Assembly: GCF_900116285.1 (NCBI RefSeq)
Contig: NZ_FPAJ01000004.1
Location: forward strand, 310,001 to 374,000
Source: Sulfitobacter marinus
GTDB lineage: Bacteria > Pseudomonadota > Alphaproteobacteria > Rhodobacterales > Rhodobacteraceae
Direction: 5' to 3'
Length of the DNA stretch: 64,000 nucleotides
Within the stretch, counting starts at the first letter, position 1; the number at the start of each line of letters is the position of its first letter. The translations under genes and the position numbers were made by a program. The notes below the pieces were generated by a model. The model searched no databases, was not told the origin of the DNA, and saw nothing but the letters and a program-made list of their open reading frames with translations. Shown piece by piece: positions 1 through 64,000 of this stretch.

Positions 1-522
1 GGCGTTGTGGCCGATGATATTCGCGCGCCCGATATTGACGAAACCCCGCAAAAAGCCGAATTGCCGCGCCTCTATTGTGCGCGCATGGCCCGTGAAAAGG
101 TGGCGGCAGTGCAAGCGGAGGCGGATGATATTGTGCTGTGCGCCGATACCACCGTTGCTGTTGGCCGCCGCATTCTCGGCAAACCCGAAAATGCAGATGA
201 GGCCGCCAGTTTCCTGCGGCTGATGTCGGGGCGTCGTCACAAGGTGATCACAGCCGTTGCGGTGAAACGCGGCGACAAGCTGTGGGAACGCGACGTGGTT
301 AGCACCGTGCGCATGAAACGGTTGTCTGATGCGGAATTGGCCGCCTATCTTGCCACCGGCGATTGGCAGGGCAAGGCCGGCGGCTATGGCATCCAAGGCC
401 CCGCAGGCGCGTTGATCCCGTGGATCAGCGGATCATTTACCGGCATCGTGGGTCTGCCCCTTGCCGAAACCGCAAACCTGCTGCGTGCAGCGGGATACAT
501 CTTTGACGGAGAGACATCATGA
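1..522 (+). CDS. maf: Maf family nucleoside triphosphate pyrophosphatase, 5' end outside window
   Basis: Maf proteins are cytosolic pyrophosphatases that hydrolyse non-canonical or specific NTPs to NMP and PPi as housecleaning enzymes. The reading frame is open from base 1, so the N-terminus with the usual SGSPRR-type phosphate loop lies outside the window. What remains carries the family signatures [17 protein letters not shown] (metal-binding Asp) and [13 protein letters not shown]. The first in-frame start-like codon (GTG at 7) is probably an internal Val. The stop overlaps the next gene by 4 nt (ATGA), implying translational coupling with the RNase E/G-like gene, a common alphaproteobacterial arrangement. 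Confidence 0.93.
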
Positions 523-1541
523 AAGGTCGCACGATCATTCTGGACCATCTGGGCGACGTCGAGGCCGCCGCGTTGATGGTGGATGGCAAGCTGGACGATC
601 TGCTGGTCGACAGCGATGGCCCGCGCCCCGGTACGATTTACCGTGCGATTGCTGACCGTCCCGTCAAAGGGCAGGGCGGTATGTTCCTGAAAACGCCTGA
701 CGGGTCTGCGTTTTTGCGCCAGATCAAGGGACTTGCGCCCGGCCAGCCGATCTTGGTTCAGGTGTCTGGATATGCCGAACCCGGCAAAGCGATCCCCGTC
801 ACCCAAAAACTGCTGTTCAAAAGCCGCTATGCAATCGTGACGCCCGGCGCACCCGGCACCAACATTTCGCGGTCCATCCGTGACGAAGAAGAACGTGACC
901 GCCTGCTTGAGGTCGCACACGAGGCCGCCCAAGGTGCGACCCATGGTCTGATCTTGCGGTCGTCCTGTGCGGGTGCGGATGGCGATGACATTGCCGATGA
1001 CATTGATGCGATGCTGACCCTTGCCGACAAGGTGCTGGGCGATGAAGCGGCAGAGATGGAATTGCTTGCCGAAGGCGATGGCCCGCATATTCTGGCGTGG
1101 CGCGATTGGGTGGCCCCCGCCGATGTAGTGACCGAGCCCGGCAGCTTTGATGCGCACGGTGTGCTGGACGATGTCGAAGCCCTACGGCAGCCTCGGGTTC
1201 AGCTTGAGGGCGGTGCGTCGATGTTCGTTGAGCCGACCCGCGCTTTGGTTGCCGTTGATGTGAACACCGGTGCGGATGTGTCGCTGGCTGCGGGGATCAA
1301 GGCGAACATGTCTTGTGCCCGTGCCCTGCCGCGTGCCCTGCGCATTCGTGGGCTGGGCGGACAAATCACCCTTGATCTGGCCCCCATGCCCAAGAAAGAC
1401 CGCCGTCCGTTCGAGACCGCCTTGCGTCAGGCATTCCGTACGGATGATGTCGAAACCACCTTGATCGGGTGGACGCCATTGGGCCACTATGAGTTGCAGC
1501 GCAAACGCGCACGCCTGCCCATAGCCGAGGTTCTAAAGTGA
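519..1541 (+). CDS. Ribonuclease E/G family protein (short form)
   Basis: The 340-residue protein resembles the catalytic core of RNase E/G enzymes, which cleave single-stranded RNA during rRNA maturation and mRNA decay. The signature [10 protein letters not shown] near residues 243-252 matches the DNase-I-like subdomain that holds the catalytic Mg-binding Asp residues. Unlike full RNase E or G it is short, with no long S1 region at the N-terminus, no zinc-link Cys pair and no degradosome scaffold. The start is fixed by the ATGA overlap with maf, and the stop overlaps yacG in the same way. It may be a specialised RNase G-like paralogue; activity is inferred from the family. Confidence 0.85.
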
Positions 1542-1729
1542 GCTGCCCGATCTGTTCAAATGATACGTCTCCGGCCTATCGCCCCTTTTGTTCGCGCCGC
1601 TGCGCCGACATTGATTTGGCGAAGTGGATGAACGGCAGTTACGCCGTGCCCAGCCGTGACCCAGAAGACATTGAGGCCGCGATTGACGCCACCGAGGCTG
1701 CGTTGAACGCACCCGCCAAGCCCCACTGA
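1538..1729 (+). CDS. yacG: DNA gyrase inhibitor YacG (zinc-binding)
   Basis: A 63-residue cytosolic protein with the four-cysteine zinc finger typical of YacG: C3-x2-C6 and C18-x3-C22, followed by the DLAKW motif. In E. coli YacG binds the GyrB C-terminal region and blocks DNA binding by gyrase. It begins at a GTG that overlaps the stop of the RNase E/G-like gene (GTGA), so it is the third gene of the maf operon. It converges on oxyR, with only 3 nt between the two stop codons. Confidence 0.9.
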   Translation: MSCPICSNDTSPAYRPFCSRRCADIDLAKWMNGSYAVPSRDPEDIEAAIDATEAALNAPAKPH

Positions 1730-1732
1730 CGA

Positions 1733-2623
1733 CTACGCAGATAAGCAAGTCTCGCGGACGGTTTGCGCGATCTGCTTTAGCTGCCCCGCAAGCGGGTTTG
1801 TTTTGCGCCACACCATCCCAATTGTCCGCGACGGGCGCGGCGCCGGCAAACGTGCGATGGATACTTCGGCTGATCGGGTTTCAATCGGGACAGCCATATC
1901 GGGAATAAGCGTCACCCCGATCCCTGCGCTGACCATCTGGACCAGCGTTGACAGTGAACTCCCCTCCATCAAGTCACGCGGAACGGCGGATGGCATGCTG
2001 CAATAGGACAGCGCTTGATCGCGAAAACAATGCCCCTCTTCCAGCAAAAGCAGGCGCATTTCGCGCAGCAATTGGGAATTCGGCACGGGTTTGTCTTGGT
2101 CTTCGTTCGGGCGTACCAATACGAATTCTTCGTCCAGCAGCACTTCTTCATGCAAGGTCGGCTCTGAAATCGGCAGGGCGACGATTGCTGTGTCCAGCTG
2201 TCCACCCAACAACCCTTCGATCAGCTTTTGCGTGACCGCTTCGCGCGGGCGCAGATCAAGGCCCGCGTAATCTTGGGACAGGCATTTGATAAAACGGGGC
2301 AGGAAATAAGGCGCGACCGTCGGGATAATACCAAAACGCAATCGCCCGATCAGCGGGCTGTGCGAGGCGCGCGCTAGATCGCCCAATTCGTCCATCGACT
2401 GCAGTATTTCCCGCGCCCGCGCGACAAAGGTTTCGCCAAACCCGGTAAGGCGCAGCTGCTTTGCCGAGCGTTCCACCAGCGGCGTGCCAACCATGTCTTC
2501 CAACGCTTTGATCTGTATGGATAAGGCGGGCTGCGAAATGCCACAGTCATCAGCCGCCCGGCCAAAGTGATGATGCCGTGCCAATGCTTCGAAATAGCGC
2601 AAGTGTTTGATCGTAATGTCCAT
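1733..2623 (-). CDS. oxyR: Hydrogen peroxide sensor OxyR, LysR-type regulator
   Basis: A 296-residue LysR-type regulator with an N-terminal winged helix-turn-helix (about residues 1-60) and a substrate-binding-like sensory domain. The redox pair is present at C199 and C208 in the context LEEGHCFRDQALSYC, the same numbering as in E. coli OxyR, whose two cysteines form the peroxide-induced disulfide. It is divergent from katG, the classic OxyR target, across 185 bp. This strongly supports peroxide-responsive control of katG. The start is the ATG at 2623; no longer in-frame alternative is convincing. Confidence 0.95.
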   Translation of the reverse strand: MDITIKHLRYFEALARHHHFGRAADDCGISQPALSIQIKALEDMVGTPLVERSAKQLRLTGFGETFVARAREILQSMDELGDLARASHSPLIGRLRFGIIPTVAPYFLPRFIKCLSQDYAGLDLRPREAVTQKLIEGLLGGQLDTAIVALPISEPTLHEEVLLDEEFVLVRPNEDQDKPVPNSQLLREMRLLLLEEGHCFRDQALSYCSMPSAVPRDLMEGSSLSTLVQMVSAGIGVTLIPDMAVPIETRSAEVSIARLPAPRPSRTIGMVWRKTNPLAGQLKQIAQTVRETCLSA

Positions 2624-2634
2624 AATCTTTAGTT

Positions 2635-2645
2635 ATCACGGTGAT
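2635..2645. promoter_or_regulatory. Candidate LysR/OxyR operator dyad in oxyR-katG intergenic region
   Basis: The 11-bp dyad ATCAC-G-GTGAT is perfect around a central base and lies 12 bp upstream of the oxyR start codon, in the only space between oxyR and katG. LysR-type regulators usually autorepress through such sites. It does not match the ATAG-N7-CTAT OxyR consensus well, so assignment to OxyR rests mainly on position. Confidence 0.35.
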
Positions 2646-2703
2646 TAGAAAATGCAATTTTTCTTAATGTGCTGGATGGTGTAGGACTGCGGCCAAGCAG
2701 TGA

Positions 2704-4986
<2,283 letters not shown>

Positions 4987-4998
4987 TTCTGCCCCCAC

Positions 4999-5038
4999 CC
5001 CCGCGCTGCTTACCCTTAGCGGCGCGGGGCATTTTTTT
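4999..5038 (+). terminator. Rho-independent terminator after katG
   Basis: An 11-bp GC-rich stem (CCCCGCGCTGC pairing with GCGGCGCGGGG, one G-T wobble) with a short loop is followed by seven T residues. It lies 13 bp past the katG stop. Confidence 0.85.
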
Positions 5039-5216
5039 GGATAATACCCAATCGGACATCATGCATTGATGTCGTCAGCAAATGATCCGCTAAATCAAGC
5101 GGGGGCTTTAGCTGGCACTTATTCAGCATGTATTTTGGAACGCAATGACACATAGCTGATCAACAATCAGCACGGGCGGGTCGCTGACGTTCTTACAACA
5201 ATGTTCAGAAGAGTAG

Positions 5217-5291
5217 TGGCTGGGATGGTAGGATTCGAACCTACGATCTACTGTACCAAAAACAGGTGCCCTACCGCTAGGCCACATCCCA
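5217..5291 (-). tRNA. tRNA-Gln (TTG anticodon)
   Basis: Read on the minus strand, the acceptor arms TGGGATG and CATCCCA pair fully. The T-arm contains GGTTCGAATCC and the anticodon loop TTTTGGT gives anticodon TTG for glutamine. The discriminator G and an encoded CCA follow. The anticodon stem has one apparent mismatch at its outer pair. The overall sequence closely follows alphaproteobacterial tRNA-Gln. Confidence 0.93.
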
Positions 5292-5370
5292 TCACTGGCC
5301 GTTATTTAGTCCGGGATTGAGGATGGTGCAAGACCTGAATGGAGAAAAATGCACTGTTTTTCCCCGAAAC

Positions 5371-6687
5371 TTATTCGTTTGCGGCTTCTTCGGTAAGCAA
5401 GTCATCCTCGGTACCGGCGCGCTCTTGGTCGACAATCTGCTCTAGTGCTTTCTCGGCGTTTGCTTCGACGTCTTGTGGGGCCGTAGGAGCCGGTGTTGTC
5501 GATACACGCTGCGTTTTAGGTTCGGGCTCGTCCGCGGTGGCTTGCACAGGGTTGACCACGCGGTAGGTGGGCTCTGGCATGGCGTAACCGGCGTGCTCAA
5601 AGGCGGTAATCATCTGGCGAATAGCCTCGCCGCGGGCAAGGTTAATGCTGGTATCTGTCTGATCCACCCAAGCGGTGAATTGCAGTGAAATGGTGCTGTC
5701 GCCTACGGTTTCGATCCAAACGCTGGGTTCTGGTGTCTTTAGAACAAAGGGCAGCACCAGTAGTGTTTCTAGCCCCAGTTGGCGGGCTGCCGCGAAATCC
5801 GTGTCGGGGGCCATGCCCAGCTCGAATGCGAAACGGCGCTCTGCGTTGCGGGTGAAATTCACAATGCGGGCCTTGAAAACGGTCGAATTGGGGATGCGGA
5901 TGTGATTGCCGTCAAAACTCAGCAGAATCGTGGCGCGGCTGGTCAGGCGAATCACTTTGCCGGTGTCGCCTTCGATCTCGACGGTATCGTTGGGGCGAAA
6001 GGGTTGGCGCACCGATAGCATGATGGAGGCGATGAAATTCTCGACCGTATCCCGCACCGCAAATCCGATCGCGAGGCCTGCGATCCCCGCCGCGCCCAAG
6101 ATGCCAGATAGCAGCGCCGTCGCGCCAACAATATCAAGCGCCAAAACCAAGGCGGCAATGATAAACACCAGCCTGATAACTTGGCGATATATGTCCGCGA
6201 TGAACGCATTCGGGGCCAGCCTGTCCCAAGGCTGCTGCCATCTGGCGATGAAAAACCCAAGGACGACGACAAGCAAAAAGATCGCCAGCGCGACACCGGC
6301 AAGCGGCAAAAACGATACGGTTTGGGCCATGCGGGCTCTGAAACGGTCCAGCGCCGGGTTCAGGCGTTGCGTGACATCCGTGGTTTCCGAAGTCTCGTTT
6401 TCGATGGCTACAATGCCCTCGATCCGCCCGACCAGATCGGTCAACTGCTTGGCCGCTTGGGCATCAACGGTGGTTCCCGTCAGGGTCACGATCCCAGCAG
6501 AGACAGCGACATCGACGCCGTCATAGCCATCCAGTTCGGCAATGATTTCGCGGATACGCTTTGCTATGGCGCGGTCACCGGCGGCGCTTTCTTCTACGGT
6601 GATTGCGCCGGTGGGGTGAACCGTGTTGTTTTGTGCTGCCACGCTTAGGGGCAACGACAGGCAAAGAAACAACGCAAGATATTTCAT
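5371..6687 (-). CDS. MscS-family mechanosensitive channel with signal peptide and BON domain
   Basis: About 438 residues. The N-terminus (MKYLALFLCLSLPLSVAAQ) is a Sec signal peptide. A BON-like domain (about residues 30-105, with DGYDGVDVAVSAGIVTLTG) follows and would lie in the periplasm. Three or more membrane helices come next (about 125-215), then the MscS pore and beta domain with GLAIGFAVRDTVENFIASI and PNDTVEIEGDTGKV. MscS channels release solutes on hypo-osmotic shock. The ATG at 6687 has AGGAG 7 nt upstream and begins the signal peptide, so it is preferred over 6708. It stands alone between tRNA-Gln and the quinone oxidoreductase. The BON domain is a less common accessory for MscS. 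Confidence 0.88.
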   Translation of the reverse strand: MKYLALFLCLSLPLSVAAQNNTVHPTGAITVEESAAGDRAIAKRIREIIAELDGYDGVDVAVSAGIVTLTGTTVDAQAAKQLTDLVGRIEGIVAIENETSETTDVTQRLNPALDRFRARMAQTVSFLPLAGVALAIFLLVVVLGFFIARWQQPWDRLAPNAFIADIYRQVIRLVFIIAALVLALDIVGATALLSGILGAAGIAGLAIGFAVRDTVENFIASIMLSVRQPFRPNDTVEIEGDTGKVIRLTSRATILLSFDGNHIRIPNSTVFKARIVNFTRNAERRFAFELGMAPDTDFAAARQLGLETLLVLPFVLKTPEPSVWIETVGDSTISLQFTAWVDQTDTSINLARGEAIRQMITAFEHAGYAMPEPTYRVVNPVQATADEPEPKTQRVSTTPAPTAPQDVEANAEKALEQIVDQERAGTEDDLLTEEAANE

Positions 6688-6803
6688 AGGAGGTCTCCTG
6701 AGGCGCAAGCCGTGCTATCTGCCGGATACTGTGACGTATTGCGCGATTTCTTTCAAAGAAATCGGCCCGGAATTTTTGAAAAATTCCGTCTCGCGTTGAT
6801 ATT

Positions 6804-7793
6804 TTACGCCGAACAATCCACCAAAATAGCACCCGTTCTCGCACCGGCTTCTACGGCCTCATGGGCGCGGACTGTTTCTGACAAGGGGAAGATCTGTTCA
6901 ACCGGACACTCAAGCGCGCCCTCGGCAAGTGCCTGATGCACCCTATCGATCGCGACCCGGCGTTGGGTCTCCGTCAAAAGATAAACCAGAATGATGTCGA
7001 TGGTGACCGCTTTGAAAAGCAGCGGCAAGAACGGCAGGGCTGGGTTCATTTCTTTGGCCGATCCATAGGCGGCGATGCGACCGTTTGGTTTGATCACCTC
7101 GGCATCCAGCTCGATGTTTACGCCGAACTCTACCTCGATCACCGTATCGACCGGCTTGCCGTCATTGGCGGCCAACACCTGTTCCAACAAATCGTCTGCG
7201 GCATAATCAAGCACGACATCTGCCCCGGCTTTCTTGGCGCGGCTGGCACTATCTTTGCCGGTGGTGGCGATCACGCGCGCGCCTGCCCATTTGGCCAGTT
7301 GAACGGCCAGATAACCTACGGTACCTGCACCGCCTTGGATCAGCATTGTCTGGCCTTTGACGTCCTCGCCGTTAAATACGGCGTGGCAGGCGGTAAGGGC
7401 AGGGATGCCAAAGCTTGCTGCGGCTTCAAAGGACACATCATCGGCCAGATCGACCGCTTGAGCGGAGGGCAGTGCAATATGAGTTGCGGCTGTGCCAAAG
7501 GGGCGCTGCCACTGACCGTTCCAAATCCAAACGCGTTTTCCAATCCGCGCGGCATCAACGCCTTCGCCCACAGCCTCGATCACGCCCGCGCCGTCACTGT
7601 GGGGAATAACCTGATCAAAGGGGGGCTTTGTCATGCCCGGTCTGCCGCGCCGAGATTTGACATCTGACGGATTCACGCCGGACATCGCCAAACGTACCAG
7701 GACTTCTCCCCGCGCGGGGGCAGGCGTTGTCATTTCGGTCAGTTTCAGAACATCGCGGGCCTCGCCCAGGGTAGAATAGGTGATCGCGCGCAT
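6804..7793 (-). CDS. NADPH:quinone oxidoreductase-like MDR protein
   Basis: A 329-residue medium-chain dehydrogenase/reductase of the zeta-crystallin / quinone oxidoreductase type: GroES-like N-terminal domain followed by a Rossmann domain with the nucleotide motif QGGAGTVGYLAVQLAK. It lacks the zinc-ligand Cys/His pattern of alcohol dehydrogenases. Family members reduce quinones or enones with NADPH in the cytosol; the natural substrate here is unknown. The start at 7793 gives the canonical MRAITYSTLG opening. Monocistronic by spacing. Confidence 0.88.
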   Translation of the reverse strand: MRAITYSTLGEARDVLKLTEMTTPAPARGEVLVRLAMSGVNPSDVKSRRGRPGMTKPPFDQVIPHSDGAGVIEAVGEGVDAARIGKRVWIWNGQWQRPFGTAATHIALPSAQAVDLADDVSFEAAASFGIPALTACHAVFNGEDVKGQTMLIQGGAGTVGYLAVQLAKWAGARVIATTGKDSASRAKKAGADVVLDYAADDLLEQVLAANDGKPVDTVIEVEFGVNIELDAEVIKPNGRIAAYGSAKEMNPALPFLPLLFKAVTIDIILVYLLTETQRRVAIDRVHQALAEGALECPVEQIFPLSETVRAHEAVEAGARTGAILVDCSA

Positions 7794-7847
7794 GGGATAT
7801 GTCCTTCGTATTTTTAAATGTCATCGGGGGCGGCCCGCATGGTAACT

Positions 7848-8357
7848 CTAGTCGCGTATCTCGCGGGCGCCAACGCCCCAAAGTCGTGCCTTGGGGGCCC
7901 AGCCCTTGTACCCACCTGCGCGCAAGAAGCACCATTCAAGGCTGCATTGCCCCAGTCGTGCGATTGCGCCGACTTCGAATTCTGCGATAACGGGCGCATT
8001 CGGATCAGGGCGCGTCAAGAGCTTCAGTTTGTCTTGTTCAATCAGCACGGTACGTGTGCCGGACAGCAACGAATAATGTACCCAGCCGCCCATGCCATCT
8101 CGGTCTTCGACGCGGCGCCAATGGCCATGCTCGGCGGTGATGCGCAAAGGCATGTCGCGATGTTTGAATACCCAGTCGATCCGATGTGTCAGGGACGGGC
8201 CGCGCCGCACATTGCCTTCGGCGGCCTTCATCGACACGAACCGGGGTAGGGGCAGATTGGTGACCTGGCCAACCTCCTCTGCCGCGTGGGCGGTGCTGAA
8301 AGCCAATTGAATCGATACAAGCGCCCCCATCAGGGCGATACGGAACCTGGGTGTCAT
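7848..8357 (-). CDS. Secreted SH3-domain protein
   Basis: A 169-residue protein with a Sec signal peptide (about residues 1-25, ending ...STAHA) and two bacterial SH3-like segments: NVRRGPSLTHRIDWVFKHRD, and a second around KLLTRPDPNAPVIAEFE. Such domains usually bind cell-wall components in the periplasm. The ATG at 8357 starts the signal peptide; an upstream extension to 8495 is Arg-rich and not signal-like. Divergent from the 2-hydroxyacid dehydrogenase gene. No catalytic domain is visible. Confidence 0.8.
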   Translation of the reverse strand: MTPRFRIALMGALVSIQLAFSTAHAAEEVGQVTNLPLPRFVSMKAAEGNVRRGPSLTHRIDWVFKHRDMPLRITAEHGHWRRVEDRDGMGGWVHYSLLSGTRTVLIEQDKLKLLTRPDPNAPVIAEFEVGAIARLGQCSLEWCFLRAGGYKGWAPKARLWGVGAREIRD

Positions 8358-8483
8358 GATAGCCTGCCTGGTCTTGGGTCGTTGATTTTGTGCTCTTTTA
8401 CGCCGCGAAGTTCTTGTGCCTGGTCGCCGCTTGGGACACCATGCCATCAAGCAAAGCGCAAAGCCAGATTTGGGAGGCTCAAA

Positions 8484-9470
8484 ATGTCGAAGCAACCGCT
8501 AAGTGTTGTAGTCACGCGACGGTTGCCGGAGGTCGTTGAAAAGCGACTATCGGAACTTTTCAAGGTGACATTGCGCGAAGATGACACGCCCATGACCCGT
8601 GCCGAGCTGGTCCAAGCGATGAAGTCGGCGGATGTTCTGGTGCCCACGGTCACGGATGAAATTGACGCGGCGCTTTTGGCGCAAGCGGGCGATCAGCTGA
8701 AATTGATCGCGAATTATGGTGCAGGTGTTGACCATATTGATGTCACCACGGCCCGCCAGCGCGGCATTCTGGTGTCCAACACCCCCGGTGTTCTGACCGA
8801 TGATACCGCCGATATGACAATGGCGCTTATTCTGGCCGTGACCCGCCGCATGTCCGAGGGCATGGCGCAAATGCAATCTGGCGACTGGAAAGGCTGGGCC
8901 CCCACCGCTTTGCTAGGTGGTCGGATCAGCGGGCGCCGTTTGGGTATCCTTGGTATGGGCCGTATCGGTCAGGCCGTTGCACGCCGTGCGGCCGCCTTTG
9001 GCATGCAGGTGCATTACCACAACCGTCGCCGTTTGCGCCCCGAGATCGAAAAAGATCTGGGTGCGACCTATTGGGAAAGTCTTGACCAGATGGTGGCGCG
9101 TATGGATGTGCTCAGCATCAACTGTCCGCACACCCCCAGCACCTTTCACCTGATGAACGCCCGCCGTTTGAAACTGATGAAGCCCGAGGCGGTAATCGTG
9201 AACACCTCGCGGGGTGAGGTGATTGACGAAAATGCCCTGACGCGGATGTTGCGCGCAGGGGAATTGCAGGGCGCTGGTCTGGACGTTTATGAGCACGGAA
9301 CCGATATCAATCCGCGCCTGCGCGAGCTGGATAACGTGGTTTTGCTGCCCCATATGGGATCGGCCACGCTGGAAGGCCGGGTCGAGATGGGCGAGAAAGT
9401 AATTATTAACATCAAGACGTTCGAAGATGGCCACCGTCCACCGGATCAGGTTGTTCCCTCAATGTTATAA
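8484..9470 (+). CDS. D-2-hydroxyacid dehydrogenase (glyoxylate/hydroxypyruvate reductase type)
   Basis: 328 residues. NAD(P)-dependent D-isomer-specific 2-hydroxyacid dehydrogenase, with the NAD motif GILGMGRIGQAVARR and the catalytic Arg, Glu and His in INCPHTPSTFHLM, VNTSRGEVIDE and LLPHMGSAT. It resembles alphaproteobacterial D-glycerate dehydrogenases / glyoxylate reductases. The start at 8484 has GGGAGG about 7 nt upstream; an upstream extension to 8286 overlaps the SH3 gene. It is followed closely by ggt and a GlcD-type oxidase, a neighbourhood that suggests 2-hydroxyacid metabolism. Confidence 0.9.
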   Translation: MSKQPLSVVVTRRLPEVVEKRLSELFKVTLREDDTPMTRAELVQAMKSADVLVPTVTDEIDAALLAQAGDQLKLIANYGAGVDHIDVTTARQRGILVSNTPGVLTDDTADMTMALILAVTRRMSEGMAQMQSGDWKGWAPTALLGGRISGRRLGILGMGRIGQAVARRAAAFGMQVHYHNRRRLRPEIEKDLGATYWESLDQMVARMDVLSINCPHTPSTFHLMNARRLKLMKPEAVIVNTSRGEVIDENALTRMLRAGELQGAGLDVYEHGTDINPRLRELDNVVLLPHMGSATLEGRVEMGEKVIINIKTFEDGHRPPDQVVPSML

Positions 9471-9497
9471 TCCATTTTAACAGACGGAGTTTCCCCA

Positions 9498-11276
9498 ATG
9501 CGCATGACCCTGACAGCTTTAGCAGTATGTTTGGCCGGAGGGGCGCTTGCCCAACAGGCCGCCGATAGCGTCGCGCCAGAGGCGGCGGGGGCAGGGGCGT
9601 TCGAGGCGATATCGTCCGACGTGACTGCCGCTTTTGTCGCCAAGGACGCGGGCAAACCGGTGATGGCGGAAAACTGGATGATTGCCGCCGCGAACCCTTA
9701 TGCGGTTAAGGCGGGCGCGGATGTGCTGGCTGCGGGCGGCACGGCGGCGGATGCGCTGGTCGCGGTACAAACCGTATTGGGGCTGGTTGAACCGCAAAGC
9801 TCTGGCCTTGGCGGTGGGGCGTTTTTGGTCTGGTACGACGCGGCGAGCGGCGAAATCAACACCTTGGATGGCCGCGAGACGGCACCCTTGGCCGCGACAC
9901 CGCAACTGTTTCAGGATGATACGGGCGCGCCGCTCAAGTTTTTTGACGCTGTTGTTGGCGGGCGCTCTGTCGGAACGCCCGGCACGCCTGCATTGTTAGA
10001 GGCGGCGCATGCCCGCTGGGGCACGCAGAACTGGGCCGATCTGCTCGCCCCCGCGATGACGCTGGCAGAAGAGGGCTTTACCGTATCGCCGCGGCTTGCC
10101 GGGCTTGTGGCCTATGATGCGGAACGGCTTGCCAAATCTGCCACCACTGCGGCGTATTTCCTGCCGGGCGGTCAGCCGATCACGGCGGGGACGATGTTGA
10201 AGAACCCCGAATATGCACGCACGCTGTCGGTCCTCGCTGATCAGGGCGCGCATGGGTTTTACACCGGCGATATCGCGGCTGATATCGTTGCCACCGTCCA
10301 AGGGGCCAAGGGCAACCCCGGCATTTTATCAGCTATGGATCTGTCGATCTATCAGGTCAGGGAACGGGCCGCCGTTTGCGCCGTCTACCGCGCACATGAC
10401 GTTTGCGGCATGGGGCCGCCATCCTCGGGTGCCTTGGCTGTCGGGCAGATATTGGGCCTGCTTGACGGGTACGATCTAAGCGCCGGACCCCAAGACCCCA
10501 ATGTATTACGCTTGATCGGTGACGCGTCGCGCTTGGCCTTTGCAGACCGTGGCCGCTATGTCGCTGATAGCGATTATGTACCCGTTCCCGTGAAAGGCAT
10601 GCTGGACCCCAGCTATCTGGCCGAGCGTGCCAAACTCTTGTCCGGCGATGATGCGTTGCCCCAGGTTGCGCCCGGAACACCTGCCTTTGATCACGCCTTG
10701 AATTGGGCCGATGACATGGCGATTGAATTGCCCTCGACCTCGCATATCTCGATTGTGGATGGCATGGGCAATGTCGCCAGCATGACCACAACAATTGAAA
10801 ACGCATTTGGCAGCCGTTTGATGGTGCGTGGCTTTTTGCTGAACAATGAATTGACCGATTTTTCATTCCGGTCCCATGTGGACGGCGTGCCGATTGCCAA
10901 CAGGGTTGAGCCGGGCAAACGGCCCCGGTCCTCTATGGCACCAACGATTGTGATGAAAGATGGAAAACCCGTGCTGGCCGTCGGCAGCCCGGGCGGTAGC
11001 CGCATCATTGGCTATGTGGCGGGGGCCATCATCGCACATGTTGATTGGGGCATGGACGTGCAACAAGCAGCAAGCCTGCCGCACGCCGTGAACCGTTTCG
11101 GAACTTATGATCTGGAGGAGGGGACAGACATGGTGGTTTCGGTCGACGCGTTGGAAAACCTCGGCTACAAAACATCGACGCGGGCGCTGACATCCGGCCT
11201 GCATATGATCGCCATCGGTGACGGTCTAAGCGGCGGTGCCGATCCGCGCCGCGAAGGCATCGCCCTTGGTCAGTAA
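9498..11276 (+). CDS. ggt: Gamma-glutamyltransferase, exported
   Basis: A 592-residue precursor with a cleavable signal peptide (ends ...AGGALAQ). Gamma-glutamyltransferases cleave glutathione and other gamma-glutamyl compounds in the periplasm and self-process at a conserved Thr into large and small subunits. That Thr is T414 in PSTSHISIVD. The oxyanion/binding motif appears as GSPGGSRIIGYV. Lies 27 bp downstream of the hydroxyacid dehydrogenase and 15 bp upstream of the GlcD-like gene, so probably an operon. Confidence 0.93.
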   Translation: MRMTLTALAVCLAGGALAQQAADSVAPEAAGAGAFEAISSDVTAAFVAKDAGKPVMAENWMIAAANPYAVKAGADVLAAGGTAADALVAVQTVLGLVEPQSSGLGGGAFLVWYDAASGEINTLDGRETAPLAATPQLFQDDTGAPLKFFDAVVGGRSVGTPGTPALLEAAHARWGTQNWADLLAPAMTLAEEGFTVSPRLAGLVAYDAERLAKSATTAAYFLPGGQPITAGTMLKNPEYARTLSVLADQGAHGFYTGDIAADIVATVQGAKGNPGILSAMDLSIYQVRERAAVCAVYRAHDVCGMGPPSSGALAVGQILGLLDGYDLSAGPQDPNVLRLIGDASRLAFADRGRYVADSDYVPVPVKGMLDPSYLAERAKLLSGDDALPQVAPGTPAFDHALNWADDMAIELPSTSHISIVDGMGNVASMTTTIENAFGSRLMVRGFLLNNELTDFSFRSHVDGVPIANRVEPGKRPRSSMAPTIVMKDGKPVLAVGSPGGSRIIGYVAGAIIAHVDWGMDVQQAASLPHAVNRFGTYDLEEGTDMVVSVDALENLGYKTSTRALTSGLHMIAIGDGLSGGADPRREGIALGQ

Positions 11277-11291
11277 CCAAGGGACGACTAC

Positions 11292-12695
11292 ATGGTACAG
11301 CCGACAGATTTGCCGAGAAACGAAACTGGCATTGCCACCGTTTTGGGCATTCTAAAACAGCAATTCGCAGAGCAGTTTCAAACCGGTCAGGCGATCCGCG
11401 AACAGCATGGTCACACCACGACCTGGATCAAAAATCAGGCACCGGACGCCGTGATTTTTGCCCGCTCAACGCAGGATGTCGCGGATGCGGTAAAAGTCTG
11501 CGCAGCACATAAAGTGCCAGTAATTGCCTTTGGCACAGGCACATCGCTAGAGGGGCACGTAAACGCGCCGGCTGGGGGCATTTCGATTGACCTGTCGCAG
11601 ATGGACCGCGTGTTAGAGGTTAACGCAGGTGATCTGGATTGCCGCGTGCAACCGGGCGTTACCCGTGAGGCGCTGAACACGCATTTGCGAGATCAGGGGC
11701 TGTTTTTTCCAATTGATCCCGGTGCCAACGCATCGCTTGGCGGGATGACGGCGACACGGGCGTCAGGCACCAATGCCGTGCGCTATGGCACGATGAAGGA
11801 TAACGTGATCTCGGTCGAGGCGGTGATGGCGGACGGCACTGTGATCCGCACGGCCGGGCGGGCGCGTAAATCATCTGCTGGCTATGATTTAACGCGGTTG
11901 ATGGTGGGCTCCGAAGGGACATTGGGCATTATCACCGAAATTACCCTGAGACTTCAGGGCATCCCCGAGGCCATCAATTCCGCGCGCTGTTCATTTCCGA
12001 GCCTTGAAGCGGCTTGCGAAACTGTAATGAGCGTCATCCAGTTCGGGCTGCCGGTGGCCCGGATCGAGCTGCTGGATGCGATGGTGGTCAAGGCGGTGAA
12101 TGGCTATTCCAAGCTGTCGCTGCCCGAAACGCCGATGTTGCTGCTGGAATTTCACGGATCGGAAGCGGGCGTGGCAGAGCAGGCGGAGACCTTTAGCATG
12201 CTGGCGGATGAAAACGGCGGATCCGATTATCAGGCGACCACCACAGTCGAGGAACGTAACAAACTGTGGCAGGCGCGTCATGACGCCTATTGGGCAATGC
12301 TGGCGCTGCGCCCCGGGTGTAAGGCTGTTGCGACGGATGTCTGTGTGCCGATCTCGCGCTTGGCCGATGCAGTGGTGGCTGCGAATGCCAAGGCGGATGA
12401 ACTGGGGCTGATCGCACCGATTGTCGGCCACGCAGGCGACGGTAATTTCCACGCGTCGCTGTTGTTGGACATGGACAATGCGGATGAGGTTGCACGGGCC
12501 GAAGAATACGTCAGCTGGTTGAGCAGTTTGGCGATCTCGATGGAGGGGACCTGCACCGGCGAGCATGGCATCGGTCAGGGCAAACGCCCCTATCTGGTGT
12601 CTGAACTTGGTGCTGCTGTGGATGTGATGGGCACGCTGAAGCGCGCGTTGGACCCGGACAATATCATGAACCCCGGTAAAATCCTGCCAAACTGA
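11292..12695 (+). CDS. FAD-linked oxidase, D-lactate dehydrogenase (cytochrome) / GlcD type
   Basis: 467 residues. An FAD-binding type-4 (PCMH) domain (about 45-225) carries PVIAFGTGTSLEGHV and DPGANASLGGMTATRASGT. The FAD-oxidase C-terminal domain has the metal/substrate motifs VGHAGDGNFHASLLLD and CTGEHGIGQGK. This pattern fits the D-lactate dehydrogenase (cytochrome) / D-2-hydroxyacid dehydrogenase branch, which passes electrons to the respiratory chain. It could instead be a glycolate oxidase subunit, but no glcE or glcF is adjacent. Likely co-transcribed with ggt. The stop is followed by a palindromic repeat. Confidence 0.88.
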   Translation: MVQPTDLPRNETGIATVLGILKQQFAEQFQTGQAIREQHGHTTTWIKNQAPDAVIFARSTQDVADAVKVCAAHKVPVIAFGTGTSLEGHVNAPAGGISIDLSQMDRVLEVNAGDLDCRVQPGVTREALNTHLRDQGLFFPIDPGANASLGGMTATRASGTNAVRYGTMKDNVISVEAVMADGTVIRTAGRARKSSAGYDLTRLMVGSEGTLGIITEITLRLQGIPEAINSARCSFPSLEAACETVMSVIQFGLPVARIELLDAMVVKAVNGYSKLSLPETPMLLLEFHGSEAGVAEQAETFSMLADENGGSDYQATTTVEERNKLWQARHDAYWAMLALRPGCKAVATDVCVPISRLADAVVAANAKADELGLIAPIVGHAGDGNFHASLLLDMDNADEVARAEEYVSWLSSLAISMEGTCTGEHGIGQGKRPYLVSELGAAVDVMGTLKRALDPDNIMNPGKILPN

Positions 12696-12790
12696 TCCAA
12701 AGGACGCGCTAACGCGCGACATGATGTTTGCCCCTGCATCCCGCAGGGGTGTTTGATGCCTCCGGCGGGGATTTATTTCCATTTGGAAAG
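12696..12790 (+). repeat. Post-gene palindromic repeat, copy A
   Basis: Begins right after the stop codon with TCCAAAGGACGCGCTAACGC, contains the hairpin CCCCTGC-ATCCC-GCAGGGG (12731-12749), and ends with GCCTCCGGCGGGGATTT and TTTCCATTTGGAA. The same block order, beginning TCCAAAGG..G.GCTA.....GCGA and reaching GCCTCCGGCGGG, occurs after hisG at 37447. The tail matches the copy in xdhA. Confidence 0.75.
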
Positions 12791-12913
12791 GGTTTGCAGG
12801 CTGGTTTTTTGGGCCGCGTCGCATTTGGGCTGTCATGGGTCGGCTGGGCTGTGCGTTTTACGCTGGGACTGTTAATTATCGGCGCAACGTCATTCCGTCG
12901 GAGCATTGGATAC

Positions 12914-15409
12914 ATGAAAACTCAAGTCAAAGCATTGGTTGTTGGTGGCGGTGCTGTTGGCACGTCGATTGCGTATCATCTGGCCCGCGCGGGATGGGAT
13001 GATGTCATGCTGCTGGAGCGTGACGAGTTGACCAGCGGATCGACTTGGCATGCGGCGGGGCTGTTGCCTTATTTCAACATGTCCTATGCCACGACGCATA
13101 TTCATGATTATTCGATCAAGTTTTATAAAACGCTTGAGGAAGAGACCGGGTTGAATGCGGGTTTTGCCGTGGTGGGCAACCTCCGCATGGCGCAGACGGA
13201 TGAGCGCATGGATGAATATATGCTCTATGCGGCCACTGCAGAGACATGTGGGGTACCTTATGAGTGGCTGACCCCTGATCAGATCAAGGCGAAATGGCCG
13301 TTGATCCGCACCGAGGATCTGAAGGGTGCGATCTATCACCAGACGGATGGCTATATTAACCCCGCTGATGTGACCATGGCGATGGCCAAGGGCGCGCGCC
13401 AGCGGGGCGTTGTGATTGAACGTAAATGGCAGGCGGATGCGTTTCACTGGAACGGCGAGGCGTGGGAAGTGACCGTGACCAAGATGGTCGAGCGCGGCGG
13501 TAATCTTGTGCCGTCAGACGAGCAGATCGTGATTACCGCCGAACATGTGGTGACCGCGTCGGGTAATCACGCGCAGCGCACCGCCAAGATGCTGGGCATC
13601 AAGATGCCAGCCATTCCGGTCGAGCATCAGTTTATCGTCATGGATCAGGACCCCGAGTTGGTGGCGTTCCGCAAGGGTGAGGGCAATGTGGAGCACCCGG
13701 TTATTCGCGACGCCGATGCGCAATCTTATGTCCGCGAGGAACGCGGTGGCTGGATTTTGGGGGTATACGAAAAACACGCGCCTGCGCGGTTTGAATATGG
13801 CGTGCCGGACAGTTTCCGCGCCGATTTGTTCCAGCTGGATCTGGACCGGATCGAAGACCAGTATATGGCGATGAACCATCGTATCCCGTCGGCTGAAAGC
13901 TGCGGGTTGAAGGATGATTTCAACGGCCCGATTTGTTACACGCCCGACGGCAACCCGCTGGTTGGGCCCGCACCGGGCTTGCGTAACATGTGGCTGGCCG
14001 AAGGGTTTTCATTCGGAATCACAGCGGCGGGTGGTACGGGCTATTATCTGGCGCAACTGATGGTCGAGGGCGAGGCCGAGATCGACATTGCATCGCTTGA
14101 CCCCAAACGCTATGGCGATTGGATGACCACGGAATATGCCGCGCGCAAGAACGAAGAAGCGTATGAGCATGTCTATATCCTGCACCATCCGGATGAAGAG
14201 CGCCCTGCGTGTCGCCCGTTGCGCACATCGCCAGCCTATGACCGTCAGGCTGCGCGGGGGGCGCAGTTTGGCCATGTGAACGGCTGGGAACGTCCGAACT
14301 ATTTCGCGCCGATGGGGTTTAATGACCACGACAGCCGGTCGTTCCGGCGCGGGGGCTGGTGGCAATATGCGGTCGAGGAGGCCAAGGCAATCCGCCAGGG
14401 CGTCGGCCTGATTGATGCAACGGCTTTTACCAAGCATCTGGTCAAAGGGCCTGGGGCGACTGAATTCCTGAACTGGTTTACCTGCAACAAACTGCCGTCG
14501 GTTGGCCGGATCAACCTGACCTATGCGCTGACCAGCCATGGCACGACACGCACGGAATATACCATCGTGCGGTTGGCGGAAGACGAATACTACCTCGTTT
14601 CGGCGGGGGCGTGGACGGCTTATGATAGCGATTATCTGCGCAAGGCGATTGCGGATAAGGCACCTGAATTCGGCTATATCGAATGCCATGATGTGACCAC
14701 GCAATGGGGTGTTTTCGCCATCGCCGGGCCGAAGTCGCGCGATGTGTTGAAAGAGGTGATCAAGGACGCCGATCCGGAAACCGTACTGTCCAACAAGCGT
14801 TTCCCGTGGTTGACCATGCGCAATATCGAATTGGGTATGGTGCCGGTGCGCGCCATTCGCGTGGCCTATACCGGTGAATTGGGTTGGGAACTGCACCACC
14901 CGATTGAAATGCAAAACCATCTGTTTGATCTGCTGGAAAAGGCGGGCGAAAAGCACGGGATGAAGCTGGTCGGCGCGCGGGCGCAAAACTGGCTGCGTCA
15001 GGAGAAGTCCTATCGCGCGTTTGGCACTGAACTGGGCCGTGATGCAACGCCACTTGAGGCTGATCTGCCGCGGTTTGTGGACCTGTCCAAGGACTTCTAC
15101 GGCAAGGATGCGATGCAGGAACACGGCATCCGCGCGCAATGCGTGACCTTGTTGATCGACGGGCCGGACGATGCTGATCCGTGGGGCCGCGAGGTTTTGT
15201 ACCATGGTGACACGCGTGTGGGGCGTTTGACCTCGGGCGGGTATTCGGTGGCGTTCGGCAAGTCGATTGGCATGGGTTATGTCAAACCGGAACAAGCCGC
15301 GGTTGGCACCAAGCTGAAGGTCAAAATGTTTGATCAGCTGTGGGATGCCGAGGTGGTCGAGGACAGCCCCTATGACCCGAAAAACGCCACCATTCGAATG
15401 GACGGTTAA
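12914..15409 (+). CDS. Dimethylglycine/sarcosine dehydrogenase-like FAD protein with GcvT domain
   Basis: 831 residues. The N-terminal DAO-type FAD domain has the dinucleotide motif VVGGGAVGTSIAYHL and STWHAAGL, whose His (H46) matches the residue that covalently binds FAD in dimethylglycine and sarcosine dehydrogenases. A central FAO_M-like segment follows, then an aminomethyltransferase (GcvT) domain from about residue 430 that passes the one-carbon unit to tetrahydrofolate. It is expected to demethylate a methylated amine such as dimethylglycine from glycine betaine or choline catabolism; the exact substrate is not shown. The start at 12914 has GGAG 10 nt upstream. Monocistronic, behind repeat copy A. 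Confidence 0.88.
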   Translation: MKTQVKALVVGGGAVGTSIAYHLARAGWDDVMLLERDELTSGSTWHAAGLLPYFNMSYATTHIHDYSIKFYKTLEEETGLNAGFAVVGNLRMAQTDERMDEYMLYAATAETCGVPYEWLTPDQIKAKWPLIRTEDLKGAIYHQTDGYINPADVTMAMAKGARQRGVVIERKWQADAFHWNGEAWEVTVTKMVERGGNLVPSDEQIVITAEHVVTASGNHAQRTAKMLGIKMPAIPVEHQFIVMDQDPELVAFRKGEGNVEHPVIRDADAQSYVREERGGWILGVYEKHAPARFEYGVPDSFRADLFQLDLDRIEDQYMAMNHRIPSAESCGLKDDFNGPICYTPDGNPLVGPAPGLRNMWLAEGFSFGITAAGGTGYYLAQLMVEGEAEIDIASLDPKRYGDWMTTEYAARKNEEAYEHVYILHHPDEERPACRPLRTSPAYDRQAARGAQFGHVNGWERPNYFAPMGFNDHDSRSFRRGGWWQYAVEEAKAIRQGVGLIDATAFTKHLVKGPGATEFLNWFTCNKLPSVGRINLTYALTSHGTTRTEYTIVRLAEDEYYLVSAGAWTAYDSDYLRKAIADKAPEFGYIECHDVTTQWGVFAIAGPKSRDVLKEVIKDADPETVLSNKRFPWLTMRNIELGMVPVRAIRVAYTGELGWELHHPIEMQNHLFDLLEKAGEKHGMKLVGARAQNWLRQEKSYRAFGTELGRDATPLEADLPRFVDLSKDFYGKDAMQEHGIRAQCVTLLIDGPDDADPWGREVLYHGDTRVGRLTSGGYSVAFGKSIGMGYVKPEQAAVGTKLKVKMFDQLWDAEVVEDSPYDPKNATIRMDG

Positions 15410-15427
15410 CGCTCGAGCACAGGATGA

Positions 15428-16216
15428 TTAGCGGATTTGGCGGCGCGCTAGCCAATTTTCCCAGCTGGCCGGGGAGCCTGCATATACGTTGATGTCCAGA
15501 TCACCCAAGGCACCGGGCACGCGGCCCGTGCTGGTGTACTGCCAAAAGGTCCAACGCTCGTTGGGGTATTTCTCAGACGGGTGGGCGGCGGTTGAGCGCA
15601 GCCAGAACTCTGTTCCGCCCAAGCGGCCCATCTGGTTCTTTTCGTAGAAATCCGGGGTGGTATAGACAATGGGCTGCTGGCCGTAATGGGCCTTGAGAAT
15701 ACGCAAGAAGATTTGTGCGTTCCGGCGCACGATATTGGCTGGCGGGCGCAAGGTGCAGGTCGGGGAAAACGGGTTCCATTCCATATCCAGCACCGGCGGT
15801 AACATTCCGGGAGTTTTAGGCACGTTCTGGATGAACCACCGCGCCTGTGTTTGGGGCGTGGTACAGAAATAATAGAAATGATAGGCCCCGCGCGCGACGC
15901 CGGATCGTCCTGCACCCCGCCAGTGATCCGCGAACATTGGGTCCAGCAGATCACCCCCTTCGGTCGCTTTGATGAATGCGAAATTTACGCCATTTATGCG
16001 TGCTTGTCCCCAGTCTAGCGGGCGTTGGAACCGCGCGACGTCGATGCCGTGTACCGCATAGCTTTGCGGGGTGCGCCGTGCCCAATCATGTGGTTTGCGG
16101 TCGCTGAAGTTTGCTGTCGTTACCATGCCAAGTGGAACTGACACTGGCGGCGCTGCACAAGCGGCGAGCGCAACGGTAGTGAGCAAAACAAGGATGCGTA
16201 GGGGCGACACGGTCAT
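15428..16216 (-). CDS. GH25 family lysozyme-like lipoprotein
   Basis: 262 residues. The signal sequence ends in a lipobox (LAAC, about residue 20), so it is probably an outer-membrane or periplasmic lipoprotein. The glycoside hydrolase 25 fold is indicated by HGIDVARFQ at its start, FIKATEGGD, GAYHFYYF and the catalytic acidic pair in PVLDMEWN, and the C-terminal FWQYTSTG. GH25 enzymes cut the MurNAc-GlcNAc bond of peptidoglycan. Last gene of a minus-strand operon; the start overlaps the DUF938 gene by 4 nt. A role in host cell-wall remodelling is inferred. Confidence 0.88.
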   Translation of the reverse strand: MTVSPLRILVLLTTVALAACAAPPVSVPLGMVTTANFSDRKPHDWARRTPQSYAVHGIDVARFQRPLDWGQARINGVNFAFIKATEGGDLLDPMFADHWRGAGRSGVARGAYHFYYFCTTPQTQARWFIQNVPKTPGMLPPVLDMEWNPFSPTCTLRPPANIVRRNAQIFLRILKAHYGQQPIVYTTPDFYEKNQMGRLGGTEFWLRSTAAHPSEKYPNERWTFWQYTSTGRVPGALGDLDINVYAGSPASWENWLARRQIR

Positions 16217-16863
16217 GGCTTTCTCGCGATAAAGGCGAGGTTGTTGGCGGGCATTTCAACCTGATTAATCGGGCTAAGCCCCGCGTTACTAAGCCAAGTG
16301 GTGACATCCGTTGTGTCTTTATACCCAATGCTGGGATCGGCTTCGCGCAGCTCGCGATCGAATGTTGCATCCCCTTCTGAGGTTAGCTGACCCGTGCGCC
16401 GGAACGGGCCGTATAGGATGAAGCAGCCGCCGGGTGCGGTGGCAAGTGCGGCCCCGACGATCAGCCGCTGCGCGGCGTCTGTGGGAATGAGGTGCAGAAG
16501 GTTGGATAGAAAAATCAGGTTTTGTGCTGCGAACTGCGCGTGCCAGCCAGCTTGGGTCGCATCAAGCGGAACCGCGGGGGCGACGTTTTTCGCAAGTGAC
16601 TGGGCGGTATAGGCATCGATGCTGGCGCGGCGTGCGGCGTCAGGTTCGGTCGGTTGCCAGTGAAGGTCTGGGAAAGCCGTTGCAAAGGCGCTGATATGCT
16701 GACCGGTGCCGCTCGCAATTTCCAAGGCCTGCCCATGCCGCGGGGCATGGTTGCCTAGTAATTCAACCAACGCGGCACGGTTGCGATCCGCAGCAGGCGC
16801 ATGCAGCTTTGCATCCCCTGCGGGCAGTGCAACACTGGCGCTGGGCGGCAGTTTCGGGGTCAT
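16213..16863 (-). CDS. DUF938 SAM-dependent methyltransferase-like protein
   Basis: 216 residues. The Rossmann methyltransferase motif I appears as ALEIASGTGQHISAFA (about residues 46-61), and QPTEPDAARR is equivalent to the acidic ribose-binding strand. The NLIFLSNLLHLIP and GGCFILYGPFRR segments are typical of DUF938. The substrate is unknown. It overlaps both neighbours by 4 nt, within the GST - AKR - DAO - DUF938 - GH25 run. Confidence 0.85.
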   Translation of the reverse strand: MTPKLPPSASVALPAGDAKLHAPAADRNRAALVELLGNHAPRHGQALEIASGTGQHISAFATAFPDLHWQPTEPDAARRASIDAYTAQSLAKNVAPAVPLDATQAGWHAQFAAQNLIFLSNLLHLIPTDAAQRLIVGAALATAPGGCFILYGPFRRTGQLTSEGDATFDRELREADPSIGYKDTTDVTTWLSNAGLSPINQVEMPANNLAFIARKP

Positions 16864-17939
16864 GGGCGCAGCCTGTCGGGGCGCAAGGCATCGACGATTT
16901 CAACAGGTAGAGGTGACAGTCGGCCCAAGGTCAGATCGGCCACCAGCTGCGATGCGGCAGGGCTGGTCTGGAAACCATAGCCCCCTTGCCCGGCGCACCA
17001 GATGAAATTGGGTTGATCAGGATCGGGGCCCAGCACAAGGGTCCGGTCAGGAGCAAAGCTGCGCAGGCCAGCCCATGTCGAGATCGGTTTTGTCAGCGGG
17101 GTCGTGACCATGTTCTGATACCGCTCCAACCCCTCGGCCAGCACCATGTCGTCGGCCCATGCGTCATGCGGTTCAACAGAGTCTTCGTCGGCAGGCGAAA
17201 TGATCAGAGCGCCCGCATCAGGTTTTGCGTACCAGGTTTCGTTCACGCCAAAGAACATCGGCCAGCGCGCGGGATCATGCCCACCGGGGGCAGCGATCCG
17301 CGCCATGGACCGGCGACAGGGGGTGATCCCGACAGGCCGTATGCCCGCCATCATCGCGATCTGATCGGCCCAAGCGCCGGCGGCGTTGACGATTTTGTCG
17401 GCGCGCAATGTATCGCCCCCCGCTATAACCGTCCAACCTTGCGGCGTGCGGGTGATGCCGGTCACTGGCTGGTTCGTCAGAATGCTGCCGCCGTTGCTGC
17501 GCAGGGTTTTGGCGAAATCCTGCATTAGCCGATCCGTATCAATGTCGTGCGCATCGGCGTGGTAGCCTGCAAAAGCCACCTTATTAGGATCAAGGACCGG
17601 CACCATCTTTAGCGCGTCGGACGGGGTGATCCGCTCCAATCCCATCGTGATCAAATCGTCGTTTAAGGCGGCTTCCTCGTGCGTGTCAGCGATGATCATC
17701 AAGCCGCGCTGCGTCAGATATCCGCCGTTGGCGTCGCTTAGATAGTCGACACTTGCACGGTTCAGCGCTTGGACAGACGGCGCGCCATAATTCTGTTCAA
17801 TCAACGCTGCAGAGCGCCCCGAGGCGTGATAGCCAAGCGCCTTTTCCCCTTCGATCAGAGTTACATCGGCGTCGTCTGACAGGCGGGCAGCGGCAGAAAT
17901 ACCCGCAATGCCGCCACCGATGACAATGATCTTTGTCAT
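16860..17939 (-). CDS. FAD-dependent amine/amino-acid oxidoreductase (DAO family)
   Basis: 359 residues. The FAD-binding motif is IIVIGGGIAGISAAARL at the very N-terminus. GYHASGRSAALIEQNYG and a C-terminal GQGGYGFQTSPAAS complete the DAO fold. It resembles glycine oxidase / D-amino-acid dehydrogenase-like proteins of alphaproteobacteria; the substrate cannot be read from sequence. Both ends overlap neighbouring genes by 4 nt, so it is coupled to the aldo/keto reductase upstream and the DUF938 gene downstream. Confidence 0.85.
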   Translation of the reverse strand: MTKIIVIGGGIAGISAAARLSDDADVTLIEGEKALGYHASGRSAALIEQNYGAPSVQALNRASVDYLSDANGGYLTQRGLMIIADTHEEAALNDDLITMGLERITPSDALKMVPVLDPNKVAFAGYHADAHDIDTDRLMQDFAKTLRSNGGSILTNQPVTGITRTPQGWTVIAGGDTLRADKIVNAAGAWADQIAMMAGIRPVGITPCRRSMARIAAPGGHDPARWPMFFGVNETWYAKPDAGALIISPADEDSVEPHDAWADDMVLAEGLERYQNMVTTPLTKPISTWAGLRSFAPDRTLVLGPDPDQPNFIWCAGQGGYGFQTSPAASQLVADLTLGRLSPLPVEIVDALRPDRLRP

Positions 17940-18874
17940 GACTGTTCTTCGATCCGATCCGTGGCCGGGGGCGGTGTGGGGGAAAGGGCCGTGACCTTGG
18001 CATAAACATCGGCGGGCATGTCATAGGTGATAGCCGCAAGCGATGGTGCCAATTGTTCCGCCGACCGGGCCGAAATGATCGGCGATGGCCCCGTGGGATG
18101 CGCCGCGACCCATGCAACGGCCAATGTCGCGGGATGCATGCCCATGTCTGCGGCCAGATCGGACAGGCCCACTGCCGCTTGGTGCATCACATCTGGTGCA
18201 TAGCGCGCGGCATAGCGGTCGTCTTGGGTCAGACGGCCCGCTTCGCCCTTGGCGTATTTTCCGGTCAGCAAGCCGCCCCCAAGCGGGGAATAGGGCGCAA
18301 CAAGAATGCCCAGATCATCTGCCATTGGCAGAATCTCGACCTCGGCCTGACGTTTCACCAGATTATACATCGGTTGGATCACCGCGATATCCAGATCGAA
18401 TTTCGCGGCGATACCGGCGGCCTTGACGACCTGCCACGCGGCAAAGTTTGACAGACCAATTTTGCGAATGTGGCCTGCTGTTTTCAGCTCGGCCATGGTT
18501 TGAAAGGTCTCGTGCATGTCGGTGTCGGGGTCAAAGCGATGCAGGTACAGCACATCAAGAGTGTCCAGCTTCATCCGGCTGCGCGACATCTCGCAGGATT
18601 GCAGCAGATTAGCCCGACCAGACCCGCCATCATAGGCGGCTTTGGTTGCGATGATCAGGTCATCGCGGCGATCCCCTAGAAAACTGCCAAGCAGCGTTTC
18701 CGAGGCCCCGCCGGTATAGACATGGGCCGTGTCGAAATGGGTGATACCCGCATCAAGGCAGGCGTCGAACATGGCGCGCGATGCATCGGCATCGGCGCGC
18801 CCGCCAAATTGCATGGTGCCAAAAGCAAGGCGGCTGGCGGGGGTGCCGTTGGGGCTGGTCAGGGTCTGTTTCAT
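17936..18874 (-). CDS. Aldo/keto reductase
   Basis: 312 residues in a TIM-barrel AKR pattern. The catalytic tetrad is visible as Asp and Tyr in HFDTAHVYTGG, Lys in IIATKAAYDG and His in VLYLHRFDPD. IGLSNFAAWQV supplies the usual barrel strand. It reduces aldehydes or ketones with NADPH; the substrate is unknown. The ATG at 18874 gives the family-like start MKQTLTSPNG; an upstream ATG at 18895 adds seven residues. Overlaps the DAO gene by 4 nt and lies 43 bp from the GST gene. Confidence 0.88.
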   Translation of the reverse strand: MKQTLTSPNGTPASRLAFGTMQFGGRADADASRAMFDACLDAGITHFDTAHVYTGGASETLLGSFLGDRRDDLIIATKAAYDGGSGRANLLQSCEMSRSRMKLDTLDVLYLHRFDPDTDMHETFQTMAELKTAGHIRKIGLSNFAAWQVVKAAGIAAKFDLDIAVIQPMYNLVKRQAEVEILPMADDLGILVAPYSPLGGGLLTGKYAKGEAGRLTQDDRYAARYAPDVMHQAAVGLSDLAADMGMHPATLAVAWVAAHPTGPSPIISARSAEQLAPSLAAITYDMPADVYAKVTALSPTPPPATDRIEEQS

Positions 18875-18917
18875 CCGCAAACCGTGCCACGGCACGCCCG
18901 CCTTCGCAACGGCGATC

Positions 18918-19535
18918 TTAGTCGTTCATCGCCCCCTTTTCAGTGGCGCGTTGATAGGCCGGGCGGGCGTGGATCATGTCGACGAAACCGGCCAGTGCCG
19001 GATAGCGCGCTGCCCCGTCACCGTCGCGCATCGCGATCTCGGCGGGAAAGCTGAGCATGATATCCGCTGCTGACAGGCTGTCTTGGACAAAATGGCCGGA
19101 CGGGCGCACAAGGCTGTTCATATAGCTAAAGTGACTGTGCAGTTCGTCCTTGATGCGGGGGTGTAGCGGCGCACCGGCATCGCCCAAGCGGCTGACGTAA
19201 AGGTTCAACAAGATCGGCGTCATTGCGGAGCCTTCGGCGAAATGCATCATTTCGAGGTGCTGCAGATAGGCGGGGGTATCTTGGTCGGGGATCATTTGCG
19301 GCGCAAAGCGCGCACATAGCGTTTCGGTGATTGCCGCGCTTTCGGCGACCAACACTTCGTCGATTTCCAGCATCGGCGATTTGCCCAAAGGGTGCACCAG
19401 TTTCAGCTCGGGTGGGGCAAGGTTTGTGACAGCGTCACGTTTGTAGGGAACGATCGTATAAGGCTGTTCGATTTCCTCGAGCAGCCACAAAATACGGTGA
19501 GAGCGGGACCGATTAAGGTGGTGGATTTTTATCAT
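18918..19535 (-). CDS. Glutathione S-transferase family protein
   Basis: 205 residues. The thioredoxin-like N-terminal domain has NRSRSHRILWLLEEI (glutathione-contact region) and the cis-Pro/Glu-Ser motif in LGKSPMLEIDEVLVAESAAI. An all-helical C-terminal domain follows. It is expected to conjugate or reduce electrophiles with glutathione. The start at 19535 gives MIKIHHLNRS; an upstream ATG at 19616 gives an unlikely Cys/His-rich extension. First gene of the minus-strand operon ending in the GH25 lysozyme; divergent from the YeeE gene. Confidence 0.9.
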   Translation of the reverse strand: MIKIHHLNRSRSHRILWLLEEIEQPYTIVPYKRDAVTNLAPPELKLVHPLGKSPMLEIDEVLVAESAAITETLCARFAPQMIPDQDTPAYLQHLEMMHFAEGSAMTPILLNLYVSRLGDAGAPLHPRIKDELHSHFSYMNSLVRPSGHFVQDSLSAADIMLSFPAEIAMRDGDGAARYPALAGFVDMIHARPAYQRATEKGAMND

Positions 19536-19691
19536 GGCCCGACGATAGCGTTTTACTGCGCAATGGGTAGTGCAATGATGCGCAGCTTGTCCCGAGATCA
19601 CCGCAGAGCCAGACATTTGCAGCCAACCATGACACAGATCAATGTCTGCGATGCATCAATCCGCGATATATGCGGAAAATGGGATGTGTTT

Positions 19692-20741
19692 ATGGATCTG
19701 ACATCAGTCATCGAAGTGTTGGGCGAGCCCGGGGTTTCTGCCTTGGCTGGCGTTGTGACCGGTATCATCTTTGGCATATCCGCCGAACAAAGCCGGTTCT
19801 GTCTGCGCGCCGCCGCGGTCGAAGTCGCGCGCGTAACTTTGGGGCCGCGCATGGCGGTATGGCTTTTGACCTTTTCAACCGGGCTGCTGTGGACGCAGGT
19901 GATGCACGCCACCGGTGTCATTGATCTGGGCACCAGCCGTTGGCTTGCGTCCCCCGGCACGATTTCAGGTGCTGTGATCGGTGGCGTGATCTTTGGCGTC
20001 GGGATGATCCTTGCGCGCGGATGTCCCGGGCGGTTGCTGGTTCTGGGGGCAACGGGAAACCTGCGCGCGATCCTGTCCGGCCTTGTCTTTGCCGTCGTTG
20101 CACAGATGAGCCTGGAAGGCGCATTGTCCCCCTTGCGCGAATGGATATCGGGCGGATGGATCACCCACGGGCCAAATCCGAACATCCTGTGGGCATTGCA
20201 CCTTCCGACCGCCAGCGGCATTGCGATAGGTATCGGCTTTGCGGCTTTGGCGCTTGGCATTGCATTTCATAATCGGGTGTCTTGGATCGTGCTTTTGTTC
20301 GGCTGCGGTGTCGGGTTTTCGGTCGCCGTGGGCTGGTATCTTACGTATACGCTTTCGCAGATTAGTTTTGATCCAGTGCCGGTAGGCAGTTTGACCTTTT
20401 CCGGACCGTCTGCGGATACGCTGATGTATCTGCTATCTGCCAATTCCGTGCTGGAATTCGATGTGGGCCTTATTCCTGGCGTGGCCGTGGGGGCGTTTAT
20501 GTCGGCACTTATGGCGCGGCGGTTGTTCTGGCAGGGATGGGATGGCGCACGGTCGATGCAGCGCTATCTGACAGGGGCCGCGATGATGGGCTTTGGTGCG
20601 ATGACAGCGGGCGGTTGTACCATCGGGGCAGGCGTGACCGGCGGGTCGACCTTTGCCCTGACCGCATGGGTGGCTTTGCTATCCATGTGGTTGGCAGGAA
20701 TGGCAGCAGACCGGTTAATCGACTACAGAGCCCGACGATAG
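19692..20741 (+). CDS. YeeE/YedE family (TsuA-like) thiosulfate/sulfur transporter
   Basis: 349 residues, about nine hydrophobic helices, with the duplicated sulfur-transport repeat. Conserved cysteines are visible in SRFCLRAA (C37), LARGCPGRL (C111) and TAGGCTIGAG. In the studied TsuA transporter, three conserved cysteines relay thiosulfate through the channel. The start at 19692 begins MDLTSVIEVL; the longer frame from 19392 runs antisense through the GST gene and is not supported. Monocistronic, ending in a terminator shared with the convergent BMP gene. Confidence 0.9.
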   Translation: MDLTSVIEVLGEPGVSALAGVVTGIIFGISAEQSRFCLRAAAVEVARVTLGPRMAVWLLTFSTGLLWTQVMHATGVIDLGTSRWLASPGTISGAVIGGVIFGVGMILARGCPGRLLVLGATGNLRAILSGLVFAVVAQMSLEGALSPLREWISGGWITHGPNPNILWALHLPTASGIAIGIGFAALALGIAFHNRVSWIVLLFGCGVGFSVAVGWYLTYTLSQISFDPVPVGSLTFSGPSADTLMYLLSANSVLEFDVGLIPGVAVGAFMSALMARRLFWQGWDGARSMQRYLTGAAMMGFGAMTAGGCTIGAGVTGGSTFALTAWVALLSMWLAGMAADRLIDYRARR

Positions 20742-20763
20742 TTACACCAAACAGCGCTGGCAT

Positions 20764-20797
20764 AAAAAAAGGCCCCGCATAAGCAGGGCCTTTTAAA
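20764..20797. terminator. Bidirectional rho-independent terminator
   Basis: GGCCC and GGGCC flank a 10-nt loop, with an A-run on the left and TTTT on the right. It therefore works for the YeeE gene on the plus strand and for the BMP gene on the minus strand. It lies between the two convergent stop codons. Confidence 0.8.
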
Positions 20798-20816
20798 ACT
20801 TCAAAAGCGGGTCCGA

Positions 20817-21890
20817 TTAGTTCGGGATGTCGCCTGTGATGCCCTCAACGTAGAAGTTCATCCCAGCAAGTGTGCCGTCATCAGCTGTTTCGCCCTCGGC
20901 CAAAAAGTCAGAGCCGTCCTGCTTTTTCAGCGGGCCGGTGAACGGGTGGTAGGAACCGTCGGCAATGGATGCTTTCAGTGCCAATGCTTCGGCTTTCACA
21001 TCTGCAGGTACTGCATCTGTGATTTCGCCGATGCCAACCATGCCAGCGCCGATGCCGTCCCATGTGTCGGTCGACGCCCATGTACCATCCATTACGGCCT
21101 TGGTGCGTGCGACATAGTAAGGTGCCCAGTCATCGATGATCGAAGAGACACGGGGCATAGGTGCATATTGCCCCATGTCCGACGCCTGACCAAAGGTGAT
21201 CACGTTGCCTGCTTCTTGGGCCGCCGCCTGAGGTGCTGTGGAATCGGTGTGTTGCAACACAACATCTGCGCCTTGTTCGATCAGTACGTTTGCCGCATCC
21301 GCTTCTTTTGCGGGGTCGAACCATGTGTAGGCCCAAATGATCTTGAATTCGACGTCGGGGTTAACCTTTTTGGCGTGGATAAAGGCCGAGTTGATGCCGC
21401 GAATAACTTCGGGGATCGGGAAGGACCCGATATAGCCGACGATGTTCGACTTGGTCATCTTGCCCGCGATGTGGCCCTGAATGGCGCGACCTTCGTAAAA
21501 ACGTGCGGAGTATGTAGAAACGTTATCGGCGCGCTTGTAACCGGTTGCGTGTTCAAATTTCACGTTTGGAAATTTGGCCGCAACATTGATTGTTGGGTCC
21601 ATATAACCAAAAGACGTGGTGAAAATCAGATCAGCACCGTCCAGCGCCATCTGCGTCATCACACGCTCGGAATCGGGACCTTCTGCGACGTTTTCAACAT
21701 ATACGGTTTCGACCTTATCGCCAAATTCGGCTTCAACGGCCAAACGGCCTTGGTCGTGCTCGTATGTCCAGCCGCCGTCGCCCACTGGGCCGACGTAGAC
21801 AAAGCCGACTTTGGTCTTGTCATCGGCATAAGCACCGCCGGCAAGACCGATCGCCAGCGCAGCGCTGGCGAGGAGTGTTGATAGTTTCAT
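20817..21890 (-). CDS. BMP-family ABC transporter substrate-binding protein
   Basis: 357-residue periplasmic binding protein of the basic membrane protein (BMP/PnrA) family. It has a signal peptide (ends GGAYA), KVGFVYVGPVGDGGWTYEHD at the mature start, and GYIGSFPIPEVIRGINSAF, both hallmarks of the family. Family members bind nucleosides or purine-related ligands. Here it is the last gene of an operon that starts with xanthine dehydrogenase, so a purine ligand (xanthine, hypoxanthine or similar) is the best inference. The start at 21890 begins the signal peptide. A hairpin lies just upstream in the 56-nt gap. Confidence 0.92.
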   Translation of the reverse strand: MKLSTLLASAALAIGLAGGAYADDKTKVGFVYVGPVGDGGWTYEHDQGRLAVEAEFGDKVETVYVENVAEGPDSERVMTQMALDGADLIFTTSFGYMDPTINVAAKFPNVKFEHATGYKRADNVSTYSARFYEGRAIQGHIAGKMTKSNIVGYIGSFPIPEVIRGINSAFIHAKKVNPDVEFKIIWAYTWFDPAKEADAANVLIEQGADVVLQHTDSTAPQAAAQEAGNVITFGQASDMGQYAPMPRVSSIIDDWAPYYVARTKAVMDGTWASTDTWDGIGAGMVGIGEITDAVPADVKAEALALKASIADGSYHPFTGPLKKQDGSDFLAEGETADDGTLAGMNFYVEGITGDIPN

Positions 21891-21911
21891 AACATATTCC
21901 CCTGAGTATTC

Positions 21912-21928
21912 TGCCCTTTTATAGGGCA
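21912..21928 (-). promoter_or_regulatory. Intercistronic hairpin upstream of BMP gene
   Basis: The dyad TGCCC-TTTTATA-GGGCA lies in the 56-nt gap between permease and binding-protein genes. On the transcript it would form a short stem 22 nt before the BMP start. Such stems often stabilise the mRNA of the abundant binding protein; that role is inferred. Confidence 0.4.
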
Positions 21929-21946
21929 TTTTGAAGTGTGACCCCG

Positions 21947-22867
21947 TTATGACGAGGCATGGAAAGTGCGGCCAAGCGATGCCGGAGCACTGCTTTTATC
22001 CGCGGAAAGAACCACCAGCACAAGGATGGTGATGATATAGGGCGACATTGCCAGATACTCGACCGGAATGGCAACGCCTGCACCTTGCAGATTTAACTGC
22101 AACTGGGTGATTCCGCCAAATAAATAGGCACCCAGCAGCAGACGCCATGGTTTCCAGCTGGCAAACACGACTAAGGCCAGCGCAATCCAGCCCACACCGG
22201 CGGTCATGCCTTCGGTCCATTGGGGGACGCGGATCAGGCTGATATAGGCCCCGCCCAACCCCGCGCAGGCCCCGCCGAACATGATCGCCAAGGTTCTGAT
22301 GCGCACAACCTTATAGCCAAGCGCATGTGCCGCATCATGGCTTTCGCCGACGGCACGCAGGATCAATCCGGCGCGTGTGAATTTCAACATCGCCCATACG
22401 GCGACGACCAAAGCGAACCCAAGATACAGAATAATATCATGCGAGAATAAAATCGGTCCGATAACCGGGATGTCATGCAAGGGGCCAAAGTTCACTTCAG
22501 CTAGACGTGGTGGTTTGATCCCGACATAGCTTTGGCCCAGCAGTGCGGAAAACCCCAGCCCGAACAGCGTCAGCGCCAGCCCCGATGCCACCTGATTGGC
22601 CAGGGTGATCTGGGTCAAAAACGCAAACAACAGGCTTAGCAGGGCACCGCCCAAGGCCGCCGCAGCAAATCCCAGCAGGGGCGACCCGGTTTCCACGGCG
22701 GTGGCAAAACCGCAAATGGCCCCCATGATCATCATGCCCTCGACGCCAAGGTTCAAGACGCCTGATTTCTCAACGACCAGTTCCCCCAAAGCGGCAAAGA
22801 TCAGCGGCGTTGCGGCAATCAGAAAGCCTGCAACGAACAAGACTGGATTGATGGCTGATAGATCCAT
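21947..22867 (-). CDS. ABC transporter permease (nucleoside/purine type, NupQ-like)
   Basis: 306 residues with eight or nine hydrophobic segments of the BPD_transp_2 family. GVLNLGVEGMMIMGAICGF and RAVGESHDAAHALGY (cytoplasmic coupling loop) are typical of permeases working with BMP binding proteins. The start overlaps the stop of the partner permease by 1 nt (TAATG), showing translational coupling. The two permeases would form a heterodimeric inner-membrane channel. Confidence 0.92.
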   Translation of the reverse strand: MDLSAINPVLFVAGFLIAATPLIFAALGELVVEKSGVLNLGVEGMMIMGAICGFATAVETGSPLLGFAAAALGGALLSLLFAFLTQITLANQVASGLALTLFGLGFSALLGQSYVGIKPPRLAEVNFGPLHDIPVIGPILFSHDIILYLGFALVVAVWAMLKFTRAGLILRAVGESHDAAHALGYKVVRIRTLAIMFGGACAGLGGAYISLIRVPQWTEGMTAGVGWIALALVVFASWKPWRLLLGAYLFGGITQLQLNLQGAGVAIPVEYLAMSPYIITILVLVVLSADKSSAPASLGRTFHASS

Positions 22868-23949
22868 TATGCGGCCTCCGCCCGGCCAAGGCGCAGCCGG
22901 TAATTGGTGAAAAGATCAAAGGCGAGCAGGAAAAACAGCAGCATGCCCTGAAACACCTGAATAGCGGCGGCGGGCAAACCCAACTGGCTTTGCGCGATGT
23001 CGCCCCCGATATAGGTCAGGGCCATCAAACCACCGGCCAACAGAATGCCGATAGGGTGCAACCGGCCCAGAAAGGCAACGATGATGGCGGTGAACCCGTA
23101 GCCCACGTTGAAATCAATGGTGATCTGCCCCGAGGGGCCTGCGACCTCGAACATACCGGCAAGGCCCGCAAGCAGACCGGACATGCCCATACAAAACAAA
23201 ACCAGACGCGTCGGATTTACGCCAGAAAATTTGGCGGCACGCGGTGCCTCTCCGGTGACACGAATGGCAAAGCCAAGCCGGTGCCGCGCCAGCAGCATAT
23301 AGGCAAAGATTACAGCAATTAGCGCTGCGACGACACCCCAATGCATCCCTGACCCCGTGATCAACTCAGCATTATGAGCCGAGCCATACTGCTGTAAATT
23401 GCGACTGCCGGGAAACCCGAAGCCTTCGGGGTTCTTCAAAAGCCCAAGCGCCATAGAAGCTAGAAATTGTTCGGCCACATAGACCAACATCAGCGATACC
23501 AAAATCTCGTTGGTGCCGAATTTGACCTTTAACAGCGCGGGGATCATGGCCCAGATCCAACCACCCAATGCACCTGCCAAAATCATCAGCGGAAAGATCA
23601 GGAAACTCTCGGTCGGATAGAATGCCAATCCCGTAGCGGCACCAAAGATTGCCCCCATGATGTACTGGCCCTCTGCGCCAATATTCCAGATGCCTGCCTT
23701 GAACCCTAGGGACAAACCGATGGCGATCAAAACCAAAGGTGCCCCTTTGATCAACAATTGCGGGCGGTAGTAAAAGGCAAAATCGCCGAACAGCGGCTGC
23801 CAGAAAATCGTTTCAATCGACGCCAACGGGTCCTTGCCCAAAGCGGCAAATAAAAGCCCGCCAAACACCATGGTTGCCAACACCGCCAAAACCGGCGCTG
23901 CCCATGAAAACGTCTGGCTTGCCTGGGGTCGCTTTTCCAATCTGATCAC
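22867..23949 (-). CDS. ABC transporter permease (nucleoside/purine type, NupP-like)
   Basis: 360 residues, multiple hydrophobic helices, BPD_transp_2 family. IWNIGAEGQYIMGAIFGA and RVTGEAPRAAKFSGVNP form the family motif and the coupling loop to the ATPase. Partner of the downstream permease (1-nt overlap). The gap to the upstream ATPase gene is 72 nt and holds a palindromic repeat, the only sizeable break in an otherwise overlapping operon. Confidence 0.92.
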   Translation of the reverse strand: MIRLEKRPQASQTFSWAAPVLAVLATMVFGGLLFAALGKDPLASIETIFWQPLFGDFAFYYRPQLLIKGAPLVLIAIGLSLGFKAGIWNIGAEGQYIMGAIFGAATGLAFYPTESFLIFPLMILAGALGGWIWAMIPALLKVKFGTNEILVSLMLVYVAEQFLASMALGLLKNPEGFGFPGSRNLQQYGSAHNAELITGSGMHWGVVAALIAVIFAYMLLARHRLGFAIRVTGEAPRAAKFSGVNPTRLVLFCMGMSGLLAGLAGMFEVAGPSGQITIDFNVGYGFTAIIVAFLGRLHPIGILLAGGLMALTYIGGDIAQSQLGLPAAAIQVFQGMLLFFLLAFDLFTNYRLRLGRAEAA

Positions 23950-23956
23950 TGGACTG

Positions 23957-24013
23957 CCCCTTCTCTGGCTCTTAAATATCCCACAGGGGTATGGGGGTGT
24001 GAAACCCCCATCT
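23957..24013 (-). repeat. Palindromic Roseobacter-type repeat, copy C
   Basis: Contains the hairpin ATGGGGG-TGTGAAA-CCCCCAT (23991-24011). Read on the minus strand it continues into GATATTTAAGAGCCAGAGAA, matching GATATTTTCTAGCCAGAGAA in copy E at 34051. It sits between the ATPase and permease genes of the purine operon. Confidence 0.75.
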
Positions 24014-24021
24014 GCACCAAA

Positions 24022-25542
24022 TTAAACATGCGCGACCTCCATCCCATGGGCACCGCCCATCATCAGCCCGATCTCGTCGACGCTTAGGCCCTGCGCGGGG
24101 CGCGGTTCTGACAACCGACCCTCATTCAGCGCGGCAAACCGGTCAGAGATTTCCATCAACTCGTCCAGATCCTGACTGATCACGATAACAGCGGCACCAT
24201 TGTCAGCCAAATCCAGCAAAGCCTGCCGGATCGATGCGGCGGCTGAGGCGTCAACGCCCCATGTGGGCTGGTTTACGACCAACACCTCGGGGCGTTGCAT
24301 TACCTCGCGACCGATAACGAATTTTTGCAGGTTGCCGCCAGATAGCGAACGCGCAGCGTTGCCGGGACCGGGGGTGCGCACGTCGAATTTTCGAATGATC
24401 CGCTCGGCAAAACGTGTTGCGGCGGGCCAGTTCAGCATACCGCGGCGCTCTAGCTTCTCGCGCACGGCACCGGTGAGCATCGCATTTTCGGTCAGCGTCA
24501 TATCGGGCGCGGCGGCATGGCCCAACCGTTCTTCGGGGGCGGCCAGAACGCCAAGACTGCGCCGCGCGATGGGGCCAAGCTGTCCAATATCGCTGCCCTT
24601 GAAAAGGATCATACCGGGATCAGACAGGTTTTCGCCCGACAGCGCGGCCAGCAATTCGTCTTGGCCGTTGCCCGCGACCCCGCCAATGCCTAATACTTCG
24701 CCAGCGCGCACCTGAACCGATATGTCGCGCAGTGGCATCCCAAAGGCCGATGGCGATTTTGCATTCAAGCCCTGCAAATCCAGCAACACATCCCCCTGTG
24801 TCTTGCCCGTCCGTAGCGGCGTTTTCAGCATACTGCCCACCATCATCTCTGCCATGTCGCGGGCGGATGTCTCTGACGGTGTGCAATGGCCGACGACCTT
24901 GCCCAGTCGTAAAATCGTGGCGCTGTCACACAGGCTGCGGATCTCTTCGAGCTTGTGCGAGATATATAAAATCGCGGTCCCCTCGGCGCTAAGCTTGCGC
25001 AGGGTCTTGAACAGGATTTCGACCTCTTGCGGGGTCAGAACCGATGTGGGTTCATCCATGACCAACAGCTTGGGGTCTTGCAAAAGGCAGCGGATAATCT
25101 CCACCCGCTGGCGTTCACCTGCAGAAAGATCACCGACAATACGGTCGGGGGACAACGGTAGGCCATAGGCTTCGGACACGTCGCGAATTTGCTTGCTCAG
25201 GGTTCCCAGTTTGGGCGCGTCTTCCATCCCCAGTGCGATGTTTTCCGCAACACTAAGCGCATCAAAAAGCGAAAAATGTTGGAACACCATCCCCACACCA
25301 GCGGCCCTTGCCGCGCGAGGTTCATTGGGATGGAAAGCGGCACCATGCATCTGCATCGTGCCGCTGTCCGGCTTGACCAGACCATAGATCATTTTGACCA
25401 GCGTAGATTTTCCTGCCCCGTTTTCCCCCAACAGCGCGTGAACTTCGCCGGGGGTGATTGTTAGCGACACATCGTCGTTGGCCACGACGCCCGGATAGGC
25501 CTTGGTCAGCCCAGACAGCGTAAGAAGGGGGGGAGTCGTCAT
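24022..25542 (-). CDS. Double ABC ATPase of the purine/nucleoside transporter (NupO-like)
   Basis: 506 residues with two ABC domains. Domain one has Walker A GENGAGKST, signature LSAGERQRVEI and Walker B LLVMDEPTS. Domain two has a degenerate Walker A (GVAGNGQDEL), signature LSGGNLQKFVIGRE and VLVVNQPTWGVD, where the usual Walker B Glu is Gln. This asymmetry is normal for sugar/nucleoside-type ATPases. It powers import with the two permeases. It overlaps xdhC by 4 nt, tying uptake directly to purine oxidation. Confidence 0.93.
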   Translation of the reverse strand: MTTPPLLTLSGLTKAYPGVVANDDVSLTITPGEVHALLGENGAGKSTLVKMIYGLVKPDSGTMQMHGAAFHPNEPRAARAAGVGMVFQHFSLFDALSVAENIALGMEDAPKLGTLSKQIRDVSEAYGLPLSPDRIVGDLSAGERQRVEIIRCLLQDPKLLVMDEPTSVLTPQEVEILFKTLRKLSAEGTAILYISHKLEEIRSLCDSATILRLGKVVGHCTPSETSARDMAEMMVGSMLKTPLRTGKTQGDVLLDLQGLNAKSPSAFGMPLRDISVQVRAGEVLGIGGVAGNGQDELLAALSGENLSDPGMILFKGSDIGQLGPIARRSLGVLAAPEERLGHAAAPDMTLTENAMLTGAVREKLERRGMLNWPAATRFAERIIRKFDVRTPGPGNAARSLSGGNLQKFVIGREVMQRPEVLVVNQPTWGVDASAAASIRQALLDLADNGAAVIVISQDLDELMEISDRFAALNEGRLSEPRPAQGLSVDEIGLMMGGAHGMEVAHV

Positions 25543-26303
25543 AGAAGTTCCTTGGTTTTCACTTGGTCAACAAGCCTGCTCACGCACCCATGTGCAATAG
25601 CGTCGGGGGTTTTGCCAAGGGATTTATCACCGATGGGGCAGATGATGGGCGTAGGATCAAGGCCGGCCGCACGCAGCCTTTTGCGAAAACGTGCCCATTT
25701 GGTGTCTGAACCGATAAGGCCTATGCTGGCGGCGGAGCGATCCAATAACGCCGCGCACAGCGCCAGATCGATGTCATGGGAATAGGTGAAAATCAGGTGA
25801 TGGGCAGAGCGCGGGGAATGTTGCACCACGCGCGGCATATCGGCGGCGGGAAGCACGGTTATGTCAGGGGAAATATCAGCGGGAAAGCGGTCAAAACCGG
25901 TATCGACCCACGTGATATTAAACGCGCCTTTCGGACTGTTGCGCACAACCGCACGTCCGACATGGCCCGCCCCCCACAGCCACAGATCAAGCGGCGCGTG
26001 GTCTGAAATATTCAACTTGGGCGGCATCATGATCGGATCGGTCTGGCGTTGGCGGTCGGTGAAATTCAACGTGACAGACCCGCCGCAGCATTGCCCAAGG
26101 TTCGGGCCCAAAGGGACCTTGAGCGTTTTCGCCTTGCATCCCTGAGCAAGCATTTCACGGGCCGTTAAAGTGGCTTGATGTTCCAAAGCCCCGCCGCCGA
26201 TGGTGCCTGCGATGTCGTTCGCTGTCACTTTCATCGCGGTGCCCGCATCGCGCGGGGTCGAGCCGCGCGTCGCGGTGATCTCAATGTATATTGCGTCACT
26301 CAT
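25539..26303 (-). CDS. xdhC: Xanthine dehydrogenase accessory protein XdhC
   Basis: 254 residues. XdhC proteins bind molybdenum cofactor, promote its sulfuration and insert it into XdhB. Motifs seen: RGSTPRDAGTAMKV near the N-terminus, LGQCCGGSVTL in the middle, and a Rossmann-like LWLWGAGHVGRAVV. Coupled to xdhB upstream and to the ABC ATPase downstream by 4-nt overlaps. Confidence 0.92.
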   Translation of the reverse strand: MSDAIYIEITATRGSTPRDAGTAMKVTANDIAGTIGGGALEHQATLTAREMLAQGCKAKTLKVPLGPNLGQCCGGSVTLNFTDRQRQTDPIMMPPKLNISDHAPLDLWLWGAGHVGRAVVRNSPKGAFNITWVDTGFDRFPADISPDITVLPAADMPRVVQHSPRSAHHLIFTYSHDIDLALCAALLDRSAASIGLIGSDTKWARFRKRLRAAGLDPTPIICPIGDKSLGKTPDAIAHGCVSRLVDQVKTKELL

Positions 26304-28585
26304 GCGCGGGCCTTGAGGCTCGCATCCAGCACTGCTTCAGCGGTCGCCGGTGCTTGCAAATCCGCGTAGGTCGCCCCGCAAGCACGCACCGCATCCGAGA
26401 GCGCCATAAACGCCGATATGCCCAGCATCAGGGGCGGCTCGCCGACGGCTTTGGACCGGTAAACCGTCTGCGCCGGGTTCGGCTGATCCCAAAGTGCGAC
26501 GTTAAAGATGTCGGGCCGGTCCGAAATGGCGGGTATTTTATAGGTCGACGGTGCGTGCGTCTTAAGAGCGCCCTGATCATCCCACACCAGTTCTTCGGTG
26601 GTCAGCCAGCCCGCCCCTTGGACGTACCCGCCTTCGATCTGACCGATATCAAGCGCGGGGTTCAGGGATGCGCCTGCGTCATGCAAGATATCCGCCCGTA
26701 AGATGCGGTTTTCACCGGTCAACGTGTCAATCACCACCTCGGTCACGGCGGCCCCATAGGCAAAGTAAAAGAACGGGCTGCCGCGCCCCGTGATGCGATC
26801 CCATTCGATGTCTGGCGTTTTGTAAAACCCGGTTGAGGAGAGCGAGACACGCGCGAGATAGGCTGACATGACGGCCTCGGCAAAGGTGATTTTTTCGCTA
26901 CCCACCGTCACCATGCCACCCGCAAATGTAACCGCTTCAGGTGCTACGCCGTGCACTTGTGCCAGATGCGCCGTGATCCGGTCGCGGATCGTATCGCACG
27001 CGGCTTGTACAGCCATCCCGTTCAGATCAGTGCCGGAGGACGCAGCAGTGGCAGAGGTGTTGGGCACCTTGCCAGTATCCGTCGCCGTGATCTTGACCGC
27101 GCTGACATTGACGCCAAAGCGGCAGGCTGCGACTTGGGCGATTTTTTGAAACAATCCTTGGCCCATTTCGGTGCCGCCATGGTTCAGGTGGATCGAGCCG
27201 TCGTTATAGACATGCACCAATGCGCCAGCCTGATTGAGATGGGTCAGGGTAAACGAGATGCCGAATTTCACCGGCGTCAGCGCGATGCCACGTTTCAAAA
27301 TGGGCTGGCTGGCATTCCACGCCTCAATTGCCGCACGGCGCGCGGCGTAATCGGACGAGGCGACGAGCCGGTCGGTCAGGGCGTTGATGATCCCGTCTTT
27401 TACAGGCTGGTGGTAGGGCGTGGTTTGTACCTGATCGCTTGGCGCGTCAGCATAATAATTTGCGCGCCGCACTGCCAGCGGGTCGGCATCCAGATGATGG
27501 GCGATGTGATCCATCACGCGTTCAATACCAACGATCCCTTGTGGGCCGCCGAAACCCCGAAAGGCAGTCGCGCTTTGCGTGTTGGTGCGTAAACGGTGCG
27601 AGGTGATGCGAATGTGATCCAGATGATAGGCGTTATCCGCATGCAGCATCGCGCGGTCCGCCACCGGCAGCGATAAATCCATGCCCCAGCCGCAGCGGGT
27701 GAAATGGGTGAAATCCAGCGCGGTGATCTTGCCCTTGGCATCGAAACCGACGGTATAATCAATCCGGAAATCGTGGCGTTTGCCGGTGATGATCATATCG
27801 TCGTCGCGGTCATAGCGCATTTTGCAGGGCTGCCCGGTTTTGGAGGCCGCAACCGCACAGGCGATGGCCAGCGCGTTGCCCTGACTTTCCTTGCCGCCAA
27901 ACCCGCCGCCCATGCGCCGTGTCTCTACGCGGATCGCATGCATGTGCACGCCAAGGGCTTCGGCGACTTTGTGTTGGATTTCGGTCGGGTGCTGGGTCGA
28001 GGAATGGACGACCATGTCGCCATTGTCTTGGGGCAGGGCAAGGGCGGCTTGCCCTTCGAGGTAGAAATGCTCTTGCCCGCCGATGTTGATAGACCCCGAA
28101 AGGGTTTGATGCGCTTGTTGCAAGGCTGCGGCGGCATCGCCTTTTTGGTAAATGCGCGGGCCGTCCTCGAACCTGCTGTCTGCGTTGAGCGCCTGTTCGA
28201 TGGTCAAGATGGGATCGGTTTTCTCAATCTCGATCTGCCCGAGGCGGGCTGCATGGCGGGCGGCCAGATGGCTGGTGGCAACCACCATGAACAAGGGCTG
28301 ACCCGCATAATGCACGGCATCCGTAGCTAGCAAAGGTTCATCATGGTTCGACGGGGACACATCGTTGGCAAAAGCCAGATCATCCGCCGTATACACCGCA
28401 ACTACACCCGGTGCGGTGCGCACGGCGCTTAGATCCATCGACATCAAACGGCCAGCGGCGGGTTTGCTGACACCAAAGGCAATGTGGAGCGTATTTGCGG
28501 GCGTTGGGATGTCATCCACGTAACGCGCCGCACCCGTCACATGGAGTTTCGCCGCATCATGGGGCAGGGGCTTGGCGACGCTCAT
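26300..28585 (-). CDS. xdhB: Xanthine dehydrogenase molybdenum-binding subunit XdhB
   Basis: 761 residues, large subunit of the two-subunit bacterial xanthine dehydrogenase, which hydroxylates hypoxanthine and xanthine to urate. [14 protein letters not shown] and a second Moco contact region are present. The catalytic Glu lies in the C-terminal [14 protein letters not shown]. Full length. Overlaps xdhA and xdhC by 4 nt each, as expected for subunits made in fixed ratio. Confidence 0.95.
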
Positions 28586-29988
28586 GCGGACACCGCCTGC
28601 ACGTCTGTGTCGACGCCTTGTATGTCAAAGAAATAGCGCAGCACCATATTTTGTGCGGTTTGCAAACGATAGCTGGCAGAGGCGCGCATGTCCGAGAGCG
28701 GCTGGAAATCTTCCGCGATTTTTTGCATCGCTGTTCGGAAGGTCCTTTCGGTGAAAGGCTGGTTTACCAGCGCCGCTTCGGTCTGGGCCGCCCGTTTCGG
28801 GGTGCCTGCCATACCGCCAAAGGCGATACGTGCATCTGTGATGTTGTCATCCTCGCGGGTTAGATTAATGCAGCCACACACGGCCGAGATATCCTGATCA
28901 AAGCGTTTACTAAGCTTGTAGCAACGCAGCGTGTCGGCTTGCTTGGGGATCGTGATCGCCTCGACAAATTCGCCAGGTGCGCGGTCTTGCTTGCCGTAGT
29001 CGATAAAGAATTCTTCGAGCGGGAGGCTGCGGCGGCTGTTGCCTTGGCGCAGATGCAAGGTAGCCCCCATTGCGATCAAGGCGGGCGGGCCGTCCCCAAT
29101 GGGGGACCCGTTTGCGATATTGCCGCCGATGGTCGCAGCGTTACGCACTTGGGTTGACCCATATCGACGCAGCATTGTGGCGAGGCTGGGATGATGCGGG
29201 GCGAAGTGGGATTCAATTTCCGTGACTGTGGTCATCGCCCCGATGTGCCAGTGATCGCCCGCGTCAGTGATACCGCGCAGATCGGTGAGCTGGTTCAGAA
29301 ATGCTGTGGCTCCCAGATCGCGAAATTGTTTGGTGACCCAAAGGCCAACATCAGTGGCCCCCGCGATCAGTGTCGCATCGGGGTGGGCGGCGTACCAGCG
29401 GGCCAGTTCATCCGTTGTGGTGGGTTGGATATGTTGAGGGGGCTGTCTGCCCCCATCCGGCTGCGCCGGCCCCCCCGAGGATTTTTGTCCATTTGGAAGT
29501 TGAAGGGTTTTGAGGTGTCGGGGCACGGGGTGGTTTTCGGCAGCTTCTGCTGCGCGGATGATCGGGGCGTAGCCGGTGCAACGGCAGAGATTGCCAGCCA
29601 GTTGCGTGTCGTGGTCAGTGGCCCCGTTCAGGTGGGCGGTGGCCATCGTGACAGCAAAGCCAGGGGTGCAAAATCCGCATTGGCTGCCGTGGTGGTCGAT
29701 CATCGTTTGCTGGACGGGATGCAGCGTGCCGTCGGGCGCGCTGAGGCCTTCGACGGTGGTAACGGACTTGCCGTTGATCTGAGGCAGGAACAGGATGCAT
29801 CCGTTCAGAGCGCGGTGACCAGCATCGTCGCGGATCATTACGCTGCAGGCACCGCAATCGCCTTCGTTGCACCCTTCTTTGGTGCCGGTCAGATGTTTGG
29901 TTTCGCGCAGCCAGTCAAGCAGGGTTGTTGTCGGAGAAATGCCGGTCAGCGACACGACTTCCCCGTTGAGGAGAAAAGTGATGTCCAT
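28582..29988 (-). CDS. xdhA: Xanthine dehydrogenase small subunit XdhA (2Fe-2S / FAD)
   Basis: 468 residues. Two [2Fe-2S] clusters are indicated by C40, C45, C48, C63 (plant-ferredoxin type) and C104, C107, C135, C137. The FAD domain follows, with [15 protein letters not shown] and [14 protein letters not shown]. Between them, residues about 163-187 ([17 protein letters not shown] and on) are the in-frame translation of a palindromic repeat (29431-29515), lengthening the linker. The ATG at 29988 opens with the family-like [10 protein letters not shown]; an upstream open extension to 30222 lacks homology. First gene of the operon, divergent from dnaE. Confidence 0.94.
29431..29515. repeat. Palindromic repeat inserted in frame within xdhA, copy D
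   Basis: Two nested hairpins, GGGGG-CTGTCTG-CCCCC (29438-29454) and CCGG-CTGCG-CCGG (29457-29469), precede CCCCCCGAGGATTTTTGTCC and ATTTGGAAG. The layout matches the intergenic copy E (GGGGG..TGTCTGCCCCC..CCCCCGAGGATATTT). It is read as about 25 extra residues in the interdomain linker of XdhA without breaking the frame. Confidence 0.8.
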
Positions 29989-30209
29989 AGGTTCGTTCCG
30001 CCGCGGTACCGGAGCCCAAGATATGCGCGGGGTTCGATGCGACGTAGAACGCGGCGCGGGCAAATGCTGATCGAAGCTATGCGCTGGGGCTGGGCATTGG
30101 CAAGGGTTTTCCGGTTTCCGGCCGGCTTTTGACCGGGGCATGCCGAAATTATGGGCATGACGTGACAGCGGGTATGGCGGCTTGGGGGTTGGTCGCTTAA
30201 GCTTGGGAA

Positions 30210-33200
30210 ATGGCAAACACACCCCGATTCATTCACCTACGCACCCATTCCGAATATTCGTTGTTGGAAGGGGCGTTGCGGCTGAAAAAGCTGCCTGATT
30301 TATGCAAGTCGGCTGACATGCCTGCCATGGCGTTGACCGACACCAACAACATGTTTGCGGCGCTCGAATTTTCTGTGGCGATGTCTGGTGCCGGTATTCA
30401 GCCGATCATCGGCTGTCAGGTTGATCTGGCCTATGTGGCAGCCCAACCGGGCGAGAAAGCGCGCGATCCTGCCCCTGTTGTGCTGCTGGCGCAGTCAGAG
30501 GCCGGGTATGAAAACCTGATGAAGTTGAACTCTTGTCTTTATATCGACAAGGGCGGTGCAGTGCCTGAAGTGACATTAGACGAGCTTGAGCAATATAGTG
30601 CGGGGGCCATCTGCCTGACCGGGGGCGCTGGCGGCCCTGTCGGGCAGTTGCTGCAAGGGGCACAGCGGCCCGCAGCCGAGGCGTTGATGAAACGCTTGCA
30701 TGGGGCGTTCGGCGATAGGCTTTATGTTGAGCTGCAGCGGCATCCCGATGAGAACGGACAGCCCGAGGCAGAGCGGTTGACCGAGCGCGGCTTTGTCGAG
30801 ATGGCCTATGATATGGGTATCCCTTTGGTCGCCACCAATGACGTGTATTTTCCAAAGGCGACGATGTACGAGGCGCATGATGCGCTGATCTGTATTGCGG
30901 ACGGGGCTTATGTCGACCAGCAGCAAGACCGCCGCCGCCTGACGGCCCAGCATTATTTCAAATCACAATCCGAGATGGTGACGCTGTTTGCCGACTTGCC
31001 AGAGGCGATCGAGAACACCGTTGAGATCGCAAAGCGCTGCGCCTTTATGGCCTATCGCCGCGATCCGATTTTGCCCAAATTTGCCGATGACGAAATCGAA
31101 GAACTGAAGCGTCAGGCTCATGATGGTTTGAAGGAACGGCTGAAAGTTATTCCTCATGCGGCCAGCGTTGAGGAATATGAAAAGCGGTTGGACTTTGAGC
31201 TGGGCATTATCGAGGGCATGGGTTTCCCCGGCTACTTCTTGATCGTTGCGGATTTTATCAAATGGGCTAAGGATCAGAATATTCCGGTGGGGCCGGGGCG
31301 CGGGTCGGGTGCGGGGTCACTGGTGGCCTATGCGCTGACCATTACCGACCTTGATCCGCTGCGTTATCAATTGCTGTTTGAACGGTTCTTGAACCCTGAA
31401 CGTGTGTCGATGCCCGACTTTGACATCGACTTTTGCATGGATCGCCGCGAAGAGGTGATCCAGTACGTGCAGCGTAAATACGGGCGCGACAAGGTGGGGC
31501 AGATTATCACCTTTGGTGCCTTGCTGTCCAAGGCGGCTGTGCGGGACATCGGGCGCGTTTTGCAGATGCCTTATGGCCAGGTGGATCGCCTGTCCAAAAT
31601 GATCCCCGTCGAAGGCGTAAAGCCGGTGAGCATCGAAAAAGCCTTGGCGGATGAGCCACGGCTGCGCGATGAGGCACGTAACGAAGAGGTCGTCGCGCGA
31701 TTGCTGGATTACGGTCAGCAGGTCGAAGGGCTGTTGCGCAACGCATCGACCCACGCGGCGGGTGTTGTGATCGGCGATAGGCCGCTTGATGCGCTGGTGC
31801 CGCTGTATCAGGATCCACGATCCGATATGCCAGCGACCCAGTTCAACATGAAATGGGTGGAACAGGCCGGGCTGGTCAAGTTCGACTTTTTGGGCCTGAA
31901 AACCCTGACCGTCATTCAGAACGCTGTGGACCAGATCAAGGCCTCGGGCCGTCATTTGCATATTGCCGCCGACGGGACCGAATTGTTCGAGCCACCAGAG
32001 GGATTGATCGACGATATTGCCACCGTCCCATTGGATGACGAGGCATCATATAAGCTCTATGCCAGCGCCAAGACCGTGGCGGTGTTTCAGGTGGAATCCA
32101 GCGGCATGATGGATGCCCTGAAACGGATGAAGCCGACCTGCATCGAGGACATCGTGGCCCTTGTGGCGCTGTATCGCCCCGGCCCTATGGAGAATATCCC
32201 GACCTATTGCGAGGTTAAAAACGGGATCAAAGAACGCGAATCTGTGCATCCGTCTATTGACCATATCCTTGAAGAAACCCAAGGTATTATTGTTTATCAA
32301 GAACAGGTTATGCAGATCGCGCAGGTCATGGCGGGCTACAGCCTTGGCGGCGCTGACCTGTTGCGCCGTGCGATGGGTAAAAAGATCGCCGAGGAAATGG
32401 CCAAGGAACGCCCTAAATTCGAAAAGGGTGCGATGGCCAATGGCGTGGATAAGAAAAAAGCGTCCGAAGTTTTCGACCTTTTGGAAAAATTCGCCAACTA
32501 CGGTTTCAACAAGTCCCACGCGGCGGCCTATGCTGTAGTCAGCTATCAAACGGCTTGGCTAAAGGCGAACCATCCAGTCGAGTTTATGGCCGGCGTGATG
32601 AACTGCGATATCCACCTGACCGACAAGCTGGCAGTGTATTTCGAAGAAGTCCGCAAGCGGCTGGAATTGCCATGGGTGCCGCCCTGCGTGAACCGCTCTG
32701 ACGCGACCTTCAAGGTGGTCGATGGTGCGTTGGTATATGCGCTTGGCGCATTGAAAAACGTCGGCGTCGAGGCGATGAAGCTGATCACCGAAGGCCGCAA
32801 AGTTGAGGGCGTGGATAAGCCTTTTGCCACGTTGTTTGATTTGGCGCGGCGCGTCGATCTGAAGCGTGTCGGCAAGCGGCCGCTGGAAATGCTGGCCCGC
32901 TCGGGCGCGTTTGACCAGCTTGACAGCAACCGCCGTCGTGTCTGGAACGCGCTGGACGGGCTGGTGAATTACTCCGCCGCAATCCACGAGCAAAAGGCGA
33001 GCAATCAGGTGTCGCTGTTTGGCGAGGCGGGCGATGATTTGCCCGAACCACGTATCCTGCCTTGCGATGATTGGGAGGCCGCAGAGCGCCTGACCGAGGA
33101 ATTTAAAGCAGTGGGTTTCTATCTGTCCGGCCATCCGTTGGACGACTATATGGGCCCGATGAAACGCAAAGCCGGCAGCGGCGGGGTACCATTCCTGACC

Positions 33201-33743
33201 TTGGATGAGTTGACCGAGAAAGTATCGGTCAAAGGCGCGATGAACGCACGGCTCGCCGGGATTGTCGCGGGGCGGCAGGAACGTAAATCCGCCCGTGGTA
33301 ACCGCTTTGCCTTTGCGCAGCTTTCCGACCCCACTGGTGCCTATGAGGTAACGCTGTTTTCGGATACGCTTGAACTGGCGCGCGATCACCTTGAGACGGG
33401 ATCGAAAGTTGTCGTGATGGTCGAGGCGACCATGGAAAGTGACCAGTTGAAATTGCTTGGCAGATCGGTCGCGCCGATTGACTCTGTCGTGGCGGATGCG
33501 GGTAACATGGGTTTGCGTATTTTTGTGGATGAGGCCGTTGCTATTCAGGCTGTGGCCGAGGTTTTGGCAGGCGCGCGAACGGCAGCCAAATCGGCAGGGA
33601 AGGGCCCGATCCAGCTGTGCCTGATGGACCCAAGCCTTCCGGGCGAAGTCGAAGTGGACCTTTGCGCGGAATATCCGGTCACGCCCAAGATCAAGGGCGC
33701 GATCCGGTCGCTTAGCGGCGTTTTGGAGGTCGAGGAGATCTAA
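30210..33743 (+). CDS. dnaE: DNA polymerase III alpha subunit DnaE
   Basis: 1177 residues, the replicative polymerase subunit. The N-terminal PHP domain opens with [16 protein letters not shown]. The palm carries [17 protein letters not shown] with the catalytic Asp pair and [16 protein letters not shown]. The fingers/thumb region has [17 protein letters not shown] and an OB-fold lies near the C-terminus ([19 protein letters not shown]). Length is normal for alphaproteobacterial DnaE1. Divergent from the xdh operon. Confidence 0.96.
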
Positions 33744-33763
33744 CGGGCGGGGTGGCGGGCAGA

Positions 33764-33958
33764 TCAGTAGTGCGGCGGGCGTTCGTTTCCGATCACGACA
33801 CCTTCGTTACCAGCGGCTTCGCGTTCACCTTCGCGTTGCATCAACATGTAAACGCGGCGGGTTAATATTGCGATTTCATTTTCTTGGCGGGCAACCATAT
33901 CCGACAAATCATCAACTGTGCGGATAAGATAGGCCATTTGTTCTTCTAGCTTGTCCAT
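33764..33958 (-). CDS. slyX: SlyX-like small coiled-coil protein
   Basis: 64 residues. A heptad-like helix (MDKLEEQMAYLIRTVDDLSD and following) ends with the RPPHY tail that is diagnostic of SlyX. The function of SlyX is not established. Convergent with dnaE, with 20 bp between the stops. Confidence 0.8.
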   Translation of the reverse strand: MDKLEEQMAYLIRTVDDLSDMVARQENEIAILTRRVYMLMQREGEREAAGNEGVVIGNERPPHY

Positions 33959-34013
33959 GTTCTGATCCTTCTCGTTTGACTAATCCGCAGATAGGTGAGG
34001 TCAGCCCCTTTGA

Positions 34014-34075
34014 CAACCGTCAGGGGGTTGTCTGCCCCCTGACCCCCGAGGATATTTTCTAGCCAGAGAAGGCCC
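34014..34075 (+). repeat. Palindromic Roseobacter-type repeat, copy E
   Basis: The hairpin CAGGGGG-TTGTCTG-CCCCCTG (34021-34041) is followed by ACCCCCGAGGATATTTTCT and AGCCAGAGAA. Located upstream of hisS. Same architecture as copies C and D. Confidence 0.78.
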
Positions 34076-34172
34076 AAGGTCAGTGGAGGCGAAAGCCGTG
34101 TGGTTTGCTTGCTCTTATCGGGGGGGTGGGGTAGACGCGAAGCGCAAAGTTCAGCCCGCAGGATGTGATCCC

Positions 34173-35681
34173 ATGGCCAAGCCAAAGAAGACCCCTCGCC
34201 CCAAGGCAGAAACGCCAAAAGGCTTTCGCGACTATTTCGGTGCCGAAGTCACGCAGCGCGCCGAGATGCTGCGCAAGATTGCCGGGGTCTATCACCGTTA
34301 CGGGTTTGACGCGCTTGAGAGTTCGGGTGTTGAGACGGTTGGGGCCTTGGGTAAGTTTTTGCCCGATGTGGACCGCCCCAACGAAGGGGTTTTTGCGTGG
34401 CAAGAAGATGCGGATGCGGACAAGACCGGTGATTGGCTGGCGTTGCGCTATGATCTGACCGCGCCGCTTGCCCGAGTTTACGCGCAGCACCGCAATGATT
34501 TGCCGACACCCTATCGTCGCTATGCAATGGGCCCTGTCTGGCGCAATGAAAAGCCCGGCCCGGGGCGGTTTCGTCAGTTTTACCAATGTGATGCGGATAC
34601 GGTTGGCGCACCTTCGGTCGCGGCAGATGCCGAGATTTGCGCGATGCTGGCGGATTGTTTGGAAGAGGTCGGGATTGAGCGGGGCGATTACATCGTGCGC
34701 GTGAACAACCGTAAGGTGCTGAACGGCGTGATGGAAGTGGCTGGCGTGCTTGATCCGTCATACCCTGACAAGTTTGCATCCGAGCGCGGGATCGTCTTGC
34801 GCGCGATTGATAAGCTGGATCGCTTGGGCCTTGACGGCGTGCGTGCCTTGCTTGGCGCGGGGCGCAAAGACGATAGCGGTGATTTTACCGATGGTGCCGG
34901 TCTGACAGATACGCAGGCCGATGTGGTTATGGGCTTTATGCAAGCCAAGCGCGAGACCGGTGCGGAAACCGTGGAGCGCTTGCGTGAACTGGTTGAGGGA
35001 TCAGCCGTTGGGCTACAAGGCGTAGACGAGTTGGAGACCATTGCCGATCTGATGGCAGCGGGTGGCTATGGCCCGGATCGGGTCGAGATTGACCCGTCAG
35101 TTGTGCGTGGTCTTGGGTATTACACCGGACCTGTGTTCGAGGCCGAGCTGACGTTCGAGATCAAAGACGACAAAGGCCGGGTGCGCAACTTTGGCTCTGT
35201 TGCGGGGGGCGGGCGCTATGATGATCTGGTCAAGCGCTTTACCGGCCAAGAAGTTCCCGCGACCGGCGTGTCGATTGGCGTGGATCGCCTGTTGGCCGCG
35301 CTGCATGCGAAGGGGCGCTTGACCAGTGATGCCGTTGGTCCCGTCGTTGTGACCGTGATGGATAAGGCGCGCATGGCGGACTATCAGGCGATGGTGGCCG
35401 AACTGCGTCAGGCGGGTATCCGCGCCGAGGTATATCTGGGCAACCCCAAGAACTTTGGTAATCAGCTGAAATACGCGGATCGCCGGGACAGCCCCGTTGC
35501 CGTGATCGCGGGCGGGGATGAATTCGACAGCGGTATGATACAGATTAAAGACCTGATCCTCGGGGCCAAAATCGCCGAGAATGCGACGCTTGAGGAATGG
35601 AAAGACCAGCCCAGCCAATATGAAGTACCACGCGCCGATCTGGTCGCGAAAGTGCGTAAAATACTGGAGCTGAACCGCTGA
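34173..35681 (+). CDS. hisS: Histidyl-tRNA synthetase HisS
   Basis: 502 residues, class II aminoacyl-tRNA synthetase charging tRNA-His. Motif 2 is seen in [20 protein letters not shown], the histidine-specific loop in [12 protein letters not shown] and motif 3 in [11 protein letters not shown]. The anticodon-binding domain is C-terminal. The start at 34173 gives [11 protein letters not shown] before the conserved PKGFRDYFG; an upstream ATG at 34083 would read through the flank of repeat copy E. The stop overlaps hisZ (TGATG), linking it to the histidine-biosynthesis pair. Confidence 0.95.
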
Positions 35682-36760
35682 TGCCAACCCGTTCAGAGAC
35701 GCTTGCCAAGGCGGCGCAACTGCGCGCGATGTTCGAGGCGCAGGGCGCGATGGTGGTGGAGCCGCCGATCTTGCAACCTGCTGAAACACTACTGGATTTA
35801 TACGGCGAAGACATCCGGGCGCGTGCCTATGTGACATCGGACGCGCTGCGCGGCGAGCAAATGCTGCGGCCTGATTATACGGTGCCCGTGGTGCAAATGC
35901 ATATGGCCCATGGCGCAGACCCGGCGCGCTATACCTATGCGGGCGAAGTTTTCCGCCGTCAGGAACATGATCCTGCACGTGCAAATGAGTTTATCCAAGT
36001 CGGATACGAAGTGTTTGATCGGGCAGATCCGGCAGCGGCTGATGCCGAAGTGTTTGCGCTGATATCAGAAGCGTTGCGCGGGCTGCCGGTTCAGTCTGTC
36101 ACCGGCGACATCGGTATCTTGATGGCAGCCGTCAAAGGGCTGGACACAACTGAGCGCCGCAAGGCCGCGTTGATGCGACACATCTGGCGGCCCAGACGGT
36201 TTCGCAGCTTGCTGGAGCGGTTCGCAGGCCAGACGCCGGTGCCGGTCTCTCGGGCTGCGTTGCTCGCTGGAGCAGTAGAAAGCGATGCCCCGATGATAGG
36301 TTTGCGCAGCACGAAAGAGATCGAAGCGCGGATTGATGCGCTGCGCGAAGATGCCCAAGCGCCTGTTTTGTCGGCAGAGCAAGTAGCGTTGATTGCGGCG
36401 CTGTTGGACGTGCGCGAAGTAATGCCCCATGCGCTAAGCCGGTTACAAGACATAGCGGTTGATTTGCCCGCGATTGCAGGTGCCGTGGATCTGGCCGCAG
36501 CGCGTGCGGATGCATTGGCTGCGCGTGGTATAGATACGGATCAACTGGCGTTTGAGGCGAGTTATGGCCGCGCATCGATGGAGTATTATGACGGGTTTGT
36601 TTTTGGTTTTCGCGTGGAAGAACGGCCAGACTTGCCTGCCATTGCCAGCGGTGGCCGCTATGATGCGCTGACAAAACGGCTGGGTCAGGGGGATGAAATT
36701 CCTGCTGTCGGCGGGGTGATGCGCCCGGGCCTGATGCTGGAACTGGAGGCTGCGCAATGA
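35681..36760 (+). CDS. hisZ: ATP phosphoribosyltransferase regulatory subunit HisZ
   Basis: 359 residues, HisRS-like paralogue without the anticodon domain. Class II core motifs are recognisable (LRPDYTVPVVQMH, YAGEVFRRQEHDPARANEF and ASGGRYDAL). HisZ binds the short form of HisG to make the active hetero-octamer and confers histidine feedback control. It overlaps hisS by 1 nt and hisG by 4 nt. Confidence 0.95.
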   Translation: MPTRSETLAKAAQLRAMFEAQGAMVVEPPILQPAETLLDLYGEDIRARAYVTSDALRGEQMLRPDYTVPVVQMHMAHGADPARYTYAGEVFRRQEHDPARANEFIQVGYEVFDRADPAAADAEVFALISEALRGLPVQSVTGDIGILMAAVKGLDTTERRKAALMRHIWRPRRFRSLLERFAGQTPVPVSRAALLAGAVESDAPMIGLRSTKEIEARIDALREDAQAPVLSAEQVALIAALLDVREVMPHALSRLQDIAVDLPAIAGAVDLAAARADALAARGIDTDQLAFEASYGRASMEYYDGFVFGFRVEERPDLPAIASGGRYDALTKRLGQGDEIPAVGGVMRPGLMLELEAAQ

Positions 36761-37446
36761 CGATCAAACTTGGTGTGCCCTCCAAAGGCCGGTTGATGGA
36801 GAAAACGTTTGAATGGTTCGCGGCGCGCGGTATCACCTTGCAGCGCACGGGCTCGGATCGTGAATACGCAGCAGCGGTTGGCGGCATTGACGGCGTGTCG
36901 CTTATGCTGCTGTCGGCCGGAGAAATCCCGCGCGAACTGGCAGCAGGGCGCATACATCTTGGGGTCACTGGGACTGATTTGATTGAGGAAAAGCTGGCGT
37001 TGTGGGATCAGTTGGTGGCACCGGTAGAGGAACTGGCTTTTGGCCACGCCGATTTAATTATCGCTGTGCCTGCCGCTTGGCGCGACGTGGATACGTTGGA
37101 TGATCTTGATGCCGCAGCCGCAGCCTTTCGCGCGCAACACGGGTTCCGCCTGCGGATCGCCACAAAATACCACCGCCTCGTGCGCGAGTTCCTGCGCGGT
37201 GCGGGGGTCGCGGATTATGCGCTGGTCGACAGCCAGGGTGCGACCGAAGGCACCGTGAAAAACGAAACCGCAGAAGCGATCGCCGACATCACATCAAGCG
37301 GCGAAACCTTGCGGGCGAACCATCTAAAAATTCTGTCCGACGGTTTGATCTTGAAATCGCAAGCGACGCTTTGGCGCAGCCGCACGGCTGATATGGATGA
37401 TGAAGAACGTCTTACCCTCGCGGCATTGCTCCAAAAGCTGGCGTAG
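36757..37446 (+). CDS. hisG: ATP phosphoribosyltransferase catalytic subunit HisG (short form)
   Basis: 229 residues, matching the short HisG class that needs HisZ. First step of histidine synthesis: ATP plus PRPP to phosphoribosyl-ATP. KLGVPSKGRLMEKT opens the protein. VDSQGATEGTVKNETAEAI carries the PRPP-binding segment. No C-terminal regulatory domain is present, consistent with regulation through HisZ encoded just upstream (4-nt overlap). Confidence 0.95.
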   Translation: MTIKLGVPSKGRLMEKTFEWFAARGITLQRTGSDREYAAAVGGIDGVSLMLLSAGEIPRELAAGRIHLGVTGTDLIEEKLALWDQLVAPVEELAFGHADLIIAVPAAWRDVDTLDDLDAAAAAFRAQHGFRLRIATKYHRLVREFLRGAGVADYALVDSQGATEGTVKNETAEAIADITSSGETLRANHLKILSDGLILKSQATLWRSRTADMDDEERLTLAALLQKLA

Positions 37447-37522
37447 TCCAAAGGCCGTGCTAGTGCGCGATTACTTTGTTTATTTGCCTCCGGCGGGAGT
37501 TTTGCGGGCAAAATGAAACGCT
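37447..37522 (+). repeat. Post-gene palindromic repeat, copy B
   Basis: Begins directly after the hisG stop with TCCAAAGGCCGTGCTAGTGC and reaches TGCCTCCGGCGGGAGTTTTG then GGGCAAAATGAA. The order and spacing parallel copy A after the GlcD-like gene, but without the inner CCCCTGC hairpin. Confidence 0.7.
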
Positions 37523-37593
37523 AGGTCTGCAGCTAGTTCATTTTGCAAAATAAACTCAAATTCTAACCTTGCCGCATATGGTGTGTTTGAAGT

Positions 37594-38025
37594 TTAGAGC
37601 ACACCGATTTCTGCCAAGGCGCGGTTGAGATCGGTAGGAAGCGGCTCTTCCTCTTCGCGGTTTTTTGGCAGATCAGCTGGCGCATCGTCGGGGCTAAGGT
37701 AGCGCCAGCCTTGGAAGGGGCGTTTGACGCTGCTTTGGACGCGGATAAGCGTCGGATCCATAACGATCGCGCATCGTCGAATGCCGTCTTGCCCGATGTG
37801 CTCGTCCAGCCGGATAATCTTTTGCCGGCATTGGATAACACCTTTGATGACCCAGAAAACAGAGCCGCCATTGGTTAATTCCGCTTCGCGTTTCGGCCAC
37901 ATGCGGGTGACATGACGGGGCAGACCATCGGCGGCTTGCGCCCGCTTTGTTTTTTGCCACAGGGCAAGATCATCGGTATTTTCTGTACCTACCGACAATT
38001 TCAAGATGTTTACGTACTTATCCAC
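37594..38025 (-). CDS. DUF1489 family protein
   Basis: 143 residues. The opening VDKYVNILKLSVGTENTDDL and the segments HVTRMWPKREAEL and RVQSSVKRPFQGWRYL match alphaproteobacterial DUF1489 proteins of unknown function. The GTG at 38025 is chosen because GGAG lies 7 nt upstream and the protein then starts as relatives do; the ATG at 38049 adds eight Arg-rich residues. Divergent from nrdJ. Confidence 0.85.
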   Translation of the reverse strand: MDKYVNILKLSVGTENTDDLALWQKTKRAQAADGLPRHVTRMWPKREAELTNGGSVFWVIKGVIQCRQKIIRLDEHIGQDGIRRCAIVMDPTLIRVQSSVKRPFQGWRYLSPDDAPADLPKNREEEEPLPTDLNRALAEIGVL

Positions 38026-38144
38026 AGAATCTCTCCGCCTTGCGTACATAATGTAGCTGGCCCGTCCCAAGCTTCAAGCTGTTGTGCTTTTGGGCCGGTT
38101 TGAGGTAAGGTAAAGCCCATCCCGAAAACGCCAAGGAACCGAGC

Positions 38145-40427
38145 ATGTCACGATTCGCCACCCCTATCGCCGAACAAATCTGGGATATGAAATACCGGTT
38201 CAAAGACGCCGATGGTACGCTAAAAGATATGACTGTCGAAGACACGTGGCGGCGGATTGCCCGGGATTTGGCGCAAGTCGAAAAGCAACCCGAGACGTGG
38301 GAAGATACGTTTTTTGAAGCTTTGGAGGATTTCAAGTTCCTTCCTGCTGGGCGCATCACAGCGGGTGCCGGGACTGCGCGGCGTGTGACGCTTTTCAACT
38401 GTTTTGTCATGGGGACCGTGCCCGACAGCATGGGCGGCATTTTCGACATGCTCAAAGAGGCCGCGTTGACCATGCAGCAGGGCGGCGGGATCGGGTATGA
38501 TTTCTCAACCATCCGTCCTGCAGGGGCGGATGTTCTGGGGGTGTCTGCCGACGCGTCGGGGCCGCTGTCCTTTATGGATGTGTGGGACGCAATGTGCCGC
38601 ACCATCATGTCAGCCGGGTCGCGCCGCGGTGCAATGATGGCAACCATGCGCTGTGACCACCCTGATGTTGAGAAATTTATCGCGGCCAAGTCGGACCCTG
38701 CGCGGTTGCGCATGTTCAACATGTCGGTACTGATTACCGACCCGTTCATGGATGCGGTCAAGGCGGACGCGCCGTGGGATTTGGTGTTCGATGGCAAGGT
38801 GTATCGGACCGTGCAGGCCCGTGATCTTTGGAACCGGATCATGAAGGCCACCTATGAATTCGCAGAGCCCGGCGTGATATTTATTGACCGGATCAATAGC
38901 GCCAACAACCTGAGTTATTGCGAGACCATCGCCGCGACCAACCCTTGCGGAGAGCAGCCTTTGCCGCCTTATGGGGCCTGTCTGCTGGGGTCGATCAACA
39001 TGGCGCGCATGGTTGCGGATCCGTTCAATGACGCGGCGCATCTAGATGTTGATGCCTTGGACAAGCTGGTCGCCACGGCTGTGCGCATGATGGACAATGT
39101 GGTGGACGTGTCAAAATTCCCACTGGACGCTCAAGAGGCTGAGGCCAAAGCCAAACGGCGCATCGGCCTTGGTGTTACTGGGCTGGCGGATGCGTTGTTA
39201 ATGGTTGGATTGCGCTATGGCTCGGACGAGGCCGCAGCCCAGACCGAGGCATGGTTGAAGGCGATTGCGCGAGCCGCCTATCTGGCGTCTGTCGATCTGG
39301 CCAAGGAAAAGGGAGCGTTTCCATTGTTCGACGCGGATGCCTATTTGGCGTCGGGTACCATGCAGCAAATGGATGAGGACGTGCGCGGTGCCATCAAGGA
39401 AAACGGCATTCGCAACGCATTGCTGACCTCAATTGCGCCCACAGGTACGATTAGTCTGTATGCGGGCAATGTTAGTTCCGGGATCGAGCCGGTGTTCGCC
39501 TATGCCTACACCCGTAAAGTGCTGCAAAAAGACGGCAGTCGCACCGAAGAAGAAGTTGTCGATTACGCCGTTCAGATGTGGCGTGATCTGAAGGGTGATG
39601 CCGAGCTGCCCGATTACTTTGTGAACGCGCAAACGCTTGCGCCGCTGGACCATGTCAAAATGCAGGCTGCCGCGCAAAAATGGGTCGACAGCAGTATTTC
39701 CAAGACAATCAACTGCCCCGAAGACATCAGCTTTGACGCGTTCAAAGACGTTTATATGGCCGCCTGGGATCAAGGCTGCAAAGGCTGCACGACCTATCGC
39801 CCCAATGATGTCACAGGGTCGGTTCTTTCCGTTTCTGAAAGTACCGACAGCGCGCCCGGCGAAACCGCGGCCCAAGCCACGCCCCAGAACGGTGGCGAGG
39901 TTGTGTACATGTCTGAACCGCTGGATCGCCCAGAGGAATTGGAGGGCGCAACCTATAAAATCAAATGGCCCGACAGCGAGCACGCGCTTTACATCACGAT
40001 CAATGATGTTGTCATCGGAGGCCATCGGCGCCCGTTTGAGGTGTTTATAAACTCCAAGAATATGGAGCATTTCGCCTGGACCGTCGCCCTGACACGCATG
40101 ATTTCGGCAGTGTTCCGTCGTGGTGGGGATGTGTCTTTTGTCGTAGAAGAGCTGAAAGCGGTGTTCGACCCGCGCGGTGGTGCATGGATGGGGGGCAAAT
40201 ACATCCCGTCAATGCTGGCCGCGATTGGTGGGGTGATTGAACAACACCTGATCGCCACCGGTTTCATTGCTGGCGAGGGGCAGGGGCTGAAATCTGACCC
40301 AAGTGCCCAAGTCGTGGGTCTAAATCCACCTCGGGGCAAAGCATGCAGCAGCTGCGGTCAGTACGACCTGCGCATGGTAGAAGGCTGCATGACTTGCGGC
40401 AGCTGCGGCTATAGTAAATGTTCCTGA
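38145..40427 (+). CDS. nrdJ: Adenosylcobalamin-dependent (class II) ribonucleotide reductase NrdJ
   Basis: 760 residues. Converts ribonucleotides to deoxyribonucleotides with a B12-derived radical. It shows the finger-loop triad in TNPCGEQPLPP (Asn, Cys, Glu), an active-site Cys in TLFNCFVM, and the C-terminal Cys-rich tail with CSSCGQ...CMTCGSCGYSKC for re-reduction or zinc binding. ALTMQQGGGIGYDFS and SIAPTGTISLYAG are typical of the B12 class. No NrdB partner is needed or present. Implies a cobalamin requirement for DNA precursor synthesis, unless other classes exist elsewhere. Confidence 0.95.
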   Translation: MSRFATPIAEQIWDMKYRFKDADGTLKDMTVEDTWRRIARDLAQVEKQPETWEDTFFEALEDFKFLPAGRITAGAGTARRVTLFNCFVMGTVPDSMGGIFDMLKEAALTMQQGGGIGYDFSTIRPAGADVLGVSADASGPLSFMDVWDAMCRTIMSAGSRRGAMMATMRCDHPDVEKFIAAKSDPARLRMFNMSVLITDPFMDAVKADAPWDLVFDGKVYRTVQARDLWNRIMKATYEFAEPGVIFIDRINSANNLSYCETIAATNPCGEQPLPPYGACLLGSINMARMVADPFNDAAHLDVDALDKLVATAVRMMDNVVDVSKFPLDAQEAEAKAKRRIGLGVTGLADALLMVGLRYGSDEAAAQTEAWLKAIARAAYLASVDLAKEKGAFPLFDADAYLASGTMQQMDEDVRGAIKENGIRNALLTSIAPTGTISLYAGNVSSGIEPVFAYAYTRKVLQKDGSRTEEEVVDYAVQMWRDLKGDAELPDYFVNAQTLAPLDHVKMQAAAQKWVDSSISKTINCPEDISFDAFKDVYMAAWDQGCKGCTTYRPNDVTGSVLSVSESTDSAPGETAAQATPQNGGEVVYMSEPLDRPEELEGATYKIKWPDSEHALYITINDVVIGGHRRPFEVFINSKNMEHFAWTVALTRMISAVFRRGGDVSFVVEELKAVFDPRGGAWMGGKYIPSMLAAIGGVIEQHLIATGFIAGEGQGLKSDPSAQVVGLNPPRGKACSSCGQYDLRMVEGCMTCGSCGYSKCS

Positions 40428-40430
40428 TGA

Positions 40431-40449
40431 AGAACTAAGTTCTTTTTTG
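40431..40449 (+). terminator. Short candidate terminator after nrdJ
   Basis: AGAAC-TAA-GTTCT, a 5-bp stem, is followed by a T-rich run just past the nrdJ stop. The stem is short, so termination is likely partial. Confidence 0.45.
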
Positions 40450-40614
40450 TTGTTCTGACCATCAATTAGTGGCCACCGACCGGGTTAGAATGGCCATTTT
40501 GCAAGCATAAGAAGTCTATCAGGCGTTGTCCGTCGTCAGTAGTAAGGCTACGGCCCCCGAACCCGTTCTCGTTGGTATGTGCAGCGCCTTAACCAAGGCA
40601 CTGCACCGTGTTTT

Positions 40615-42003
40615 CTAGGTCAAGCTATGGCGTAGTTTTGGTAAGTGGGACAGGATCAGCACATCAATCGCCAGCACAGTGATCAATGCCAGACCGGCCA
40701 TTGGAAAGGCCATGGAAACAAACAAACCCACCAGCACGGCACCTTGCCAAAGGGGGAGCTCTTTCGGCATGGGCGGCGCAGACAGGCGGCCTGTGTTCGC
40801 CGGACGGCGTTTCCACCAAAGTACGACGGAACTGGCACATAGGAACAAGACCGCGAGGCAAACGAGGGTGTTTGCAAGCACGCTCCACAAGCCCATTGTG
40901 CCCATGTGCAGCGCGATACCCACGGCCATTGCCTTGCCCGCGAGAGAGTAATCCCCATAGCGGATATCGGCCAGAATTTTGCCTGTGTATTGATCCACGT
41001 GGACCGTGCGGTCAGACATCGGATCGGTGCTGTCGGTGTTCATGGAATCGCGGCTTAGCGTCCAGACACCTGTTGCCGACTGTGGCAGGTTCAACTGATA
41101 GCGCGCGTCGAACCCGATCTCGCGGGCGAGGATGTCGACCGTGTCGATCGTGACTGGCCCATCTTGTACGCCGTCGATCCCGGCATCGCTGCCTGATGCG
41201 GGCATCGGGGTTTGTTCAAGCGCCCATGGTACCTCGCGGCGGTCATGGTTCATACTGGCGTGGATGTCGTCGGATAATGGGACAGCATCCCATTTTTCCG
41301 CTGGAAACTGGCTCCAGGCTTGGACCATCTTGCCGCCCCATATTCCGGCCCACGATAGACCTGAGATCAAGAAGAACACCAGAAAGATCGAAAGCCAGAT
41401 ACCAACAACACCATGCAGGGATTTCCACATGGCACGGCCGCGGCCAAAGCTGGGGATGAACGCCTTGCGCCATCCGGCCTCGCGTGGCCACCACATATAA
41501 AGCCCGGTCGCGATAAGAACGAGGGCGAGGGATGCTGCGGTTTCAAGCATTCGGTCGCCGGTCACGCCGAGCATGAGATCGCTATGAATGCCATCGGCGA
41601 AATCATACCACCCACTGCGGCGGGGGAATGTTTCAATCACCTTGGCGGAATACGGGTCGACGGCCACCATTGTCGCGTCACCGTCGTGATCGACACGAAA
41701 CAGCGCCGCAACGTCCGCGGTGCGGGGGGCAACATACTGCTTTAAGGTGCCGTCCGGAATGGCGGCAAGGGCGGCTTCAGCCTGATCAGAAACAGGCAGA
41801 ATAATTTCTTGCTGGGTGACTGGGGTACGCTCGCCGTCGCGCCCGTCAATCCACGCGATCCAAAGCATGGATGCGCCCGTGATTGCCAGTATTGAAAGAA
41901 AGGGCAGCACGAAAAGGCCAGCATAAAAATGCCAACGCCATGCGGCGAAATAGAGTTTATTTGTGCGGCCCTCGGGCTGCACTTGTATATCGGTTGATGT
42001 CAT
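40615..42003 (-). CDS. PepSY-associated transmembrane protein
   Basis: 462 residues with four main hydrophobic helices. The first begins WRWHFYAGLFVLPFLSILAI, the standard opening of PepSY_TM proteins, and the family's periplasmic PepSY-like segments lie between the helices. Such proteins are often found near iron or siderophore uptake and are thought to handle periplasmic reduction or proteolysis control, but their function is not settled. The ATG at 42003 has GGAG 7 nt upstream. It follows the DUF2946-like gene by 69 bp and is probably co-transcribed with it. Confidence 0.85.
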   Translation of the reverse strand: MTSTDIQVQPEGRTNKLYFAAWRWHFYAGLFVLPFLSILAITGASMLWIAWIDGRDGERTPVTQQEIILPVSDQAEAALAAIPDGTLKQYVAPRTADVAALFRVDHDGDATMVAVDPYSAKVIETFPRRSGWYDFADGIHSDLMLGVTGDRMLETAASLALVLIATGLYMWWPREAGWRKAFIPSFGRGRAMWKSLHGVVGIWLSIFLVFFLISGLSWAGIWGGKMVQAWSQFPAEKWDAVPLSDDIHASMNHDRREVPWALEQTPMPASGSDAGIDGVQDGPVTIDTVDILAREIGFDARYQLNLPQSATGVWTLSRDSMNTDSTDPMSDRTVHVDQYTGKILADIRYGDYSLAGKAMAVGIALHMGTMGLWSVLANTLVCLAVLFLCASSVVLWWKRRPANTGRLSAPPMPKELPLWQGAVLVGLFVSMAFPMAGLALITVLAIDVLILSHLPKLRHSLT

Positions 42004-42072
42004 GTATTGGCTCCAAGCTTGGAAAACCCGCATCTTTGGCGGGTGAAATTTGAACTCTGGGTGGATGAGAGA

Positions 42073-42438
42073 TCAGGCTTGGGGTGGTGCTCGGGTCAGA
42101 CGGGCCGGGTCAAGCGGGTGCCTGTGGTGCAAACGCTTGGCGACAAAAGTGAGCACGCGCGTTTTTTCGGTAACGACCAAAGGTGCGCCAACACAGGGGC
42201 GCGGTTCCAACGCGGCCCCCAGCAGCCGACACACTTCGCATTTTTTCGCTTGGGCACCGTTATTACCGCTCGCCGGGGTACACAGATCCTCAAGCGATCC
42301 ACCCGTCGCAACATAGGCGGCAAGGTCCGGCGACATCGCGCGCGCAAGTCCAGTATGCGCCACGCCGGAAAACACCATCGCGAAAACAAGCGCGAAAGCG
42401 GTCAGAGCGTTGCGAAAGGGCTGCGTCAATTTGAACAT
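42073..42438 (-). CDS. DUF2946-like secreted Cys-containing protein
   Basis: 121 residues with an N-terminal hydrophobic segment (about 8-28) and a Cys set at C53, C67, C70 and C82, including CEVC, the spacing typical of DUF2946 proteins. These often neighbour TonB receptors or PepSY proteins and are suspected metal-handling proteins. The ATG at 42438 is preferred; the upstream start at 42465 adds nine residues. No TonB receptor is present in this window. Confidence 0.6.
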   Translation of the reverse strand: MFKLTQPFRNALTAFALVFAMVFSGVAHTGLARAMSPDLAAYVATGGSLEDLCTPASGNNGAQAKKCEVCRLLGAALEPRPCVGAPLVVTEKTRVLTFVAKRLHHRHPLDPARLTRAPPQA

Positions 42439-42542
42439 TTCCCCCGCTATAATTGTAGCTGACAAAATAGGCGAGGGTTTAGATCGCCGCAGGGCCAGCA
42501 GCGGTCATTTTTCCCAAAGATATCGTGGAGATATCGCGTTAG

Positions 42543-42845
42543 TTAGTATTTGCGCAGATAGGCCCAAGACACATAACCAACCATAGCGCGTGCGTCGTTC
42601 AGCGCGACTTTGCACCAGCGGGTGCTGCCGGTTTGCTGGCAGCTTTTGACACGCAGGACGGTGCCATTGGGAAGGCCAAGAACAGTGCGGTAACCAGTGC
42701 CGGGCCCTTTGCGCATTTTCAGCATGTCACCGTCTTCGACGCCGAAAACCTGATGGCGTCCAAGCTGCTGCGCGCTTGCAGGTGCGCCCATGAGTACGGC
42801 CCCGATAGCAATTGCAATTAGCGCTTTGAGACTGGATTTTGGCAT
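42543..42845 (-). CDS. Secreted bacterial SH3-domain protein
   Basis: 100 residues. A signal peptide (ends GAPASA, about residue 25) is followed by a single SH3_3-type domain with MLKMRKGPGTGYRTVLGLPNG and GYVSWAYLRKY. One Cys pair (CQQ...WCKV) could form a disulfide in the periplasm. Likely peptidoglycan binding. Monocistronic. Confidence 0.82.
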   Translation of the reverse strand: MPKSSLKALIAIAIGAVLMGAPASAQQLGRHQVFGVEDGDMLKMRKGPGTGYRTVLGLPNGTVLRVKSCQQTGSTRWCKVALNDARAMVGYVSWAYLRKY

Positions 42846-43209
42846 CGGGTTCTCCTGATCCTATGGTGGTTATTCAGCACAATCCTATAGTCGCCGTGAA
42901 GAAGCAGCCATACTCCGGTGCCGTATTTCTACATCTTTTTAGCGGCTGCAAAGGTCGGATGCCCTTGGTGATAGACTGGCATCAGTCCAGGCTGCGTTTG
43001 ATCGAGCAGATGAAAAAATGCGTGGTGTGAACCCCCAAGGAGATGCGCGGCCGCAGGTGCATGGAAGATCATAAATGGAAAAATGGGATCGGTCGTGCAA
43101 CCATGTGCCGGGCGCGCAATATTTCTGCCGTATTCTATCTATAGTGCGAAACGTGATATAGATCATACAAGGTGCCGCCCGCGGTTGACGCCATGTTGAA
43201 GGATGTGAA
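42846..43209. other. 364-bp intergenic region between divergent SH3 and response-regulator genes
   Basis: Must hold two divergent promoters. The only structured feature I see is the near-palindrome GTGAT-ATAG-ATCAT at 43153-43166, which is close to the TTGAT-N4-ATCAA layout of Fnr/FixK sites and lies 43 bp before the response-regulator start. Its half-sites are imperfect, so this is a weak candidate. No ORF with protein-like features is visible. Confidence 0.35.
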
Positions 43210-44175
43210 ATGAAAATACTTGCTGTTGACGACGATGAGGTCATCCGCAGACTTATGTCCGAGATTTTAACGAATATCGGATTTAGGGATGTCACCTTTG
43301 CTGCGTCAGGAAAGGAAGCCCTGAATATTTTGCAGGCGGCAAAAGGTCCTTTCGATTGCTTTCTGCTGGATATCGAGATGCCCGGAATGACGGGCATCAC
43401 CTTGGTTTCGCACATCCGCAAAATGCCCGACTATGCGCGAACACCTATCCTTATGGTCACTTCGATGGCCGAGCGCGCTTATGTCGACAGTGCTTTTGCC
43501 GCCGGTGCCACGGATTATGTGAACAAGCCCATTGACGTCTCAGAGATGCATGCGCGGTTGCAGCTGGTGTCCGAGCTGGTGTCCGAGCGTAAAAAGGCGA
43601 AAAGTGAACGCACCGATGGGACCGACGGTGCCACCGCTCTGGCGGACACGAGCGAGCGTTTGCATATTGAGAATATCGACGGTGTTATCGACTATCTTTC
43701 GCTTGAGAATTACTTGCTACAACTGTCACGATTGTCGCTCTTTGGGAATTGCGCGTTTGGGGTGGCAATCAAGGATTCAAAGCACCTGTTTGAGGGGCTG
43801 AGCCACTACGAGTTCCATTCTGCTGTTACAGATGTTGCCGAGGCGCTGTCGGAGTGTTTGAAACCCCACCGGTTTTTTCTGGCGCATATTGGCGGCGGGG
43901 ATTTCGCGGGGATCACCGATGCAGGGCGTCAGTTTGATGCCGATGAATTTGAACTTGCAGTCGGGCAAAAGCTGCGAGAGATGGACCTGTATTATTCCAA
44001 CGGCCGCCCGATGGTGGTGCATATTTCAGCAAGTGATCCGATCCAGTTGGATTGGCGGTCGTCGCGCAGCTCGGTCAATGCCTTGCTCGAGGCTGTGGGC
44101 AACGCAGAGCAAAAGACCCTGTCGCCTGCGGATGCCCTGATCGAGATTCGCCCCCCCGTGAAGCCGGGTCACTAG
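43210..44175 (+). CDS. Response regulator with receiver domain and degenerate GGDEF-like domain
   Basis: 321 residues. The receiver domain (1-118) has the acidic pocket D7-D9, phosphoacceptor D54 in FLLDIEMPGM, T84 and K106. The C-terminal domain (about 150-310) aligns by pattern with GGDEF domains. At the signature position it reads GGGDF (228-232) in LAHIGGGDFAGI, so cyclic-di-GMP synthesis is doubtful. It may act as a sensor or partner. Followed after 19 bp by an Hpt gene, and close to a histidine kinase and an AHL synthase, forming a likely phosphorelay. Confidence 0.82.
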   Translation: MKILAVDDDEVIRRLMSEILTNIGFRDVTFAASGKEALNILQAAKGPFDCFLLDIEMPGMTGITLVSHIRKMPDYARTPILMVTSMAERAYVDSAFAAGATDYVNKPIDVSEMHARLQLVSELVSERKKAKSERTDGTDGATALADTSERLHIENIDGVIDYLSLENYLLQLSRLSLFGNCAFGVAIKDSKHLFEGLSHYEFHSAVTDVAEALSECLKPHRFFLAHIGGGDFAGITDAGRQFDADEFELAVGQKLREMDLYYSNGRPMVVHISASDPIQLDWRSSRSSVNALLEAVGNAEQKTLSPADALIEIRPPVKPGH

Positions 44176-44194
44176 TAAGAAGGGTAGGTCCCCA

Positions 44195-44515
44195 ATGAAT
44201 GCCAATTTTCTTGCTGGCCTGGAAAAACTGCGCGAAAAATTCTTGGCTGAGCTATCTCAGCGCAATGCATCGCTGAAGGATGCGTTTTCCAGACTGACCG
44301 CTGAAGATGCAGATGAGAACGCGATCGAGGACATATCCTGGATCGCACATAAAGTCTCTGGCTCGGCTGCGACGCTCGGGTTCAAAGAACTGGGCGAGCA
44401 GGCGGCACGGACGGAACGGCTGATCCTTGGCACTGCGGGCTCCCACTCTGCTGACGATGCCGCCTTGCGGGCCGAGGTTACTGCATTGATCAGGCTGATG
44501 GATGATCCACGCTGA
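44195..44515 (+). CDS. Histidine phosphotransfer (Hpt) protein
   Basis: 106 residues, all helical, with the Hpt motif WIAHKVSGSAATLGF in which H52 is the phosphoacceptor. It would shuttle phosphoryl groups between a kinase receiver and a response regulator. Lies 19 bp after the receiver/GGDEF-like gene and convergent with the histidine kinase. The kinase lacks its own receiver or Hpt domain, which fits a separate Hpt carrier. Confidence 0.85.
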   Translation: MNANFLAGLEKLREKFLAELSQRNASLKDAFSRLTAEDADENAIEDISWIAHKVSGSAATLGFKELGEQAARTERLILGTAGSHSADDAALRAEVTALIRLMDDPR

Positions 44516-44611
44516 CACCGATGTGCATGGATGGATCCTAGCATCGGCAAGCACGCGGGTTGCGCCTGTTATCTAGGGGCCTTGATCGATGCGAGGACAG
44601 CCACCAGTAAA

Positions 44612-45979
44612 TTAGCCGGCTGACTTCAACGTCACCTTGAATGTCGTTCCCGTGCCAAGCTCGCTATCGTATTCGATGCTGCCGCCATGTCCTTCAACGA
44701 TGCGCTTTGATATCGACAGGCCCAAGCCCGTCCCCTGAAACTTGCGTTGATCGCTTGAATCGATTTGGCCGAATTCTTCGAAGATTTGCGTTTCGCTGCC
44801 CTCGGGGATGCCGATGCCCTGATCTGCCACAGACAGAACGATGTTTTCATCCGCTGTGCTCAGGGCCACCCGTACGACCCCGCCTGTCTCGGAAAACTTG
44901 GCCGCGTTTGACAACAGGTTCATTACGACCTGGCCCAGACGTTTTTTGTCACCCAGAACAAAGAATTTGCCCTCGGGGATATCGACATCGACCTCGACAT
45001 TCAGCGTTTTCGCATAGGGCTGAAAGTTATGTATATTGGCCGTTACAAGGCTGCCCATATCTACCATTTCCAAGTTTAGCGTGAACTTGCCCGCGTCGGA
45101 AGACTGCAACAAAAGCAAATCACCAACCAGGTCAATGAGGCGGCTACTGTTGCTGCGGGCAATGCCTAAAAGGCGCGTCATCTTGGGGGGGACCTCTCCG
45201 GCAGAGCCGACGTCAATAAGATCAAGCGCGCCCTTGATCGATGTCAAAGGCGTGCGCAGTTCATGACTGACCGTAGCAAGGAAGCGTGTTTTCGCCTCAC
45301 TCGCGGCCAGCGCGTTCTTATGTTCGATCTGGAGGGCGATGCGGTTTTTGAGAAGGACCGAGTAGCCCAAGATAAAGGTGCGCGCGAGTTCAAGAACAAA
45401 GCCCAACACAAAGAGTATGGTGAAGAGGTTAAGCCAGATTTCGGATGTAATAGGTGGCCTGACGATCCACACATCACGAATGGCAATATAAAGGAGTGCT
45501 GACACGTAAATTGCCAACCGCGAAACGAGGACAGGAATGAACTGGTGGTTGTTCATCGTCGCAAAGATTGATGCTGATACCAGCAAAAACATCGGCAGGA
45601 AGTGCCCGCCGCCAGTACCTTGTTGTATCGCAATTGCAATGCAGAACGATGAAATGGTTATCGCGCTGAGAATGGTTCCGGCGTAGAGATTGTAGAATAA
45701 TTTCCGCGGCTTCATCGTCTTTGACTTGGCCGTCGCAAGAATGTGGCGCATCAAAACTGTGTCATATATCTCACAGATACCAATCGCGATCAGAAAAAAC
45801 AGCGCCACTCTATGGTCGTAGTAAAATCCCGCAAGGCCAAGCGCTGCACCGTAAATGATGATCCTTTGCCAGAACAATTTTTGCCCGACAATCGCATAAT
45901 CACTCAGTCTTTTAAGGATAGATCGCTGTTCGGTGGCGTTCATGCCGGGCACGGAAATTAGTTCTTTTAAGTTAACCAT
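44612..45979 (-). CDS. Membrane sensor histidine kinase
   Basis: 455 residues. About six hydrophobic helices form the N-terminal half (40-205). The HisKA domain carries H239 in FLATVSHELRTPLTS. The HATPase domain shows the N box NLLSNAAKF, G1 DQGIGIP and G2 GTGLGLSISKR. There is no periplasmic sensor domain of note, so the signal may be sensed in the membrane. It is divergent from the AHL synthase gene, 157 bp away, which raises the possibility that it senses or controls the quorum signal. Confidence 0.9.
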   Translation of the reverse strand: MVNLKELISVPGMNATEQRSILKRLSDYAIVGQKLFWQRIIIYGAALGLAGFYYDHRVALFFLIAIGICEIYDTVLMRHILATAKSKTMKPRKLFYNLYAGTILSAITISSFCIAIAIQQGTGGGHFLPMFLLVSASIFATMNNHQFIPVLVSRLAIYVSALLYIAIRDVWIVRPPITSEIWLNLFTILFVLGFVLELARTFILGYSVLLKNRIALQIEHKNALAASEAKTRFLATVSHELRTPLTSIKGALDLIDVGSAGEVPPKMTRLLGIARSNSSRLIDLVGDLLLLQSSDAGKFTLNLEMVDMGSLVTANIHNFQPYAKTLNVEVDVDIPEGKFFVLGDKKRLGQVVMNLLSNAAKFSETGGVVRVALSTADENIVLSVADQGIGIPEGSETQIFEEFGQIDSSDQRKFQGTGLGLSISKRIVEGHGGSIEYDSELGTGTTFKVTLKSAG

Positions 45980-46136
45980 TCTTAGAGCGTCCCGTTGCCC
46001 TGACGGGCATTTGCTAAATAATTCATGCGATCATACTACTGTGGGTGGAAATTTTGTTGCGAATAAGGCAGAAACGTGGCTGTATACGAATTGTTAACTT
46101 TTTTCGGTCTTGGAACCAAGGCGTAGGTAGTAAAAT

Positions 46137-46844
46137 ATGGGTTTCCATAAGGTAAAGACGATCGATGAGGCTGAATCGGTAAAGCTCAATGTCTCGTCCA
46201 AGCAGCAATCGAACGCGCGTGACGTCCCGCCAGCGCTTCCCTCGATTGTAACGAGAATTGATGAAACCATTGTATCTGCAAGCAACCAGCATCGTTATGG
46301 GCAACTTTACACCGATAACCTACGTGCGCGCAAAGCGGTATTTATTGACCAGAAATCCTGGGAGCTTCCGCATACCGACGGGATGGAATTCGACCAATAC
46401 GACACGCCGCAAAGCCGCTCGGTTGTGATTCACGAATATGGCCGCGTTCTGGCGGGTGTTCGGTTGCTGCCGACAACAGCGCGCTGCGGCTGCTATTCCT
46501 ATATGCTTCGCGATGCGCAGCTTGGGCTGCTACCCAATATTCCCGAACATGTTCTTTACGAGCGGGCCCCCGTCATGCCTCACGTTTGGGAAGCCACGCG
46601 GCTTTTCCTGACCAAGGACGAACCCGCCGAGCGGCGCCTGTTCATTCAGACAAAACTGATCAAGGCAATGGCCCGTGCCGCCACCGAACAGGGCGCAACC
46701 CATGTGATCGGTATCGTACCAGCCGTGTTTCAGCGCTGGATGAACCGCTTGGGCCTAAACGCGCTTCCTATGGGCCCCAAGCTGAACATCGGCGGTGACC
46801 ACACGCAAGCTGCGGTGATGCATGTGGCGGGCCAAGCGGCTTAG
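46137..46844 (+). CDS. Acyl-homoserine-lactone synthase (LuxI family)
   Basis: 235 residues. The invariant LuxI residues occur at correct spacing: R65, F69 and W75 in RKAVFIDQKSW; D86 and D89 in EFDQYD; R109 in GVRLLPT; E152 and R155 in WEATRLF. The enzyme makes AHL signals from SAM and acyl-ACP. An N-terminal extension of about 40 residues precedes the usual start region. No luxR gene lies nearby and no obvious lux box is seen. The divergent neighbour is a histidine kinase, so control may run through a phosphorelay. Confidence 0.9.
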   Translation: MGFHKVKTIDEAESVKLNVSSKQQSNARDVPPALPSIVTRIDETIVSASNQHRYGQLYTDNLRARKAVFIDQKSWELPHTDGMEFDQYDTPQSRSVVIHEYGRVLAGVRLLPTTARCGCYSYMLRDAQLGLLPNIPEHVLYERAPVMPHVWEATRLFLTKDEPAERRLFIQTKLIKAMARAATEQGATHVIGIVPAVFQRWMNRLGLNALPMGPKLNIGGDHTQAAVMHVAGQAA

Positions 46845-47108
46845 ATCGTCATAATGTAGTACTTGTCACGCGTTGCCGGTACCGCAAGAATGAGAGAACA
46901 GATAAATGTCTAAGATATCCCCTCCCAATCACCACCGACGTGGGCCTGATAGCAAATATTCGAGCTGCTATGACCCTAACCATTGCCGCGCGGACAGGTT
47001 GTCCGGCGTCAATAAATGCGGTGCCCTTTGAAACAGAAGGTCGCGCGCAAAGGCATTCGGTCGTCTAAACGAAGCATGTCGGAGCGAGGTACTGTGGCAA
47101 CGCTACAT

Positions 47109-47776
47109 GGCTTTGTTGCACAAAGCGGATAAGGGATTCATGTCGTGAATCCAGTGTGGTAGCTGGTCCGCATGAGCAAACCGACACTTCCGACCTACAA
47201 GACCACGAAATGGGCTGCCGACAACGAGGCTTTGAAACGTCGCGGGTCACTGACCATCTGGTTCGATCCCGAGATGAATTGGGATGCCAAACCCTCCGAC
47301 AAGAGGGGGAGATCGCGGACCTTCAACGACGCCGCGATCCAGACGTGCCTCACGATGAAAATTCTGTTCGGGATGGCGCTACGTCAGACGACCGGCTTTG
47401 TAGAAAGTCTCCTGCGGCTGACGGGACTCGCTTGGGCCGTGCCTGACTTCAGCACCGTTTGCCGACGCTAAAGGACGCTTGCGGTCAACATTCCGCATCG
47501 TGGCACTGAGGGCCCGTTACACCTGTTGGTCGACAGCACCGGCATCAAGGTCAAGAGTGAAGGCGAATGTAACACGCGCAAGCACAGCGGCCCCAAACGG
47601 CGCGTCTGGCGCAAGATCCACATCGGAGTTGACGAGAAAATGCTGGAAATCAGAGCCGTCGAGATTACGGGCAGCAACACTCGGGATACACGGATGCTAC
47701 CTTATCTCCTCAACCAGATCCCGCACGATCAGGAGATCGGCAGCGTGATCGCGGATGGCGCATACGACACGGGCAG
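47109..47776 (+). pseudogene. IS5-family transposase remnant with nonsense codon and lost 3' end
   Basis: The left end begins with a terminal-repeat-like GGCTTTGTTGCACAAAG. The transposase frame starts at 47172 (MSKPTLPTYKTTKW). It is interrupted by TAA at 47469, in a place where relatives read Gln, and resumes in the same frame with LLVDSTGIKV (first catalytic Asp) and VIADGAYDT (second). The third catalytic Glu and the right end are missing because the sequence switches abruptly to an IS3-type transposase near 47776. Inactive. Confidence 0.85.
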
Positions 47777-47980
47777 TTCCAGCTTTTGAAACGAGAACGG
47801 ATCCGGCGGCGCACCTACCTCACACTTGACGCCGCTAGACAGGACGTGTTCGATTACATCGAGATGTTCTACAATCCGACACGTAACCACACAAACAACG
47901 GCATGCTGTCACCGATTGACTATGAAGCAAGAGAGTTAAAACTGAACAAAGCAGGCGTCTAGGAAACTAGGGGCTATTCA
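47777..47980 (+). pseudogene. IS3-family transposase C-terminal fragment and right end
   Basis: Frame 47777-47962 encodes an OrfB-type tail: FQLLKRERIRRRTY, DVFDYIEMFYNPTRNHTNNG and LSPIDYEAR, ending KAGV. It is followed by GAAACTAGGGGCTATTCA, resembling an IS3-group terminal inverted repeat. The 5' part of this element is gone, replaced by the IS5-type fragment, so the two insertion sequences are fused in a chimeric scar. Confidence 0.82.
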
Positions 47981-47996
47981 GCTTGAGTTCGCTTTG

Positions 47997-48206
47997 ATGA
48001 GCCAAGAGGAGCAATCCGTCAAAGACCGGCTGGAGGTGCGCAAGTCACAGGCGAACGCGCTGTGTCAGAGCGGCATCACGACCGAGCTTCTGGATGTGAT
48101 CATCGGGTTTGAGGCCCTGGAAAAATTCAGGCGCGCAACTCCGACCGACCCCAACAAGCTATCCAACACGACACCCAACCAAGAAAGGAACCAATGGAAA
48201 TCATGA
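47997..48206 (+). pseudogene. Possible C-terminal remnant of a gene cut by the IS scar
   Basis: 69 residues, starting MSQEEQSVKDRLEVRK and containing ITTELLDVIIGFEALEKF. The frame stays open upstream through the IS end with no stop, which suggests the original gene was longer and lost its 5' part. No family recognised. The last 13 bases overlap the next small ORF. It could alternatively be a genuine short gene starting at the ATG 47997. Confidence 0.35.
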
Positions 48207-48346
48207 CCACCCTCACTGTGATCGTACTGCTTTTGGGCGCGGCGGGATGCACTGATCTCGACCATTACCCGATCAGCGGTCAGGAATGCAGCGCCGATGA
48301 CCCGGTGCTTGATCTTGATGCAAATGACTGTGCACCGCTGGTCTGA
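48194..48346 (+). CDS. Small predicted lipoprotein (50 aa)
   Basis: 50 residues. A hydrophobic leader (VIVLLLG) ends in the lipobox LGAAGC (Cys19), followed by TDLDHYPISGQEC, a short acidic tail with three Cys in total. AAGGAA lies 3-9 nt upstream of the ATG. Looks like a real small outer-membrane or periplasmic lipoprotein; function unknown. It is convergent with the Crp/Fnr regulator. Confidence 0.55.
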   Translation: MEIMTTLTVIVLLLGAAGCTDLDHYPISGQECSADDPVLDLDANDCAPLV

Positions 48347-48437
48347 CCTCACGTTGCTGACAATGGTTTCGCCAGCTCTGGCTCCATTCTCAGCGATCAG
48401 GCAAACCCTTCCAATGCGCACAAGCGTAGCGAACGCC

Positions 48438-49202
48438 TTATGCGCGCGCCAATTGGGGTCTAGGCCTTGCGGTTCTATCGGTATCCTCGACGATTTTGAA
48501 TCTATCATGAGATTTCAGATCGATTAGGCCTTGGCGCTTGAGTCGACTGAAAGCGCGACTGACACCCTCCATCGATAAGCCAATGTGGTCCCCGATGTCG
48601 CGGCGACACATGGGGAGCACTACGTGGCCGGTGCCAGAGCGTGTGGCGGCAAATTCTTTCAGAAACTGATATAGACGGTCGGGACCCTTGGCGATGATCA
48701 GCGTCAGCATCTGCCTCTCGCGACGCATCAGCAAGGCCCGCACATAAGCCCTGACCTCCTGTCGCAGCGACATGTTGACAGCGAGCTCTTGCTCAAGCGT
48801 TGACCTCGGTATCGACTTCAGGATCACATGGTCGACGGCTTCGGCCGTAAAGTGCCAAATATCCATGTCGGAAATGCCAACGAATTCCCCTTTTTTAGAA
48901 AAGGAGAAAATCTGCCGGTGACCTTCTGAATCAACGGTACAGCACCGAATTGTTCCTGAAACAACAAGATAGATCGCATCTGCTGTGTCTCCGTGCAGCA
49001 ATACGGTGCTGCCGGGTTGGAAATGCTGTTCGAATGCGTGGGCCCGGAACAATGTAAGCAACGCAGTCGTTTCGTTTGGTGCTTCAGGTGCTGTCGAATT
49101 GATTTTGGTCGCTGAACCACGTGTTGCAGGAACCAATTTTGGCCGCGGCGCGATCCAGCCTCCGGACGCGGCGTGCGCCAAAGATGCGGTCGTGCTTGTC
49201 AT
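48438..49202 (-). CDS. Crp/Fnr-family transcriptional regulator (FixK/Dnr-like, no Fe-S cysteines)
   Basis: 254 residues. The cyclic-nucleotide-binding-like domain (about 45-155) includes GSTVLLHGDTADAIYLVVSG. The DNA-binding helix MCRRDIGDHIGLSMEGVSRA carries the E-x2-SR pattern that reads TTGAN-N4-NTCAA sites. The N-terminal [4Fe-4S] cysteines of Fnr are absent, placing it nearer FixK, Dnr or NnrR types. An unusual Ala/Pro-rich stretch of about 45 residues precedes the sensor domain. Two perfect TTGAC-N4-GTCAA dyads downstream (51198 and 57635) are candidate targets. Confidence 0.88.
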   Translation of the reverse strand: MTSTTASLAHAASGGWIAPRPKLVPATRGSATKINSTAPEAPNETTALLTLFRAHAFEQHFQPGSTVLLHGDTADAIYLVVSGTIRCCTVDSEGHRQIFSFSKKGEFVGISDMDIWHFTAEAVDHVILKSIPRSTLEQELAVNMSLRQEVRAYVRALLMRRERQMLTLIIAKGPDRLYQFLKEFAATRSGTGHVVLPMCRRDIGDHIGLSMEGVSRAFSRLKRQGLIDLKSHDRFKIVEDTDRTARPRPQLARA

Positions 49203-49460
49203 GCGGTAACCCCCCGTTCTCGTTGGTTTGGCCGTGATTGAAACGGCCTTTGATAGGCAATGGACTGCCCGTAGAGACCTCCCGGCATGCGTTAGATCAA
49301 TTCAGGACCTCTGAGCTGGTGTTAATCCAGCATGGAGACTTTGGTATCCAGCATCTTCAATCTAAGCCCGTTGGATCAAGCATGAAGTGACTCACAGTGA
49401 GGCGCATTGTGAGGAATGGTAGACACAAGTGCCCATCGGGCATTGAAAAGGGAGTGGAAC

Positions 49461-51083
49461 GTGGATTTGCAGCTTGCTTCTTCACTGCCCTGCGACGCTG
49501 TGAAGGCACAACTGGCGCATATCGTTGACGGTCGGCAATTTCGAAACGCCCCGCGCTTGTCGCGCTTCCTCACCTACGTGGTCGAACAAAACCTCGCCGG
49601 ACGATCAGACCAGCTCAAAGGTTATACGATTGGGGTAGAGGTTTTCGACAAGGACGAGGATTTCGATCCGCAAACCGACACCATTGTGCGTGTGCAGGCC
49701 CGGGCGTTGCGTCAAAAGCTGAGCGAGTACTATCAGCAGAACGGTGCGGATGACCCGGTGCATATTTTCATCGCCAAGGGCGGATACGTGCCGGAATACT
49801 ATGTGCCTGTAGTCCATGACCAAGCGGATGCGGATGACACATCCGTTAAAGGCGATGATAGACCTTCTGCGCCTACGCCATCTGACAAACCGTCGATTGC
49901 GGTTTTGCCCTTTGAGAATATCGGGCTCGGGGTCGAGCATGATTTTCTGTCTCTCGGCCTGAACGAGGGCGTTATTTCAGACCTGTCCCGTTTCAAATAC
50001 CTCTCCGTATTTTCGCGCTCGACGACGGAGAAAGCAAAAGAACTACAATTGAGCATAGCGCAGATGTTCCAACGGTTTCGTCCGGATTTCGTACTGGAGG
50101 GCACCTTTCGCGTTCGGAATGAACTGATCGAAACGCGGATCAAGCTGATCGATGCCGCACAAGACTCAATCCTTATGACCACGCAAATTGATATGGAGCT
50201 GAACCCGCAGCATATCTTCGATGCGCAGGATGAGCTATGCGCTCGAATTGCCGCGCGCATAGGGGTAGATAGCTCCATTGGGCAGACCGCACGACAGTCT
50301 CAGCGATCGCGGCCCGCGATCAGGTGGGACACATATTCATGGACGTCTCGATACTTTGAATACGGCTTTCAGTTGGACAAGACCGAGCGCGACGAGATTG
50401 AAGCCGGGCTTAAAAGTGCTGTCGATAGTGAACCCTCATCTGCCGATGCCCATGCCGCGCTAGCGATGATTGAAGTCGAATACTACCGGACGATGTCAGC
50501 GGATGTCGGTGATCCTATTCGTCTTGAGCAGGCAATTAAACAAGCGCAAATTGCTGTGCGGTGTGATCCGCAAAACGCCATGGCCTATCAATCCCTTGCC
50601 CTTGCACAATTTCATGCGAAGCGGTTTGTCGATTTTCGCGCATCGGTCAAACGTGCTCTGCAGCTCAATCCGGGGCACGCCGACATGCTGGCAATGTTCG
50701 GTATGTGCTTTGTCCGGCTTGCCGAGTGGGATGAGGCGATGCCTTTGCTCGACCGCGCTCTGACTCTGAACCCGCTGCATCCTGACTGGTATCACATGCC
50801 GAAAGCGATGCATCTGATGATGACGCAAAATCCCGAAGCGGCTATCGCGGAGTTCACGAAGCGTCCAATGCCTGGTCTGTTCGCGTTTCACTACATTCTG
50901 TTGTGGCTCCAAGTCGAGGCGGGCAACATGAAAGAAGCCGAGATGGAAAAGGGCCGATTGCTCGATATCGCACCCGATGTCGAGCAGTTCACACGCCGCT
51001 ATTTCGATGCGATCTGTCTTTGCGATGAAATTGCGGACCGGGCGATCGCGGCTTGCCAAAAAGTGGGGCTATATATCGCCTAG
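49461..51083 (+). CDS. TPR protein with N-terminal DNA-binding-like domain
   Basis: 540 residues from the GTG at 49461, which has AAGGGAG 6 nt upstream; a longer ATG start at 49416 has a badly spaced site. The N-terminal region (QFRNAPRLSRFLTYVVEQNL to HIFIAKGGYVPEY) matches a domain often placed before adenylate-cyclase-like/TPR modules. A segment with SIAVLPFENIG follows, a signature of that group, and then several tetratricopeptide repeats (about 320-520). No cyclase catalytic domain and no clear membrane helix is seen. Probably a regulatory or scaffold protein; divergent from the Crp/Fnr gene. Confidence 0.7.
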   Translation: MDLQLASSLPCDAVKAQLAHIVDGRQFRNAPRLSRFLTYVVEQNLAGRSDQLKGYTIGVEVFDKDEDFDPQTDTIVRVQARALRQKLSEYYQQNGADDPVHIFIAKGGYVPEYYVPVVHDQADADDTSVKGDDRPSAPTPSDKPSIAVLPFENIGLGVEHDFLSLGLNEGVISDLSRFKYLSVFSRSTTEKAKELQLSIAQMFQRFRPDFVLEGTFRVRNELIETRIKLIDAAQDSILMTTQIDMELNPQHIFDAQDELCARIAARIGVDSSIGQTARQSQRSRPAIRWDTYSWTSRYFEYGFQLDKTERDEIEAGLKSAVDSEPSSADAHAALAMIEVEYYRTMSADVGDPIRLEQAIKQAQIAVRCDPQNAMAYQSLALAQFHAKRFVDFRASVKRALQLNPGHADMLAMFGMCFVRLAEWDEAMPLLDRALTLNPLHPDWYHMPKAMHLMMTQNPEAAIAEFTKRPMPGLFAFHYILLWLQVEAGNMKEAEMEKGRLLDIAPDVEQFTRRYFDAICLCDEIADRAIAACQKVGLYIA

Positions 51084-51197
51084 GTCGACTTCGCCGTGGC
51101 ATGCCTTTCAAGAGGCGCGCGTTCTCACAGCCCTCCAGTACCAAATAGATCCTCCACGCACCCTTAGGGGGTATGCCAAAGGGTGCGCGTCTGTGCA

Positions 51198-51211
51198 TTG
51201 ACGTTCGTCAA
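51198..51211. promoter_or_regulatory. Perfect TTGAC-N4-GTCAA dyad (Crp/Fnr-type box 1)
   Basis: TTGACGTTCGTCAA, a perfect 14-bp palindrome about 150 bp before the redox cluster. The identical 14-mer recurs at 57635. The layout matches Fnr/FixK/NnrR operators, and a regulator with the matching recognition helix is encoded at 48438-49202. Confidence 0.6.
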
Positions 51212-51353
51212 ACCTGCGCGCAGCCGTGTGCGTAGTCAGAGGTATGCGACCCGAAGCAAGAAACAAAAACGTGCTCCATAAAAATGTGCTCGAATTGGCC
51301 CATAGGATGGTTCTTGTGCCGGCACCTCGCGTCAACCCAGCCCCGGAAGAGCG

Positions 51354-52278
51354 ATGCGGCGAGACAAGGACATGATAGCAGCAGCCGATATGCAGCGCGC
51401 TTTGACGCAGGACCAACCTGGCGGAAAGATCAGTCTGTTTGCGCGAACGCTTCTGATCGTGGCAGCCCTCTGGACAGTATCCAGTCAAAGCTATTACGCG
51501 CTTGTGAGCGTTCTCGGGCTTGAACGGGGCTATGACGGCGCGCCGATCCTGTTCGCCGCCTACTACCTTGGCTGGGCCGCGCTGGCAGCCTGGCTGTTCC
51601 GGGCGCTGTTCGCAAACGTATTGGCGCGCGATCGCGTGGCGCGCGAAGGGCTGGCCTTGCTGCTGATCCTAGCGGCTTTCGGGCTGTTCGTCGTCTATGC
51701 TTTGCCGCTCTTGCCCGACTTCTCAGAGGTCCGCGCGCCAGGGAACCCGCCGGAGTTCATATTCGCTTCGGCCTGGGGTCCGGCACGCCGGGCGATCACT
51801 TTCATCTCGAAGGCGCTTGGCGACTATACCGAAGGCTGGCCCGATACTGTGAAGGCGGGCGACGCGGTCATTGTCGAAGGGCAGTACGGCCGCTTCACTT
51901 TCGACAATGCCAAAGAGCGCCAAATCTGGATCCGTGCCGGCATCGGCATCACGCCCTTTATCGCGCGGCTCAACCATCTGGTCGCCGCACTGGATGGCAA
52001 GAAGATTGATCCCTTCCACACGGCGCCCAAAATCGCGTCGGAGCCTCAGGCGTTGCTCGAAGCAGACGTGGCAGCGGCAGGGGTCAAGTTGCAGCTCATG
52101 CGGGATGGAACGACGGCCTTCTCGACGGTGCCCGCCTGCGCGACATGCTGCCCGACTGGACAAATGCCAGCATCTGGTTCTGGGCCCCGCCGCCTTTGGC
52201 CATGCGCTGCGTCAGGATCAGGTCGCGCACGGCCTCAAGCCCGCGGACTTTCATCAGAAACTTTTCAACATGGGCTGA
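51354..52278 (+). pseudogene. Frameshifted membrane flavin/NAD(P)H reductase (ferric-reductase FNR-type domain)
   Basis: The N-terminal part has about three hydrophobic helices. The rest resembles the FAD/NAD(P) half of ferric-reductase proteins: FASAWGPARRAITFISKALG, EGQYGRFTFDNAKERQIW and AGIGITPFIARLNHL. After about 52110 the family sequence continues in a second frame (DGLLDGARLRDMLPDWTNAS), and after about 52181 in a third (GPAAFGHALRQ, ending FHQKLFNMG at 52278). This fits two single-base losses. The first frame alone runs on into the ferredoxin gene as an artefact. Either a pseudogene or two assembly errors; the ferredoxin, cytochrome b and flavoprotein genes downstream are intact. Confidence 0.7.
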
Positions 52279-52304
52279 CGCGCGCGCACCCAAGGAGACC
52301 GCTT

Positions 52305-52514
52305 ATGACGATCAAAAGCATCAACGGCTGCATCGGCTGCGAGGAATGCGTCAAATCCTGCCCCTGCGACGTGATCCGCATGGAGGGCGGCAAGGCGGTG
52401 ATCACCTATGCCGCCGACTGCCAGATCTGCCATCTCTGCCGGATGTATTGCCCGGTCGACGCCATCGAGATGTCGCCTGAGAAATCCATCCCTGTCATCG
52501 TGCCTTGGGGTTAA
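52305..52514 (+). CDS. 2x[4Fe-4S] ferredoxin (AprB-like iron-sulfur subunit)
   Basis: 69 residues with two complete CxxCxxCxxxCP motifs (GCIGCEECVKSCPCDV and CQICHLCRMYCPVDAIEM). It resembles the iron-sulfur partners of adenylylsulfate-reductase-type or fumarate-reductase-type flavoproteins. AAGGAG precedes the ATG by 8 nt. No export signal of its own. It lies 4 bp before the membrane subunit and would relay electrons between a reductase, the membrane and the flavoprotein. Confidence 0.9.
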   Translation: MTIKSINGCIGCEECVKSCPCDVIRMEGGKAVITYAADCQICHLCRMYCPVDAIEMSPEKSIPVIVPWG

Positions 52515-52518
52515 GGCC

Positions 52519-53190
52519 ATGAAATTCACCGTTCAACGCGCCACAATCCTTGTCGCCTTGGCCATTTTCGTCGGCCTCCCGCTGATGTTCTATGCGTTTG
52601 GCGAGACCCCGCGCCGCTCGCTGCTGAAAGAGGTGATCTCCGTCGCGACGCTGCTCGCCTTCACGGCGTTGCTCGGCCAGTTCTTCATGGCGCGTAGCAA
52701 CACTTGGCTTCTGAGTGTCTTCAAGCCGGTACAGATACAAAAGGTCCACAAGTATATCGCCTACGCGGCAGTTGCGGTGATCCTGGCGCATCCTGCGCTG
52801 ATCGTTTTGCCAAGGTTTTTTGAGGGCGGCATTCGCCCGTCGGATGCACTGATCACGATGTTTACCACATTTGACAACCTCGCGCTGCTAGCGGGGTTCT
52901 TCGCATACCTGATCCTCGTGGTACTGGTCGTCACCGCCTTCTTCCGCAAGCCGATCATCAAACGCCTCGCCAGTCATTATCGCGGCTGGCGGTATGTCCA
53001 TGGTGGACTGGCTGTCAGCTTCACGGTGCTGGCACTGTGGCATTCCATCATCCTTGGCCGTCACACGGATACACCGATGTCTGCTCTGCTGCTGACACTG
53101 GCGCTGGTCGGCTTCGGGTTGCTCGCGCGGCTTTACTGGGGCGCGCAGCCCGTCAAACCCACCCCTCCGCAGAAAGGAGCCATGTCATGA
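52519..53190 (+). CDS. Ferric-reductase-like b-type membrane subunit
   Basis: 223 residues with six hydrophobic helices. Histidines suited to heme ligation occur in QKVHKYIAYAAVAVILAHPA and in RYVHGGLAVSFTVLALWHSI, two per helix pair as in ferric reductase transmembrane domains. Expected to carry electrons across the inner membrane. The stop overlaps the flavoprotein start by 4 nt. The FAD/NAD half of a classical ferric reductase is missing here and is instead found, broken, in the gene upstream. Confidence 0.85.
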   Translation: MKFTVQRATILVALAIFVGLPLMFYAFGETPRRSLLKEVISVATLLAFTALLGQFFMARSNTWLLSVFKPVQIQKVHKYIAYAAVAVILAHPALIVLPRFFEGGIRPSDALITMFTTFDNLALLAGFFAYLILVVLVVTAFFRKPIIKRLASHYRGWRYVHGGLAVSFTVLALWHSIILGRHTDTPMSALLLTLALVGFGLLARLYWGAQPVKPTPPQKGAMS

Positions 53191-54896
53191 GCGAACAAGC
53201 AGACACCGTCGCCCCCACCCGCCGCGACTTCCTCGCGCTCACCGGCGCGACGGCCGGGCTTGCCACGGTCGGTGTGGCCGGATGGGCGCAGAACGCGGCC
53301 GAGATCGACCCTGGCACCATTGCCAAAACTGACCATGCCACCGACGTGCTGGTGATCGGCGGCGGCATGGCGGGGCTTTTCGCGGCCGTGAAGGCGCATG
53401 ACGCGGGTGCCGCCACGATGATCGTTTCCAAAGGGCGATTGGGGTCTTCGGGCCTCACACCCTTTGGCAAGGGGTTCTTTGTCTTTGATCCCGAAACCGA
53501 GACCGGTAGCATCGAGGATTTCATCGACACCGTTTCACGCTCGGCGCTCGGCACTAATAACGCCACCTATACCCGCCAGCTTGCCGCGCATTCGCTCGAT
53601 CGCGCTAAAGAGCTAGAAGACTGGGGCTATTTCGACCAGACACTGGCCAACCGCCCGTTCATGAAGCCCATCGAAGAGCGCGCAATCCCCCTGCTGGAGC
53701 GGGTGACGATTACCCACCTGATCAAGGAAGGTGGCCGCATAGCAGGCGCGGCGGGCTTCCGGCTAGATGCCGAGGAAACGGTCACGATCCGGGCAAAATC
53801 CGTGATCCTGTGCACCGGGGCAGGGGGCTTCAAGCCGAACGGCTTTCCGCTGGGTGACCTGACCCATGACGGCACAGTCATGGCCTACCGGATCGGGGCC
53901 AAGGTCACGGGCAAGGAATGGAACGACGGCCACACTACCCGCGTTGACCATCCGGCGGCCACATTCGACGGGTGGGGCGACATGTTCGAGCGTGCGCCCT
54001 CCACCACCGGCGTCGAAGTGCATCACGATCTGGGTGTGGACCTGAACTACCGCGCCTACCGGCTCGGCAACCCGGTTGCGGGCGGGCCGGGGTCGCCGCC
54101 CGATGCAGAGGTCAAAGAGGTCAACGGCGGCCCAATCGTGCCGGAAGAATTCCAGCGCACATTCGACGCGCCCGCCGGTGGCGACGGCCCCCCTCCGGGC
54201 TTCGGTCCAGGTGCCAATGTCGGGGGCGCATCGGCGGGCATGGCGATCCACAAATCCGAAGGCCTGGTACCCTACAACGATCGCTGCGCTTCCAACATCC
54301 CAGGTCTCTATGCGGCAGGCGATGCACTCGGCAGTCATATGGCGGGCGGGATCTACACACAGATAGGCTCATCGCTGGCAGGCTCTGCCGTGCAAGGCGC
54401 GGTCGCGGGCGAAGCAGCAGCCGAATATGCCGCTGGTGTCGACGCCCCGACAATCCCCGACGCGCGCTTGGCTGAGATCACGGTCGACATCCTCGCCCCC
54501 TTGCGGCGCGAGGCGGGATACGGCCCCGCCTGGGTCACGCAAACGCTGCAAGGAGTGATGATCCCCAACTTCGTCCTCTACATCAAGAAAGCGTCGATGA
54601 TGCAGGCCGCGCTGGCATATATCGAGGAGCTGCGCGACCACCACGCGCCCATGCTGCGCGCGGCCAACATGCACGAGCTGCGGCTGGCGTGGGAGACGCG
54701 CAACATGATCGAGAGCGCCGAGATGAAACTGCGCGCCTCACTGTTTCGCACCGAAAGCCGGTGCAGCCACTACCGCCTCGATTATCCCGAGGTGGATGAC
54801 GAGAATTGGCGCGCCTGGATCAACATCCACCGCGGCAAAGACGGTACGATGCAGCTTACCAAACAACCCTTCGGAACTTGGCCCGAGCCAGCATGA
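53187..54896 (+). CDS. Tat-exported fumarate-reductase/succinate-dehydrogenase-type flavoprotein
   Basis: 569 residues. A twin-arginine signal (PTRRDFLALTGATAG, cleavage around residue 35) predicts export folded with FAD. The FAD motif is DVLVIGGGMAGLFAAVKA. A Gly/Pro-rich insert lies mid-protein and the flavoprotein C-terminal helical domain contains SRCSHYRLDYPEVDDENW. The family includes fumarate, urocanate and adenylylsulfate reductases and other enoate reductases; the substrate is unknown. With the ferredoxin and b-type subunit it forms a likely membrane-linked reductase or dehydrogenase. Start by 4-nt overlap (ATGA) with the membrane subunit. Confidence 0.88.
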   Translation: MSEQADTVAPTRRDFLALTGATAGLATVGVAGWAQNAAEIDPGTIAKTDHATDVLVIGGGMAGLFAAVKAHDAGAATMIVSKGRLGSSGLTPFGKGFFVFDPETETGSIEDFIDTVSRSALGTNNATYTRQLAAHSLDRAKELEDWGYFDQTLANRPFMKPIEERAIPLLERVTITHLIKEGGRIAGAAGFRLDAEETVTIRAKSVILCTGAGGFKPNGFPLGDLTHDGTVMAYRIGAKVTGKEWNDGHTTRVDHPAATFDGWGDMFERAPSTTGVEVHHDLGVDLNYRAYRLGNPVAGGPGSPPDAEVKEVNGGPIVPEEFQRTFDAPAGGDGPPPGFGPGANVGGASAGMAIHKSEGLVPYNDRCASNIPGLYAAGDALGSHMAGGIYTQIGSSLAGSAVQGAVAGEAAAEYAAGVDAPTIPDARLAEITVDILAPLRREAGYGPAWVTQTLQGVMIPNFVLYIKKASMMQAALAYIEELRDHHAPMLRAANMHELRLAWETRNMIESAEMKLRASLFRTESRCSHYRLDYPEVDDENWRAWINIHRGKDGTMQLTKQPFGTWPEPA

Positions 54897-54932
54897 CGCC
54901 CTGAAGCCGCAACACTAACCAAGGAGAAAATC

Positions 54933-56819
54933 ATGACGTTAATAGACAAAAAGAAGACCCATTCCGGTCTCGGAATTTGGGATTCTCTGAATGAGATCCC
55001 GGCCGGAACCATGTTCGTTCCGCTCGTGATAAGTGCGATCATTGTGACACTGTCCGTGCATAGCGGCCTCGGAATGTCCCTGTGGGATTACCTGGGCGAA
55101 CCGATGAAGAGCCTCTTTGGCCCTTCCGGGCAGATGCTGGTGATCGGCCTTATGTTGTTTTGCACGGGCACGATGATCTCGGGCCATGATTTCGTGGAAG
55201 TCGGCGAAAGGGGCATCTGGGTCATTTTTGCAAGGCTTTTGCCAGCATACGCGATCAGCGCGTTCGTGTTCCTCTATTTCGGCCCGGAGGGGTTCGCCGG
55301 AATCGACGCCATTACGCTGGCTTGCTGCCTGACATCGGCAAACGCCGCCTTGTATATGGGGATAATCAAACCTTATGCGGATGAACCGGACCGGGGCGCA
55401 TTCCCGATCATGTTGATCTTCTCGATGCCACTGCTACCCTTCATCTTCCTGTCGTATTTCGGAAGTGGCGGCGGCGGATTCACGAGTCAAATCATGCAGG
55501 TGCTTTCGCTCTTGCTGCCTTTTTTCCTCGGAGTTGCCTTGGGCAACCTCGACCCCAAGATCAAAGAGGTCTTCCGCGGGGGAAACACTATTCTTCTACC
55601 CTTCCTTGGGTTTCAGTTCGGCTCCACGATCGACCTCGTAGACGCCTTTCAGGCAGACATCATTGTCGTCGCGCTTCTGCTCACCGCAATCTACTGGGCC
55701 GTTACGATCATAATCCCGTTCATTGTCGATCGATACGTTCTGGGCAGGCCTGGCTATGCCGCGATGGGTTCCACCGCACTGGCGGGCGTTTCGCTCGTGC
55801 TCCCTGCCATGGTGGGCAATTTCACGTTCGATGGTCAACTCGGCTCAGTCATCACCGCGAACGCGGTCTCGATCCTTGCATTCGTCCTGTTTATCACCAA
55901 CGTTCTGTCGCCGTTCTTCACGAAATGGACAATGAACGCGTATTTCAAACACCATAAAGCCGCTGCAGAAGACGTATTTTCGCAGACACACCCTGAGCTT
56001 CTCGCCGCAGTCTACGATGAAAATGGCAATTACAGAAACCACCATCACTATCACGATATCTTCGGCCGGATTTTTCGCTCCAGGTCACATGATGACGATG
56101 GAACGCTGGTGCAGGTCTCGACGCTCAATGCCTTGATGGAAGGCGACTATCGCGGAAGCAAGACGGTCAAAGACGTCCTAAAAACCACCGATACCGGTGT
56201 CGGGACTTATGAGGGGCTCGATGGCGAGGCAATCATCTACAAGGGCCATGCCTATGTCGGAAGGGCCGATGGCGAAGTTAGTGAAATGACACCGGAGGAC
56301 ACATTCGCCTTCTCGATCACGACACGCTTCGATGAAAGCGTGGATGAGGACGAGATATCTTTCGCATCCATTGAAGATCTGAAGGCGAAGCTGGAAGAGT
56401 ACCTCGATTCACACAACTACTTCTTCATGATCAAGATGGAAGGCGTCTTTTCCGTCAGGGTCAGAAGCAACTTCAAACAAAAGCAACCCTATGAGCCGCT
56501 CTACAAGGTCGCGGGCGATCAGAGAGAATTCGAGTATCACGACATCGAAGGCGCAGTGATCGGAGTCTTTTCGCCCAACTACGTCGAAGGCATGAACCTT
56601 CCCGGTTGGCACGTTCATTTCTTGTCGAAGGATTTCAAGAAAGGCGGGCATATCCTCGAAGTGTCCGGGAAGGACGTCAAAATTAAGGTCAACAAGCTTC
56701 AGGCTTGGAAAGTCCTGATGCCAGATGATCCCGACTTCAGCACGTGGAACCTCAAGGAAGACCTGAAAGCGAAGACTGAAGCCGTTGAGGGCAAGTCGAG
56801 AACCAAGGAAACCACCTAG
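54933..56819 (+). CDS. Fusion: 2-keto-3-deoxygluconate permease domain + acetolactate decarboxylase domain
   Basis: 628 residues. Residues about 15-335 follow KdgT-family permeases, with IPAGTMFVPLV, FFLGVALGNLDPKIKE and LPFLGFQFGSTIDL, and about ten hydrophobic helices. After a His- and Asp-rich linker, residues about 385-600 match alpha-acetolactate decarboxylase: VQVSTLNALMEGDYRG, GTYEGLDGEAIIYKG, EGVFSVRVRS and the zinc site H560-x-H562 with H573 in GWHVHFLSKDFKKGGH. The spacing of the three His and the Glu and Arg active-site motifs fit active decarboxylases. One uninterrupted frame, GGAG upstream, 36 bp after the flavoprotein gene. The pairing suggests import of a 2-hydroxy-3-keto-type acid and cytosolic decarboxylation; this is inference. 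Confidence 0.88.
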   Translation: MTLIDKKKTHSGLGIWDSLNEIPAGTMFVPLVISAIIVTLSVHSGLGMSLWDYLGEPMKSLFGPSGQMLVIGLMLFCTGTMISGHDFVEVGERGIWVIFARLLPAYAISAFVFLYFGPEGFAGIDAITLACCLTSANAALYMGIIKPYADEPDRGAFPIMLIFSMPLLPFIFLSYFGSGGGGFTSQIMQVLSLLLPFFLGVALGNLDPKIKEVFRGGNTILLPFLGFQFGSTIDLVDAFQADIIVVALLLTAIYWAVTIIIPFIVDRYVLGRPGYAAMGSTALAGVSLVLPAMVGNFTFDGQLGSVITANAVSILAFVLFITNVLSPFFTKWTMNAYFKHHKAAAEDVFSQTHPELLAAVYDENGNYRNHHHYHDIFGRIFRSRSHDDDGTLVQVSTLNALMEGDYRGSKTVKDVLKTTDTGVGTYEGLDGEAIIYKGHAYVGRADGEVSEMTPEDTFAFSITTRFDESVDEDEISFASIEDLKAKLEEYLDSHNYFFMIKMEGVFSVRVRSNFKQKQPYEPLYKVAGDQREFEYHDIEGAVIGVFSPNYVEGMNLPGWHVHFLSKDFKKGGHILEVSGKDVKIKVNKLQAWKVLMPDDPDFSTWNLKEDLKAKTEAVEGKSRTKETT

Positions 56820-56929
56820 CAGGTAGGAGCCGCGCTGTTGGTTGCCCTAATAGGCAACGCAAAACTCGGCTGGATTGTAAACGTCGCCCCGTCGAAATGC
56901 GGGGCGGCAATGCGCCGCCCCGGCCATCA

Positions 56930-57313
56930 TCAATTGTCGCCTTGCGGGGCACCGGGCCGCTGCAAGGTCGGCGCGCCATCGCCATCGCCGTCACGCCGTT
57001 CGACGAGCCGTGCAATGCGGGTGTCAAGCTCTTCGGGAGCGATCTGGCCGTCGCCGTCGCTGTCCAGAGCTTGGAGGGCATCAACCATGCGCGAGCGGGT
57101 GAACGACCGGTAAAGCTCGTCGATCTCCTCAATCAACAGCGCACCGTCGTCGGAGGGGTTGTCCTGCTTTGCATTCTCCCAAGACAATTCCAGGTCAGAA
57201 AGAGATTTGGAGAAACCGCTTCTAATCTCGCTCCAGTCATCGCGGAGTTTTGTGTTCATCTCGTCGACGCTCTCGTCAATGTCTGCGAGAGTTGCTTTCG
57301 AGACAGTTACCAA
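56930..57313 (-). CDS. EF-hand domain protein
   Basis: 127 residues. A canonical EF-hand loop DSDGDGQIAPEE (D84 to E95) follows helical segments, and a second truncated Asp-rich stretch (RDGDGDGAP) lies near the C-terminus. No signal peptide or membrane segment is obvious. Probably a calcium-binding protein; partner unknown. Convergent with the permease-decarboxylase fusion. Confidence 0.65.
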   Translation of the reverse strand: MVTVSKATLADIDESVDEMNTKLRDDWSEIRSGFSKSLSDLELSWENAKQDNPSDDGALLIEEIDELYRSFTRSRMVDALQALDSDGDGQIAPEELDTRIARLVERRDGDGDGAPTLQRPGAPQGDN

Positions 57314-57797
57314 TGCTTCGTGCCGGTCATGTGAATAATCACCAATCTGGCCTGCTGCCGACTTCGTGGGCTCCGAGATAAGATGTTTATGAGATTAGAG
57401 ATCAGGAATGACGAAAAGAGTTTATAACCGACGATGTCACCGCGCTGATGTGGGCGATAGGCTGATCGACGCGCAGATCGCGTCGCGTGCACGCCCCCAG
57501 TTACTTTATGTGTATTGCGAGCCGCTTCCGACCTTCGTCTTTACCCTACCGAAAGCGTCGTTTTTTAGCCCACCCCGCGTAGAGTGCAACTCACGCGCAT
57601 CGATCAGTCGATGCAGACCAGTCGTGCCCGGCAATTGACGTTCGTCAATTTGATGAAATCGATACCGCCTATGAACCCAGCATCTGCCACCTTCCGGGCG
57701 CAGCTGAGCAGCATACGGGTCAGTTTTCCTTCAATGTAAGACAGCTTGCTTCATCGCCCCGAACCGAACTTTCAAATCATGCATAAGGGGATGCAAC
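57314..57797. other. 484-bp intergenic region before oleate hydratase
   Basis: Holds the second TTGACGTTCGTCAA dyad (57635-57648) and presumably divergent promoters for the EF-hand and oleate hydratase genes. Short open frames here have no protein-like features and no convincing ribosome site. Confidence 0.5.
57635..57648. promoter_or_regulatory. Perfect TTGAC-N4-GTCAA dyad (Crp/Fnr-type box 2)
   Basis: Same 14-mer as at 51198, including the N4 spacer. The centre lies about 156 bp before the oleate hydratase start. Flanking sequence differs between the two sites, so the identity is not simply a duplicated promoter. Confidence 0.6.
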
Positions 57798-59375
57798 ATG
57801 AATATTTTTGATCGAAAGGCCTACCTCGTAGGCGGTGGTATAGGCTCTTTGGCCGCTGCCGCATTTATGATCCGCGACGGTGGGATGCCTGGTGAGAACA
57901 TTACCATCTACGAAGCCAATTCAAAGCTGGGCGGAAGCCTTGACGGGGCCGGAAATGCGGAAGATGGTTATTCGATGCGTGGTGGTCGGATGTTGACGAC
58001 CGACAATTACGAATGCACGTGGGACCTGTTTAAGACGATCCCCTCACTCACTGATCCGCAACAGTCTATCTTTGACGAAACAATCGCATTCAACAAGCGG
58101 ATGAAAGCGCATTCCAAGGCGCGATTAGTGGATCGAAATCGCTCAATCGTAGATGTAGAGTCGATGGGTTTCACGATGACGGACCGGCTGGAGTTGCTAA
58201 AACTTACTGAGGCGAGTGAAGAAAGGCTGGGCACGAGTGTCATTACTGATTGGCTCTCGCCAGAATTTTTTACCAACAAGTTTTGGTACATGTGGCAGAC
58301 GACATTTGCCTTTCAACCCTGGCATAGCGCGGTTGAATTCAAACGTTATTTACATCGCTTTATGAAAGAGTTCTCTCGAATTGAAACCCTGGCTGGCGTC
58401 AAGCGCACTGTTTACAATCAATACGATTCACTCGTTCGACCTCTGGTCGCTTGGCTCGAAGCGGAGAATGTCAACTTCCAGAACGAGTCCACTGTGACTG
58501 ACTTTGAGTTTCAAGCCAATACAGCATCTCATACGGTTGTCGGGATTAAGCTCCACCAATCCGGGCTACAAAAGACGATTTCAGTTCGGAAAGTCGATCT
58601 GGTCTTCTTTCAAAATGGCTCCATGACCGATGCATCGAGCGTAGGTTCCATGACAGAGGCCCCAAAGCGGCTAACCAAAGCCGACAGTGGCGGTTGGACG
58701 CTTTGGGAAAAATTGGCAGAGGGCCGCCCAGAATTCGGCAATCCGGCACCTTTCAACAATAGCATCCCCGAGTCCTATTGGCATTCATTTACTGTGACTC
58801 TCAAAGACACAGCCTTTTTTGACAAGATGCAGGCTTTTTCCGGCAACGAAGCTGGAACTGGAGGTCTTGTGACTTTGAAGGATTCAAACTGGCTGATGTC
58901 TGTGGTTCTGTATCATCAACCACATTTTATTGGCCAGCCCACCGACGTACAGATATTGTGGGGGTATGCGCTGCATCCCGATAGGATAGGTAACTATGTT
59001 GCTAAGCCGATGTCAGATTGCTCAGGCGAGGAGATCCTTCGGGAACTTTGTGGCCATCTCAACTTTGACATGGAGACGACTTTCGCACATGCAAACTGTA
59101 TACCATGCAGGATGCCTTACATTACAAGTATGTTTATGCCTCGTGCGCGATCTGACCGACCTCTGCCTGTTCCAAAGAATTCCAGAAATCTTGCCTTCGT
59201 AAGCCAGTTCGTTGAAGTTCCGGAAGATGTAGTTTTTACTGTTGAGTATTCGGTACGTGCGGCCCAGATGGCGGTCTATGAATTGCTTGAGATCGACCGG
59301 GAAGTACCAGCTATACTTCACCATGACAAATCTCTCAAAGTGAATTTCGATGCCGTAATTAAGGCATTCAATTAA
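57798..59375 (+). CDS. Oleate hydratase
   Basis: 525 residues. FAD-dependent enzyme that adds water to the cis-9 double bond of oleate to give 10-hydroxystearate. The N-terminal dinucleotide motif is YLVGGGIGSLAAAAFM. The active-site segment SMRGGRMLTTDNYECTWDLF carries the conserved Glu-Cys-x-Trp-Asp of the family. WQTTFAFQPWHSAVEFKRYL and YSVRAAQMAVYEL are also typical. The gene is visibly AT-richer than the flanking acetate operon and the chromosome at large, suggesting acquisition by transfer. Monocistronic; possibly controlled through the dyad at 57635. Confidence 0.93.
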   Translation: MNIFDRKAYLVGGGIGSLAAAAFMIRDGGMPGENITIYEANSKLGGSLDGAGNAEDGYSMRGGRMLTTDNYECTWDLFKTIPSLTDPQQSIFDETIAFNKRMKAHSKARLVDRNRSIVDVESMGFTMTDRLELLKLTEASEERLGTSVITDWLSPEFFTNKFWYMWQTTFAFQPWHSAVEFKRYLHRFMKEFSRIETLAGVKRTVYNQYDSLVRPLVAWLEAENVNFQNESTVTDFEFQANTASHTVVGIKLHQSGLQKTISVRKVDLVFFQNGSMTDASSVGSMTEAPKRLTKADSGGWTLWEKLAEGRPEFGNPAPFNNSIPESYWHSFTVTLKDTAFFDKMQAFSGNEAGTGGLVTLKDSNWLMSVVLYHQPHFIGQPTDVQILWGYALHPDRIGNYVAKPMSDCSGEEILRELCGHLNFDMETTFAHANCIPCRMPYITSMFMPRARSDRPLPVPKNSRNLAFVSQFVEVPEDVVFTVEYSVRAAQMAVYELLEIDREVPAILHHDKSLKVNFDAVIKAFN

Positions 59376-59380
59376 AATGT

Positions 59381-59416
59381 GGCTCTCTCCCCGCGGTCTT
59401 GGGCGCGGAGAGAGCC
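59381..59416. terminator. Perfect 10-bp inverted repeat after oleate hydratase
   Basis: GGCTCTCTCC and GGAGAGAGCC flank a 16-nt GC-rich loop, 5 bp past the stop. It has no clear T-run, so it may be a poor terminator or an mRNA-stabilising stem. Confidence 0.5.
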
Positions 59417-59530
59417 AAGCTACTTGCCCTCGCGTTTCGAGCGAATTCTATCGCAAGAAATTATTATACGTAAGAAACACTCAACGTAATTCGGCTTTCG
59501 TTATTACGCATCAACGCGCCGAAGCAAAAA

Positions 59531-59883
59531 CTAGTGTGGTACATCTTCCGAAACCTCCTGACGAAGAACTGGTCCCTTTGCCAGGCGTCTGCCGAGTGCG
59601 ACGATGAATGCATCATAGCGTTCGCCTGCCTGCGCTTTGGCCGCAGCCCGGGCGGGTTCAGGCAGTGGCGGGTTGGTGGTCAGCCAAAACCGAGCGAACA
59701 GCGCCAGGGTTTCCACCGAGATGCTTACGTCGCGTTCCAAGCGGAACATGCGGCGGTAAATTTGGTCAAGGCGTTTGGTCGTTGCCGTTTCTTGGCGTCC
59801 GGCGGCATCTGGCGACAGAAATGAAGCAATGGCGTTTTCAGCCACAAGGGAGCGGGAATGATCGCGCCGGGCTTCTTCGTCAT
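59531..59883 (-). pseudogene. Frameshifted remnant of conjugation-associated (CopG/RHH-like) protein
   Basis: The readable frame contains AIASFLSPDAAGR, LDQIYRRMFRLERDVS and ETLALFARFWLTTNPPLP, a pattern seen in small proteins encoded beside relaxase/TraG genes of conjugative plasmids. A well-placed ribosome site (GGAG) and the ATG at 59883 read MTKKPG in another frame, so one frameshift near 59866 separates the start from the body. The family assignment is from memory of sequence pattern. Indicates former plasmid or ICE material. Confidence 0.45.
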
Positions 59884-60130
59884 CTCGATCTCCTAGTCGA
59901 TAAGATGAACAAGAAATCCTCCCTTATTCAGATCCTCAAATCTGTCCAACGGCTGCTGATGTCAGACACAGTAAGAGCAATAATTGGCGGAATATAATCT
60001 GGACCAACGCCATTACAGGCTGCAAGGAGCGACAAGGAGAAGCTAAGTATCGCATGCTTGCCTGCACCAAAAAATTGTTTTCAAATTCTAGGTCTTACAA
60101 AATCATTATCTGACAGCATGAGATTTTACA

Positions 60131-61339
60131 TCAAAATTTTTGATCTTGTATTTGATTGTTGGTAACAAAGCTGCGGCATGCCTCAGCAACAACGGCTTCT
60201 TCGTTTGTCGGAAGCCTCAGAACCGCCACGGTTGATTGACTTGAGCTGAGCGTGATTTGGTTCTTGTCGTTTGCCTCGGCATCTAGGTGGAGGCCCATCC
60301 AAGCGAGCCGGTCGCAGGTCAGTTTGCGCACCAGTGCAGAGTTCTCGCCGGTGCCCGCTGTGAACACCAAGGCGTCGAGACCGCCGATGGCTGAAACGAG
60401 ACCCGCGAGAATGCTGGCGGCACGAAAACAGTAAAGTTCAATGGCTTCGCGTGCATGCGGATCGCTACTGTTTTGCAGAACCTGCATATTGTTGCTGATA
60501 CCAGAGACACCAAGCAGGCCCGATTGGCGATACAACATCTCTTCAACCTGACTGGCAGTCATGCCTTTGGATTGCATGAGGTAAAGCACGACGCCCGGAT
60601 CGAGAGTTCCGCACCGGCTTCCCATCATCAGACCATCTAGCGCCGTGAACCCCATACTGGTCGCAACGCTCTGTCTGTTCGTCATGGCACACATGCTGGC
60701 ACCATTGCCGAGATGCGCCACAATCACGCGCCCGTCCGCCTGCGATCCTAGATGTTGGGGAAGGACACTCGCGATGTATTCATAGGACAGACCGTGAAAC
60801 CCGTATCGCATGATGCCCTCGTCGCTCAAACTCCGCGGCAGGGCAAAAAGCGATGCCAAACGATCCTGAGTTCGATGAAACGCTGTGTCAAAGCAGGCAA
60901 TTTGGGGTACCTCGGGATGCCATTTTGTTACCGCCCGAATAGCAGCAAGATTGTGCGGTTGATGCAGCGGGGCGAGGGGTATGAGTGTTTTGAGCTTGTC
61001 TAAGACGTCATTGGTGACAAGTGTTGGTGCTGCGAAAAAGCTGCCACCATGAACGACACGGTGCCCAATTGCTATGAGCGGGCGGCCCTCAAGATGTTGC
61101 GGCAGCCAAGTCAGCAGATGCGCAATGATGTCTTCATGGCTCGATGTGGTGTTGAGATTACTAAGTATGCCTTTCGCAAGATACTCCCCATCGCCACCAC
61201 GAGCTGAAAACTCAGGAGCTCCACCGATCCCCGTGACTTTTCCGCTGACACCGGGCGTATTTTGCGTTGCATCAAATCCAAAGACGGCGAACTTTAAGCT
61301 GGAGGACCCCGAGTTAAGGGTCAGAATAGCCTTGCTCAT
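60131..61339 (-). CDS. ackA: Acetate kinase AckA
   Basis: 402 residues. Converts acetyl phosphate and ADP to acetate and ATP, reversibly. ILTLNSGSSSLKFAVF (phosphate-binding), GHRVVHGG, ACFDTAFH and RYGFHGLSYEYI are all present, and FTAGTGENS lies near the C-terminus. Full length. The start overlaps the MaoC-phosphotransacetylase gene by 4 nt, so the acyl-CoA to acyl-phosphate to acid pathway is translationally coupled. Confidence 0.95.
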   Translation of the reverse strand: MSKAILTLNSGSSSLKFAVFGFDATQNTPGVSGKVTGIGGAPEFSARGGDGEYLAKGILSNLNTTSSHEDIIAHLLTWLPQHLEGRPLIAIGHRVVHGGSFFAAPTLVTNDVLDKLKTLIPLAPLHQPHNLAAIRAVTKWHPEVPQIACFDTAFHRTQDRLASLFALPRSLSDEGIMRYGFHGLSYEYIASVLPQHLGSQADGRVIVAHLGNGASMCAMTNRQSVATSMGFTALDGLMMGSRCGTLDPGVVLYLMQSKGMTASQVEEMLYRQSGLLGVSGISNNMQVLQNSSDPHAREAIELYCFRAASILAGLVSAIGGLDALVFTAGTGENSALVRKLTCDRLAWMGLHLDAEANDKNQITLSSSQSTVAVLRLPTNEEAVVAEACRSFVTNNQIQDQKF

Positions 61340-62763
61340 GACAGCTCACTTTTGGCAAAATGATGAACAAACAACTGAGCTATCGCGGCTGAGGCGATGC
61401 GTGATGTCAGGCCATCTGCTCGGCTCGTCAATACAATTGGTACCCGTGCCCCGAGGACGACACCCGCTGAATCTGCGCCTGCGAGGTAGACCAACTGTTT
61501 GGCCACCATGTTCCCGGCTTCAAGATCAGGCACGATCAGAATGTCCGCGCTGCCCGCAATCTCCGATACAATCCCCTTAGCATCTGCCGCAACACGAGAC
61601 ACGGCATTGTCAAAGGCAAGTGGCCCATCGAGTTGCCCGCCAGTAATCTGTCCGCGATTGGCCATTTTGCACAATGCGGCGGCGTCCACAGTCGACGGGA
61701 TATTCGGGGTAACCGTTTCGACAGCAGATAGGACCGCTACCTTTGGGCAGACAATCCCAAGCGCGTGACCAAGGTCAATTGCATTCTGAACGATGTCACG
61801 TTTCACTTGTAGGTTCGGACAGATGTTGATCGCAGCGTCGCTAATGAGGAGCGGCTTTGGATAGCTTGGAACATCGAGCGCGAAGACATGGGTCATACGC
61901 CTTTCGGTGCGCAAACCTGTCTCAAGATTCACAACCGGTCCGAGCAGTTCGTCGGTGTGGATTTTGCCTTTCATCAGCATGTTCACTTTGCTAGCACGGG
62001 CGAGTTCAACGGCTTTTTCTGCAGCTGCATGGCTATGCAGAACGTCGATAATCTCCACACCCGTTAGATCCAGATTGGCAGCATCTGCGACGGCCCGTAT
62101 TTTGGTTTCGGGGCCGATCAATATCGGGACGATCATTCCTTGCTCGGCGGCTGCAAGTGCTCCTCCCAGTGATAGGACATCGCAGGGGTGCACGACGGCG
62201 GTGGGTACCGGGGCGAGCGACTTCGTTGCCGCGATAAGCTCATTGAACCGTGCGCCGCGTTCATGAAGATGAACTTCCGGTAGCTGGGTCCGTGGCCGGT
62301 GTACCTTCACGGTTGGTGCTATAACCAGTGCTTGGCCTTCGATCACGATTCCCCCGTTCTGGTTCAGGCACAGGCAGTCGAGGGTGACGTGATGGTTTTC
62401 AGCGGTCTTTTCCGCGACGGTCACGCGAACAGTGACTGTGTCGCCCAAACCAACAGGGCTGCGAAAGCTCAGATTTTGATTGAGGTAGATCGTTCCGGGT
62501 CCTGGCAATTCCGTGCCAAGGACCGCTGATATCAACGCGCCGCCCCACATCCCGTGTGCAATTACCTTATGAAAGACATCGGACTTGGCAAACTCTGCAT
62601 CGACATGTGCCGGGTTCACATCGCCTGACATGATGGCAAACAACTCTATATCTTCCAGTTTCAGTTTTCGCGTCAGTTCGGCGCTGTCACCAACTTTGAT
62701 CTCGTCAAAGGTCTTGTTTTCGATGAATTGCATGGATGCCGGCCTTTCTTCTTCGTCGGACAT
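61336..62763 (-). CDS. Bifunctional MaoC enoyl-CoA hydratase / phosphate acetyl(butyryl)transferase
   Basis: 475 residues. The N-terminal MaoC-like hot-dog domain (about 12-150) has the hydratase motif SGDVNPAHVDAEFAKSD (Asp/His dyad). The C-terminal phosphate acyltransferase domain (about 165-475) has MLMKGKIHTDELLGPV and LIVPDLEAGNMVAKQL. It would link (R)-3-hydroxyacyl-CoA/enoyl-CoA interconversion to acyl phosphate, passed to AckA. The ATG at 62763 overlaps the upstream small ORF stop (TGATG); a second ATG at 62733 begins MQFIENKTF and could be the true start. Confidence 0.93.
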   Translation of the reverse strand: MSDEEERPASMQFIENKTFDEIKVGDSAELTRKLKLEDIELFAIMSGDVNPAHVDAEFAKSDVFHKVIAHGMWGGALISAVLGTELPGPGTIYLNQNLSFRSPVGLGDTVTVRVTVAEKTAENHHVTLDCLCLNQNGGIVIEGQALVIAPTVKVHRPRTQLPEVHLHERGARFNELIAATKSLAPVPTAVVHPCDVLSLGGALAAAEQGMIVPILIGPETKIRAVADAANLDLTGVEIIDVLHSHAAAEKAVELARASKVNMLMKGKIHTDELLGPVVNLETGLRTERRMTHVFALDVPSYPKPLLISDAAINICPNLQVKRDIVQNAIDLGHALGIVCPKVAVLSAVETVTPNIPSTVDAAALCKMANRGQITGGQLDGPLAFDNAVSRVAADAKGIVSEIAGSADILIVPDLEAGNMVAKQLVYLAGADSAGVVLGARVPIVLTSRADGLTSRIASAAIAQLFVHHFAKSELS

Positions 62764-63015
62764 CAGAACTCACGTGATGCCTGATGGTCTTTTGATTTCT
62801 GCGCTTCGACCTTTTCGGCAACGTCCTCGATCTCGCGGAACGCGTCCCCGGCCGAGGTTTTGCCATCGACATGGGTCGTTTGTGTGCCGTTGATTTTCAG
62901 ATCGGCTTCGCCCCAGGGATGCGTGACGATTTCCAGATTATTGCCACTCGCCGTTGAGGTGAAGGGCTGCTCAGTCGCTCCTTTGCCAGCGGGGTCAGTG
63001 AGGTCTGGTTTTCAT
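62763..63015 (-). pseudogene. Small coupled ORF lacking an in-frame start (possible frameshift)
   Basis: A protein-like frame of about 80 residues (ASGNNLEIVTHPWGEADLK, DGKTSAGDAFREIEDVAEKV) ends at 62763, overlapping the next start by TGATG. It has no ATG, GTG or TTG in frame. The ATG at 63015 would join it if one A were removed from the AAAA run just after it. Either a fresh frameshift, programmed slippage, a non-standard start or a sequencing error. No family recognised; its position between phaB and the MaoC-phosphotransacetylase suggests a role in acyl-CoA/PHB metabolism. Confidence 0.5.
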
Positions 63016-63066
63016 TTGAGTTTCTTATTGGTTATTTGTAGCTCCTTTGCTTTCTGTGAGGACTGG

Positions 63067-63789
63067 TCACACCATGTATTCGCCGCCATTCACACTGAGG
63101 GTTGAGCCGGTGACAAAATCGGCGTCGTCACTTGCGAGAAACATGATTGCGCGCGCAATGTCCGCGGGCTGTCCAAGGCGGCCTACCGGTGTTGCCGCGA
63201 TGATCTGCTGTATGACGTCAGCAGACACCGCCGCAACCATGTCAGTATCGCAATAGCCTGGTGCCACCGCATTAACTGTAATGCCCTTGGCTGCGTTCTC
63301 TTGCGCGAGAGCCTTTGTGAATCCGACAATGCCAGCTTTGGCGGCCGAATAATTAGTTTGGCCAAATTGACCCTTCTGCCCATTGATCGAAGATACATTA
63401 ATAATGCGCCCGAACCCGCGTTCGCGCATGCCCGGAACAACATTGCGGCACATGTTGAAAACTGATCCCAGATTTGTGTTGATCACATCGACCCATTGTT
63501 CGGGGGCCATGTGATGCAAGGTTGCATCCCTAGTGATGCCTGCATTGTTGACCAGAATGTCAACGGAACCTAGGTCATCTTCGATTTTCTGAAGCCCTGC
63601 TTTGCAGGCAGGAAAATCCGCGACGTCCCATTTATAAACGGCAATCCCGGTTTCATCTTTGAAGGCCTGCGCTGCTGCGTCATTACCATGATAGGTAACA
63701 GCAACGGTGCAGCCTTTTTCTTTCAACGCGATTGCGGCTGCGCGCCCAAGGCCGCGTGTTCCGCCTGTTACAACTGCTATTCGTGTCAT
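63067..63789 (-). CDS. phaB: Acetoacetyl-CoA reductase PhaB
   Basis: 240 residues, short-chain dehydrogenase of the PhaB group, which reduces acetoacetyl-CoA to (R)-3-hydroxybutyryl-CoA with NADPH for polyhydroxybutyrate. The cofactor motif is VTGGTRGLGRA, and DILVNNAGITRD, INVSSINGQKGQFGQ and NYSAAKAG (Tyr and Lys) form the catalytic set. The tail VTGSTLSVNGGEYMV is characteristic. AAGGA lies 7 nt before the ATG. Middle of the fabI-phaB-MaoC/Pta-ackA operon. Confidence 0.92.
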   Translation of the reverse strand: MTRIAVVTGGTRGLGRAAAIALKEKGCTVAVTYHGNDAAAQAFKDETGIAVYKWDVADFPACKAGLQKIEDDLGSVDILVNNAGITRDATLHHMAPEQWVDVINTNLGSVFNMCRNVVPGMRERGFGRIINVSSINGQKGQFGQTNYSAAKAGIVGFTKALAQENAAKGITVNAVAPGYCDTDMVAAVSADVIQQIIAATPVGRLGQPADIARAIMFLASDDADFVTGSTLSVNGGEYMV

Positions 63790-63819
63790 GTTATTTTCCT
63801 TAGATACTAGTGTGCCGCA

Positions 63820-64000
63820 TCATGCGCGCACGTGATAACCGCCATCGACAAAGGCAATGTTGCCAGTCACTTTGCGTGATAGATCGCTCACCAGTCCGAC
63901 AGCCATGTGGCCGACATCTTCGATACTTACGAGACTTTGTTCGGGGGCGCGGAGACGGGCGGATTCTATCAATTCGTCGAAGTGGTCGATACCTGAGCCA
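63820..64000 (-). CDS. fabI: Enoyl-ACP reductase FabI, N-terminal part outside window
   Basis: The last 59 residues of an enoyl-[acyl-carrier-protein] reductase: SGIDHFDELIESA, RAPEQSLVSIEDVGHMAVGL and GNIAFVDGGYHVRA before the stop. These are typical FabI C-terminal features (substrate loop end, SIEDVG helix, DGGYH). The catalytic Tyr/Lys region lies beyond base 64000. Ends 30 nt before phaB, so it heads or precedes this operon. Could be a second, non-housekeeping FabI. Confidence 0.85.
   Translation of the reverse strand, partial: GSGIDHFDELIESARLRAPEQSLVSIEDVGHMAVGLVSDLSRKVTGNIAFVDGGYHVRA

Follow-up and report, generated by a model that had tools for sequence, protein, structure and literature searches.

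Carriers of oxalate, malate and citrate that are coupled to decarboxylation, and the sodium-pumping decarboxylases of the OadB type, decarboxylate their cargo inside the cell, which can pull its uptake. These systems consist of separate proteins or of multisubunit complexes. SulP transporters fused to carbonic anhydrase place a permease and a cargo-converting enzyme in one chain. KdgT, the 2-keto-3-deoxygluconate (KDG) permease (PF03812, TIGR00793), is listed in the BART superfamily, and OAD_beta and KdgT both appear among the CPA/AT transporters, in the part of PMC8396727 that deals with their classification. Genes for acetolactate decarboxylases (ALDCs) of the AlsD/BudA kind (PF03306, TIGR01252) share their operons, alsSD or budABC, with the acetolactate synthase gene, as described in the relevant section of PMC10466699.

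In the window, by which we mean the whole stretch of 64,000 nucleotides of Sulfitobacter marinus DNA analysed here, a KdgT-family permease and an ALDC form a single protein. Carrier and enzyme are thus one chain, unlike in the decarboxylation-coupled carriers and the OadB-type systems. The layout is that of the SulP-carbonic anhydrase proteins, although the permease and enzyme families are unrelated to theirs. The enzyme part has the fold, the zinc triad and the Glu and Arg positions of AlsD/BudA, but it is joined to a permease, or in other genomes adjacent to one. The permease part belongs to the same domain family as KdgT, yet it falls far below the equivalog cut-off of TIGR00793 (88.9 against 453.8 bits) and carries an extra conserved His-rich tail. 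Both families are known; what would be new is a decarboxylation-coupled importer with carrier and enzyme in one chain, together with the proposed cargo. Our literature search returned no paper combining acetolactate decarboxylase with KdgT and, among the matches listed, no acetolactate carrier, and we know of no acetolactate uptake system. In yeast, a screen of single deletion mutants failed to find such a carrier, according to the passage of PMC5678825 concerned with it.

We propose that the fusion is a membrane-tethered protein that imports and decarboxylates 2-acetolactate or a close 2-hydroxy-3-oxo acid, and we put the probability of this reading at about one half; we infer the cargo, the direction of transport and the energetics from sequence comparison.

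Domains and active site of the fused protein

The gene, its parts and the gene directly upstream are as follows:

53184..54896, + strand, flavoprotein gene upstream of the fusion, ending 36 nt before the fusion start
54933..56819, + strand, KdgT-family permease and acetolactate decarboxylase fusion gene, 628 aa (open reading frame, Pfam and NCBIfam)
54978..55934, + strand, KdgT permease domain, residues 16-334 (Pfam PF03812, E 2.5e-66)
55989..56090, + strand, His-rich tail HPELLxAVYDENGNYRxHHHxH..SH, residues 353-386, in fused and separate KdgT
56109..56756, + strand, ALDC domain, residues 393-608 (Pfam PF03306, AAL_decarboxy, E 7e-64)
56610..56651, + strand, zinc ligands H560, H562 and H573, unchanged throughout 15 module ALDCs and 7 others
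56787..56789, + strand, E619, the C-terminal Glu of the AVEG motif, invariant in 22/22 aligned ALDC sequences

The frame runs from ATG to TAG without an internal stop, and AAGGAGA precedes the ATG. With 224.6 bits against a gathering threshold of 25 for PF03812 the protein belongs to the KdgT superfamily, and PF03306 is matched at 215.6 bits (gathering threshold 25). The single-chain permease-decarboxylase announced in the preliminary description is borne out by the open reading frame and by these Pfam scores, which lie far beyond chance. That description had also proposed a structure prediction of the full chain, and this succeeded in part: in the AlphaFold model (mean pLDDT 58.3) the ALDC domain is well modelled and the permease domain is of low confidence. 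Since the model is too weak outside the ALDC domain, contacts between the domains are not readable from it.

The C-terminal domain is a predicted acetolactate decarboxylase with intact zinc-enzyme residues. The fusion passes the equivalog model TIGR01252 (190.9 bits, curated cut-off 180.65), as do the ALDCs of both Bacilli copies tested. All seven matches in a PDB sequence search belong to the ALDC family, with 4bt2 the best, and Foldseek on the predicted domain retrieved 4bt3 (E 1.3e-17, TM 0.86 by target). In the alignment to 4bt2, H560, H562 and H573 correspond to H194, H196 and H207, E432 to E65 and R511 to R145; E619 falls on E253 by extrapolation beyond the aligned end. We take these six residues of the Brevibacillus ALDC to be the catalytic ones. 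All six counterparts are invariant in the 15 module sequences and in 7 other ALDCs, the latter drawn from 16 other loci (L005, L009, L011-L013, L040-L042 and L044 being left out). The zinc triad had been placed exactly beforehand, and the Glu and Arg motifs described as intact are indeed present, E619 included; loss of active-site residues in homologues, named together with absent decarboxylase activity as grounds for rejecting the idea, was not seen in these 22 sequences. Several alignment columns set the module ALDC branch apart from other ALDCs, among them A433 for M and L556 for V.

For the permease the picture is different from the one first drawn. A 2-keto-3-deoxygluconate cargo is not borne out, as the TIGR00793 cut-off is missed widely, also by the Bacilli KdgT copy at L019 (122.5 bits), and the enzyme to which the permease is joined belongs to the acetolactate type. 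The permease is a KdgT-superfamily member whose identity as a KDG transporter is not supported. Foldseek on this part gave weak matches to bile acid symporters of the ASBT type (best 5.4e-4), in a low-confidence region of the model. The His-rich tail is conserved to the same degree as the permease core (19/34 invariant columns against 162/321, over 3 fused and 8 separate KdgT rows), and it occurs already in separate permeases, although the more distant KdgTs of L034 and L035 terminate before it. The tail may dock the ALDC enzyme. Of the KdgT rows, L015, L037, L039 and L055 were extracted and left unused, and L038, L043, L045 and L046 were not picked up. In the part of PMC8396727 that lists the KdgT family, the members are N-in with 8 helices and 2 broken helices; since an even number of membrane crossings returns an N-in chain to the inner side, the C-terminal ALDC domain would lie in the cytosol.

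Adjacent gene pairs in Bacilli and their surroundings

A scan of species genomes, which detects close relatives only, found 10 relatives, a lower bound; two are fused and eight are encoded as KdgT and ALDC in two adjoining genes. Of the hosts of these eight pairs, four are labelled as uncultured Bacilli, one each as Bacillales and Mollicutes, and two as 'uncultured bacterium' (G679 and G682); the last two turned up in the class sample of the L019 genome. In that class, 21 of 346 genomes matched: nine have both proteins (four already found, five new, at L027, L028, L031, L034 and L035), one (L036, genome G922) has a KdgT relative at 46% but no ALDC match, and 11 have distant relatives of one part. 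This brings the Bacilli-type genomes to 13, in all of which, the five new ones included, KdgT and ALDC are separate, adjacent genes. The KdgT frame of L027, a near duplicate of L028, is interrupted by an internal TGA. In the 12 pairs measured, the two genes overlap by at most 23 nt or are at most 30 nt apart. KdgT and ALDC share a reading frame at L028 and L031, with stop-to-start gaps of 30 nt and 21 nt, and such pairs could possibly be a step towards fusion. There (L028 1498-3408, L031 703-2670) the KdgT stop is the sole stop between the same-frame genes; readthrough of it was considered, and no evidence for it was found.

A divergent PucR-type regulator adjoins the pair, by homology, in all of the first eight loci. 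HTH_30 was present in all four regulators tested (L019, L028, L034 and L036; the L031 stretch is short), and the regulator weakly matches, below cut-off, the models for AdeR (43.9 bits) and for the CdaR family (20.9 bits). A GldA-type (glycerol-dehydrogenase-type) gene over cut-off adjoins the pair in 9 of 14 Bacilli genomes (the 13 with the pair plus the permease-only G922), although that of G684 carries internal stops; the other five have no such gene over cut-off. One glycerol dehydrogenase, its family not stated, is named among the enzymes of butanediol formation in Serratia sp. T241 in the corresponding part of PMC10466699. At L025 (13008-17188), five related proteins of 255-282 aa stand in a row; they have in common an N-terminus that resembles a signal sequence and the motif TW(V/I)xG.

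In a rival reading, the logic of import and decarboxylation is the same but the cargo is another: this branch of the ALDCs would have changed its substrate to some other 2-hydroxy-3-oxo acid that KdgT-type permeases carry, for example a product of sugar-acid breakdown. Relatives of KdgT are filed as sugar-acid carriers, the AdeR and CdaR-family matches of the HTH_30 regulator, weak as they are, point the same way, and so do the columns that distinguish the branch. However, the acetolactate decarboxylase cut-off is passed by the window's enzyme as well as by the two Bacilli copies tested, and every catalytic residue known to us from the family is retained, so that we regard another cargo as possible but doubtful. 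It is also conceivable that the ALDC domain serves in the cytosol to sense the substrate or to gate transport, regulating the permease through substrate binding, and that its catalysis is incidental. A tail conserved like the permease core is what would be expected of a contact surface; but full retention of the zinc ligands and catalytic residues, and an enzyme that is a separate protein in 13 Bacilli-type genomes, make a regulatory domain improbable.

The import of acetolactate, our preferred reading, also fits the metabolic setting of the Bacilli. None of the 14 Bacilli genomes yielded an acetolactate synthase over cut-off, the only match at E <= 0.001 being a 32-bit fragment in G677, and IlvC had no match in any of them; rpoB, the sole measure of completeness, was present in 13 of the 14. 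Synthase genes are rare across that class (32/346 genomes over cut-off, 53/346 with any match), and we rejected their absence as a signal of association with the module. The argument is instead a metabolic one: the ALDC in these Bacilli appears to lack a visible internal source of acetolactate. By comparison, all ten other ALDC carriers in the class of the window have synthase-family matches, nine of them over cut-off. Four Bacilli have an ALDC without this KdgT. In two of these (G873 and G933), a synthase-family gene, below cut-off, directly adjoins the ALDC; at G873:C1 and G933:C1, TGA lies inside these frames, where it perhaps reads as Trp. The other two, G947 and G1009, have marginal synthase matches only, and since they lack this KdgT as well, a missing synthase alone does not demand this transporter.

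The three genomes with the fusion possess acetolactate synthase, so that internal substrate is available there. Comparison of positions gave no synthase match within 10 kb of the fusion in any of them (G000, G675 and G676), and a GldA-type gene over cut-off is missing from all three. With a synthase and without GldA, the fusion hosts may use the protein differently from the Bacilli. A synthase beside the ALDC, the mark of an als/bud butanediol operon, was found neither over cut-off in the 14 Bacilli nor within 10 kb in the three fusion genomes. The synthase of the fusion hosts would suit a permease that works outward, exporting acetolactate or an acid product while the ALDC limits internal acetolactate. 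However, the Bacilli with the separate pair have no synthase over cut-off and no internal pool would be expected in them, and acetoin, the product of ALDC, is uncharged; we give export little credence.

Origin of the fused gene

The fusion was found in three genomes, those of the window, Leucothrix arctica and Roseibium polysiphoniae, the latter two at 83% identity and, judging by their names, presumably from different proteobacterial classes. A stop or frameshift between the domains, which would have undone the preliminary description, was not seen, and the same joined frame in two other genomes at this identity makes a sequencing error between the domains very unlikely. An artefact of assembly or sequencing, in favour of which nothing was found, was dismissed, as both further species share the joined frame with linkers 75-80% identical. 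The protein is thus a transporter-enzyme fusion, a single uninterrupted frame kept in other genomes. Between the fusions, pS stands at 0.73-1.02, close to saturation, yet 75-85% of residues agree across permease, linker and enzyme, which argues that the whole chain is under purifying selection. The GTG codon of V393 could serve as an internal start in the window, but its counterparts in the other two fusions read GTA or GTT; a conserved internal start that yields free ALDC is therefore unlikely.

The nearest plasmid matches of the window come from Paracoccus, Loktanella and similar bacteria, in keeping with an alphaproteobacterial host. The fusion gene is nearly absent around the window's own organism. 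Of 58 genomes of the genus and 295 of the family, a single one, the window's own in both samples, gave a full-length match, and among 385 genomes of the class, 11 have an ALDC, of which only that of the window lies in a frame longer than 385 aa. None of the 453 matching plasmid records covered more than 80% of the query, and the 40 plasmid matches listed concern the permease part only, at 24-28% identity. Viral contigs, searched with patterns able to reach close relatives only, held no relative of the fusion.

In trees of 15 sequences, which omit L027 (as a near duplicate of L028 with TGA in KdgT) and L036 (without ALDC), the three fusions form one clade with support of 100/100 for KdgT, 99.9/100 for ALDC and 100/100 for the joined alignment. 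Rooted on L034/L035, the trees nest this clade among separate pairs, so that fusion would be a later, single event. The nearest separate relative differs between the KdgT and ALDC trees, and support for the deeper branches is weak in part. The most economical reading is that two neighbouring genes fused once and that the product was later transferred, by a route that we can only infer. The G+C content of the fused gene is below that of its flanks at L018 (48.0% against 57.5%) and L017 (38.7% against 41.5%). In the window it is 53.0%, against an average of 56.9%. These differences run the way that an origin in A+T-rich Bacilli would predict; the signal is weak in the window because neighbours at 48.5% and 54% bracket the fusion. 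A stretch 1.4-4.2 kb before the Roseibium fusion (L018 5795-8573) encodes an AAA_22 protein and a weak, sub-cut-off match to a Mu-transposase C-terminus; it is perhaps a transposon remnant that bears on the transfer.

The flavoprotein gene upstream may perhaps be cotranscribed with the fusion, yet it appears to be part of a separate redox cassette. In Paracoccus seriniphilus, the same cassette of Fer4, ferric-reductase-like and FAD genes occurs without KdgT-ALDC and is followed by a patatin-like gene, and downstream of the close flavoprotein relatives in two genomes of the family (G391 and G516; L077 and L078) an unannotated listing of open frames gave no such fusion. A functional link between flavoprotein and fusion was rejected on these grounds, and their adjacency was taken as local. 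BLAST of the neighbours of the other two fusions against those of the window gave no match. Elsewhere in the window, a frame at 51354-52514 (+) runs from a seemingly damaged gene for a reductase-like membrane protein into a 4Fe-4S ferredoxin (Fer4_21 at residues 325-373, 31.6 bits, below the cut-off of 35), whose counterpart in Paracoccus seriniphilus is a separate 210-bp gene. An oleate hydratase is encoded at 57798-59375 (+; NF010584, 723.3 bits, cut-off 567) with a G+C content of 48.5% against 56.9% for the window. A transposase piece (PF13737) lies about 7.5 kb upstream of the fusion at 47172-47471 (+) and matches IS5-type elements on Loktanella and Ruegeria plasmids.

A proposed route from import to decarboxylation

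In the mechanism that we propose, the KdgT-family domain would import 2-acetolactate or a close 2-hydroxy-3-oxo acid, and the zinc ALDC domain, tethered to the cytosolic side of the membrane through about 58 linker residues, would convert it to acetoin and CO2. Decarboxylation would consume one cytosolic proton and turn a charged acid into neutral products, which would keep the gradient for uptake steep; the products could then exit or be reduced. That consumption of the cargo pulls its uptake is the reading with the best support. In the Bacilli, the module of PucR-type regulator, usually a GldA-type dehydrogenase, KdgT and ALDC may carry acetoin on to 2,3-butanediol, and acetolactate from outside would serve as an electron sink for cells unable to make it. 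The adjacent pair would have become a single gene once and then moved by transfer.

Tentatively, we extend this to an acetolactate uptake system by which non-producers would import the acetolactate of others for decarboxylation at the membrane, the benefit being an electron sink and possibly also proton-motive force. In the fused lineage this system would have become a single-chain importer driven by decarboxylation of its cargo. A carrier joined to its own cargo-consuming enzyme would offer a one-gene test of whether decarboxylation pulls uptake, and the gene pair of the Bacilli would suggest that microbes exchange acetolactate.
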